Part shown: piece after piece, positions 1 through 44,273 of the stretch
Numbering within the stretch: position 1 is the first letter of the stretch
How the letters are laid out: each line of letters begins with the position of its first letter
Source: Actinomyces culturomici
GTDB lineage: Bacteria > Actinomycetota > Actinomycetes > Actinomycetales > Actinomycetaceae
Reading direction: 5' to 3'
DNA length: 44,273 bases
Assembly (NCBI RefSeq): GCF_900499005.1
Contig: NZ_LS991318.1
Location: forward strand, 151,267-195,539
Notes under the pieces: model-generated
Databases searched by the model: none
Told to the model about the DNA's origin: nothing
What the model saw: only the letters and a program-made list of their open reading frames with translations
Program-made: the position numbers and the translations under genes

Positions 1-44
1 TGGTTGTCTATCGTAGGCCGTCCAAAGTTTCTCACCCCTCTCTA

Positions 45-689
45 TTGGCCTGCTCGGCCAGGGTGGTAGAAGGGCCCGCCCCGGACCCGCTCCGCCCCCC
101 GCCCGGCCCGCCCCTCCTCGGAGCGGAGGGCGACGCGCCCGCGCCGACGCCAGATCGGGACGCGCCGCGGCCGCCCGAGACCGCCGCTTCCGCGCCGTCG
201 ACCCCTCTCGGCGGACCCGCGGCCCTGCCCATCAACCCCGAGGCCCTCGAGGAGACGATGACGCCGGAGATGCTCGAGCGCCTCCGCAGCGCCGCGGGGG
301 CCGAGGAGACGGTGATGCGCCGCGTCCCCGTCGGCGCAGCGCGACAGCCCGTCGGCTACCTCGTCCACGGGGGGAGCGCCCCCGTCGAGGCGAGCCGCGA
401 CGTCGTTATCGGCCGCGACCCCGACGCCCGAGCGCTCACCGGTCGTCCGGCGGCGACGACGCTGCGCCTCCTGAGCCCCGCCCATGAGATCTCCCGCTCC
501 CACTGCGCAGTCATCGCGACCGCTCCGGGCGCCTGGTCGCTCATGGACCTCGGATCGGCGAACGGGACGCTCCTGCGCCACGCGGACGGCTCGGTCGACG
601 AGGCCGCGCCCATGCTCGTGCTGCCCCTCGCCGACGGGGACCTCATCGACGTCGGCGAATCGACGACCATCGAATTCAGGATCCGCTGA
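45..689 (+). CDS. FHA-domain protein, 5' end uncertain
   Basis: The C-terminal ~115 residues form a forkhead-associated phosphothreonine-binding domain: a GRDP strand, then ISRSH (the S-x-x-H signature) and DLGSANGT (the N-G turn that contacts phosphopeptide). The first ~100 residues are Pro/Ala-rich linker. The frame is open to the left window edge, so the TTG at 45 is only a nominal start. Codons before about position 70 lack the GC-rich third positions seen later, and a GTG at 63 is an alternative, so the true N-terminus may lie upstream or just inside. FHA proteins commonly accompany type VII secretion loci and Ser/Thr kinases; the mycosin-like and WXG100-like genes nearby suggest the former. 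The partner is not visible. Confidence 0.8.
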   Translation: MACSARVVEGPAPDPLRPPPGPPLLGAEGDAPAPTPDRDAPRPPETAASAPSTPLGGPAALPINPEALEETMTPEMLERLRSAAGAEETVMRRVPVGAARQPVGYLVHGGSAPVEASRDVVIGRDPDARALTGRPAATTLRLLSPAHEISRSHCAVIATAPGAWSLMDLGSANGTLLRHADGSVDEAAPMLVLPLADGDLIDVGESTTIEFRIR

Positions 690-751
690 TGCGACCCCTC
701 GCGCACCCGACCGACGCACGACCGACGACCCCTCGAGACGAAGGACTCGCC

Positions 752-1300
752 ATGCCCCTCCTCGCTTCCCGCGCGACGCGCGCCCTCGCCCTCGTCCTCC
801 TCGCCGCGGGCGCCCTCACGGCCTGCTCGGACGAAGGGGGCGGAGCCTCGGCCGGCGGTCCGAACGAGAAGGCGATCGACGCGCTCGCCTACATCGGCGA
901 CGGCCTCAAGGAGGATTACAAGAAGCAGGTCGCGGCCGCCGATTCCGAGGACGCGAAGACGGCGATCGTCGAGGAGGCGACCCGCGTGAGCGGCGTCGTC
1001 GGCCAGAAGCTCACCTACTTCGACGTCGACCCGGGGACTCCGCGCACGCTCGAGCTCGCGAAGGACGGGACCGTCGCCGCCTCGGAGAAGGAGCTCTCCG
1101 GAATGATGTCGTACGCGACGCACTGGCGCGTCGGCGACCGGACGATCGACCTCTGCGAGGACGAGAAGTGCGCCTACTACTCCTCGTGGAGGATCAGCGT
1201 CGACGACGAGGCGGCCTCGACCCTTCTCTACACCTTCACCCTCGACACGGGCGACGTGACGAGCGATCAGGAGACTCTCCGCCGATTCCTCGCCGAGTAG
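752..1300 (+). CDS. Small secreted lipoprotein of unknown function
   Basis: The 182-residue product begins with a lipoprotein signal peptide: Arg residues, a hydrophobic run, then the lipobox LTAC with Cys25 as the lipidated residue. The ATG at 752 follows a good ribosome site (GAAGGA at 740-745, six-base spacing), which decides it over an upstream in-frame start at 689. The mature part is acidic, with many Asp/Glu/Lys residues and one later Cys. No family was recognised. It lies 62 bases after the FHA gene on the same strand and faces the mycosin-like gene, so it may belong to the type VII secretion neighbourhood. Function is not inferred. Confidence 0.78.
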   Translation: MPLLASRATRALALVLLAAGALTACSDEGGGASAGGPNEKAIDALAYIGDGLKEDYKKQVAAADSEDAKTAIVEEATRVSGVVGQKLTYFDVDPGTPRTLELAKDGTVAASEKELSGMMSYATHWRVGDRTIDLCEDEKCAYYSSWRISVDDEAASTLLYTFTLDTGDVTSDQETLRRFLAE

Positions 1301-1320
1301 CCGGTCGCGCGCGGGAGACG

Positions 1321-1351
1321 GCGGGCCGCCTCGAACGGGCGGCCGGCCCGC
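1321..1351. terminator. Hairpin between convergent genes
   Basis: GCGGGCC at 1321-1327 pairs with GGCCCGC at 1345-1351, with an inner GCC/GGC pairing. It lies just after the lipoprotein stop and before the stop of the oppositely directed subtilase. There is no U tract, which is usual in very GC-rich genomes. Likely a shared terminator. Confidence 0.45.
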
Positions 1352-1380
1352 GCATCCCCCGCCCGCAGGCGCGCGGTCCC

Positions 1381-1415
1381 GCCCTCGTCGATCCTCACGA
1401 GGCCGGAGCCGCGCC
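1381..1415. repeat. CTCGTCGATC palindromic repeat, degenerate copy
   Basis: CCTCGT and ACGAGG (1383-1388 and 1397-1402) form an inverted repeat around a GATC-containing centre, followed by a GC-rich flank (GGAGCCGCGCC) also found at 26761. It is one of several dispersed copies; the perfect one is at 24612-24629. Confidence 0.5.
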
Positions 1416-1432
1416 GCCGTCGGGCGGAGCTG

Positions 1433-2569
1433 TCAGCGGTGGTAGCGCGGAGAGGTGCCGAGGCGCGTGATCTCCGGGAAGTTCGCGAGGATCGCGTCGT
1501 TGTCCCCCCGGTAGACGTAGTCGGCGTCGTTCGCGTCGATGACGGTCGGATCGACGAGCCCGTCGGAGTAGTCCGCCAGTTGATCCTTCGTCGGGAGCCA
1601 TTCGGCGACGCCCTTGTCGAGGAGCGGATGGGCGTCCTCGAACTTCGTCGGATCGGTCGTGATGAGTCCCTGCGGGGAGAGGAGCCCGTATCCGTAGACG
1701 TCGTCGCGCTCCTCGTCGTCGCCGCGCGTCGCGGTCTCGAGGAGGAGACGGATGATCTGATCGCCGGTCGCGTCCGGCCACTTCTGCATGGCGACGGCGA
1801 GGAATCCGGAGACGAGCGCCGTCGACACGGACGTTCCCCGCATATCGCGGATCGCGTTGTCCGGGAGATTCCGGACGGTCGCGAAGCCGGGTGCGGAGAT
1901 CGTCACGGACTCGCCCGTGTTGGAGAAGTCGGCGTGGACTCCGTCGCCGTCCGTCGAGCCGACGCCGATCGTCGTGTTCATCGAACCGAGGGAGTCCTTC
2001 GCGTTGCGGACGGACTCGTTGCCGGACGCGACGACGACGGGGATCCCCTTCATCTCGGCCCTCGCGAGCGCGTACTCGACGTCGTCGCGGAACCCGGCGA
2101 AGGAGATCGAGATGATGTCCGCGCCGTCGTCGATCGCCTGATTGATCGCGTAGCCCAGGCCGCGATGACCGGCGCACTCGTCGGTCGGCCGCTCGGTCGC
2201 CAGGCCGATGCGCGTGTAGAAGTGGATCTTGGCCCCCGGCGCGACCCCGTAGTCCTTCGAGGCGATGAGGGCGGTCATCGCGGACCCGTGGGTGATCGAC
2301 TCGTCCTCGTAGTTCTCGACGGGGCACACGTCGTGCACCGTGATGTCGGAGCCCGCGAGTTCGGGGATGCTCGTGTCGATCCGTCCGTCGATGATCCCGA
2401 TCGTCACGCCCTCGCCCGTGAGTCCGTGCTCGTGGAGGTAGGGGATGCCGAGGACCTCGGAGAAGGGCTGGGTCCTGATCGTGTCGTCGGCCCGCGCGGC
2501 GGGGACGACGAGGGCGCCGAGCAGGGCGAGGGCGCCGAGGGCTCCGACGGCTCGGATCCGTGCGCTCAC
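1433..2569 (-). CDS. Mycosin-like subtilisin-family (S8) serine peptidase
   Basis: A 378-residue secreted subtilase. Signal peptide at residues 1-27 (ends ARA). The catalytic triad is visible: Asp61 in IGIIDGRID, His94 in THGSAMTALIA, Ser247 in RGTSVSTALVSG; Asn184 in VVVASGNE is the oxyanion residue. Cys82 and Cys132 are probably a disulphide. The start is GTG at 2569, overlapping the upstream gene's stop as GTGA, which indicates translational coupling. Mycosins (MycP) are membrane-anchored subtilases of type VII secretion systems; this protein resembles them in its catalytic domain and neighbours but shows no C-terminal membrane helix, so it would be released or held by partners. Last gene of the leftward operon from 4614. 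General secreted subtilase is the alternative. Confidence 0.88.
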   Translation of the reverse strand: MSARIRAVGALGALALLGALVVPAARADDTIRTQPFSEVLGIPYLHEHGLTGEGVTIGIIDGRIDTSIPELAGSDITVHDVCPVENYEDESITHGSAMTALIASKDYGVAPGAKIHFYTRIGLATERPTDECAGHRGLGYAINQAIDDGADIISISFAGFRDDVEYALARAEMKGIPVVVASGNESVRNAKDSLGSMNTTIGVGSTDGDGVHADFSNTGESVTISAPGFATVRNLPDNAIRDMRGTSVSTALVSGFLAVAMQKWPDATGDQIIRLLLETATRGDDEERDDVYGYGLLSPQGLITTDPTKFEDAHPLLDKGVAEWLPTKDQLADYSDGLVDPTVIDANDADYVYRGDNDAILANFPEITRLGTSPRYHR

Positions 2570-4053
2570 CACTGGTCGGACTCCTCCCGATCGAGGGGCG
2601 CGAGGTCGGAGGCGGTGCCCGAGGCGAGCGGGCTCGGGTCGATCGGGGCGGCGGCCTCGTCCTCGTTGAGCCTGAGGACCTCGTAGCCGATGCGCGATCG
2701 GCCGCGCCGCTTGCGATCCTCGGATCGGGAGGCTCCGGCCGGACCGTACGCGCCGGCGCCGCGGGCCGTCGCCCGTCCCGACGCGGCCTGCGAGGCGGCG
2801 CCCGCCTGCGCGCCCGAGAGCATCGGGCCGCGCGCGCCCGAGCCCGCGGCAGTGCCCGCCGCGGAGGCCGGGACGTTCGAACCGAGGGCCGCGCCCGCGG
2901 CGCCGCGCGCGGAGAGCGCCGAGCCGGACAGGGCGGAGGCGGAGGCGGAGCCGGGCGCGGTGGCCGCGCGGGCGGACAGGAGACCCGTCGAGGCGACGGA
3001 CGGGGCGAGCGCGGATCCCGAGGCGGTGCCCGTGATGAAGGTCGAGGCGCCGCCGAGGCCGCGCGCCGCGAGGGCGGACCCGCCGAGTCCGAGCATCCCG
3101 CCGACGAGGCCGGCCGCCGAGGCGTGCTGGGCGCCCGAGGCGGTCGTCGGCGCGTAGCCGGTGTAGGCGCGCCAGCGCGGATCGTCGATATTCGTCGTCG
3201 AGGGCGGGAGGTGACCGCCGACCGGGCCGTCCGCCGTCATCCGCTGATTGACGGGCGTGCGAAGGAGGTCGATGCGCGCGAGGCGCGCGGGATCGGTGAT
3301 CGGGTTCGACGCCGAACCGACGGCTCCGGGAGCGGGCCGCGTCCAGTTCACCGGGACGCCGGGCGTGAGGCTCTGGGTGCTCTTCGTCGAGAGGACCGCA
3401 CCGCCGACTCCCGCGCCGGCGAGGCGCGCGGTGTTGACGGCGGCGGAGGAGACGACGGCTCCCGCCGATGCGGTCGATGCGAACCCCGCCGACCGGCTGC
3501 CCGTGTATCCGGCGCCCGCCCCCGAATCGGGGGTCGTGTCCTCCCTCCATTCCCCGCCCCAGGTGACGGACTGGGCGCAGGAGGAGACGTCCGAGTTCAT
3601 CGTCGTGAGGATCGTGCCGGCCGCGCGGTCGCGTTCGGCGTACCTGCGGCGCTTGAGCTCGTCGGCGTAGACGCGGGCGCTCACCGTCTGTCCGCCGACC
3701 TCGACGTCGGGGCCGTTGGCGATGGACTGGGCCTCCGACTCGATCATCGCGTCGGTCGCGAGGCGGGAGAACCCGGAGCGGGCCGTCGCCATCGCCGAGC
3801 GTGCGGAGCGCTCCTGGGCGGTGTTCGCCTCGAATTCGGACTTCATCGTCGCGAGCCGCTGCGAGAACTCGCCGATCCACTGGCGGATCGCGGCGTCGAG
3901 GTCGCCGGACATGCCGGCGGAGTCGGCGAAGGCGGAGATCGCCTCCTTGCACTCGGTGATCGCGGTGCGGATGCCGTCCGAGAGGCTCTCCGCGCCGTAG
4001 GCGTCGGTGCTGAGGCCGTCGACCGCAGCCAGGCGCTTGTATTCGCCGCTCAT
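2566..4053 (-). CDS. Large Ala/Gly/Ser-rich type VII secretion-associated protein
   Basis: A 495-residue protein in two parts. Residues 1 to about 200 are predicted mostly helical and charged, with no signal peptide, as in the N-terminal targeting regions of type VII secretion substrates. From about 200 to 440 it is low-complexity Ala/Gly/Ser/Thr sequence with repeated SALSARGAAG-like patches, which recalls PPE/LXG-type cell-surface proteins in composition only. The C-terminus is charged (an RKRRGRSR stretch, then acidic). The ATG at 4053 has GGAGA at seven bases' spacing. It sits between the WXG100-like gene and the mycosin-like gene, overlapping the latter by 4 bases. No family was recognised; substrate or structural partner of the secretion system is inference. 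Confidence 0.7.
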   Translation of the reverse strand: MSGEYKRLAAVDGLSTDAYGAESLSDGIRTAITECKEAISAFADSAGMSGDLDAAIRQWIGEFSQRLATMKSEFEANTAQERSARSAMATARSGFSRLATDAMIESEAQSIANGPDVEVGGQTVSARVYADELKRRRYAERDRAAGTILTTMNSDVSSCAQSVTWGGEWREDTTPDSGAGAGYTGSRSAGFASTASAGAVVSSAAVNTARLAGAGVGGAVLSTKSTQSLTPGVPVNWTRPAPGAVGSASNPITDPARLARIDLLRTPVNQRMTADGPVGGHLPPSTTNIDDPRWRAYTGYAPTTASGAQHASAAGLVGGMLGLGGSALAARGLGGASTFITGTASGSALAPSVASTGLLSARAATAPGSASASALSGSALSARGAAGAALGSNVPASAAGTAAGSGARGPMLSGAQAGAASQAASGRATARGAGAYGPAGASRSEDRKRRGRSRIGYEVLRLNEDEAAAPIDPSPLASGTASDLAPLDREESDQW

Positions 4054-4104
4054 GCGTGATTCTCCGATTTCTTCGTCGCGATCGTGCGATGGGTGGTGCG
4101 CGGA

Positions 4105-4614
4105 TCACTCCGCGACGGGGAATCCGCCAGCGCGGGCGTACCCGGGCCCGGCGGGGACGGCGGGTCGGGCCGCCTCCGCCTTCTCGGCAGCGTCCTCGAA
4201 CGCGGTCGCCTCGGCGCCCTCGTTCTCCTTGTAGCTCGCCTCCGTTCGGGTGTCGGTCTCGACGTCGCGGGTGTTCGAGGAGATCTCGGTGAGGTTCTCC
4301 TCCATCTTCCGCGCGGCGCCGGCCGTGTCCTCCTCGTTCTCCTTGAAGGCCTCGGCGGTGGATCGCGTCGCCCGGACGAATCCGTCGAGCTGGTCGCGCA
4401 TGACGCCGAGCTCGTGCTCGAGGTAGAGGAGGTAGTCCGTGTAGCGCCCCTGGAACGAGGCGGGGCCGTCCTCGGCCCCCCATTTCGAGGAGCACTGGTA
4501 CCCGTTGATCGTCGCCGCATCGGTGACGGATCGGCTCGCCTGCTCGGAAGTCGAATCCTCGAGGGTCTTCGACGCCTGCGCGAGCTTTTCGGTGTTGAGC
4601 TCTGTCGTAGTCAT
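4105..4614 (-). CDS. WXG100-like helical protein
   Basis: A 169-residue acidic, mostly helical protein without a signal peptide. Near residue 45 it has KWGAEDG, where Trp45-Gly46 sits in a turn between two helical stretches. This resembles the W-x-G hairpin of ESAT-6/WXG100 proteins but is not an exact match and the protein is longer than the ~100-residue family norm. The Pro/Gly-rich tail could carry a secretion signal. ATG at 4614 is preceded by GAAGGA at seven bases. First gene of the leftward operon with the Ala/Gly-rich protein and the mycosin-like peptidase. It could instead be another coiled-coil family; the neighbours are the main argument for type VII secretion. Confidence 0.6.
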   Translation of the reverse strand: MTTTELNTEKLAQASKTLEDSTSEQASRSVTDAATINGYQCSSKWGAEDGPASFQGRYTDYLLYLEHELGVMRDQLDGFVRATRSTAEAFKENEEDTAGAARKMEENLTEISSNTRDVETDTRTEASYKENEGAEATAFEDAAEKAEAARPAVPAGPGYARAGGFPVAE

Positions 4615-4837
4615 TGGGTGTCCTTCGTCGACGGAGTCGGCTGCTCACGACTATAGGGGAACCGTTGGTCCGGCGATAGGGCGGAGCCCGCGGGCGCGGG
4701 CGCGCCGAACCTTTCAGAACAAATGTCAAAAGTGAGATGAGCAGCCTGTGTGGTGACTTAGGTCCCTTCCTTGATATCCTTCCGCTTGCGGTCCGAAGGC
4801 GGACCACCATTCGCGACAACGGAAGTTGAGGACCTCG

Positions 4838-7552
<2,715 letters not shown>

Positions 7553-7590
7553 TCACGATGTGATCGGGCGACTCTGACGCCGCATAGAGA

Positions 7591-7628
7591 GCGGGTGCGC
7601 CCCGGGCCAAGGCCCGGGGCGCACCCGC
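7591..7628 (+). terminator. 18-bp perfect stem after ppdK
   Basis: Bases 7591-7608 and 7611-7628 are perfect reverse complements separated only by AA. It lies 39 bases after the ppdK stop and before the convergent permease gene, so it probably ends both transcripts. It has no T tract. Confidence 0.75.
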
Positions 7629-7754
7629 TCGGCGTCGAGGGCTTCGCTTGAGCGCGAATGCCTCCTCAACCTGAGGGCGTTCCCGCGATCGGCGCAGAAG
7701 AGGGGCGCGCTGCGCACGCCCGCCGGGTGATCCCCTCGGCGGGGGCGGTGTGAT

Positions 7755-8840
7755 TCAGCCTGCGATGATGAAGCCGAGCACTCCGACGGAGGCGAGCGTC
7801 GTGATGATCGACAGGAGGAGCAGCAGACCGATCGAATAGGGGGCCGCGCGACGCAGAAGCTCGGGTTCCAGGCCCTCTCGTTTCACCGCGGTCGCCGCGA
7901 TGGCGAGGTTCTGCGGGCTCACGATCTTCCCGATGCCGCCGCCGATCTCGTTGACCGAGAGGAGGAGCTGGGGGCTGAGGCCCGTCTGCGCGGCGACCGC
8001 GGAATGGAGCGAGGCGAAACGGGCTCCCGCGGAGGTCGCTGAACCCGTGACCGCGGTGCCGATCCATCCGAGTACGGGGGCGAAGAAGGCGAAGGTGGTG
8101 CCGGTCGCGGCCAGTGCGGTGCCGATGGCCACGGTCTGCCCGGAGAAGTTCATCGTGTAGGCGAGCGCCATGACGGCGCTGATCGTGAGGATCGCCATGC
8201 GCAGCCCGATCACCGTGCGTCCAAGGGTCGCGATGCCCTTGGACATGCTGAAGGGGAAGCGTCCGCCGGAGGGATTCACCGAGTAGACGATCGTGACGAC
8301 GAGGGAGGCGAGGATGAGCATGGTCCCGGGCGAGGCGAGGGTTGAGATCGACAGGACCGTGTCGCCCGAGACTTCGCCGGCAGGGGTGAGGAGTCGGCCG
8401 TCGAGTCCGGGCCAGGGGATCTTGAGGTCGGTCGCCTTGAGGGCTGCGGGGAGGTTATAGAGCCAGACCGCCGCCACGACGATGTAGCAGATGACGAGTA
8501 AGCCGAAGGTGAGGCCCTGAGTCGGGGCGAGGGCCGCGAGGCCGAGAGGCATCTTGAATCCGAAGGCCGCGATGAGGAGGGCGACGGCGAGGGAGCCGAG
8601 TGCGCGCCAGTGCGTCGCGATCTTGAAGACTCCGAGCATGACGAAGAAGAGGGCGAGCGGGAGGAGGTCGAAGAGGGCCGAGAGGGGGAGCGAACCTGCG
8701 ACTGCGGTGGTCGATGGTGTGAAGGCGGCTGCGAGGACTGAGAACTCCTCGGGGGCGGCATCGGCGTGCGGGATCGGGCGGGGGCGTGCGGGATCGGGCG
8801 GCGTCGCCCTCCTGTCTGTTTCCGCTCGATTATCGCGCAT
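7755..8840 (-). CDS. LctP-family lactate permease, internally shortened
   Basis: The N-terminal third (LPLSALFDLLPLALFFVMLG, then a helix ending VWLYNL) and the C-terminal half (WPGLDGRLL, ATGTTFAFFAPVLGWIG, TGSATSAGARF, EIGGGIGKIVSPQNLAIA) match L-lactate permeases of the LctP/LldP family. The family is usually about 530-560 residues; this protein is 361 and jumps from YNL straight to the WPGLDG region. The conserved core that normally carries EGAAGFGTP is missing without loss of frame. It is therefore either a non-functional deletion derivative or a reduced transporter. The start is uncertain: ATG 8840 has no clear ribosome site, and the first ~35 residues, which include a 20-bp direct duplication (8763-8780 and 8783-8800), are unlike the family. 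Convergent with ppdK. Confidence 0.75.
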   Translation of the reverse strand: MRDNRAETDRRATPPDPARPRPIPHADAAPEEFSVLAAAFTPSTTAVAGSLPLSALFDLLPLALFFVMLGVFKIATHWRALGSLAVALLIAAFGFKMPLGLAALAPTQGLTFGLLVICYIVVAAVWLYNLPAALKATDLKIPWPGLDGRLLTPAGEVSGDTVLSISTLASPGTMLILASLVVTIVYSVNPSGGRFPFSMSKGIATLGRTVIGLRMAILTISAVMALAYTMNFSGQTVAIGTALAATGTTFAFFAPVLGWIGTAVTGSATSAGARFASLHSAVAAQTGLSPQLLLSVNEIGGGIGKIVSPQNLAIAATAVKREGLEPELLRRAAPYSIGLLLLLSIITTLASVGVLGFIIAG

Positions 8841-8914
8841 GGCGGGCGCTCTGGGATGCTTCCGGCTTCCGGAGTCTCACGATCGGAGATCCGTGGTCCG
8901 GACGTGCGCGCGGA

Positions 8915-8945
8915 TTGACAATTTAGATAAGGGTGTCCTTAACTA
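8915..8945 (+). promoter_or_regulatory. Promoter with DtxR/IdeR-type iron box
   Basis: A -35 TTGACA (8915-8920) is followed by TTAGATAAGGGTGTCCTTA (8923-8941), which agrees with the DtxR consensus TTAGGTTAGSCTAACCTAA at 13 of 19 positions. A -10 such as TTAACT or TAACTA lies at 8939-8945. A repressor here would cover the whole promoter. Precedes the DUF4418 gene; the region is sharply AT-richer than its surroundings. Confidence 0.65.
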
Positions 8946-9001
8946 TATCTGTCCAACCTCATCAGATATGTGCGCCCGCCAAAGAACAGAGGAGCGAACC
9001 C

Positions 9002-9418
9002 GTGTCGAAGAAGAATCTGGCGCTCGCCGTCGCCCCAGCAGCCTTGAGCCTCCTCCTCGCTCTTGGGGTCACGACGGTCTTCACCGCCTGTCACCGCCGC
9101 GAGGACGGCACCTGGATGCACTGTCACCAGTGTCAGAACACGGTCGCTGCGGGAGGGGTCGGCCTCGTCGCCCTCTTCGGTTCTGCCGCTTTCGTGAAGA
9201 ACAAGGGCATGAGAATTGGTCTTCAGTTCCTCGCCGTCATCGCGAGCGTTGTCCTCTTCTTCGTCCCCGGCGGAATCTGCCCTATGTGCATGATGAAGAA
9301 TATGCGCTGCTACACCGTCTTCCAGCCCTTCACCAGGGTGATGACGGTTCTTATCGCCCTGTCCGGCGCCGGGGCGCTCACCATCTCGGCGAAGCGCGGC
9401 AAGCAGGTCGTCGCCTGA
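9002..9418 (+). CDS. DUF4418-type Cys-rich small membrane protein
   Basis: A 138-residue protein with about four membrane helices. Helix 1 (residues 6-29) is followed by Cys30 and by HCHQC (Cys41-x-x-Cys44); a second motif, CPMCMMKNMRC, follows helix 3. These paired cysteines and histidines could bind metal or carry redox chemistry on the outer face. Pattern and neighbours match the DUF4418 family, often found next to FtsX-like permeases in iron-related clusters (from memory of the family). GTG 9002 follows GAGGAG at seven bases and was preferred over an upstream in-frame start at 8933 that falls inside the promoter. First gene of module 1 and directly under the iron box. Confidence 0.8.
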   Translation: MSKKNLALAVAPAALSLLLALGVTTVFTACHRREDGTWMHCHQCQNTVAAGGVGLVALFGSAAFVKNKGMRIGLQFLAVIASVVLFFVPGGICPMCMMKNMRCYTVFQPFTRVMTVLIALSGAGALTISAKRGKQVVA

Positions 9419-9419
9419 G

Positions 9420-10310
9420 GTGAGGGCGCGTGCCATCGCGCTTCCCGCCTCTCTCACGAGGGGGAAACGGTGTGTGATCGTCGTCGGTGCCGCGCTGCTC
9501 GCCCTCGTGCTCGCCCTCTTCTGGATCCACTCCCTTCGGATGGGGGCCGCCTATCGGGAGGCCCTCCGCCTTGAGAAGGCCGGTGAGCACGAGGGCGCCT
9601 ACGACGCCTATTCGCACCTCGGCGGATATGCCGACTCGGCCGAGCGCCTTCGCGCGATGATCGAAGCCGACCCCGCTCTTCCCTATCGTTCGGTGAAGAA
9701 GGGGGAGCTCATCGAGTTCGGCGCCTTTGAACAGGACGGCGATGCCGCGAACGGGCCGGAGCCGATCCACTGGATCGTCCTCGACAGGATCGATGAGAGA
9801 CTACTGCTGCTCAGCCGCGACTCCCTCGACGCCGCCCCCTACCATCGCGTCCCCTTCGAGCCCGTCACCTGGGAGCACTCCGACCTCAGGAGATGGATGA
9901 ACTCGGACTTCCTCGCAACGGCCTTCAGCGAGAAGGAACTCTGCCTCGTTCCGACGGTCGAGATCCCCAACACCCCGCAGTCCGCGACCGGCACCGCCGC
10001 GGGTCCCACGACGAGGGACCGGGTCTTCGCACTGAGTGAGACCGAGGCCTCGATCTACATCTCCGACGCCGTTGAGCGCGCCAGCCTCGGTTCGGCCGCC
10101 CTGTCTGCGGCGGTCGTGGCCGACGATTTGCCCGCTAACGAAGAGGGGTACGCTGACTGGTGGTTGCGCTCCCCGGGCACCTACGACTTCACGGCGCAGT
10201 ACATCGACCGTGAGGGCGTCCGTCATGGGTCTGGCGCCGCCGCCGATGCGACCTACGGGGTTCGCCCGGCTCTGTGGCTCGATACGAGGGCGGGAGGCGC
10301 CGACCGATGA
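9420..10310 (+). CDS. Membrane-anchored DUF6273-type protein
   Basis: A 296-residue protein with a positively charged N-terminus, one membrane helix (about residues 18-40), a short helical segment resembling a TPR-like unit (YREALRLEKAGEHEGAYDAY), and a C-terminal globular domain. That domain has the pattern of DUF6273: IEFGAFEQDGD, IHWIVLDR, LRRWMNSDFLATAFSEKE, WWLRSPG, GVRPALWL. The fold is related to formylglycine-generating-enzyme/C-type-lectin-like domains; no catalytic role is known to me. Topology suggests the domain is outside the cell. GTG 9420 starts one base after the previous stop; GTG 9474 has a better ribosome site (GAGGGG) but would delete the charged anchor. Its end overlaps the next gene as ATGA, so it is part of the module 1 operon. 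Confidence 0.72.
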   Translation: MRARAIALPASLTRGKRCVIVVGAALLALVLALFWIHSLRMGAAYREALRLEKAGEHEGAYDAYSHLGGYADSAERLRAMIEADPALPYRSVKKGELIEFGAFEQDGDAANGPEPIHWIVLDRIDERLLLLSRDSLDAAPYHRVPFEPVTWEHSDLRRWMNSDFLATAFSEKELCLVPTVEIPNTPQSATGTAAGPTTRDRVFALSETEASIYISDAVERASLGSAALSAAVVADDLPANEEGYADWWLRSPGTYDFTAQYIDREGVRHGSGAAADATYGVRPALWLDTRAGGADR

Positions 10311-11500
10311 GGCGCGGCCGTCTTTCGCTGAGCGCCCTCCCGCTGAAGAGCGCGAGGGCGCACCCGCTGCGGACGATGATCCTCGTGGTACTCGTGTTCG
10401 CGCAGGCCGCCTGCGCTCTGACGGGTCTGCTCCTCGTGCAGTCGACGAGGGCGGAGCTCTCCCTCGCTCGAGACAGATTGGGCGCGGACGTCGTCGTCTA
10501 CCCCTCGGCGGGTTTCCTGCAGCTCGACAAGTCCTGCGTCCAGATGGTCGGCAGCCCCGTCCTTTTCCACAAGGAGCGCTCGAGTCTGTCGCGTCTGAGT
10601 TCCAACGAGGACATCGATCGCATCGCCTATCAGCTCTACCTGTCGGACACGAGCGGTGGGGGAGAACCCGTCTGGATCATCGGTTTTGATCCGCTCTCCG
10701 ACTTCGTCGTCGCGCCTTGGCTGCGCGAGGGGGCCGATCACACGGTGCCGGAGGGGACCGTCGCGGTGGGCGCCGATGCTGCGGTGTCGGAGGCGGGAGC
10801 TGTGACCCTCTTCGGCGAGGAGTGGCCGGTCGACTCTCATCTCGAGAGGACCGGCACCGAGTTGGACAAGGCGGTGTTCGTGCCGATTGACTCCCTCGAG
10901 CGGGTGATCTCGGCCGCGGTCGCGGCGGGTGACGAGTCCTTCGCCTCTGTCGACCCGCATGCGGACTACTCGGTCGCGCTTCTGCGACTCAAGGAGCGCT
11001 CGGACGCGGAGTCGGTGACGAACTGGATCAACCTCTACGTCCGACGCGTGACGGCCGTCCATTCGGAGGAGGCGCTCGCCGGAACCGCCTCGTCGATGTC
11101 CGCGCATTCGTCGATTCTCGCCGGGGCCGCGGCACTGACGTGGCTGATCCTGCTCGGGGCGCTCGTCGTCGCCCAGTCGGCCCTGTTCAACGAGAGGCGC
11201 CGCGAGGCGAACGTATGGAGGATCCTCGGGGCCTCGAGGGTCCTCGTCGAGCGCGTCCTGTTGTGGGAGACGCTCCTGGTCCACGCCTCGGGGGCTCTGC
11301 TCGGGGCGCTCGTGGCGGCAGGGATGGCGGCCCTCATCGGCGTCGCGCCCATGAAGGGCGAACTCGTCGCTCCGGGCAACCTTGCCGCGCTCGCCGCAGC
11401 GGCGATCGCGATGAGCCTTCTCGTCGCCTGGCTCGGAGCGAAGGTCGCTCTTCCGAGGCTGTTGCGCGCCGCGGACGACTCGATGCTGCTGACGACATAG
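10307..11500 (+). CDS. FtsX/MacB-like ABC permease, module 1 first copy
   Basis: 397 residues with the MacB/FtsX layout: one N-terminal membrane helix (about 22-44), a large extracellular domain, and three C-terminal helices from about residue 270. Near the start of the extracellular domain lies LGADVVVYP, the signature seen in all four FtsX-like permeases of this window. ATG 10307 overlaps the upstream stop and is preceded by GGGAGG. Such permeases usually work with a cytoplasmic ATPase to move or release substrates at the outer face rather than as classic importers. Pairs with the next gene and with the ATPase at 12726. Substrate unknown; the iron box upstream suggests iron. Confidence 0.82.
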   Translation: MRRGRLSLSALPLKSARAHPLRTMILVVLVFAQAACALTGLLLVQSTRAELSLARDRLGADVVVYPSAGFLQLDKSCVQMVGSPVLFHKERSSLSRLSSNEDIDRIAYQLYLSDTSGGGEPVWIIGFDPLSDFVVAPWLREGADHTVPEGTVAVGADAAVSEAGAVTLFGEEWPVDSHLERTGTELDKAVFVPIDSLERVISAAVAAGDESFASVDPHADYSVALLRLKERSDAESVTNWINLYVRRVTAVHSEEALAGTASSMSAHSSILAGAAALTWLILLGALVVAQSALFNERRREANVWRILGASRVLVERVLLWETLLVHASGALLGALVAAGMAALIGVAPMKGELVAPGNLAALAAAAIAMSLLVAWLGAKVALPRLLRAADDSMLLTT

Positions 11501-11515
11501 GAAAGAGACGGGACC

Positions 11516-12724
11516 ATGCTTTCGATGAGGGCGCTGCCCCTTCGCAATCTGCGCGCGTGTCCGATGCGCACCTTCGCGCTGTTCGTCTTCGCGGCGCTCA
11601 TGGCCTCGGCCGTCTTCGGGGGAACCGTCCTCGTGCAGGGGATCCGCGGAGGCCTGGCGACGGTGGAGGCGCGTCTCGGAGCCGATGTGCTCGTCACGCC
11701 GAGCGATGCCGGTGGGGACTTCGACGCCCGGACCTTCCTCCTCGAGGCCGAGCCGGGATATTTCTACATGGATGCGGGGGTCGTTGCGCGGGTCCGGGAG
11801 GTCGCCGGCGTGGAGAAGGCGTCCCCCCAGATCTTTCTCGCATCCGCGAGGGCGAGCTGCTGCTCGGGGAGGTATCAGGTCATCGCCTTCGATCCGGACA
11901 CGGACTTCGCCATTCAACCGTGGATCGCCGACACGACGGGCAGCGTGGAGATCGGCGAGATGGACGTTCTCGTGGGAGCGAACGTCGCCGTACCGGTTGA
12001 CGGATCCTTCAAGATCTACGGTCGGACTCTCAGAGTCGTCGGTCAGTTCGATCCGACGGGCTCGACCCTCGACAATGCCGTGTACGCGAACTTCGACACG
12101 GGGAGGAGCCTCATGGCGGCCTCGTTGGAGAAGGGGCTGAACAAGTATCGGGACGCCGATCCGGGGAGCGTCGTGTCGTCGGTCCTCGTCCGCGTCGCCG
12201 ACGGCGAGAATGCGGAGGCGGTCGCCCAGCGGATCCGTGAGAGCGTGGACGGGGTCTCCGTTTCGACGGCGAAGAGCATGGTCTCAGGGATCTCGGAGAC
12301 GCTCGTGCGGACGTCGCGCGCGGTCGCGCTGCTCGTGGGGGTCGTATGGGCGGTCGGATCGGGGATGAGCGTCCTCGTGTTCACGATGATGATTCATGAA
12401 CGGGCTCGTGAGTTCGCCCTCCTCAGGGCGATGGGAATGAGTCGTTCACGGCTCAGGCTCCTCGTCCTCGCAGAGTCCGCGTCTGTCGATCTGACCGGTG
12501 CGCTCGCGGGCGTCGTCGTGTCGGGGGTTCTGCTCTCGGCCTTCCGGGTGCTGGTCGGTCAACTGCTCGGCATCGGGTTCCTCATGCCAGGGCCGTTGGA
12601 GTCGGCGCTCGTCGCCCTCGCCGCGCTCCTCGTCGCCCTGGCCGCAGCGGGGGTCGCGGGGTGGATCTCGATTCGTCGTATCGGCGCGATGGACGCGGGT
12701 CTCGTCCTCAGGGAAGGGGAATGA
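11516..12724 (+). CDS. FtsX/MacB-like ABC permease, module 1 second copy
   Basis: 402 residues, same layout as its upstream partner: N-terminal helix after a charged LRNLRACPMRT segment, extracellular domain with LGADVLVTP, three helices from about residue 260 with the cytosolic coupling sequence EFALLRAMGMSRSRL. A CC pair (SARASCCSGRY) sits in the extracellular domain, followed by IAFDPDTDF; the first permease has a comparable IIGFDPLSDF, so the two domains are related. The exposed cysteines could bind metal or exchange disulphides. Starts 15 bases after the previous gene with GGAAAGAG as ribosome site, and ends overlapping the start region of the ATPase gene. Confidence 0.84.
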   Translation: MLSMRALPLRNLRACPMRTFALFVFAALMASAVFGGTVLVQGIRGGLATVEARLGADVLVTPSDAGGDFDARTFLLEAEPGYFYMDAGVVARVREVAGVEKASPQIFLASARASCCSGRYQVIAFDPDTDFAIQPWIADTTGSVEIGEMDVLVGANVAVPVDGSFKIYGRTLRVVGQFDPTGSTLDNAVYANFDTGRSLMAASLEKGLNKYRDADPGSVVSSVLVRVADGENAEAVAQRIRESVDGVSVSTAKSMVSGISETLVRTSRAVALLVGVVWAVGSGMSVLVFTMMIHERAREFALLRAMGMSRSRLRLLVLAESASVDLTGALAGVVVSGVLLSAFRVLVGQLLGIGFLMPGPLESALVALAALLVALAAAGVAGWISIRRIGAMDAGLVLREGE

Positions 12725-12725
12725 C

Positions 12726-13445
12726 ATGACTCTTGAAACGAAGGGCGTGAGGAAGGACTTCCCGCGTGCGCGGGGAGGAGCGATGTTTACGGCGGTCGAG
12801 CCCGTGGATCTTCGCCTGGTCCCCGGCGAGCTGCTGGTGATTCGCGGGCGTTCGGGAAGTGGTAAGAGCACGCTGTTGTCGATGTTGGCGGGGATCCTCG
12901 CGCCGACGGAGGGAGTCGTCCTGATCGACGGCGAGGATCTTTACGCCCTTCCGGATGCCGAGGCCGCATCGCTGCGCAACGAGAGGATCGGCGTGATCCC
13001 TCAGGGGCATACCGCGCTGCGCAGCCTATCGGTGGTGGAGAACGTTCTCCTCCCGTCAATCATCCGGTCACGAGTCGAGGGAGAGGGAATCCGTGAGCGG
13101 GCGGAGGCGCTGCTGGAGGGCGTTGATCTGGTGGCTCTGGCCGATGCTCGTCCCAATGAGCTTTCGGGAGGGGAACTGCGTCGGATGGCGGTGGCGCGAG
13201 CGCTAGTGATGCGACCGGAGACGGTTCTCGCCGACGAACCGACTGCGGGGCTGGATGCGGGGAACGCCCAGGTGGTGCTGAGGATGCTCCGGCGGGCGGC
13301 GGACGAGGGCGCGGCGGTGCTCGTGGTGACGCACGAGGACGAGGCGGTCCGTTTCGCCGATCGTGTGATGACGATGGACAGTGGGGTCCTCTGCGTCGGG
13401 GCTCCCCGAGCCGAGGCGCTCCCGCCTGCGAAGATCTCAATTTGA
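12726..13445 (+). CDS. LolD/MacB-type ABC ATPase, module 1
   Basis: 239 residues with all ABC motifs: Walker A GRSGSGKST (41-49), Q-loop IPQGHTALRSLSV, signature LSGGE, Walker B TVLADEPTAGLD and switch VVTHE. It is of the type that partners FtsX/MacB permeases. ATG 12726 lies one base after the permease stop and follows GGGAAGGGG. Last gene of module 1; no terminator is visible before the next iron box, so read-through into the FTR1 gene is possible. It would power the two permeases just upstream (inference from order). Confidence 0.93.
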   Translation: MTLETKGVRKDFPRARGGAMFTAVEPVDLRLVPGELLVIRGRSGSGKSTLLSMLAGILAPTEGVVLIDGEDLYALPDAEAASLRNERIGVIPQGHTALRSLSVVENVLLPSIIRSRVEGEGIRERAEALLEGVDLVALADARPNELSGGELRRMAVARALVMRPETVLADEPTAGLDAGNAQVVLRMLRRAADEGAAVLVVTHEDEAVRFADRVMTMDSGVLCVGAPRAEALPPAKISI

Positions 13446-13475
13446 TAACTCTTTCATAGGCTATTCTGAATTTAT

Positions 13476-13494
13476 TGAGGTTAGACTAAGCTAA
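13476..13494 (+). promoter_or_regulatory. DtxR/IdeR-type iron box before FTR1
   Basis: TGAGGTTAGACTAAGCTAA agrees with TTAGGTTAGSCTAACCTAA at 16 of 19 positions, the best match in the window. It lies in an AT-rich island (13440-13495) 82 bases before the FTR1 start. The -35 and -10 could not be fixed with confidence; TTGATA at 13442 and TATTCT at 13462 are too close together. Confidence 0.75.
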
Positions 13495-13575
13495 CGTCGG
13501 CGCTTTCGGGTGAGTCAACTTCCCGTTCGCCCTTATCAACACAACACCGACGAGCGGAACTTTGGAGGAACGCGG

Positions 13576-15174
13576 GTGAGCGCATCGATATCCTCGACGA
13601 CAGCACTGACGAGGCGCCCCTGGATCCTCCTCGCCCCCTTCATCCTCGCCCTTCTCATCGGGGTCCTCGCGCCGGCCGCTGCACGAGCCGAGGGCGCTGA
13701 CTCCGGCTGGGGCGCGGTCGCGAAGGAGATGGGTGAGATCCTCGATGAGGCCGAGAAGGCCTATCTGGGCGGAGACATCGAGGCGGGCAAGGACGGGGTG
13801 AACACCGCCTACTACCGGCGCTATGAGACCCTTGGTTTCGAGAAGCAGGTCATGGCCCGCATCTCGGGGAATCGGGTTTCCACCGTCGAGATGGAGTTCT
13901 CCCTCGTCAAGAAGGCGATGAGTGATCGCGATGACGCCGCCGTCGCCCAGCACATCGCCGATCTCAAGAACTACCTGCGCGAGGACGCCAACACCCTCGA
14001 CGGTGTTCGAGCGGCCGCCGCTTCGAGCGATTACAGCCCAGGAGCCTGGGGGCGCGTCGCGAAGGAGATGGGTGAGATCCTCGATGAGGCCGAGAAGGCC
14101 TATCTGGGCGGAGACATCGAGGTGGGCAAGGACGGGGTGAACACCGCCTACTACCGGCGCTATGAGACCCTTGGTTTCGAGAAGCAGGTCATGGCCCGCA
14201 TCTCGGGGAATCGGGTTTCCACTGTCGAGATGGAGTTCTCCCTCGTCAAGAAGGCGATGAGTGATCGCGATGACGCCGCCGTCGCCCAGCACATCGCCGA
14301 TCTCAAGAACTACCTGCGCGAGGACGCCAACACCCTCGACGGCTACGTCGGCGAAGCGACTGCCCCCACGAGCCCCTGGCTGTCGGGCTTCCTCCCCTCG
14401 CTCCTCGTCATCCTCCGGGAGGGCATGGAGGCGATCCTCGTCGTCGCCGCGATCCTCGCCTATCTCGCCAAGGCCGGGCACAAGGACAAGTCGAAGGTCG
14501 TATGGATTGGAGTCGCCCTCGCCCTCGTCGCCTCCGCGGTCCTCGCCGTCCTCTTCTCTGCGTTCGCGAATCTCGCGGGCGCCAATCAGGAACTCCTCGA
14601 AGGGGTCGCCGCCCTCTTCGCGGTCGCCATGCTCATCTGGGTCTCGAACTGGATGGTCTCCAAGTCCTCCAACGAAGCCTGGGACCGCTACATCAAGGAT
14701 CAGACGGACGCCTCTCTCAACCACGGCTCCCTCCTCGGCCTGGCCGCCATCGCATTCCTCGCGGTCCTTCGTGAGGGGGCAGAGACGATCCTTTTCTACG
14801 TGCCGGTCATCTCCCATGCGGGCGCGGCTGTCGGATACGTGTGGATCGGCATGGGCGTCGGCCTCGCCATCCTCGCCGTGGTCTACTTCCTCATCCAATT
14901 CGCCGCCCTGAGGATTCCACTGCGCCCCTTCTTCGCGGTCACATCGCTCCTGTTGGCGGTCATGGCCGTCACCTTCACCGGATCGGGCATCAAGGAGCTC
15001 CAGGAGGCAGACGTCCTGCCCCTGACGCCCCTCAGCGGCCTCCCGACCATCGACCTCTTGGGGATCTACCCCCGAGTGGAGAACCTCTCCGCACAGGCAG
15101 TGGTTCTCATCATCATCGTCGGCCTGTACCTCTGGGGGAGGCGCCGCATGCGCCGCGCGCTCCCCGAGAAGTGA
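13576..15174 (+). CDS. FTR1-family iron permease with duplicated N-terminal domain
   Basis: 532 residues. Signal peptide (about 1-37, ending ARA), then two nearly identical ~96-residue extracellular helical domains, then seven membrane helices. The two iron-pathway motifs are present: REGME at 281-285 and REGAE at 399-403. FTR1/FetM proteins move iron across the membrane together with the P19/FetP protein encoded next. The extracellular domain (EKAYLGGDIE, KDGVNTAYYRRYE, GFEKQVMARISGNR) is the usual N-terminal part of bacterial FTR1, here present twice. GTG 13576 follows GGAGGA at six bases and gives a clean signal peptide; the earlier GTG at 13510 does not. First gene of module 2, under the best iron box. 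Confidence 0.93.
   Translation: MSASISSTTALTRRPWILLAPFILALLIGVLAPAAARAEGADSGWGAVAKEMGEILDEAEKAYLGGDIEAGKDGVNTAYYRRYETLGFEKQVMARISGNRVSTVEMEFSLVKKAMSDRDDAAVAQHIADLKNYLREDANTLDGVRAAAASSDYSPGAWGRVAKEMGEILDEAEKAYLGGDIEVGKDGVNTAYYRRYETLGFEKQVMARISGNRVSTVEMEFSLVKKAMSDRDDAAVAQHIADLKNYLREDANTLDGYVGEATAPTSPWLSGFLPSLLVILREGMEAILVVAAILAYLAKAGHKDKSKVVWIGVALALVASAVLAVLFSAFANLAGANQELLEGVAALFAVAMLIWVSNWMVSKSSNEAWDRYIKDQTDASLNHGSLLGLAAIAFLAVLREGAETILFYVPVISHAGAAVGYVWIGMGVGLAILAVVYFLIQFAALRIPLRPFFAVTSLLLAVMAVTFTGSGIKELQEADVLPLTPLSGLPTIDLLGIYPRVENLSAQAVVLIIIVGLYLWGRRRMRRALPEK
13717..14342 (+). repeat. Near-identical 287-bp tandem duplication inside the FTR1 gene
   Basis: Bases 13717-14003 and 14056-14342 differ at only two positions (GCG/GTG giving Ala/Val, and ACC/ACT, silent). 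The period is 339 bases (113 codons), so the frame is kept; the 52-base spacer is not repeated. Confidence 0.93.
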
Positions 15175-15215
15175 CGAACCGTCGAACCATCCCACACCGA
15201 CATGGAGTTTGATTC

Positions 15216-15842
15216 ATGAAGCGCTCACTCAGCACCATCGGCGCGGCCGTCGCGGCCGTCGCCCTGATGACCGGCCTCTCGGCATGCTCCTCCCAGAGCG
15301 GACAGACCGCGAAGCCCGCAGAAATGGCCGCTCAGTCCAGCGAAGCCGCCGCGCCCGGCGAGGGCGCCGGTTTCGACGAATTCCCCCTCGGCGACGACGT
15401 CTTCTCCGGCCCCCTGAAGATCTCCGGAGTCTACTTCCAGCCGGTCGACATGGAGCCCCAGGTCCAGACCCCCGCCAAGGACTCCTCGATGCACATCGAG
15501 GCCGACATCTCCGCCGTCGAAGGCAACGAGCTCGGCTACGGCGTCGGCGACTTCATCCCGGGCCTCAAGGTCGACTACAAGATTCTCGGCGCCGACGGTA
15601 ACGCCGTACTCGAGGGGACCTTCATGCCGATGAACGCCTCCGACGGCCCGCACTACGGCCTCAACCTCCCGAAGCTCGACGCCGGCACCTACACGGTTCA
15701 GTTCATCGTCCATTCCCCTGAGGAGAACGGCTGGCTCCTCCACACCGACGAGACCACGGGCGTCAAGGGGCGGTTCTGGACCGAGCCGATCGTCGCGGAG
15801 TTCAAGGATTGGAAGTGGGATCCCTCCGCTGTCGAATGGTGA
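15216..15842 (+). CDS. P19/FetP-type iron-transport lipoprotein
   Basis: 208 residues. Lipoprotein signal with lipobox LSAC (Cys24), an Ala/Ser-rich linker, then a P19/Tp34-like immunoglobulin-fold domain: GPLKISGVYFQPVDMEP, SSMHIEADI, GYGVGDFIPGL, FMPMNASDGPHYG, FIVHSPEENGW. The Met/His residues of MHIEAD, GPHYG and VHSP fit the copper- and iron-binding site known for P19 of Campylobacter and FetP of E. coli. In those systems the protein delivers iron to the FTR1 permease, the gene just upstream here. In this Gram-positive it is lipid-anchored rather than periplasmic. ATG 15216 is preceded by GGAG. The 3' end is followed by a perfect hairpin. Confidence 0.93.
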   Translation: MKRSLSTIGAAVAAVALMTGLSACSSQSGQTAKPAEMAAQSSEAAAPGEGAGFDEFPLGDDVFSGPLKISGVYFQPVDMEPQVQTPAKDSSMHIEADISAVEGNELGYGVGDFIPGLKVDYKILGADGNAVLEGTFMPMNASDGPHYGLNLPKLDAGTYTVQFIVHSPEENGWLLHTDETTGVKGRFWTEPIVAEFKDWKWDPSAVEW

Positions 15843-15848
15843 CCCTGT

Positions 15849-15883
15849 GACGACGGGCCGGAGGCGCACTCCGGCCCGTCGTC
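15849..15883 (+). terminator. 15-bp perfect hairpin inside the iron operon
   Basis: Bases 15849-15863 pair perfectly with 15869-15883 around a five-base loop (GCGCA), six bases after the P19 stop. As the next gene continues on the same strand, it may act as a partial terminator or as a 3' stabiliser that raises FTR1-P19 expression over the downstream genes. Confidence 0.6.
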
Positions 15884-15941
15884 GTGCCCTCGTGATGACG
15901 CCGGCGCCTCCGCGCCGCGATGACGAGAATGAGGATGAACG

Positions 15942-17204
15942 ATGATCGAACAGATGAGCCAGGCGAGCCTCGCGCTGCTCCTCGCCGCCCTCGCCGCGGG
16001 AGCGGCCATTGGCGCGTTGCCGGCGTGCGAACGCGGCAGATCCGGCAGAGCCGCTCGGAGATGGGCGATCGGCATCGGCATCGGCGCCGGGCTCTTCTCC
16101 GCCTTCGTCCTCACCCTCGTCAACACCCTCGCGCCGCGCGCGGTCAATCGTCAAACGGTCGCCTTGTGGACGCTTCCCATCGCCGTCCTTCTCGCGATCG
16201 CTTTCGTCTCGCTCTTGGCCGTTCGGGCGAGACGCCCGCCGACCGCGCGCCTCGATTCCGCCATTCTCCTCGCGATGAGCGCCTATCTGGCGCTCATCGT
16301 CTTCCGCGCCGCGCCCACGGCGATGGCTCAGGTGGTCATGATGTTCCCCCGGGGAATCGAGGTCTTCGCGACGAGTACGATGCTCGCTCTCGTCGGCTAC
16401 GTTCTCGGTTGGCTCCTCCCCTTCGTCCTCGGCGCCCTCTCTTGGAAGATCGTCTCCCTCGGTCGACGCAGGATCTGGCCGACCGCCCTCGTTGTGACCG
16501 TCCTCGCCCTTACTCACATCATGCTCGTCGTGCGCATCCTTCAGGCGCAAAGGGTTATTTCGATGTCGAACGAGGCTTTCACCGTGCTCTCCTGGCTCAT
16601 CAACCACGAGTCCGTCTTCCCGATCGGCGCGATGTGCGTTCTCCTCCTCGTCGCCGCCCTCGTCGTCCGCGAAGGACGATCCTTGCCCCGAGAGGGCTCC
16701 AACCCCGCCGAGGGGCGCCTCTACCGCGCCCGCGCACGCGTCTGGAAGACGATGGCCGGGGCGGCGGCGGGCGGCTACCTGTGCGGCGCGCTGCTGATCA
16801 CCCTCGGCGTCGTCGTCGGCTCCGCCGAGGTCGAACTCTCCGAACCGGAGTCCTACTCCGTCGTCGAGGAGCGCGCGGTCATCAACATCGCGGACATCTC
16901 CGACGGCCATCTCCACCGCTACGCGTACACGACGTCTTCGGGGGTCGAAGTCCGCTTCATCGTCATTCAGAAGGCAGGCGCCTCGTTCGGCGTCGGCCTC
17001 GATGCCTGTGAGATCTGTGGGCCGACCGGCTACTACGAGAAGGACGGGAAGATCATCTGCAAGCTCTGCGAAGTCGCAATGAACATCGCAACGATCGGAT
17101 TCAAGGGCGGCTGCAATCCCATCCCGATCGAGTACGAGGTTTCCAACGGGACGCTGACGGTCCCGCTGTCGGTCCTCGAGGCGAATGCGAGCGTCTTCGC
17201 ATGA
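15942..17204 (+). CDS. DUF2318-type Cys-rich membrane protein
   Basis: 420 residues: about seven to eight membrane helices through residue ~290, then an extracellular domain with CEICGPTGYY, CKLCEVAMN and GGCNPIPIEY. The four CxxC cysteines plus the GGCNP cysteine are the DUF2318 pattern, thought to hold a metal or Fe-S centre. A homologue is part of the Campylobacter P19 locus and of Fls systems (family knowledge), where it is proposed to pass electrons or iron. ATG 15942 follows a GAGGATGA ribosome site. Sits between P19 and the permease pair, the same order as in those systems. Confidence 0.88.
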   Translation: MIEQMSQASLALLLAALAAGAAIGALPACERGRSGRAARRWAIGIGIGAGLFSAFVLTLVNTLAPRAVNRQTVALWTLPIAVLLAIAFVSLLAVRARRPPTARLDSAILLAMSAYLALIVFRAAPTAMAQVVMMFPRGIEVFATSTMLALVGYVLGWLLPFVLGALSWKIVSLGRRRIWPTALVVTVLALTHIMLVVRILQAQRVISMSNEAFTVLSWLINHESVFPIGAMCVLLLVAALVVREGRSLPREGSNPAEGRLYRARARVWKTMAGAAAGGYLCGALLITLGVVVGSAEVELSEPESYSVVEERAVINIADISDGHLHRYAYTTSSGVEVRFIVIQKAGASFGVGLDACEICGPTGYYEKDGKIICKLCEVAMNIATIGFKGGCNPIPIEYEVSNGTLTVPLSVLEANASVFA

Positions 17205-17246
17205 GCCTTCTCATCTCCGACCCCACGAGGGAGAGGATCTGATCGC

Positions 17247-18518
17247 ATGTTCCTGAGAATGCTGGCGGGGGCTCTGGCGCGCAGGGGCGACCGACACCTC
17301 CTCATCGCTGTGACGGTCGCCCTCGGCGCCGCCGTGGCCACGTCGATGCTCTCGGTGATGTTCGACGTCGGGGACAAGGTCAATCAGGAATTGAAGTCCT
17401 ACGGCGCGAACATCGTCGTGAGGCCCCGAGGCGCGGCGGTCCTCCAGGATCTCTACGGCGCTCAGCCCCCCTCGCAGTCCTTCCTCCGCGAGGACGAGCT
17501 CGGCCGGATCAAGACGATCTTCTGGACGTACAACATCCTCGACTTCGCCCCGCTGCTCTCCGTCGACGCCGTCGGCCCCTCGGGGGAGCCCGTCGAGGTC
17601 ACCGGAACCTGGTTCGATCACCACCTCGACCTGGAGACCGAAGAGACGCTCAATACCGGCCTCGACAAGTTGCGGGCCTGGTGGACGGTCACCGGGCAGT
17701 GGATCGGAGACGAGGACCCGGAGGGCGCGATGGTCGGTGAAGGCTACGCCGAGGCTCACGGACTTGCGATCGGCGATCCTGTGACCCTGAGCAGAGACGG
17801 GCGCTCCGTCGAGGTGACGATCCGCGGGATCTTCGAATCGGGCGACGAGGCCGATTCCGGGGTCTACACGAACCTGGCCATCGCCCAGGAGCTTCTCGGA
17901 GAGCCCGGAGCCGTCGGCTCGGTCGAGGTGTCCGCCCTGACGACCCCGGATAACGACCTGGCGCGGAAGGCGGCGAAGAACCCGGAGTCCCTGTCCGTGT
18001 CCGAGCGCGAGACCTGGTACTGCACCGCCTACGTCTCCTCCATCGCCTACCAGATCGAAGAGGTCATGACCGACTCCGTGGCCAGGCCCGTGCGGCAGGT
18101 CGCCGAGTCGGAAGGGACCATTTTGGAGAAGACTCAGCTCCTCATGCTCCTTGTCACCGTCCTCGCCCTCGTCGCCTCCGCGCTGGCCATCGCGAATCTC
18201 GTCACCGCGAACGTCATGGAGCGCTCCGGGGAGATCGGTCTGATGAAGGCGATCGGAGCGAAGAACCATTCGATCATCGCTCTGCACCTCAGCGAGATCG
18301 CTCTGGTCGGCCTCGTCGGAGGGGCCCTCGGCTACGGGGGCGGGATCGGACTCGCGCAGGTCATCGGGCAGATCGTGTTCGGCGCCTCGATCTCCTTCAC
18401 TCCGGTCGTCCTGGTGCTCGTGTCGCTCCTCGTCCTGCTCGTCGTCCTCAGTGCCTCGATCCCGGCCATCCGCTACCTTCTGCGGCTCAATGCCGCAGAA
18501 GTCCTTCACGGAAGGTGA
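17247..18518 (+). CDS. FtsX-like ABC permease, module 2 first copy
   Basis: 423 residues with MacB/FtsX layout: N-terminal helix (about 18-40), extracellular domain beginning SYGANIVVRP, and three helices from about residue 295, with the cytosolic coupling segment EIGLMKAIGAKNHSI. Homologous in placement to the first permease of Fls iron systems. A single Cys is in WYCTAYVSSI. ATG 17247 follows GAGAGGA. It is a different lineage from the module 1 permeases, closer to the next gene (SYGANLVVSP). Predicted to pair with the next permease and the ATPase at 19698. Confidence 0.88.
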   Translation: MFLRMLAGALARRGDRHLLIAVTVALGAAVATSMLSVMFDVGDKVNQELKSYGANIVVRPRGAAVLQDLYGAQPPSQSFLREDELGRIKTIFWTYNILDFAPLLSVDAVGPSGEPVEVTGTWFDHHLDLETEETLNTGLDKLRAWWTVTGQWIGDEDPEGAMVGEGYAEAHGLAIGDPVTLSRDGRSVEVTIRGIFESGDEADSGVYTNLAIAQELLGEPGAVGSVEVSALTTPDNDLARKAAKNPESLSVSERETWYCTAYVSSIAYQIEEVMTDSVARPVRQVAESEGTILEKTQLLMLLVTVLALVASALAIANLVTANVMERSGEIGLMKAIGAKNHSIIALHLSEIALVGLVGGALGYGGGIGLAQVIGQIVFGASISFTPVVLVLVSLLVLLVVLSASIPAIRYLLRLNAAEVLHGR

Positions 18519-18523
18519 GAGAG

Positions 18524-19687
18524 ATGAAGCGCCGCACGATGTTCTGGCGGATGGTCTCCTCGTCAATCCTGAGGAGGCGCTCTCGCGTCCTCATCGCCGT
18601 TCTGGCCGTCGCCATCGGTGCCACGACCCTGTCGGGCCTGGCGACCATTGCTCTGGAAGTCCCCGCTCAGCTCGCCCGAGAGGTCCGCTCCTACGGAGCG
18701 AACCTCGTGGTCTCCCCGGTTTCGGGGAACGATTCCATGAGCGGTGAGTCCCTCAAGAAGATCCCGGGGTTCGTGCCGAAGGGCGCCCTCGTCGGTTCGG
18801 CGGCCTTCGACTACGAGGCGGTCACCGTCAACGATCGGCCCTATGTCGCCGCGGGAGCCGATCTGGAGTCGGTGCGCGCGATGAACCCGTACTGGTACGT
18901 CGAGGGGGAGTGGCCGCAAGGACCCGACGAAGTGCTGATCGGCGAGGAGATCGCGGACACGATCGGCGCTTCGGCCGGGAAGAGGATCTCCGTCGTCCGC
19001 CTCGAGGAGGCGGACGAGCACGCCCAGTCCGGCGGGGTCGAGGCGAAGACGAGCGTCGACTTCACCGTATCCGGGGTCCTCAAGACCGGGGGTACGCAGG
19101 ACTCCTACATGTACATGACCTCGCAGGCGATCTCCGCCCTGACCGGCGTCGAGGCGCGCGCGACGGTCGCGGAGTACTCGATCGCTGTCGAGGGCCCGGT
19201 CCTGGAGAGCGTCGTCGCGGCCATCAACGACTCCGTGCCCGGAGTGTCGGCGCAGGCCGTCAAGCGCCTCGCGCAATCCGACTCCGGCGTCATCTCGATG
19301 CTGCGCTCCCTGCTCGTCATCATCGCCGGCATCGTCCTCGTCCTCACCCTGATCGGGGTGTCCACGACGATGGTCGCCATCGTCGCCGAGAGGCGCAACG
19401 AGATCGGCCTGCGCAAGGCCCTGGGCGCGACTTCGCGCTCCATCGCCCTCGAATTCATCGGCGAAGGCGTGCTCCTCGGTCTGATCGGTGGTCTGATCGG
19501 CGTCGTCCTCGGGTACGGTCTCGCCTCGGGGATCAGCTACAACGTGTTCCACCGGAGCATCGCCCTTCCTCCGTTGATCGCTCTCATTACGGTCCTCGCA
19601 TCCGTGGCCGTCGCCGTCCTCGCCTGCCTGCCCCCGGTGCGCCGAGCCGCCGCCGTCGACCCCGCCCTCGTCCTACGCGGAGAATGA
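18524..19687 (+). CDS. FtsX-like ABC permease, module 2 second copy
   Basis: 387 residues, MacB/FtsX layout with SYGANLVVSP after the first helix and the coupling segment EIGLRKALGATSRSI before the last helices; ends with the PALVLRGE tail typical of these permeases. ATG 18524 has GAAGG at eight bases; a GTG at 18515 that overlaps the previous stop (GTGA) is in frame and would add three residues. Partner of the permease at 17247; together with the ATPase they form the ABC part of module 2. Confidence 0.88.
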   Translation: MKRRTMFWRMVSSSILRRRSRVLIAVLAVAIGATTLSGLATIALEVPAQLAREVRSYGANLVVSPVSGNDSMSGESLKKIPGFVPKGALVGSAAFDYEAVTVNDRPYVAAGADLESVRAMNPYWYVEGEWPQGPDEVLIGEEIADTIGASAGKRISVVRLEEADEHAQSGGVEAKTSVDFTVSGVLKTGGTQDSYMYMTSQAISALTGVEARATVAEYSIAVEGPVLESVVAAINDSVPGVSAQAVKRLAQSDSGVISMLRSLLVIIAGIVLVLTLIGVSTTMVAIVAERRNEIGLRKALGATSRSIALEFIGEGVLLGLIGGLIGVVLGYGLASGISYNVFHRSIALPPLIALITVLASVAVAVLACLPPVRRAAAVDPALVLRGE

Positions 19688-19697
19688 AGGAAGAACC

Positions 19698-20438
19698 ATG
19701 ACCGACACGATGCCGACGCCCCTCCTCGATCTGGAGGGGGTCTCGAAGATCTACGGCGACCTCCACGCGCTCGACGACGTTTCCTTGACCATCGGGCGCG
19801 GGGAATGGGTCTCCATCGTCGGGCCCTCCGGATCGGGCAAGACGACCCTGATGAACATCGTCGGGTGCATGGACACCGCGTCCAAGGGGCGGGTCCGTCT
19901 CGACGGCCAGGACATCTCGGATCTCACGGGGGACGAGCTCACGGAGATCCGCCGCTCCACGATCGGGCTCGTCTTCCAGCAGTTCCACCTCATCGGGCAT
20001 CTCACTGCGCTGGAGAACATCATGGTCGCCCAGTACTACCACTCGATGCCCGATGAGAAGGAGGCGATGGAGGCCCTCGACAGGGTGGGCCTCGCCGATC
20101 GCGCCACCCATTTGCCCCGTCAGCTCTCCGGCGGCGAGCAGCAGAGGGTGTGTGTGGCGCGCGCGCTCATCAACTACCCGAAGCTCATCCTCGCCGATGA
20201 GCCGACCGGCAACCTCGATGAGACGAACGAGAGGATCGTCCTCGACCTGTTCGGGCGACTCCACGAGGAGGGGACGACCCTCATGGTCGTCACGCACGAC
20301 GCCCTGGTCGCCGGCCGGGGCCAGCGCGAGATCGCCCTCGATCACGGGCGCATCTTCAAGGAGACGTGGCACGATTTCGATGCGCACGACGAGGGGCCCG
20401 AGTCGGGAACGGGGAAGAGCAAGGTGGATCTGCGATGA
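19698..20438 (+). CDS. LolD/MacB-type ABC ATPase, module 2
   Basis: 246 residues with Walker A GPSGSGKTT (42-50), Q-loop VFQQFHLIGHLTALEN, signature LSGGEQQR, Walker B LILADEPTGNLD and switch VVTHD. Belongs to the ATPases that drive FtsX/MacB permeases, matching the two genes just upstream. ATG 19698, ten bases after the permease stop, with AGGAAG upstream. Its stop overlaps the FMN-binding gene start (ATGA), so the two are translationally coupled. Confidence 0.95.
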   Translation: MTDTMPTPLLDLEGVSKIYGDLHALDDVSLTIGRGEWVSIVGPSGSGKTTLMNIVGCMDTASKGRVRLDGQDISDLTGDELTEIRRSTIGLVFQQFHLIGHLTALENIMVAQYYHSMPDEKEAMEALDRVGLADRATHLPRQLSGGEQQRVCVARALINYPKLILADEPTGNLDETNERIVLDLFGRLHEEGTTLMVVTHDALVAGRGQREIALDHGRIFKETWHDFDAHDEGPESGTGKSKVDLR

Positions 20439-20986
20439 ACGCGAAGCGCGGGGCCCTGAGGGCCGGGATCGTGGGACTCGGCGCGATGATGCTCGCCGCA
20501 TGCGCCTCCTCGCCGGGCGTTGACATGAGCGTGCCGATGAAGGACGGGGAGTGGAAGGGCCGTTCGAACGCGGACGATCAGGGGGCGATCGGGGTCATCA
20601 CGATCACGGTCGAGGGCGGCGACATCACGAGCACGAGCTACGAGACCCTCCAGGCGAACGGAGCGGACAAGGACGCCGACTACGGGAAGAGCTCCTCCGG
20701 GGAGGTCTTCAACGAGGACTACTACGAGAAGGCGCAGAGGGCCGTCGAATCCTTTGCGCGCTACTCGCAGGAGCTCACCGAGAAGGACGATCCCGCGAAG
20801 GTCGATGTCGTGTCGGGCGCGACCGTCGCGCACCGCCAGTTCATCCAGGCCGCGATCCGGGCGATCTCCGCGGCCCAGGGGGTCGACGACTCGGCGGCGA
20901 ACGGCGTGGAGATCCCGGGGCTGGAGGAGTCGACCCACCTCGGGGACACGGATCTCGACAAGGACCTCGGCGGGACGGACCGCTAG
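20435..20986 (+). CDS. FMN-binding-domain lipoprotein
   Basis: 183 residues. Lipobox LAAC with Cys23, then a single FMN-binding domain. VVSGATVAHRQF carries the flavinylation motif [S/D]GA[T/S], with Thr130 as the residue to which FMN would be linked by phosphoester. Other domain features: DGEWKGRSNADDQGAIGVITI and VESFARYSQEL. Such lipoproteins carry electrons outside the membrane and receive FMN from ApbE, whose gene follows directly. ATG 20435 overlaps the ATPase stop. In Campylobacter-type P19 loci this place is taken by thioredoxin-like proteins (from memory), so a flavoprotein may do the reduction here (inference). Confidence 0.88.
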   Translation: MNAKRGALRAGIVGLGAMMLAACASSPGVDMSVPMKDGEWKGRSNADDQGAIGVITITVEGGDITSTSYETLQANGADKDADYGKSSSGEVFNEDYYEKAQRAVESFARYSQELTEKDDPAKVDVVSGATVAHRQFIQAAIRAISAAQGVDDSAANGVEIPGLEESTHLGDTDLDKDLGGTDR

Positions 20987-20988
20987 CG

Positions 20989-22053
20989 GTGGGGGAGCGT
21001 CCGCTCGTCGAATTCGAGGTCGGCGAGGGCGGGGGCGCGCGTTCCTGGCGAGTGTCCTTTCCCGCGATGGGCACGCGTGTTGACCTCATCGGAGTAGGCG
21101 GGGATCTCTCGCGCATCACGCGCAGAGCGTGCCGACTGGTCGCCGAATGCGAAGCGCTGTGGTCCGTCTTCCGCTCGGACTCGGACGTCTCACGGATCAA
21201 CTCCGGCGAGGGGTGGTGCGAAGTCGATCCGCGTACGGATTCGTTGCTCCTCGATTCCGTTGTGCTGTCGGAGGCGACCAGCGGGGCCTTCACCCCGCTG
21301 GCGGGGGCGCCTGTGCGACTGTGGGACGTCAAGGGCGCTCGAAGGTCCTTCCTCGCGAACGGGCGCGTGCCCGCGGCCCCCTCCCAGGAGGAGATCGACG
21401 GGGCGGTTCGCTCGTGCGATCCGGCGCTCCTGGAACGCGACGAGGCCGCTCGCTGGCGTCTTGTGCGGGCCGCGAACGAGGGAATTGTACCGTCGAGGGG
21501 GCCGGCGCTCGACCTCGGCGCCATCGCGAAGGGGGCGACTGCCGACGCGGTGCGCGACGCGGTCGTGGAGGTGGGGGCTGAAGGGGTTCTCGTCTCTCTC
21601 GGCACATCGTCCATCGCCGCTTTCGGGCGTCGTTGGGACGGGAGACCGTGGACGGTCGGCCTGCGGGAGCCGGGCGCGGCGGAGAACGAGTGGGCGGGCA
21701 GCGTCGAGCTCGCCTCCTCATCGTCTCTGTCGACGTCGGGTGACTACGCGCCCGTATCGTTCGACGCTGGTCGGTCGCTCCCGGAGGCGCTCGCTCATGA
21801 GACTTTCGATCCGAGGACGGGGCGGCCGAGCGAATCGGGCGTTCTTCAGGCGAGTGTGATCTGCGCGTCGGGAGTCATGGCGGAGGTCCTTTCGACGGCC
21901 CTTCTTGTCGCCGGTGAGGGCTGCGTCGACGCTGTTCGCTTGGACGCCTGGGGGAGAACGAGGGGGATCTCGACCCGGTGGGAGCACGTCGTCGTGCGCG
22001 GGGACGGGATCGCGTTCTCCAATGGGGCGGGGTGGGCGGCGAAAGAGGTGTGA
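20989..22053 (+). CDS. ApbE-family FAD:protein FMN transferase
   Basis: Transfers FMN from FAD to a Thr/Ser of FMN-binding domains. The 354 residues carry the family marks: FPAMGTRVDL near the N-terminus, LVAECEALWSVFRSDSDVSRIN, DLGAIAKGATAD (FAD and metal site), SLSTSGDY, FDPRTGRPS, and VMAEVLSTALLVAG, where the usual Asp of ADALSTA is Glu. No signal peptide or lipobox was seen, so it may act inside the cell or leave by another route. GTG 20989, two bases after the FMN-protein stop, is weakly supported by a ribosome site. The only visible substrate is the FMN-binding lipoprotein next door. Last gene of module 2. Confidence 0.88.
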   Translation: MGERPLVEFEVGEGGGARSWRVSFPAMGTRVDLIGVGGDLSRITRRACRLVAECEALWSVFRSDSDVSRINSGEGWCEVDPRTDSLLLDSVVLSEATSGAFTPLAGAPVRLWDVKGARRSFLANGRVPAAPSQEEIDGAVRSCDPALLERDEAARWRLVRAANEGIVPSRGPALDLGAIAKGATADAVRDAVVEVGAEGVLVSLGTSSIAAFGRRWDGRPWTVGLREPGAAENEWAGSVELASSSSLSTSGDYAPVSFDAGRSLPEALAHETFDPRTGRPSESGVLQASVICASGVMAEVLSTALLVAGEGCVDAVRLDAWGRTRGISTRWEHVVVRGDGIAFSNGAGWAAKEV

Positions 22054-22112
22054 CGAGCGGCCGGATTCGTGCGCGGATCCTGCGATTCGTCCGAAGGGCT
22101 TTCTCGTTCCCA

Positions 22113-22131
22113 TTAGGGTAGGCTCCCCTGC
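22113..22131 (+). promoter_or_regulatory. DtxR/IdeR-type iron box before feoA
   Basis: TTAGGGTAGGCTCCCCTGC matches the 19-base DtxR consensus at 14 positions and abuts the feoA start codon. TAGGGT at 22114-22119 could be the -10, which would give a very short or absent leader. Repressor binding would block both transcription and initiation. Confidence 0.6.
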
Positions 22132-22356
22132 GTGCTGCTTTCGAAGTGCCCGAGGAACAGTCGGGGAAGACTCACCCGAATCGACGTCGAGCCCGCATTC
22201 CGGCTCCGCCTCCAGGAACTTGGCCTGAGGCCGGGCACGGAGTTCTACGTCGCCAACCGCGCCGCCTTCGGAGGGGTCGTCCTCAACATCGCGGGCACGC
22301 GCGTCGCCGTCGACGCGAAGTCGGCCAAGCGCATCGACGTGGAGGTGGCCGCATGA
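22132..22356 (+). CDS. feoA: Ferrous iron transport protein A
   Basis: 74 residues forming a FeoA SH3-like domain: LTRIDVEPAFRLRLQELGL, PGTEFYVANRAAFGG, VLNIAGTRVAVDAKSAKRI. FeoA is a small cytoplasmic protein needed for FeoB-driven Fe2+ uptake. The GTG at 22132 directly follows the iron box and no ribosome site is seen, consistent with a leaderless message. Its stop overlaps the feoB start (ATGA). First gene of the feo operon. Confidence 0.9.
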   Translation: MLLSKCPRNSRGRLTRIDVEPAFRLRLQELGLRPGTEFYVANRAAFGGVVLNIAGTRVAVDAKSAKRIDVEVAA

Positions 22357-24587
22357 GCTGCCCGAAGTGCGCCCCCTCCGTCCCCTCCTCCTCCGGCCCG
22401 TTCCGCTCCGGCGCCACCGCCCTCGCCGATCCGCGCCCGATCGAGCACTCCGCCCGCCTCGCCGTCGCCCCGACGATCGTCCTCGTCGGCAACCCCAACG
22501 TCGGGAAGTCGACGCTCTTCAACCTTGTCACCGGCGCCCGCCAGGCCGTCGTCAACGCGCCGGGCACCACCGTCGAGGTGATGAGCGGCGCCTGGGCGTC
22601 GATCGGCGCGCGCGTCCTCGACCTTCCGGGCACCTACTCGCTCATCGCGAACTCCCTCGACGAGCAGGTCGTCGTCGACACCCTCGCCGGAGCCCCCGGG
22701 TCCTTCACGGATCCGACCCGCGGTCGGAGCATCGACCTCGCCCTCGTCGTCCTCGACGCGACGGCGCTCACTCGCTCCCTCTACCTCCTCGGCCAGGTCG
22801 CCCGCACGGGCCGTCCGGTCGCCGCGGTCGTGACGCTCTCCGACGTCACCGCCCACGAGGGCGAGGCCCTCGACGTCGCGGCCCTGGCGAAGACGCTCGG
22901 CATCCCGGTGATGGCGATCGATCCGCGCTCGCACAAGGGCGTCGAGGGGCTCGACGACATGGTGCGCGCCGCCCTGCGGACCCGCCCGCGCGTCCAGGGG
23001 ATCGAGCCCGACCCCTCGGCCCCCGGCTACAACCCGACCGCCGCCCTAGGCGCCGCCGAGCGCGCCGCTGACCCGCGGACGAACGCCGACCTGCTCGATC
23101 CGGCCGGCGACTGCGGGTGCGGTCGTGGATACGACTGCCAGATGCGCGAGCCCGCACCCGACTCCTCCGCGGCCGCCGTCGCCGCGTCGGTCAAGCGCAG
23201 GGACGCCCTCGCCGAGGCCGACGACCTCTTCACCTGGGTCGAGGGCGTCGAGTCCGGCGCCTTCGGCGCCCGCGCCGATCAGGCGAGGATGTCGCGCTCG
23301 GACAAGATCGACCGCCTCCTCCTCCATCCGGTCGTCGGGATCCCCGTCTTCTTCGGCCTCATGTGGCTCCTCTTCAAGGTTGCCGGCGAATGGGTCGGTC
23401 CGGTCCAGGACTTCTTCGATTCGCTCTTCACCTCGGAGGACGCGGGCGCCGTCTCGCTCGCGAACCTCGTCAACGCGGGCCTGGGCGCCCTCGGGTGGGA
23501 GCACACGTGGCTCCACGGGATCCTCGTCGGCGGCATCTGCACGGGGCTCGGCGTCGTCGCCTCGTTCCTCCCGCTGATGTTCGTCATCTTCCTCATGATC
23601 TCGATCCTCGAGGACTCCGGCTACATGGCGAGGGCCGCGTTCCTCGGCGACCGCGTCATGCGGGCGATCGGCCTCGACGGGCGCGTCATCATGCCGCTCA
23701 TCATGGGCTTCGGCTGCAACCTCCCGTCGCTCGCCGCGATCCGGACGCTCCCGAACGCGCGCCAGCGACTCATCACCGCGCTCATCACGCCCTACACCTC
23801 GTGCGCCGCGCGCCTCACGATCTACCTCATGATCGCGAGGATCTTCTTCCCCGACAATGCGGGCACGGTGATCTTCGCGATGTACGTGTTCTCCCTCGTC
23901 CTCGTCGTCGTCGCGGCCCTCGTCCTCAAGCCCTTCCTCAACAAGGACGCCGCCGACGCTCCGCTCATGCTCGTCCTCCCGGCCTATCAGATGCCGCGGA
24001 TCCTCGTCACGGTGAAGAACACGTGGATGCGCGCCTGGGCGTTCGTCAAGGGCGCGGGCAAGATCATCGTCCTCATGACGCTCGTCGTCTGGTTCATGTC
24101 GGCGATCCCGGTCGCCGGCGGCTACTCCTTCGCCGACGAGAACCTCCCGATGGAGGACTCGCTCTACGGCGCGACCGCCCAGGCGATCGTCCCCGCCTTC
24201 GAGCCCGCCGGCTTCGGCGACTGGCACATGACGGGCGCGCTCATGACGGGCTTCGTCGCGAAGGAGACCGTGATCTCCTCGATCGTCACCTCGTACAACC
24301 TCGATCCGAAGACCGCGGGCGGCGACGCGGAGGACGGCGGCTCCGACCTCGGCGACCTCCCGGCGCTCATCACCTCGACGTTCGCGAAGACCGCCGGGGA
24401 CGCCGCGCCGCTCGCCGCCTTCGCGTTCATGGTCTTCGTCCTCGCGTACACGCCGTGCCTCGCGACGGTCGCCGAGCAGGCGCGCCAGATCGGCGGACGG
24501 ATGACCGCGGCGGCCGTCGGCGTCCAGCTCGTCGCCGCCTGGATCCTGGCGGTCGCGATCTTCCAGATCGGCAGGCTCTTCCTGTGA
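22353..24587 (+). CDS. feoB: Ferrous iron transporter FeoB
   Basis: 744 residues. Cytoplasmic G domain with G1 GNPNVGKST (46-54), G3 DLPGTYSL, and a G4 region VTLSD where the usual Asn of NxxD is Thr. The membrane part has the two Gate regions: MGFGCNLPSLAAIRTL with its conserved Cys, and PYTSCAARLTIYLM. FeoB imports Fe2+ across the inner membrane in a nucleotide-dependent way. Two additions stand out: a Cys-x-x-Cys at the N-terminus (MSCPKC) and DCGCGRGYDC between G domain and membrane, which could sense or hold metal. Overlaps feoA (ATGA) and the feoC-like gene (GTGA). Confidence 0.96.
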   Translation: MSCPKCAPSVPSSSGPFRSGATALADPRPIEHSARLAVAPTIVLVGNPNVGKSTLFNLVTGARQAVVNAPGTTVEVMSGAWASIGARVLDLPGTYSLIANSLDEQVVVDTLAGAPGSFTDPTRGRSIDLALVVLDATALTRSLYLLGQVARTGRPVAAVVTLSDVTAHEGEALDVAALAKTLGIPVMAIDPRSHKGVEGLDDMVRAALRTRPRVQGIEPDPSAPGYNPTAALGAAERAADPRTNADLLDPAGDCGCGRGYDCQMREPAPDSSAAAVAASVKRRDALAEADDLFTWVEGVESGAFGARADQARMSRSDKIDRLLLHPVVGIPVFFGLMWLLFKVAGEWVGPVQDFFDSLFTSEDAGAVSLANLVNAGLGALGWEHTWLHGILVGGICTGLGVVASFLPLMFVIFLMISILEDSGYMARAAFLGDRVMRAIGLDGRVIMPLIMGFGCNLPSLAAIRTLPNARQRLITALITPYTSCAARLTIYLMIARIFFPDNAGTVIFAMYVFSLVLVVVAALVLKPFLNKDAADAPLMLVLPAYQMPRILVTVKNTWMRAWAFVKGAGKIIVLMTLVVWFMSAIPVAGGYSFADENLPMEDSLYGATAQAIVPAFEPAGFGDWHMTGALMTGFVAKETVISSIVTSYNLDPKTAGGDAEDGGSDLGDLPALITSTFAKTAGDAAPLAAFAFMVFVLAYTPCLATVAEQARQIGGRMTAAAVGVQLVAAWILAVAIFQIGRLFL

Positions 24588-24928
24588 CCTTCCTCCGGCT
24601 GCCCGCCCCGTCCTCGTCGATCGACGAGGGCGCGGCCGCGCGTCGGGGCGGGGAGGGCACGAGCCGCGGCGTCCCGGGGGCGCGCCAGCGCCTCTACGTC
24701 GCGCTGCGTCGGGGGGCGACGGTGAACGCCGCGGCGACCGAGGCGGGGGTGAATCCGGCGCTCGCGGAGGTCATGGTCGACGAATTCCAGCGGCAGGGCC
24801 TCCTCGATCGGGCCGAGACGCTGTGCGCCTCGGGGCTCGGCGCCTGCGGGGGAGGGGACTCGGACGAAGTGCGGATCCACTGCGCCGGCTGCCCGATCAT
24901 CCCGCTCAAACGGCCCGTGGCCTCGTGA
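24584..24928 (+). CDS. FeoC-like winged-helix protein
   Basis: 114 residues. After a disordered N-terminal ~30 residues comes a winged-helix segment (RQRLYVALRRGATVNAAA, NPALAEVMVDEFQRQGLL) and a cysteine tail (CASGLGAC, then CAGC), four Cys in the place where FeoC proteins bind an Fe-S cluster. FeoC regulates or stabilises FeoB. The GTG at 24584 overlaps the feoB stop. The N-terminal segment PAPSSSIDEGAAAR is encoded by the CTCGTCGATC palindromic repeat, so this linker probably arose by repeat insertion. FeoC assignment rests on position, fold pattern and cysteines. Confidence 0.75.
   Translation: MTFLRLPAPSSSIDEGAAARRGGEGTSRGVPGARQRLYVALRRGATVNAAATEAGVNPALAEVMVDEFQRQGLLDRAETLCASGLGACGGGDSDEVRIHCAGCPIIPLKRPVAS
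24605..24641. repeat. CTCGTCGATC palindromic repeat, perfect copy inside the feoC-like gene
   Basis: CCTCGTCGATCGACGAGG (24612-24629) is a perfect 18-base palindrome with GC-rich flanks. It is read in frame as PSSSIDEGA. Related copies: 1381-1415, 26731-26760, 30307-30333, 35025-35055, 39368-39395, 42426-42454. Confidence 0.7.
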
Positions 24929-25081
24929 AATCGTCGCTCGCGCGGTGTGAGCGCTCCACCTGCGCGTGCCTTTCCCGCGATCGATAACGATTCGACATCG
25001 CCACCCCGGAGGGCTGGACATGGGACTGAAGTCCCGCATATGGTGTGCGGACCGTCTCATCCTGTCCGAAGGAGTACAGCT

Positions 25082-26686
25082 TTGAGCGTTCCCATCACGC
25101 ACGAATCCACGTCCGTCCCGCGCGCCTCGAAGGAGAAGGCGCCCGAACCCTCCGCGTGGCGCCGCCAGGCGATCGGTATCGTCGCCGGCCTCGCCCTCGC
25201 CATCCTCGCCTTCTTCCTCTTCCCGTCCAGCGGCGTCGACCAGGTGAACGAGGTCGCGAGCGCCGCGGCCGCCGCCAAGGGGGAGGAGTTCGTCCCCTTC
25301 ACCGATCTCGGCCTGCGCGTCGTCTTCTTCGCCGCCGTCCTCCTCGGGACCTGGTGGATGACCGAGGCGATCCCGCTCGCCGCGACCGCCCTGCTCCCGC
25401 TCGTCATCTTCCCCGCGTTCCAGGTCGCCTCCTTCAAGGAGGTCGCCGCGCCCTACGCGTCCGACACGATCTTCCTCTTCATGGGCGGCTTCATGCTCGC
25501 CCTCGCCATGCAGAAGTGGAACCTCCACCGGCGCATCGCCCTCGGCGTCGTCCTCCTCGTCGGCGTCCAGCCGCGCCGCCTCATCCTCGGGTTCATGATC
25601 GCGACCGGCTTCGTCTCGATGTGGGTGTCGAACACCGCCACCGCCGTCGTCATGCTCCCGATCGGCCTCTCCGTCCTCAACCTCGTCGCCGGACTCGTCG
25701 GCGGCATCGACAAGGTGAAGAAGTTCTCCTCCGGGCTCATGCTCTCCATCGCCTACGCGGCCTCGATCGGCTCGGTCGCGACGATCATCGGCACCCCGCC
25801 GAACGCGCTCCTCGTCGCGACCCTCTCCGAGAACTACGGGATCAACATCGGCTTCGGCCAGTGGATGCTCGTCGGCGCGCCGCTCGCGGTCGTCTTCATG
25901 GGCTTCGCCTGGTGGCTCATCGCCTTCGTCCTCTTCAAGCCGGAGATCGGCGAGATCCCCGGCGGTCGCGAGCTCATCGGCGAGCAGTGGAAGGAGCTCG
26001 GTCGCATGTCGCGAGGCGAGATCCTCGTCGCGATCGTCTTCGTCGCCGCCGCCCTCGCGTGGGTGTTCGTCCCGATCGTCCTCGACGTCACCGGCTCCGA
26101 GCTCAACATCTCCGACTCGCTCATCGCGATGGTCGCCGCGGCGATCCTGTTCCTCGTGCCCGCGGACCTCACGTCGGGCAGGCGCCTCCTCGACTGGAAG
26201 ACCGCGAACGAGCTCCCCTGGGACGTCCTCCTCCTCTTCGGCGGCGGCCTTTCCCTCTCGGCGATGTTCTCCAAGCTCGGGCTCTCCCTGTGGATCGGCG
26301 AGCAGGCGAAGGGCCTCGGCGCCCTCCCGATCGTCGTCATCGTCGCGGCGGTCTCGACGCTCGTCATCTTCCTCACCGAGCTCACCTCGAACACGGCGAC
26401 CGCCGCGGCGTTCCTCCCGATCATGGGCGGCGTCGCGACCGGCATCGGCATCACCTCGGACAACCCGATGAACGTCATGCTCCTCGTCGTCCCCGTCGCC
26501 CTCGCCGCGACCTTCGCCTTCATGCTCCCCGTCGCGACGCCGCCGAACGCGGTCGCCTACGGCTCGGGGTACATCAGGATCGGCGACATGGCGAAGACGG
26601 GCCTGTGGCTCAACCTCGCCGGCATCGTCCTCATCACCGCCGCGGTCCTCCTCATCGGGGTGCCGGTCTTCGGCCTCACGCTCTAA
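25082..26686 (+). CDS. DASS-family (SLC13-type) sodium/anion symporter
   Basis: 534 residues, about eleven to twelve membrane helices. It shows the two repeated SNT motifs of the divalent anion:sodium symporter family, VSNTATAVVMLPIG and TSNTATAAAFLPIMGG, which line the sodium and carboxylate sites, plus TWWMTEAIPLAATALLPL. Members carry dicarboxylates such as succinate, malate and fumarate, or sulphate; substrate cannot be told from sequence here. The start is TTG 25082, chosen because GAAGGAG lies seven bases before it. It follows the feo operon by 153 bases and probably has its own promoter. Ends before a strong 11-bp stem-loop. Confidence 0.9.
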   Translation: MSVPITHESTSVPRASKEKAPEPSAWRRQAIGIVAGLALAILAFFLFPSSGVDQVNEVASAAAAAKGEEFVPFTDLGLRVVFFAAVLLGTWWMTEAIPLAATALLPLVIFPAFQVASFKEVAAPYASDTIFLFMGGFMLALAMQKWNLHRRIALGVVLLVGVQPRRLILGFMIATGFVSMWVSNTATAVVMLPIGLSVLNLVAGLVGGIDKVKKFSSGLMLSIAYAASIGSVATIIGTPPNALLVATLSENYGINIGFGQWMLVGAPLAVVFMGFAWWLIAFVLFKPEIGEIPGGRELIGEQWKELGRMSRGEILVAIVFVAAALAWVFVPIVLDVTGSELNISDSLIAMVAAAILFLVPADLTSGRRLLDWKTANELPWDVLLLFGGGLSLSAMFSKLGLSLWIGEQAKGLGALPIVVIVAAVSTLVIFLTELTSNTATAAAFLPIMGGVATGIGITSDNPMNVMLLVVPVALAATFAFMLPVATPPNAVAYGSGYIRIGDMAKTGLWLNLAGIVLITAAVLLIGVPVFGLTL

Positions 26687-26730
26687 GGCCCGTCCCGCGC
26701 TTCGATGCCCCGCCCGTCGGGGGTCCCCCT

Positions 26731-26760
26731 CCGCCCTCGTCGATCCGTTGACGAGGGCGG
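26731..26760 (+). terminator. Terminator-like stem after the symporter, repeat family member
   Basis: CCGCCCTCGTC (26731-26741) and GACGAGGGCGG (26750-26760) pair perfectly around an eight-base loop, 44 bases after the stop. It is also a copy of the CTCGTCGATC repeat, so the repeat may serve as terminator here. Confidence 0.65.
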
Positions 26761-26898
26761 AGCCGCGCGCGGGGGAGGGGAGGCCGTGAAGCTCGTCCCG
26801 TGAACGGCCCGAATGCCCTCTGATCGGTGCGTACACTGCAACCATCGATCGGCGCGCGGGCGAAGGGGCTCGCGCGCCGCTGACTCGGAGGGACCCTC

Positions 26899-28218
26899 AT
26901 GAGCGAAGGATCGACGCGCGCGACAACCGGATCGGGAGGCTGCGGCGAACAGTGGAATTCGGCGGTGGGAGCGCCGGCGGAGACTCGGCCGGGAGGCGAC
27001 GGCGTCGAGCCCGGCGGACGCGAACCGGTCGGGCGGAACTGGCTTATCCCCTACGGACTCCTCTACACCGGGCAGAACCTCGCGTGGGCCGGGCCCGTCC
27101 AGGTCCTCATCGCGCTCCAGGTCCTCGCCTTCCGCCCGGGCGACAAGGAGACCGCCTTCGCGCTCCTCATGACCGTCGGCGGGATCTTCCAGGTCGTCGG
27201 GTCCCTGCTCGGCGGGTACCTCTCCGACCGGACGCGCTCGCGCTGGGGCAAGCGCCTCCCATGGATCCTCATCGGCAACGGGGTCGCGGCGGCGTGCCTC
27301 GTCGTCCAGGCGTTCGCGCCCTCGTACGCGCTCCTCTTCGCGACCTGGGCGGTCTTCCAGGTCTTCCTCGCGATCGCAGGATCCTCCACTCTCTCCCTGC
27401 CGCCCGACGCCGTCCCGCAGCGCCAGTTCGGCCTTGTCTCCGGCGTTCAGGGTGCCACGTACACGCTCGGTGTCGTCGGCGGCACGCTCATCGCGGCGCT
27501 CGCGGGCGTGAGACTCGGGTACCTCGTCTCCGCGGGAGCCGTCGTCCTTTTCGTCGGGATCTTCGCCGCGTCGGGCGCGTGGAGGCGCGGGCTCGTCGGC
27601 GGCGGATCGAGCACCGACATGCTCCTCGCCGGGGACAACGAGTCCACGGCCGAGGGCTACTCCGACTTCGCGTGGGTGTTCGTCGCGCGCTTCTCCATCA
27701 ACCTCGGGAACTACGTCGCCCTCTTCTACCTGCTCTACTTCCTCCGCGACCGCATCAAGGTCGCCGACCCGGAGACGGGCGTCCTCATCCTCACCGGCGT
27801 CTACGCGCTCTTCGTCATCGTTTCGACGATCGTCGGCGGCACCTGGTCCGACCATGTCGGACGACGCAAGTCCTTCTACCTCGCCGCCGCGATCGGCATC
27901 GGCGTCGCGTGCGTCCTCATGGCCATCGCGACGACCTTCCCGATGGCCGTCGTCGGCGCGATCGTTCTCGGACTCGTGTGGGGGCTCTTCACCGCGGTCG
28001 ACCAGGCGCTCGTCAACTCGGTCCTCCCGGTGGCCGGCAAGCGCGCCCGCGACGTCGGCATCATGACCGTCGCCGTCGCGCTCGCGAACATCGCCTCGCC
28101 GCTGTTCGCCGCCTTCGCCCTCGCCCACCTCGGCGGATACCCGGGGCTCTACCTCGCCTCCGGCGCGCTCGTCCTCGTCGGCTCGCTCGCGATCCTGCCC
28201 GTGCGCTCGGTGCGATAG
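26899..28218 (+). CDS. MFS transporter
   Basis: 439 residues. A ~45-residue polar Gly/Ser-rich N-terminus precedes about twelve membrane helices. The major facilitator loop motif is visible between helices 2 and 3 as GGYLSDRTRSRWGKR, and again after the sixth-seventh helix as GGTWSDHVGRRKS. The layout resembles the GPH/sugar-porter-like branch. It ends 227 bases before the nucleoside hydrolase gene on the same strand, so nucleoside or a related sugar is a reasonable guess for substrate but not shown. ATG 26899 follows GGAGGG at eight bases. TACACT at 26832-26837 is a possible -10. Confidence 0.88.
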   Translation: MSEGSTRATTGSGGCGEQWNSAVGAPAETRPGGDGVEPGGREPVGRNWLIPYGLLYTGQNLAWAGPVQVLIALQVLAFRPGDKETAFALLMTVGGIFQVVGSLLGGYLSDRTRSRWGKRLPWILIGNGVAAACLVVQAFAPSYALLFATWAVFQVFLAIAGSSTLSLPPDAVPQRQFGLVSGVQGATYTLGVVGGTLIAALAGVRLGYLVSAGAVVLFVGIFAASGAWRRGLVGGGSSTDMLLAGDNESTAEGYSDFAWVFVARFSINLGNYVALFYLLYFLRDRIKVADPETGVLILTGVYALFVIVSTIVGGTWSDHVGRRKSFYLAAAIGIGVACVLMAIATTFPMAVVGAIVLGLVWGLFTAVDQALVNSVLPVAGKRARDVGIMTVAVALANIASPLFAAFALAHLGGYPGLYLASGALVLVGSLAILPVRSVR

Positions 28219-28228
28219 GCGGGGTTCG

Positions 28229-28310
28229 AGCGCTCCCGCTGCTTGTATGAGGGCCCTTCTCCGCTTGCGGTCAGCGGAATCCCCGCGGAGACGCACGCAG
28301 TGGGTGCGAC
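28229..28310. repeat. ~80-bp palindromic element, degenerate copy 1
   Basis: Starts GCGCTCCCGCTGCTTG and ends with an imperfect reverse complement (CACGCAGTGGGTGCG). It can be aligned along its whole length with copy 2 at 29470-29548, including the centre (GAGGGCCCTTCT against GAGCGCCTCTTCT). It lies 11 bases after the MFS stop. Confidence 0.6.
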
Positions 28311-28355
28311 CGGGTTCGGCGTCGGCGCGGTATCGTTCGGTCGGCCCGATAGCAG

Positions 28356-28440
28356 CCCGATGCGCAATACCGGCCCGACGCCCGAAATTAGCCCGACGCC
28401 CGAAATCAGCCCGCCGCCCAACACCGGCCCGACGAAGGAG
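28356..28440. repeat. 18-bp tandem repeats ending in the hydrolase ribosome site
   Basis: Units start at 28356, 28374, 28392 and 28410, with a partial fifth at 28428. Units 2 and 3 differ by one base (CCCGACGCCCGAAATTAG and the same with CAG). The fifth unit runs into GAAGGAG, the ribosome site of the nucleoside hydrolase. Confidence 0.85.
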
Positions 28441-28445
28441 TTCCC

Positions 28446-29405
28446 ATGACCGCCCCGCGTCCCCTCTACTTCGACTGCGACCTCGGCGTCGACGACGCGA
28501 TGGCGCTCCTCTATCTCCTCGCCTCGCCGGAGGTCGACCTCGTCGGCATCGGGACGATCTGCGGGAACACCGACGCGGCGCAGGTGACGGAGAACGTTTT
28601 GCGCTTCCTCGACCTCGCCGGCCGCCCCGATATCCCCGTCGCCGCGGGCGAGGACCGCTATCTCGCCGCTGAGTACGGTCGGCGCCCGACCTGGGTCCAC
28701 GGCGAGAACGGGATCGGGAACGTCGAATTGCCCGCGACCGCTCTCGCCGCGACGGGCGAGAGCCCGGCCGACATGATCCTCCGCCTCTCCCACGAGTACG
28801 AGGGCGACCTCGAGATCCTCGCCGTCGGCCCCTTCACGAACCTCGCGCTCGCGCTCGCGGCCGATCCCTCGCTGCCCTCGCGCGTCAAGGCGGTGACCGT
28901 CATGGGCGGCGCCGCCCTCGTCCCCGGCAACGTCACCGCGGTCGCCGAGGCGAACATCATCCACGATCCCGAGGCCGCGGCCCGCGTCCTCGAGGCCACC
29001 TGGCCGGTCACCCTCGTCGGTCTCGACGTCACGATGGAGAACCTTCTCGAGGAGGCCGACCTCGCGCGCCTCGCCGCCTCCGACTCCCCGACCGTTCGCG
29101 CGGTCGCGCGGATGCACGAGGTCTACTTCGACTACCACGTCGAGGAGTTCGGGCGGCGCTGCTGCGCGCTTCACGATCCGCTCGCCGCAGCGATCGCCGT
29201 CGGGATGATTGCTCCCGTCGACTCGCCGTGGGTCGACGTCGTCGTTGACGACACGCGCGGCCCGGGACGCGGTCAGACGATCGCGGACTTGCGGGGCTAC
29301 CGCCTCGGGGCGCGCGACGTCGAGGACGCGACGAACCGAATGGTGCTGAAGACCGACCGGCCCTTCGCCGAGCACCTGCTCGAGCGCGTGCTTGGGAGGG
29401 AGTGA
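28446..29405 (+). CDS. Inosine-uridine-preferring nucleoside hydrolase
   Basis: 319 residues. Cleaves the N-glycosidic bond of ribonucleosides to base and ribose. The family's calcium-binding N-terminus is present as DCDLGVDD (Asp10, Asp12, Asp16, Asp17 in place of DxDxGxDD). Further marks: GICGN-like GTICGNTDAAQV, VHGENGIGN, ILAVGPFTNLALAL, MGGAALVPGN, EANIIHDPEAA (substrate site) and ALHDPLAA with His243 and the calcium ligand Asp244. ATG 28446 has GAAGGAG at five bases. The neighbouring MFS transporter may supply the nucleoside (inference). Base specificity cannot be read. Confidence 0.94.
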   Translation: MTAPRPLYFDCDLGVDDAMALLYLLASPEVDLVGIGTICGNTDAAQVTENVLRFLDLAGRPDIPVAAGEDRYLAAEYGRRPTWVHGENGIGNVELPATALAATGESPADMILRLSHEYEGDLEILAVGPFTNLALALAADPSLPSRVKAVTVMGGAALVPGNVTAVAEANIIHDPEAAARVLEATWPVTLVGLDVTMENLLEEADLARLAASDSPTVRAVARMHEVYFDYHVEEFGRRCCALHDPLAAAIAVGMIAPVDSPWVDVVVDDTRGPGRGQTIADLRGYRLGARDVEDATNRMVLKTDRPFAEHLLERVLGRE

Positions 29406-29469
29406 GACCCGCGGCGGGGGGTGCCCGCGCGGGCTTACGTGCTCCGTGGTCCCGAGTTCCGGCGGGCCA

Positions 29470-29548
29470 GTGCTCCCACTGCTTGCTTCGAGCGCCTCTT
29501 CTGAACGGAGCGTGCCGAAAACCCCAGTGAAGCAAGCAGTGGGAGCAC
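29470..29548. repeat. ~80-bp palindromic element, intact copy 2
   Basis: GTGCTCCCACTGCTTGCTTC (29470-29489) is the perfect reverse complement of 29529-29548, with a 39-base centre. It sits between the convergent hydrolase and dehydrogenase genes and could end both transcripts, but its relation to copy 1 marks it as a repeat element. Confidence 0.8.
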
Positions 29549-29566
29549 GCCTCGCGCAGTGACCTC

Positions 29567-32500
29567 TCAGGCCCCGCGCGTCAGCAGGGTCGCGAGGTGC
29601 ATTCCGCCTCGGTCGGCGAGCTGCGCGGCCTGCGTCCGGCAGGAGAACCCGTCGGCGAGGTAGACGGCGTCCGAATGTTCGCGCAGCGCGGGCAGGAGCG
29701 CCTGCTCGGCGACCGCGACCGACACCTCGTAGTGGCCCTTCTCCATGCCGAAGTTCCCCGCGAGCCCGCAGCACCCCGACAGTCGCGTCACCTTGGCGCC
29801 GAGTCGTTCGAGGAGCGCCTGATCCGCGTCCCAGCCCATCACCGAGTAGTGGTGGCAGTGCGGCTGAGCGACGACCTCGACGCCGGAGAGGTCGGGGAGC
29901 GCGAGCTCCTCGTCCGGAACGGTCGCGAGCAGCTCGGCGAGGGTGACGGTGTCGCGCGAGACCGCGGCCGAGCGCGGGTCCTCGGGCAGGAGGTCGAGGA
30001 GGTCGTCGCGCAGGACCGCCGTGCACGAGGGCTCGACGCCGACGATCGGGATCCCGTTGACGGCGAAGGGCGCGAGCGCGTCGAGCAGCCCGGTGAGCTT
30101 CTTCTTCGCCCCTGAAAGCTGCCCGGTCGTGATCCACGTGAGCCCGCAGCACACGTTGGGCGCGACCATGACGGCGAAGCCGTTCGCCTCGAGGAGTTCG
30201 ACGACGGCGCGCGCGCCCGTGTCGTCGAGGGTCTGCGAGAACGAGTCCGCCCACACGACGACGTAGCGCCGCCCGCTCGGGTCCGTCGGGGTCGTCGTTC
30301 CCTGGGCGATCGACGAGGTCGGGGCCGGTGCGTCGGATCCGGGGGAGGGGACGGGCGCCGTCGCCGCGCGGGCGGAGGGCAGAGCTGCCGCCAGGCCCTT
30401 CCTCCGCGCCCACGCGGAGAAGGTCCCCGACTGGAGCGGCGGCATCGGGCGCCGGGCGTCGAGACCGATGATCGAGAAGGCGAGTCGGCGCAGCGCGTCG
30501 ACGCCGAGGACGGCGTTGCCGAGCTTCGCGAGTCCGGGCACGGACGCCGTGAGTCGCGTCCAGCGCGGCAGCCAGCCGAGCGTGTAGTGGGAGAGGGGGC
30601 GCGCCTTTCCGCGGTAGCGGCGGAAGAGGGTCTCCGAGCGGTACTTCGCCATGTCGACGCCGGCCGGGCAGTCGGAGGAGCACGCCTTGCACGCGAGGCA
30701 CAGGTCGAGCGCCTCGAGGACCTCGGGCGAGTCGATGCGGGCGATGAGCTGCCCGTTCGCCGCGTCCTGCAGGGTGCGGGCGCGTCCGCGGGTGACGTCC
30801 TTCTCGTCCTTCGTCGCCTTCCAGCTCGGGCACATGAAGGTCCCCGAGATCCCTGCGCGGCACTTGCCGACGCCCGTGCACCGGTGGATCGCCGTCGCGA
30901 AGTCCCCGTGGTCCTCGCGGAAGGAGAAGCCGCCGTCGGCGGGCAGGCGCCGGGAGGCGGGCCTCCGGAGGAAGTGATCGACGAGGTCGACGCCGGGCTG
31001 CGGGTCGACGACGTCGACCTCGGACCCGCGGGCGGGCGCGCCCGCCCGCGCGACCGCATCGGCGCGCAGCGCCGCCTCGGCCTCGTCCATCGGGGAGGTG
31101 AGGACGCCGGGGTTGAGGAGGTTCGCCGGATCGAAGAGGGCCTTGACGCGCGCGAAGAGGTCGAGCATCGCGGGCGAATACATATAGCGGAGGAGCTCGG
31201 TGCGGGCGCGGCCGTCGCCGTGCTCGCCGGAGACCGACCCGCCGTGGGACGCGCAGCAGGCGGCCGCGCGCTCGAGGAAGCGGCGCGAATGGGCGACGCC
31301 CTCGTCGGTGTCGAGCGGCATGTCGAGGCGCACGTGGACGCAGCCGTCGCCGAAGTGGCCGTAGAGGAGGCCGTCGATCCCGAACTCGTCCATGAGGGCG
31401 GTGAAGTCCCGGAGGTAGGCGCCGAGGTTGGCCGGCGGGACGGCCGCGTCCTCGAAGCCGGGCCAGCCCTGCTCGTTGCCCTTCCCGGTCGCCGGGTCGT
31501 AGGGGGTGCGTCCGCCGAGGCCCGCGCCGTCGGCGCGGATCCGCCAGAGGCGCTGCGCGTCGGCGTCCGGCGGGTAGACGGCGACCGCGTCGGTGTGGGC
31601 GGACGCGGCGAGCGCTCGGGCCTTCGCGAGGGAGTCCTCGAGGTCGTCGCCCCCGACCTCGACCATCATCCATCCCTCGCCAGCGGGCAGCTCGGGGACG
31701 GCTCCGGGGCCGTTGTGACGGCGGACGACCTCGACGAGGCGCGAGTCGAGCCCCTCGACGGCGAGCGGTCGGTGCTCGAGGAGGGTCGGGACGTCGTCGG
31801 CGGCGCGAATCATGTCGGGGTAGCCGAGGGCGACGAGGACCGGCGAGGCCGGGATCGGGACGAGTCGAACGGTGACGGAGAGGATCGTGACGAGCGTGCC
31901 CTCGGTGCCGACGAGCATGGCTGCGAGGTTGCGGTGCTTCTCGGGGGCGAGGTGCTCGAGCGAGTAGCCGGAGACCTGTCGGCCGAAGGTGCCGAGCTCG
32001 GTGCGGATGATCCCGAGGTGCGCGTCGATGAGGGCGGCGAGCCCCGGGACCTCGGGGATGTCGGCGGCGTGCTCGCGCGTCGCGGTGAAGCGGCGGCCCG
32101 TCCCGTCGACGCAGTCGAGGGCGACGATGTTGTCGGCGGTGCGCCCCCAGGCGGTCGCGTGCGGACCGCACGCGTTGTTCCCCACCATGCCGGCGATCGT
32201 CGCGCGGTTCTGGCTCGAGGGGTCGGGGCCGAAGCGCAGCCCGAAGGGGGCGGCCGCGGCCTGGAGGGTCGCCTCGATGCAGCCGGGCTCGACGACGGCG
32301 GTGCGCGCCTCGGGATCGAGGTCGAGGACGCGGTTCATGTGGCGCGTGAATTCGAGGACGAGGCCCGGGCCGATCGCGTTGCCCGAGCAGGAGGTGCCGC
32401 CGCCGCGGTTCGTCACGGGGACGTCGTGCTCGCGCGCGAGGCTCAGGATCGCGAGGACGTCGGCGGTCGTCTTCGGGAAGACGATGGCGAGCGGCGGGAT

Positions 32501-32728
32501 CCGGTAGAGGCCCGCATCCGTCGAATAGCGGGCGCGCGTCCCGGTCGTCGCGTCGAGGTCGCCGTCGATCGCTTCGGCGATCGCGTCGAGGAGGGCGCGG
32601 TGGCGCGGGTCGGTGAAGGGGTCCGCCGGGGCGCCGGCCTGGAGCGTCGTCGTCCCGTTGACGGGGGACGGATCGACGGGAACGCGGCTGCGCGACGCGG
32701 GGGGAACGCGGTCGAATTCAACGCTCAT
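29567..32728 (-). CDS. FAD/4Fe-4S/CCG-domain D-lactate (or glycolate-type) dehydrogenase
   Basis: 1053 residues. Domains in order: FAD-binding PCMH domain (about 55-280; RGGGTSCSGNAIGPG), FAD-linked oxidase C-terminal domain (about 310-570; HFGDGCVHVRL, GGSVSGEHGDG), a two-cluster ferredoxin-like segment (CTGVGKC...CP and CLACKACSSDCP), and a C-terminal CCG region (NVCCGLTWITTGQLSG, CCGLAGNFG). This is the fused Dld-II/GlcD-GlcF arrangement that oxidises a 2-hydroxy acid and passes electrons to quinone. D-lactate is most likely, glycolate possible. A linker (PAPTSSIAQG) is encoded by the CTCGTCGATC repeat at 30307-30333. It lies downstream of, and in line with, the TetR gene (54-base gap), which may control it. 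Confidence 0.9.
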   Translation of the reverse strand: MSVEFDRVPPASRSRVPVDPSPVNGTTTLQAGAPADPFTDPRHRALLDAIAEAIDGDLDATTGTRARYSTDAGLYRIPPLAIVFPKTTADVLAILSLAREHDVPVTNRGGGTSCSGNAIGPGLVLEFTRHMNRVLDLDPEARTAVVEPGCIEATLQAAAAPFGLRFGPDPSSQNRATIAGMVGNNACGPHATAWGRTADNIVALDCVDGTGRRFTATREHAADIPEVPGLAALIDAHLGIIRTELGTFGRQVSGYSLEHLAPEKHRNLAAMLVGTEGTLVTILSVTVRLVPIPASPVLVALGYPDMIRAADDVPTLLEHRPLAVEGLDSRLVEVVRRHNGPGAVPELPAGEGWMMVEVGGDDLEDSLAKARALAASAHTDAVAVYPPDADAQRLWRIRADGAGLGGRTPYDPATGKGNEQGWPGFEDAAVPPANLGAYLRDFTALMDEFGIDGLLYGHFGDGCVHVRLDMPLDTDEGVAHSRRFLERAAACCASHGGSVSGEHGDGRARTELLRYMYSPAMLDLFARVKALFDPANLLNPGVLTSPMDEAEAALRADAVARAGAPARGSEVDVVDPQPGVDLVDHFLRRPASRRLPADGGFSFREDHGDFATAIHRCTGVGKCRAGISGTFMCPSWKATKDEKDVTRGRARTLQDAANGQLIARIDSPEVLEALDLCLACKACSSDCPAGVDMAKYRSETLFRRYRGKARPLSHYTLGWLPRWTRLTASVPGLAKLGNAVLGVDALRRLAFSIIGLDARRPMPPLQSGTFSAWARRKGLAAALPSARAATAPVPSPGSDAPAPTSSIAQGTTTPTDPSGRRYVVVWADSFSQTLDDTGARAVVELLEANGFAVMVAPNVCCGLTWITTGQLSGAKKKLTGLLDALAPFAVNGIPIVGVEPSCTAVLRDDLLDLLPEDPRSAAVSRDTVTLAELLATVPDEELALPDLSGVEVVAQPHCHHYSVMGWDADQALLERLGAKVTRLSGCCGLAGNFGMEKGHYEVSVAVAEQALLPALREHSDAVYLADGFSCRTQAAQLADRGGMHLATLLTRGA
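30307..30333. repeat. CTCGTCGATC repeat, half copy inside the dehydrogenase gene
   Basis: GATCGACGAGGTCGGGGC is shared with the copy at 42426-42454. Read leftward it codes for a PAPTSSIAQ linker between the iron-sulphur and C-terminal regions. Confidence 0.5.
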
Positions 32729-32782
32729 GGCCCGATTCTGGCACGCGAGCCGCGGGCGCGGACGGGACGTTCAGGTCCCGGC

Positions 32783-33445
32783 TCACATGTGCGCGAAACC
32801 CCGCAGCAGCGCCGAAAGGAGCATCGCGCAGGTATCGACCGGAGGGGCCGGCAGACGCGGGACGCGCGGGTCGAGCCTGCGGGCCTCGGCGAGCGCGGGG
32901 GCGGGGTGGGCCATGACGTGGATGTGGATGAGGATCGAATGGATCCCGATGATCGCGGCGCCGAGCTCCTCGGCGGACGGATCCCCGAGGAGGCGCGCGA
33001 GAGCCGCGCGCAGGTCGGCCGAGGCGTCCTCGATCGCGAGCTTGAACGCGAGGACGTCCTCGACGGGGACGTTGTGCTCGAGGACGGAGGCGACGTCGGC
33101 GAGGAGCTCGCTCATGATGGGCCGAGAGAGCGTGGACGTCGCGAGGGCGCGGGCGGCCAGGTCGAGGGCCTCGGGGTCCTTCGCGGGAAGATCCTCGAGG
33201 GCGCGGGCGGCATCGCGGTTCCAGTCGGAGAAGTCGTCGAGGAGGATCGCGAGGAGGATCGCCTCTCGCGAGCCGTAGTAGCGGAGGAGCGCGGACTTCG
33301 CGAGGCCGGTCTCGGCGGCGATCATCGAGAGGCTGATGTCCTTGGAGCGGTGCGAGGCGAGGAGCGCTCGGGCGGCGGCGAGGATCGACGCGCGGCGCTC
33401 CTCGCGCTGGGCGTCGGTGCGCGCGCGCTGGAAGTCGTGGCCCAT
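32783..33445 (-). CDS. TetR-family transcriptional regulator
   Basis: 220 residues. N-terminal helix-turn-helix at about residues 22-66 (RRASILAAARALL, then ISLSMIAAETGLAKSALLRYYGSREAIL), where YY-SREA is the family's helix-4 signature. The C-terminal ligand domain is helical and not assignable. ATG 33445 has AAAGGGGA upstream. It is divergent from the NAD(P)-binding protein gene; the intergenic region contains two GAACG-NN-GTTCT sites, its probable operators. It is also first in line with the dehydrogenase downstream. Likely a repressor of its neighbours and itself (inference). Confidence 0.92.
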   Translation of the reverse strand: MGHDFQRARTDAQREERRASILAAARALLASHRSKDISLSMIAAETGLAKSALLRYYGSREAILLAILLDDFSDWNRDAARALEDLPAKDPEALDLAARALATSTLSRPIMSELLADVASVLEHNVPVEDVLAFKLAIEDASADLRAALARLLGDPSAEELGAAIIGIHSILIHIHVMAHPAPALAEARRLDPRVPRLPAPPVDTCAMLLSALLRGFAHM

Positions 33446-33477
33446 GGGCGTCCCCTTTCTTCACCGGATCCGTCCCG

Positions 33478-33507
33478 TTGTGTAGCGGAACGTTGTTCTG
33501 TTAGTGT
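33478..33507 (+). promoter_or_regulatory. Promoter with internal TetR-type site
   Basis: TTGTGT (33478-33483) and TAGTGT (33502-33507) form a -35/-10 pair with an 18-base spacer. Between them lies GAACGTTGTTCT (33488-33499), an imperfect copy of the palindrome downstream. Confidence 0.5.
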
Positions 33508-33518
33508 AGCGCCAACTC

Positions 33519-33537
33519 AAGAGAACGGCGTTCTCTT
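33519..33537. promoter_or_regulatory. Perfect 19-base palindromic operator
   Basis: AAGAGAACGGCGTTCTCTT is a perfect inverted repeat with a single central base, just downstream of the promoter at 33478-33507. Probable site of the divergent TetR regulator. Confidence 0.65.
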
Positions 33538-33588
33538 ATGGGCTTCGTCGAGAGCGCCGGAGAACGTCGTGGAAGAAGGGAGACCCCA

Positions 33589-34281
33589 GTGGTCGCACTC
33601 AGCAGGATCCTCGTCATCGGCGCGTCCGGCACGATCGGCCGCGCGGTCCTTCGGGAGGCCGACGCGCTCGGCATCGAGGCGGTCGGCGCCTATCGCACCG
33701 CCCGATCCGCCTCCGCCCATAGGGGTTCCGGCCCCGCCCTCGTCCTCGATCCCGCGGACGCCGACGCGCTCGCGGACGCTCTTCGCGACGTCGACGCGGT
33801 CGTCCTCACCCACGGCGGCGACCACGACCCCGAGGCCGCCTACGCGACCGTCGCCGCGGTCATCGACGCCGCACTGCCCGGCGCGACCCCGATCGCCCTC
33901 ATGACCTCGATGGGGACGAGCGACCCGAACGGCGCCTTCGCGTCCGTCCTCGAATGGAAGAAGAAGGGCGAGATCCTCCTGCGCCGCTCGCGTCTGCGCC
34001 ACGTCATCGTTCGTCCCGGCTGGTTCGGCTACCAGGGCGCCGCCGACGTCCGCGCCGACCTGCGCCAGGGCGACCTCGTCACCGGGCAGCGCGGAGTCGA
34101 CGTCCGCCACATCGCGCAGGTGCTCCTCCACGGGCTGCTCGACGCCGACGAGTCGCTCACCCTCGAGATCTTCTCGACCCGCGGCGAGCCCATCGAGACC
34201 GGCGCGCAGTGGGCCGAGGCGCTCGCCGCCCTCGAACCCGACCGCGACGGCGTCGACGAGGGGCCGCTCGACCGCGCCTGA
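33589..34281 (+). CDS. NAD(P)-binding (atypical SDR/NmrA-like) protein
   Basis: 230 residues. Rossmann fold opening with ILVIGASGTIGRAVLREA, the GxxGxxG nucleotide loop; an acidic/aromatic strand order and a YQG near residue 148 fit atypical short-chain dehydrogenases such as NAD(P)H-binding NmrA-like proteins, often NAD(P)H:quinone or flavin-type reductases. No Tyr-x-x-x-Lys of classical SDRs was seen. GTG 33589 follows GAAGGGAG at seven bases and gives the usual N-terminus directly before the Rossmann strand; an ATG at 33538, right after the operator, is less likely. Divergent from TetR and probably its target. Confidence 0.85.
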   Translation: MVALSRILVIGASGTIGRAVLREADALGIEAVGAYRTARSASAHRGSGPALVLDPADADALADALRDVDAVVLTHGGDHDPEAAYATVAAVIDAALPGATPIALMTSMGTSDPNGAFASVLEWKKKGEILLRRSRLRHVIVRPGWFGYQGAADVRADLRQGDLVTGQRGVDVRHIAQVLLHGLLDADESLTLEIFSTRGEPIETGAQWAEALAALEPDRDGVDEGPLDRA

Positions 34282-34398
34282 ACTCCGGTCGGCCCCGGCC
34301 GGGCGAACGCCCCGCATCCGCCCTCGTGAGAAGGCGCCGACCGCCGAGGTCTGTGGGACAATAGGGGCGTTTGCGGCGCATGAAGGGAAGGATGGCCG

Positions 34399-35733
34399 GT
34401 GGCCCTTTTCGAGTTCGAGGACGGACGGCTGATCCCCGCGCAGTTCGGGCGGCCCGTCTCCGGCGGTCTCACGCCCGAACTCGTCGACGCGATCTGCGGC
34501 CAGGTCCTCGAAATCGTCTCCCGCCCGCTCTTCCCCATCACCTGGCGCGACGTCTCGCGCGGGCCGAAGGACGCCGCCGACTCCCCCCGCCTCACGAGCC
34601 TCGACGCGACCGGCCAGATCGTCTCCGTCGAGGTCGTCGCCCGTCTCGACTCCGACACGCTGATCTCCTCGCTCTCGCGCCTCGCCGACACGGCCTCCCT
34701 CTCGTGGACCGACCTCGCGCGCGAGTACGAGGGCGGGATCGACGCCTTCAAGGCCGGTTGGCTCGTCTTCCGCGACTCGATGCCGCCCTCGCCCGGCGCC
34801 GGCCCGCGCCTCGTCATGGTCGTCGGCTCGATCGACCCGCAGGTGCGGCCCGCGCTCGACGTCCTCGCGACCTCCGGCGTCGAGGTCCACGAGGTGAGCA
34901 TGCGCCGCATGTCGAACGGCCGGACCTTCCTCGAGGTCCTCGCCGTCGGCCCTCGCCTCTACGGCCACGCCCCCCAGGTCCTCCTCGGCCAGTCCGGGCA
35001 GGTGCCCGAGCTCTCCGCCCGACCGCGTTCGATCGACGAGGGCGGGGCCGGCGCCCGACCGGCCGGGGATGTCGAGGCCCCCTCTTCCGTTGAGCCCGCT
35101 GATGAACCGGCCCGTTCAGGTGGCGACGGTTCGACCGGTGGCGCATCCGCCGATGAGGACGCTCTTGTCGACGCGCCGTCCGCCTCGGCGGCGACCATCG
35201 AGCCCGCCGAGTCCGCCGATGGCGCACTCTCGGCTGCTCCGGGAGTCGAACCGCCCGTCGAAGGCCCCGCTGTCGCGGAGACGTCCCCCGAGGAGCCGTC
35301 CGCCGCGCAACCCGACGCGCAGGAGGACGAACGGCCTTCGCTCGCGTCCGATCGGCCCTGGGAGTCCGAGGAGGTCGCCGCCGCGCGCGCCGCGGGCGTT
35401 CCCGTCCTCGGCCGCGACGAGCAGTCGCTCGTCACGCTTGCGATGATCATCGGCGACGAGGTCCCCCTCGTCTCCCACCCCGATTGCGACGCGCCCCTCG
35501 GCCTCGTCCTCGGGAAGGACGGCGCGATCCGCGCCGACTCCGGAACCTGGACCACGCCGACCGCGCTCGAGGAAGTCGCGCCCGCGCTCGCCGACGCGTG
35601 GGAGCATCTGCGGATCGCGGACCTCGCCGGGCCGAGCCTCGCCGAATCGATCGACGAGGTCAACCGCGAGATGATCCGCGAGTACTCGGCCGCTCCGCAG
35701 CGCCGCTCCGCCGGCCGCCACGGCCGCGCCTGA
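34399..35733 (+). CDS. Two-domain protein of unknown function
   Basis: 444 residues; no family recognised. The N-terminal ~210 residues form a folded domain (ALFEFEDGRLIPAQFGRP; ITWRDVSRG; RLVMVVGSIDPQVRPALDVL; VEVHEVSMRRMSNGRTFLEV). A 130-residue acidic Ala/Pro/Ser/Glu-rich linker follows, starting with RPRSIDEGGAGARP, which is encoded by the CTCGTCGATC repeat. The C-terminal ~110 residues form a second domain (ESEEVAAARAAGVPVLG; LVTLAMIIGDEVPLVSHPDCDAPLGLV). No signal peptide or membrane helix. GTG 34399 has GGAAGGA upstream. It ends only six bases from the stop of the convergent hydrolase gene. Intracellular adaptor or effector is possible; nothing further is claimed. Confidence 0.8.
   Translation: MALFEFEDGRLIPAQFGRPVSGGLTPELVDAICGQVLEIVSRPLFPITWRDVSRGPKDAADSPRLTSLDATGQIVSVEVVARLDSDTLISSLSRLADTASLSWTDLAREYEGGIDAFKAGWLVFRDSMPPSPGAGPRLVMVVGSIDPQVRPALDVLATSGVEVHEVSMRRMSNGRTFLEVLAVGPRLYGHAPQVLLGQSGQVPELSARPRSIDEGGAGARPAGDVEAPSSVEPADEPARSGGDGSTGGASADEDALVDAPSASAATIEPAESADGALSAAPGVEPPVEGPAVAETSPEEPSAAQPDAQEDERPSLASDRPWESEEVAAARAAGVPVLGRDEQSLVTLAMIIGDEVPLVSHPDCDAPLGLVLGKDGAIRADSGTWTTPTALEEVAPALADAWEHLRIADLAGPSLAESIDEVNREMIREYSAAPQRRSAGRHGRA
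35025..35055. repeat. CTCGTCGATC repeat, right half, inside a gene
   Basis: GCGTTCGATCGACGAGGGCG and the GGGCCGG that follows match the reverse complement of the copy at 39368-39395 except for an ACA/AT difference. Codes for RSIDEGGAG at the linker start. Confidence 0.55.
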
Positions 35734-35739
35734 CGGCGT

Positions 35740-36963
35740 CTAACGGACGAAGGCCGCGATCCACCGGCGCATCGTGTCGCGCACGTCCGCCCGCACGTCC
35801 GGATCCGAGAGGAACAGGTCGTGCTTGCCCGGGAAACGGGCGATCGTCACAAGGTCGGACAGAGTCTGCGATCGCTCGGCGATCACCTCGACGTCGAGGA
35901 CGACGTCCGAGGTGAAGACCCGTTCCGACCACTCCGACTCGAAGTAGGACGAGGTCGACATCATCGAGAGCACCGGGCAGGAGAGGCGCACGTCCTTCTC
36001 GATGACCTCGTGGCCCGCCAACACCGCGTCGAGCCAGGCCGCCGGCACCGGGTAGGACTCGGGGCGCTTCCATTCGAGGGCGTAATCCCATCCCCTGATC
36101 GCAGGGTCCGCCGCCGCGGCCTCGTCCTCGAGGCGGGAGGGGAGCGGAAGGCCGGAGCCCGCGCGGCCGCCGACGAGCGAGCGGCCGTAGAAGTCCGGGC
36201 CGGTGCCCGTCGGGATCTCCCAGCGGGGGTTGCGCGAGGCGATGCGCGAGAGGACGGGGGCGACCGCGGAACGCAGATTCGCGAGCGTCTGCATCTCGAG
36301 CCACGCGGAGTTGAGGATGAGTGCGGCCGCGGCGCCCGGATGGCGGTGTGCCCAGAGCGCCGCGATGAGTCCGCCCGTCGAATGGCCGAGGAGGACGAGC
36401 GGAAGTGAGCCGTGCTCGGCGCGGATGAGGTCAAGGGCCTCGCCGATCTCCTCGTCGTAGACCGAGAGGTCGTCCGTGTAGCCGATCGACTGCCAGGGAC
36501 GCAGGGAGCGGCCGAATTTGCGCAGGTCGAGTGCGTAGAACGCGGCGCCCGATTCGGCCATCGTCCGGGCGAGCTCGGTCTGGAAGAAGTAGTCGTTGCG
36601 ACCGTGCAGGTAGAGGGCGACCGAGCGGGGGAACGCCTTCGCCTCGGGCGAGGCGTCCGGGTCGCGGTGGGGGAGATGGCGGACGAGGACGGCGACGGCC
36701 TCGCCCTCGTCGTCGGGCAGGAGCGGGATCGTGCGGGACTCGTAGCCGGGGCCGAGGAGGTCCTCGCGCCACGCGTCGGCGGGAGGCGGGCCGGCCTGCC
36801 CCCAGGGGGCCATGACGTCGTAGTCGGGGCGCGCCTCGGTCTGCGCGGCGTCCCCGGGGCCGGAGGGGGTCGCGGGGCGGGCGCTCGCGGACGTGGCGGA
36901 GTCCCCGACGGACTCGCCGATGGACGACGGCGGGGGCACGAGCTCGGAGTTCTCCTCGTTCAT
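35740..36963 (-). CDS. Alpha/beta hydrolase, serine aminopeptidase/lysophospholipase type
   Basis: 407 residues. An extended N-terminus (about 1-75, Pro/Ser/Ala-rich, including PPPSSIGESVGD, which resembles the SSIDEG peptide of the dispersed repeat) precedes an alpha/beta hydrolase domain: ALYLHGRNDYFFQTELA (oxyanion region), LDLRKFGRS, LLGHSTGGL with nucleophile Ser195, a late SDVVLDV supplying the acid, and PGKHDLFLS with His381. No signal peptide. The family includes monoglyceride lipases and esterases; substrate is not predictable. ATG 36963. Convergent with the unknown protein gene. Confidence 0.88.
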   Translation of the reverse strand: MNEENSELVPPPSSIGESVGDSATSASARPATPSGPGDAAQTEARPDYDVMAPWGQAGPPPADAWREDLLGPGYESRTIPLLPDDEGEAVAVLVRHLPHRDPDASPEAKAFPRSVALYLHGRNDYFFQTELARTMAESGAAFYALDLRKFGRSLRPWQSIGYTDDLSVYDEEIGEALDLIRAEHGSLPLVLLGHSTGGLIAALWAHRHPGAAAALILNSAWLEMQTLANLRSAVAPVLSRIASRNPRWEIPTGTGPDFYGRSLVGGRAGSGLPLPSRLEDEAAAADPAIRGWDYALEWKRPESYPVPAAWLDAVLAGHEVIEKDVRLSCPVLSMMSTSSYFESEWSERVFTSDVVLDVEVIAERSQTLSDLVTIARFPGKHDLFLSDPDVRADVRDTMRRWIAAFVR

Positions 36964-37067
36964 GCCCCCACCCTAGTGAGCGTGCTGCTCCTCGGCGCCC
37001 GGACCGGTGCTGCTCCGCGAAGTCGTGCGCTCCGCCGGCCCGTGCCGCTGGGACGCCCGTCGTCCGA

Positions 37068-37808
37068 TCAGCCGACCATGCGGATCGGGCCGCGTCCCTC
37101 GAGGACCCACGCGAGCGGGAGAGCGAGAAGGGCGACGATCAGAGCGCCGAGCGCGAAGGGCGTCACCCAGGCGCCCGCCGGAACCACGACCGAGAGGCGC
37201 CCGGCGAGGGCCGCGCCGCCGATGATGAGCGCGACGACGACGGCGATCGAGGAGAGCCCGGGAATGGTCGATCCGACGCGGAATGCGTGCCCGATGACTC
37301 GTCCGATCCCGGCGACCCCTACGAGGAAGAGCGCGAAGTAGACGGCGCCGAGAGCGTAGGCCGCCGGGCCGGAGCCGACGAGGGGGCGAACGATCGCGAG
37401 CAGCGGATCATCGGTCGTCGCCATAACCATCGAGTAGGCGAGCCAGATGAGCGCCGCCGCTCCGATGCGGGCGAGGTCGCCGATCCAGCCGGCCGCGCGT
37501 TGGAGGCGGAGCCCCGCCCCCGCGAGGGCGGGCGGCATCGTGTAATTCGTCCCGGCGAGGATGCTCGAAATGAGGATGAGGAGGAACCATGTGAGCTCCC
37601 AGTTCGCGGGGACGCTCTGCGCGACGTCGCGCCACGACACCGGTTCGGAGAGGAACAGGACGATGATCGAGGACAGGACGACGTTCGCGAGCGGCACGCC
37701 GAAGGCGACGAACCAGAAGTAGCGCGAGTCCGCGAGCTCCGCGCGGACGAGGGCGGACGTGCTCGGGCGAAGGGCGGAGGACGTGGGGCGCGTCGATGCG
37801 GTGGTCAT
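37068..37808 (-). CDS. Six-helix membrane protein, ABC permease partner
   Basis: 246 residues with about six hydrophobic helices and a cytoplasmic N-terminus rich in Ser/Thr/Arg. No specific motif was recognised; size and topology fit an ABC-2-type permease. It begins one base after the stop of the ABC ATPase gene on the same strand, with the GntR regulator in front, the usual YtrA-type regulator-ATPase-permease order. Export of a peptide or another cell-wall-acting compound is a common role for such operons, but the substrate is unknown here. Confidence 0.78.
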   Translation of the reverse strand: MTTASTRPTSSALRPSTSALVRAELADSRYFWFVAFGVPLANVVLSSIIVLFLSEPVSWRDVAQSVPANWELTWFLLILISSILAGTNYTMPPALAGAGLRLQRAAGWIGDLARIGAAALIWLAYSMVMATTDDPLLAIVRPLVGSGPAAYALGAVYFALFLVGVAGIGRVIGHAFRVGSTIPGLSSIAVVVALIIGGAALAGRLSVVVPAGAWVTPFALGALIVALLALPLAWVLEGRGPIRMVG

Positions 37809-37809
37809 G

Positions 37810-38682
37810 TCAGTGCTCCTTGGCGATGAGGGACGCGAAGGCGTCCTGGAAGGTCAGTCCGGCGATCTCGACGCCGGCCCGGTCGAGGGCGTCGAGGGAG
37901 GCGGGGGAGGGGGTGGCGACGCGGATCTCGGCGAGGCGCCCGAGGGGGCGCTCCGAGAGGATCCGGGCCGCGGGATCGGCGTCGAGGATCCGTCGGATCG
38001 ACGCTGGATCGCCGACGAGGGCGCGAACGGAGCACCGCATCTCGTCGACGGACGACTCGGTGAGAAGACGCCCGGAGTCGAGGACGGCGACGCGCTCGAT
38101 GAGCGTCTCGAGTTCGGAGACGAGGTGGCTGGAGACGAGGATCGTCCGGGCGCCCTCGGATTCGGTGCTCACACGGATGATCTCCTCGGCGAGGGCGAGG
38201 CGCGTGGGGACGTCGAGGTTGCCGAAGGGCTCGTCGAGGAGGGTGAGCGGCGCGCCCGAGGCGAGCGCGAGGCCGGTCGCGAAGAGGGACCGCTCTCCCT
38301 GGGAGCGGCGCCCGAGCGATCCCTTGAGGGGGAAGGAGAAGCGCTCGGCGAGCCGTGCGAAGGTCGTCTCCTGCCAGGTGGGCCGGAGCCTCGAGTAGAG
38401 GAGCGCGCTGCGAACCGAGACGCCCTGGAGGTCCTTCTCGTCGCCCGAGTAGGCGGCGTGGGCGGCGAGCTCCTCCGCGTCGAGCGCCGTCCCGCCGATC
38501 TCGACGGTTCCCGAGGTCGGGGCCAGGCGTCCGGAGAGGGTCTTGAAGAGGGTCGTCTTGCCCGAGCCGTTCGGTCCGATGACGCCGGTGATGGAGCCCG
38601 GAACGATGTCGAGGGAGACTCCGTCGAGCGCCTTCGCCTTCGTGCGGGGGTAGACGTGGGTGAGCGAGTCGATGCGGATCAT
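37810..38682 (-). CDS. ABC transporter ATPase
   Basis: 290 residues. Walker A GPNGSGKTT (36-44), a Q-loop-like AYSGDEKDLQ region where the Gln is not obvious, signature region GRRSQGERSLFATGLALA (SQGE in place of LSGGQ), Walker B LTLLDEPFGNLD and switch VSSHL. A C-terminal ~75-residue extension follows the ATPase core. The altered signature is typical of small YtrB/CcmA-like exporters and not necessarily inactive. ATG 38682 overlaps the GntR stop (ATGA). It should power the membrane protein encoded next. Confidence 0.92.
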   Translation of the reverse strand: MIRIDSLTHVYPRTKAKALDGVSLDIVPGSITGVIGPNGSGKTTLFKTLSGRLAPTSGTVEIGGTALDAEELAAHAAYSGDEKDLQGVSVRSALLYSRLRPTWQETTFARLAERFSFPLKGSLGRRSQGERSLFATGLALASGAPLTLLDEPFGNLDVPTRLALAEEIIRVSTESEGARTILVSSHLVSELETLIERVAVLDSGRLLTESSVDEMRCSVRALVGDPASIRRILDADPAARILSERPLGRLAEIRVATPSPASLDALDRAGVEIAGLTFQDAFASLIAKEH

Positions 38683-39068
38683 CGCTGGTCCTTCCGATTC
38701 TCGTGGCCCTCGGCGGCGAGGGCGCGGATGCGGTCGATGAGGGCCTCGGGGGCGAGGCCGAGGGCGAGGGCGTCGCGGACGGCGGGATCGAAGGACGCGT
38801 CGAGGAATCCTTCGGAGGATGCTGCGATCAGTCGGGCTCGGGCGCCTTCGGCGACGAACATCCCGACGCCGCGGCGCTTGACGATGAGCCCGTCGTCGAC
38901 GAGCTGGGCGAAGGCCTTGGCGGCGGTTGCGGGGTTGATCCGGTACGTCGTCGCGTACTGGGTCGTCGACATCACCTGATCGCCCTCGTCGAGGGCGCGG
39001 ATGAGGATCTGGTGGCGGATGTCGTCGGCGATCTGGATGTAGATCGGGGTGACGGAGTCGAACTCCAC
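38679..39068 (-). CDS. GntR-family regulator, YtrA subfamily
   Basis: 129 residues: a winged helix-turn-helix (IYIQIADDIRHQILIRAL, QVMSTTQYATTYRINPATAAKAFAQLVDDGLI, RGVGMFVA) followed by a short helical tail only, which defines the YtrA type. Start is GTG 39068, supported by GAGGAGG in front. Regulator of its own operon with an ABC ATPase and a membrane protein; the candidate operator overlaps the -10 of the promoter upstream. Confidence 0.93.
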   Translation of the reverse strand: MEFDSVTPIYIQIADDIRHQILIRALDEGDQVMSTTQYATTYRINPATAAKAFAQLVDDGLIVKRRGVGMFVAEGARARLIAASSEGFLDASFDPAVRDALALGLAPEALIDRIRALAAEGHENRKDQR

Positions 39069-39089
39069 GGGAACCTCCTCTCTGGTTCA

Positions 39090-39128
39090 TTACATGACTA
39101 GTAAACCATCGAACCGTAGAGCCGTCAA
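39090..39128 (-). promoter_or_regulatory. Promoter and candidate operator of the GntR-ABC operon
   Basis: On the minus strand, -35 TTGACG (39128-39123) and -10 TACTAG (39103-39098, 19-base spacer) or TTTACT (17). The inverted repeat TTAC-N7-GTAA (39090-39104) covers the -10, and a wider GGTTC/GAACC pair surrounds it. Confidence 0.55.
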
Positions 39129-39142
39129 CCCCCCGCCCCTCG

Positions 39143-39211
39143 CCGAGAGCATTACCGGCCCACCGCCGATGGCATTACCCGCCCTCCATCGAGAGCATTA
39201 CCTTGCGTCGT
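39143..39211. repeat. Three 23-bp tandem repeats with GCATTACC
   Basis: Units 39143-39165, 39166-39188 and 39189-39211 share CGAGAGCATTACC or CGATGGCATTACC at exactly 23-base spacing. The last unit and the bases after it (to 39223) recur at 44002-44034. Confidence 0.8.
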
Positions 39212-39239
39212 CGAGGGGATGCGCGCAGACGACTGACCC

Positions 39240-39356
39240 GCAGAAACGCACACAGTTTCTCCTTCGGCTCCGATCGCGCTGGGCTCTGATCTGCACTTTC
39301 TTCCGAGGGCCTTGAGGGTGACCCTCGACGTGGGACGAAACTGTGTGCGGATTTGC
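39240..39356. repeat. 117-bp element with inverted-repeat ends
   Basis: CGCACACAGTTTC (39247-39259) and GAAACTGTGTGCG (39337-39349) are perfect reverse complements; the match extends outward to about 20 bases with a few mismatches (GCAGAAAC against GCAAATCC). No open frame inside. Possibly a miniature element. Confidence 0.55.
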
Positions 39357-39367
39357 AGTGGGGGGTG

Positions 39368-39395
39368 CGGCCCCGCGCTCGTCGATGTCGAACGC
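39368..39395. repeat. CTCGTCGATC repeat copy
   Basis: CGGCCCCGCGCTCGTCGATG followed by TCGAACGC; reverse complement matches the in-gene copy at 35025-35055. Confidence 0.55.
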
Positions 39396-39485
39396 TCCTC
39401 GGCGGTGAGGAGGGCCCGCCCGCCTTCAGCGCGCGGGCGCCTCTGCGATCGGCCGCACTCGGCGCGCGGGCCGCCCTCAGCACCC

Positions 39486-39513
39486 GGGCGGCCGTCCTCC
39501 TCCTCGGCCGCCC
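39486..39513 (-). terminator. metX terminator-like hairpin
   Basis: GGGCGGCC (39486-39493) and GGCCGCCC (39506-39513) pair around 12 bases, four bases after the metX stop. Confidence 0.55.
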
Positions 39514-39517
39514 GCCC

Positions 39518-40684
39518 TCAGCGCGCGAAGACCGAGGCGCGCGAGGGGATGCGCTGGTTGAGGAACTCGTCGAGGAGGGCGGTGAGCTGGTCGCCCTCGA
39601 TGAGGAAGCCGTCGTGCCCGTGGTCGGAGTGGATCTCGCGGTAGTAGGCGCCGCGGATGCCGTCGGCCATCTGCCAGACCTGCTCGGGGTAGAAGAGACG
39701 GTCGGAGTCGACGGCGACGACGAGGGTCTGGGCCCTCACTCTCTTGAGGGCCTCCTTCTGGCCGCCGCGGTCGCGCCCGACGTCGTGGGAGAGCATCGAG
39801 CGCGTGAGGGCGACGTAGGAGCCGGCGTCGAATCGGCGGACGATCTTCTCCCCGTGGTAGTCGAGGTAGGACTCGACGGCGAGCCGCCCCCCGTGGAGCG
39901 GGTCCTCCTCGCGCTGGGGGAGGCGCCCGAAGCGTGTATCGAGCTCGGAGGGGGAGCGGTAGGTCGTGTGCGCGATCTGGCGGGCGAGGGCGAGGCCGCG
40001 GACCGGACCCTCGTCGAAGGCGTGATAGTCGCCGCCGCGCCATGCGGGGTCGAGCTCGATCGCGCGGATCTGCGTGTGCGCCCAGGCGGCCTGCTCGGCG
40101 GTGGTCTGCGCGCCGGAGGCGACGACGATGAGGCGGGCGACCCGGTCGGGGTAGGTCGCGGCCCATTCGATGGCGCGGTGCCCGCCGAGGGAGGCGCCGA
40201 TGACGAGGTTCCACACGTCGATCCCGAGGAGGTCGGCGAGTCGCGCCTCCGCGAGGACCTGGTCGCGGGTGGAGACGACGGGGAAGCGCGAGCCCCAGGG
40301 GCGCCCGTCCGGCGCGGGCGAGCAGGGGCCGGTCGAGCCCTGGCATCCGCCGAGGACGTTCGCGGCGACGACGTAGTACCGGTCGGTGTCGATGATCCGG
40401 CCGGGTCCGACGATCTGCGGCCACCAACCGGGCGTCGGCTGACCGGGGCCGGGCTCGCCGACGACGTGGGCATCGCCGGTGAGCGCGTGAAGGATGAGGA
40501 CGGCGTTCGACTTGGCGTCGTCGAGTTCGCCCCAGGTCTCGTAGGCGAGGCGCACCGAGGGGAGGATCTCCCCGTTCTCGAGCCGCAGCGCCCCGAGATC
40601 GGCGAAGCGGCGGTCGGCGACGGGGTCGCCCTCGTGCCATCCGCCGGAGACGGGGGCGGGGAAGGTGGTGTCGATGCGTGCCAT
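39518..40684 (-). CDS. metX: Homoserine O-acetyltransferase
   Basis: Acetylates homoserine with acetyl-CoA in methionine synthesis. 388 residues, alpha/beta hydrolase fold. Conserved marks: LILHALTGDAH, PGWWPQIVGPG, ANVLGGCQGSTGP, nucleophile Ser165 in VIGASLGGHRAIEW (commonly GGSMGG), catalytic Asp328 in AVDSDRLFYP and His357 in HGHDGF. The GCQGSTGP and WWPQ signature distinguishes it from simple esterases. Whether acetyl- or succinyl-CoA is used cannot be proven from sequence, but actinobacterial MetX uses acetyl-CoA. ATG 40684 follows GGAAGGCGAGG. It lies after metY on the same strand with a terminator-like hairpin between, so it may have its own promoter or depend on read-through. Confidence 0.95.
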   Translation of the reverse strand: MARIDTTFPAPVSGGWHEGDPVADRRFADLGALRLENGEILPSVRLAYETWGELDDAKSNAVLILHALTGDAHVVGEPGPGQPTPGWWPQIVGPGRIIDTDRYYVVAANVLGGCQGSTGPCSPAPDGRPWGSRFPVVSTRDQVLAEARLADLLGIDVWNLVIGASLGGHRAIEWAATYPDRVARLIVVASGAQTTAEQAAWAHTQIRAIELDPAWRGGDYHAFDEGPVRGLALARQIAHTTYRSPSELDTRFGRLPQREEDPLHGGRLAVESYLDYHGEKIVRRFDAGSYVALTRSMLSHDVGRDRGGQKEALKRVRAQTLVVAVDSDRLFYPEQVWQMADGIRGAYYREIHSDHGHDGFLIEGDQLTALLDEFLNQRIPSRASVFAR

Positions 40685-40769
40685 GGTCCTCGCCTTCCGG
40701 GGGTGAGCGGTCGGAGTGGGGCGGTCGTCGATTGCGTACGAGGTCGGGGCGGCGCGCCTGTTCGGGGTG

Positions 40770-40812
40770 GCGGGTCGGGCGCCGGGGCCTTGGGGGGCGG
40801 CGCCCGACCCGC
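40770..40812 (-). terminator. metY terminator-like hairpin
   Basis: GCGGGTCGGGCGCC (40770-40783) and its perfect complement (40799-40812) enclose 15 bases, four bases beyond the metY stop. Confidence 0.65.
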
Positions 40813-40816
40813 GGAG

Positions 40817-42154
40817 TCAGTTCGCGGAGGCGGCGGCCGCCGCGGCGAACCCGATCTCGAGGTCGGCGAGGATGTCGTCGATGTGCTCGATGCCGATCGA
40901 GAGGCGGACGGTGCCGCCTTCGATGCCGGCGGCGACGAGCTCTTCGGGCGTGAGCTGCGAGTGCGTCGTCGAGGCGGGGTGGATGACGAGGGACTTCGCG
41001 TCGCCGATATTCGCGACCGTCGGGAGGAGCTCGAGGGAGTCGGCGAAGGCCTTGCCCGCGGCGACGCCGCCCGAGATGACGAAGGAGAGGAGGCCGCCGG
41101 CGCCTCGCGGCGCGTACTTGAGCTGGAGCGCGTGGTAGGGCGAGGACTCGAGGCTGGCGTAGGAGACGGACTCGACCTGTGGGTGGGCTTCGAGGTAGCG
41201 GGCGACGGCGAGGGCGTTGTCGACGTGCCGTTCGATGCGCAGTGAGAGTGTCTGGAGGCCCTGCTCGATGAGGAAAGCGTTGAACGGGGAGGTGACGGCG
41301 CCGAGGTCGCGGTTGACGAGGGTCTGGATGCGCAGGAGGAACGCGAGGTTCGCGCCGAGCGCCCCGTCCTTGCCGAAGTCCCGGCCGAAGACGAGGCCGT
41401 GGTAGGAGTCGTCGGGGGTGTTGTAGAGGGGGAAGCGCTCGGGCTGGGCGGTGAAGTCGAAGTTGCCGGAGTCGACGACGACGCCGGCGATGGCGGCGCC
41501 GTGCCCGCCGAGGTACTTCGTCGCCGAGTGGACGACGATGTCGGCGCCCCACTCGATCGGGCGGACGAGGTAGGGGGTGGCGACGGTGTTGTCGATGACG
41601 AGGGGGACCCCGACCTCGTGGGCGACGTGGGCGATGGGCTCGATGTCGAAGATGTCGCCCTGCGGGTTGGGAATCGTCTCGCCGTAGAAGGCGACGGTCC
41701 TCTCGTCGGTGAGGGCGCGCCACTGCTCGGGGTCGCGCGGGTCGGCGACGAAGCGGGCCTCGATGCCGAGGCGCCCGAGTGTGGTCTTGAGGAGGGTGAC
41801 GGATCCGCCGTAGAGGGACGGGGAGGCGACGACGTTCGATCCGGCGGTGCCGAGCGCGAGGATCGCGAGGGCGGAGGCCGACTGGCCGGAGGAGACGAGG
41901 AGACCGCCGACCCCGCCCTCGAGGGCGGCGATGCGGGCGGCGACGGCGTCGGTCGTCGGGTTGGTGAGGCGGGTGTAAATGGGGCCGAGCTCGTTGAGGG
42001 CGAAGCGGGCGGCGGCCTGGTCGGCGTTCGCGAAGGCGTAGGAGGAGGTCGCGTAGATCGGGAGGGAGGTCGCGCCGGTCGCGGGGTCGCGATCCCAGGC
42101 GGCGTGGATCTGCTTCGTCTCGAACTTCCAGTCGGCGGCGTGGGTCTGGGTCAT
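40817..42154 (-). CDS. metY: O-acetylhomoserine sulfhydrylase
   Basis: Replaces the acetyl group of O-acetylhomoserine with sulphide to give homocysteine. 445 residues of the Cys/Met-metabolism PLP family at the longer MetY size; marks are KFETKQIHAAW, SLPIYATSSYAF, YTRLTNPTTDA, VVASPSLYGGS, and the PLP lysine Lys213 in HSATKYLGGHG; C-terminal SLVIHPASTTHSQL. The ATG at 42154 follows AAGGAG at seven bases and was preferred over an upstream in-frame start at 42241. Neighbour metX supplies the substrate. A possible short leader peptide lies upstream at 42309-42332. Confidence 0.95.
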   Translation of the reverse strand: MTQTHAADWKFETKQIHAAWDRDPATGATSLPIYATSSYAFANADQAAARFALNELGPIYTRLTNPTTDAVAARIAALEGGVGGLLVSSGQSASALAILALGTAGSNVVASPSLYGGSVTLLKTTLGRLGIEARFVADPRDPEQWRALTDERTVAFYGETIPNPQGDIFDIEPIAHVAHEVGVPLVIDNTVATPYLVRPIEWGADIVVHSATKYLGGHGAAIAGVVVDSGNFDFTAQPERFPLYNTPDDSYHGLVFGRDFGKDGALGANLAFLLRIQTLVNRDLGAVTSPFNAFLIEQGLQTLSLRIERHVDNALAVARYLEAHPQVESVSYASLESSPYHALQLKYAPRGAGGLLSFVISGGVAAGKAFADSLELLPTVANIGDAKSLVIHPASTTHSQLTPEELVAAGIEGGTVRLSIGIEHIDDILADLEIGFAAAAAASAN

Positions 42155-42308
42155 GGGGGTGCTCCTTGAGAGTGGGAAGGAGCGGGGAGGGCCCTGCCTG
42201 GTAGGCTTCTTCGGCGGTGCGCCGGCGGCGTCTCCCCGCATGGGTCGGGGATCGCGACTGCACGGCGGCCGTGCGCGCCGGGTGGCGCTGCGCGGGGCTG
42301 ACGCGCAG

Positions 42309-42332
42309 TCAGCTCTGCATTCGGAAGCTCAT
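42309..42332 (-). CDS. Possible leader peptide upstream of metY
   Basis: An ATG at 42332 opens a seven-codon frame MSFRMQS. TAGCGT (42345-42340) is a -10-like sequence seven bases before it, so transcription could start at the ATG, as for leaderless regulatory peptides of actinobacteria. GCTGAC/GTCAGC can form a hairpin across the stop. Met is 2 of 7 codons. Suggestive only. Confidence 0.3.
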   Translation of the reverse strand: MSFRMQS

Positions 42333-42387
42333 GGCGCCAACGCTACGACCGGCCCTCCGCGGCGGCGAGGGGAGGGCCGGAGGGCGG

Positions 42388-42404
42388 ACGCGTGTAACAC
42401 GCGT
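42388..42404. promoter_or_regulatory. 17-base perfect palindrome
   Basis: ACGCGTGTAACACGCGT, two 8-base arms around one A, lies between the divergent metY and NlpC/P60 genes. A protein-binding site is likely; it also extends to a longer imperfect hairpin (42383-42411). Confidence 0.5.
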
Positions 42405-42425
42405 GTCCGCCGTTCGGTCGTCGAC

Positions 42426-42454
42426 GCGGATCGACGAGGTCGGGGCGGTGCGCC
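42426..42454. repeat. CTCGTCGATC repeat, right half
   Basis: GGATCGACGAGGTCGGGGCG, nearly identical to the copy at 30307-30333. Confidence 0.5.
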
Positions 42455-42497
42455 GGAGAAGGGGAATGGGGGTCCGGCCTCGCCGCTTGACGAGTCT

Positions 42498-42575
42498 GTG
42501 ACGAATGTGAATACCTGTGAATCCTGGTGATTGGAGTGAAACCTGTTGCAATGGTGGAGTCGGGTGATCTACTCT
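42498..42575 (+). promoter_or_regulatory. NlpC/P60 promoter with phased GTGA repeats
   Basis: GTGA occurs at 42498, 42507, 42517, 42527 and 42536, a 9-10 base period; two units are GTGAAT with four-base spacing. Just after them come -35 TTGCAA (42546-42551) and -10 TACTCT (42570-42575) with an 18-base spacer. A weaker pair TTGACG (42487) and AATACC (42510) overlaps the repeats. Confidence 0.45.
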
Positions 42576-42635
42576 CGCCGAGAAGGCGTGTCGCCGAGGC
42601 GCGCGTCCCCCGCGTCCCCGACGACAGGTGAAGCA

Positions 42636-43949
42636 GTGTCCACATCGATGAGCCGCCAGCGGAGGCTCCGCGTCCGCACCGGCCTCGTCGCGCTCGTTGC
42701 GAGCGCGGCCCTCCTCGCCCCGCAGATCGCGCAGGCCTCCCCCTCCGAGGCGGATATCGCCCGCGCTCAGGCGGAGGAGCAGGCCGCGAAGATGTCGGTC
42801 GCTCAGATCGAGGTGCGTCTCGCCTCCGTGTCGGCGCAGGCCGACGCCGCCATGCAGGCCGCTCAGGCCGCCGCCGAGGAGCTCAACGCCGCGAACATGA
42901 AGCTCGACGAGGCGAAGTCGACGGCCACCCAGGCCCAGAAGGACGCCGACAAGGCGAAGGCCGACTTCGAGGAGGGCAAGAAGGAGATCGCCTCCGTCGC
43001 CCAGACCGCGTACCGCGAGGGCGCCGCCTCCCTCGACTCGCTCGCCCCCTACCTCGGCTCCGACGGTCTGCGAACCGTCGAGACGAAGCAGGCGTCGATC
43101 TCCACCTTCTCGAATTCCGCGGACGCCAAGATGCAGCGCGTCGCCGCCCTCGAGCAGGTCGCGACCGTCATGCAGAAGGCCGCGGACGAGGCCGTCGCTG
43201 CGCAGACCACCGCAGCTCAGGAGGTGGAGACCCGAACCGACGCCGCGAAGGCGTCCGCCCAGTCGGCACTCGCCCTTCAGCAGACGACGGCGGCCCAGAA
43301 GGAGGCCTACGTCGCCGAGCTCGCGAAGAAGCAGAACACGACGGTCGAGCTCATCCAGCAGCGTGAGGCCGCGATCGAGGCGGCCCGACAGGCCGCCGCC
43401 GAAGCCGCGGCCAAGGCCGCGGCGGAGGCCGCCGCCCGGGAGGCGCAGCGTCGGGCGGCCGAGGAGGCTGCGGCGGAGGCGGCCGAGGCCGCCGCGGCCG
43501 AGCAGGCCTCGCGTTCCGAAACGCGCGAGGAGGCGACCCCGGCGCCCGCTCCGGCTCCGGCGCCGAGCGCCCCCGAGTCCTCGGGCGGGGCCTCGACGGC
43601 GATCAGCGCGGCGAAGAGCTTCCTCGGCGTCCCCTACGTCTGGGCGGGCGAGTCCTACGGCGGCGTCGACTGCTCGGGCCTCGTCATGCTCGCTTGGGCG
43701 CAAGCGGGCGTATCCCTCAGCCATTCCTCTCGGGCGCAATATTGGGAGGGGACGCAGGTGCCTCTCGGCGCGGTCGAACCTGGTGATCTCGTCTTTTGGA
43801 GCAGCAACGGAACTCCGGGTGGTATCTACCACGTCGCGATGTATCTCGGGGGCGACACGATGATTGAGGCGCCCGTGCCCGGATTGACGGTGAGAATTAC
43901 CGGCATGCGCTATTACGGTGGGATCATGCCCTACGCCGTCCGCCTCTGA
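42636..43949 (+). CDS. RipA-like NlpC/P60 peptidoglycan endopeptidase
   Basis: 437 residues. Signal peptide (about 1-35, ending AQA), a long Ala/Glu/Lys coiled coil (about 40-290), a Pro/Ala linker, and a C-terminal NlpC/P60 domain from about residue 320. Catalytic residues: Cys346 in GGVDCSGLVM, His399 in IYHVAMYLGG, Glu411 in MIEAP; the His-Glu spacing of 12 equals that of RipA (Cys-His-Glu). Such enzymes cut the D-Glu-mDAP (or equivalent) bond of stem peptides for daughter-cell separation, and the coiled coil usually keeps them inactive until bound by FtsEX. GTG 42636 follows AGGTG at five bases; ATG 42648 is possible. Confidence 0.93.
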   Translation: MSTSMSRQRRLRVRTGLVALVASAALLAPQIAQASPSEADIARAQAEEQAAKMSVAQIEVRLASVSAQADAAMQAAQAAAEELNAANMKLDEAKSTATQAQKDADKAKADFEEGKKEIASVAQTAYREGAASLDSLAPYLGSDGLRTVETKQASISTFSNSADAKMQRVAALEQVATVMQKAADEAVAAQTTAAQEVETRTDAAKASAQSALALQQTTAAQKEAYVAELAKKQNTTVELIQQREAAIEAARQAAAEAAAKAAAEAAAREAQRRAAEEAAAEAAEAAAAEQASRSETREEATPAPAPAPAPSAPESSGGASTAISAAKSFLGVPYVWAGESYGGVDCSGLVMLAWAQAGVSLSHSSRAQYWEGTQVPLGAVEPGDLVFWSSNGTPGGIYHVAMYLGGDTMIEAPVPGLTVRITGMRYYGGIMPYAVRL

Positions 43950-44273
43950 TTCGCCGACCCCGCCCCCGTCCCCCGCACCCTCGCCTCCCCGCTCCCCTCA
44001 CCGAGAGCATTACCTTCGCGCGCCGAGGGGATGCGGTTCATGACTTCGCGGGGCGGGCTTCCGGATCGGCGTGAACTGAAACGGCGGGGGGGGGGGACCC
44101 CGGGGGGGGCGGCCCCCCCCCCCCCCCCCCCCCGGCCCCGCCCGTTCGCCGCCCCCGCCCTCCGGTTTCGCGCGCGCGTCGTCCGTGGGCGGCGCGCCCT
44201 CGCTTCTTCATCTCCCTCGCCCCCCGCGGCCAGGGAGGGGGGGAGCGCGCGAGGAGCGCGGGGTTCTGGAGAG
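43950..44273. other. 324-base right end without a gene
   Basis: Contains one copy of the GAGAGCATTACC repeat (44002-44034) and, from 44086, long G and C runs (11 G at 44086-44096, 8 G at 44102-44109, 21 C at 44113-44133). The last ~190 bases look unreliable. No hairpin was found right after the NlpC/P60 stop. Confidence 0.7.

Follow-up and report, generated by a model that had tools for sequence, protein, structure and literature searches.

A FetM-type permease gene with two near-identical modules

The window, meaning the whole 44,273-nucleotide stretch of Actinomyces culturomici DNA analyzed here, contains a FetM-type permease gene at positions 13576–15174 on the plus strand, as are the parts of the gene, the regulator box and the downstream genes up to ApbE listed below. 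It encodes a 532-aa protein composed of a signal-peptide-like start, two tandem modules and an FTR1 membrane domain, and its GTG start codon lies 6 bases after GGAGGA. The FTR1 domain matched PF03239 (E = 1.2e-28, residues 296–500 of a 554-aa reading) with 100.7 bits against a curated cut-off of 25.3, and the protein carries two REGxE motifs, REGMEA (14416–14433) and REGAET (14770–14787), both features being those of an FTR1/OFeT membrane domain. In an alignment of 14 proteins, the R, E, G and E of the first motif are invariant throughout.

The two extracytoplasmic modules consist of 101 residues each, lie in the same open frame and share 96% protein identity. Copy 1 (13702–14004), the putative recipient of gene conversion, and copy 2 (14041–14343), the putative donor, are separated by a 12-residue linker (14005–14040, VRAAAASSDYSP), which forms a conserved SPGxWG sequence together with the residues that follow. 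Near-identical tracts of 287 bases occupy 13717–14003 in copy 1 and 14056–14342 in copy 2, 339 bases apart, and differ at two positions: 13784/14123 (C/T, Ala/Val) and 13884/14223 (C/T, silent). These are the two copies, two differences and single amino acid change described in the original prediction. A repeat finder returned the slightly extended pair 13707–14003/14046–14342 (98%), and Tandem Repeats Finder reported 13709–14342 with a period of 339 (98%). The repeat DNA was found in no third place in the genome at E ≤ 0.001 when the best 40 of 170 first-look candidates were scored. Elsewhere on the contig, two more tandem pairs of 138 bases, 98–100% identical, are located at G000:C19:17048–17322 and 261656–261930, and no tRNA genes were found in these pairs. 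Outside the window, G000:C19:90463–94209 holds an array of roughly 58 64-base units, whose 36-base repeat starts with GCTGGGAATCAGTCACC; it looks like a large CRISPR array.

Downstream of the permease gene are genes for a P19/FetP-type protein (Fe2+ transport protein; 15216–15842, PF10634, E = 4.1e-50), an FtrD-like membrane protein in the position of C. jejuni FetA (15942–17204, PF10080, E = 4e-31), two MacB/FtsX-type permeases (17247–18518 and 18515–19687, both PF02687 and PF12704), an ABC ATPase (19698–20438, PF00005) and an ApbE-type flavin transferase (20551–22053, PF02424, E = 1.8e-48). The succession of P19, FtrD-like protein, two FtsX-type permeases and ABC ATPase is the FetMP/P19-type gene order, and on these grounds the gene is predicted to encode the permease component of an iron uptake operon of the FetMP/P19 type. 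A gene for a FeoB ferrous iron transporter (22146–24587) is located immediately 3′ of ApbE, so that two iron uptake systems adjoin. Directly upstream of the permease gene, a second cluster (8933–13445) encodes a DUF4418 protein, a DUF6273 protein, two FtsX-type permeases and an ABC ATPase. An ATPase similar to the latter adjoins the permease gene in three other loci (L004, L005 and L021), and given this proximity the upstream cluster may be part of the same iron system.

A DtxR/IdeR-type iron-regulator box (13476–13494) is situated about 80 bases 5′ of the gene start, matching at 16 of 19 positions what we take to be the consensus. It was the sole match in the window at ≤3 mismatches, and 100 shuffles gave none. 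When ≤4 mismatches were allowed, three of the 18 other genus loci (L009, L011 and L019 of L004–L021) and several outgroup loci also had such a box.

Clusters of the FetMP-FetABCDEF or P19-cFtr1 type are described from C. jejuni, E. coli, Y. pestis and a Salmonella plasmid in the available portions of three reports (PMC10783030; PMC6083913; PMC7285068). The window cluster has the FTR1 permease, P19, the FtrD/DUF2318-like protein, the two MacB/FtsX-type permeases and the ABC ATPase in the same order, and it matches the fetMP-fetABCDEF order of C. jejuni, as given in the available text, except for ApbE and FeoB (PMC10783030; PMC6083913). An upstream iron-type regulator box is likewise shared, of DtxR-like type in the window and of Fur type in C. 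jejuni according to the same text. The next genes differ, being ApbE and FeoB in the window and thioredoxins in C. jejuni in that account. The combination of P19 and FTR1 beside the flavin transferase ApbE resembles the P19 clusters with flavinylation in the accessible part of PMC8238504; the FMN-binding gene that this part assigns to many Gram-positive P19 clusters has no counterpart among the window ORFs scanned. Among the ORFs scanned near the permease, neither an FMN-binding nor a thioredoxin family was found, and ApbE was present.

The FTR1 membrane domain and the two REGxE motifs are also shared with EfeU of the EfeUOB system. The window permease nevertheless stayed well short of the EfeU equivalog cut-off (145.6 of 255 bits) and of that for TIGR00145 (152.4 of 303.8 bits). 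Neither EfeO nor EfeB was found among the neighbours scanned. In seven genus genomes (G009, G015, G018, G021, G025, G028 and G033; loci L023–L029), the best match was a module-less, EfeU-like FTR1 permease with 36–41% identity, which suggests that one type of permease was swapped for another within the genus.

Module number and the age of the tandem arrangement

A profile search of 213 genomes of the family, one per species, at E ≤ 0.001 revealed the module in 64 of them, with two modules in 61, one in three (G008, G010 and G161) and three in none. Two Propionibacterium records also have two modules. Farther away, single modules were found at six loci (L038–L040 and L042–L044) from Desulfovibrio, Synergistaceae and a Deltaproteobacteria MAG, and in a Fusobacterium protein. 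L037, which reaches the edge of its locus, resembles L041 and possibly lost its first module; it is counted as single in some analyses. The FetM protein of an E. coli plasmid (L078, NZ_CP145637.1) has three tandem modules, the second without the glutamate of the YE motif. The window permease has two near-identical modules, as against three mutually diverged ones in the plasmid protein and one in the Fusobacterium protein. The available text of the FetM literature does not describe the three tandem modules, nor do the accessible portions of the FetMP/P19 reports describe the modules themselves (PMC10783030; PMC6083913; PMC7285068). A class-wide module profile search matched 1 of 394 genomes, the one under study, and therefore says little about the spread outside the family.

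Within the genus, L020 and L021 have a single module, which in L021 joins a copy-1-like start to an end with R93. In the FTR1 tree, the single-module L021 clustered with S. cardiffensis, L005 and the window (99/95), and the single-module A. mediterranea branched as sister to the 17 remaining proteins in the larger genus clade. These two proteins show that the module number also contracts. The earlier claim that the repeat could expand or contract holds between species, with one module in L020 and L021 and three in the E. coli plasmid FetM.

The linker SPGxWG precedes copy 2 in all 17 two-module Schaalia proteins and in neither of the two single-module genus proteins. Among 12 outgroup two-module proteins it was found in seven, two others have the near forms SDGKWG and SNGKWG, and three (L069, L075 and L076) have no SPGxWG of any kind. 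Since the linker is kept in 17/17 Schaalia, the tandem arrangement is old, with homogenization inside it. Taken together with the two modules in 61 of 64 family genomes, the kept linker indicates that the window does not hold a new module duplication.

Probable recurrent exchange between the copies in Schaalia

Outside the genus, copy 1 and copy 2 of the same protein share 19–39% of residues (median 26%) in all 43 two-module genomes, whereas in the 17 two-module Schaalia they share 66–96%, the window being highest (96%), followed by S. cardiffensis (91%), L005 (86%) and L006 (81%). The original prediction held that it would be refuted if all relatives carried two equally identical copies; instead, copy identity varies widely among the two-copy relatives. 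G011 (L022/L069) is a genus member whose two modules are only 25–26% identical to those of the window, and it was excluded from the 17-genome analyses.

In the module tree, the two copies were sisters in the window (99/95), S. cardiffensis (100/92), L005 (95/94) and L006 (99/97), and nine outgroup copy 1 sequences formed a separate clade (100/99). L069, L075 and L076, whose long-branched copy 1 did not join the remaining outgroup copy 1 in this tree, were excluded from the AU-test trees; the weak first module of L041 was excluded from the trees, and L032–L034 were dropped as duplicates of L004, L010 and L020. The AU test rejected a single clade of all copy 1 (p = 0.015) and one clade of the four copy 1 of the window, S. 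cardiffensis, L005 and L006 (p = 0.008), and did not reject one clade of the copy 2 of these same four (p = 0.062). Over the full module, both copies were nearer to each other than to the best orthologue in these 4 of 17 genomes; the pattern of concerted evolution, with within-species copies closest at silent sites too, is seen there and, over the full module, is lacking in the other 13. In L008–L019, an orthologue was nearer to at least one of the copies; several of the species concerned are near-identical.

The core of the module (codons 14–79) and its ends were treated separately. The core DNA tree paired the copies species by species, with support of 99/96 in the window, 100/99 in S. cardiffensis, 100/98 in L005 and 100/100 in L006, and more weakly in L007 (90/77). 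The S. georgiae species pair had all four of its copies in a single clade (100/100), L008 and L012–L018 grouped by copy, and L009 and L019 were unresolved. In the tree of the module ends, the copies separated everywhere, including L005 and L006, except in the window and S. cardiffensis, where they were still paired. By our reading of the core and ends trees, this implies at least five independent homogenizations.

Few silent differences separated the copies in the core, a depletion that had no comparable counterpart between species. Silent differences in the core versus the ends amounted to 0/62 versus 6/20 in L005, 4/63 versus 8/14 in L006 and 3/49 versus 10/17 in L018, and this contrast, a mosaic of tracts, was significant at an uncorrected p < 0.05 in 8 of 17 genomes, some of which are close relatives. 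Pooled between-species controls differed between core and ends by ≤0.14 in silent sites. The contrast was not significant in the window (p = 0.25), because nearly the whole module is homogenized there. Over codons 6–100, 1 of 90 silent codons differed between the window copies versus 15 of 50 for the closest module among 18 other genus genomes (binomial p = 4.5e-13). The dS between the window copies was 0.077, and between the window and S. cardiffensis it was 1.51 for copy 1, 1.23 for copy 2 and 0.62 for the FTR1 domain. Fourfold-site identity was 94% between the window copies versus 44–49% in the module between the window and S. cardiffensis, which bears out the premise of the original prediction that third positions are free to vary. 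These sites point to DNA exchange, not constraint, as the source of the likeness of the copies.

The direction of exchange was read from nine columns that are diagnostic of one copy or the other among the 16 two-module proteins of the other Schaalia, some of them non-exclusively (I13, for example, occurs in 5 of the 16 other copy 1). Copy 1 of the window has the copy-2 state at six of the nine columns (4, 8, 13, 90, 93 and 97); at the remaining three (1, 2 and 5) it departs from the usual state of either copy. The six copy-2 states suggest that copy 2 was probably the donor in the window and that the tract spans nearly the whole module.

Taken together, we consider it likely, with good confidence, that the tandem is old and that gene conversion in Schaalia, mainly from copy 2 to copy 1, has repeatedly re-homogenized copy 1 of a FetMP/P19-type permease. 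This reading is tempered by the facts that only 4 of 17 genomes give the pattern over the full module and that the linker is less general outside the genus. The original prediction had offered a very recent duplication or ongoing gene conversion; the former falls with the 61 of 64 two-module genomes and the linker in 17/17, and the latter is favoured by dS, silent sites, trees and diagnostic columns.

Among the alternatives, unequal crossing-over, in which three-copy intermediates shrink back to two in place of non-reciprocal conversion, would lead to the same end state. The variable module number (one in L020, L021, L038–L040, L042–L044 and Fusobacterium; three in the E. coli plasmid FetM) is in keeping with it, as is the composition of L021, which looks like the result of a deletion between repeats. 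On the other side, no three-module genome was detected at E ≤ 0.001 among the 213 family genomes, and the copy-specific ends and homogenized cores of L005 and L006 are more simply produced by short conversion tracts. We thus regard crossing-over as an unlikely, though not negligible, route. If a single module had been tandemly duplicated very recently in the strain or species, the mere two differences in 287 bases would be accounted for; single-module relatives (L020 and L021) exist in the genus, and short near-identical tandem pairs (138 bases, twice, 98–100%) occur elsewhere on the contig. This explanation was set aside as very improbable, since the linker and the two-module arrangement are widely shared in the family: the copies flank the SPGxWG common to 17/17 two-module Schaalia and 7/12 outgroup two-module proteins, two modules are present in 61 of 64 module-bearing family genomes, and a fresh copy is unlikely to rebuild the linker or to have a different module start.

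An assembly or consensus error might be suspected from an assembly of 19 contigs and a repeat that roughly equals or exceeds the length of a short read. Two copies are, however, expected from the relatives, including the one-contig genomes G024 and G027 with homogenized cores, and the copies have different flanks and two distinguishing bases; moreover, repeats are more commonly collapsed than expanded in assembly. Such an error was set aside as hardly to be expected. Purifying selection alone, without any exchange, could draw on the well-conserved core protein across Schaalia and is refuted by the silent sites (1/90 versus 15/50; fourfold identity 94% versus 44–49%), which leaves it next to no probability.

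The probable gene conversion within the permease gene resembles the concerted evolution of prokaryotic paralogues treated in the available part of PMC6053082, in that within-species copies are closer than orthologues at silent and coding sites. The units in that part are full-length duplicated genes, whereas here they are two adjacent modules of one protein, whose ends are copy-specific in most genomes. The permease gene is also a concise example of concerted evolution at the level of domains: beyond keeping the copies alike, conversion appears to restore conserved sites that copy 1 has lost elsewhere.

Conserved residues and putative role of the modules

The combination of E42, R58 and E63 (module numbering) was found in copy 1 of 0 of 43 non-genus genomes versus 17 of 17 Schaalia. 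Copy 2 has all three residues in 43/43 non-genus genomes, and its E47, D95 and D100 are likewise invariant there. In the genus, E42, R58 and E63 are present in both copies of all 17 Schaalia and in both single-module proteins, and they were also found in 8/8 distant modules, namely, the six single-module proteins, the edge-cut L037 and the second module of L041. The residue distribution therefore indicates two competent-type modules in Schaalia as against a single one in the other members of the family, a natural contrast that points to E42, E47, R58, E63, D95 and D100. On this evidence, conversion would have left Schaalia with two competent-type modules in its FetMP/P19-type iron operon. The permease is of a known type, and the notable point is the genus-specific regain of conserved sites in a recurrently converted old tandem.

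Searches of Pfam, NCBIfam and solved structures returned no convincing relative of the module and no metal-binding family in these libraries, yet the permease that carries the modules, one to three in number, belongs to an iron system present in several phyla. The best PDB sequence matches, designed chlorophyll proteins (E = 1.6e-5 over the whole chain), were rejected as they consisted only of several short helix stretches of 4.6–7.3 bits each. Among the matches listed from the open-licence literature on the permease or on within-gene exchange, none dealt with these modules, judged by title and the start of the abstract. Metal binding by the modules is plausible. From the location on an iron permease and the invariant acidic residues, we infer that the module may capture iron or receive it from P19; a part in P19 docking or in permease assembly would account for the conservation of the residues equally well.

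These observations allow a stepwise mechanism to be proposed. Two tandem modules of about 101 residues ahead of the FTR1 domain are the ancient arrangement. In the rest of the family, copy 1 would have diverged from copy 2 until some 26% identity was left and would have lost its conserved charged residues, with copy 2 keeping them. Within Schaalia, recombination between the two adjacent homologous copies, presumably by RecA-type conversion, would have overwritten copy 1 and then re-homogenized it repeatedly, possibly under selection for two competent modules. The last tract in the window would extend over nearly the whole module (codons ~6–100) and date from after the split from every sampled relative. 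The modules, for their part, may take part in iron capture or in the hand-over of iron from P19 to the permease. We give an even chance to the more specific proposal that a decayed module 1 was overwritten by its intact neighbour in the Schaalia ancestor and that conversion then kept both competent, which would have raised the number of working collecting or hand-over modules from one to two, a genus-specific gain by conversion and not by duplication. The first overwriting could also have been a loss of the old copy 1 followed by a fresh duplication of copy 2, against which the kept linker argues.

Elsewhere the reading frame of the permease gene is seemingly interrupted, between the modules and the FTR1 part in Winkia neuii (L046/L073, the latter from G210) and between the two modules in L091 (G065), which could reflect a sequencing error or a decayed gene.
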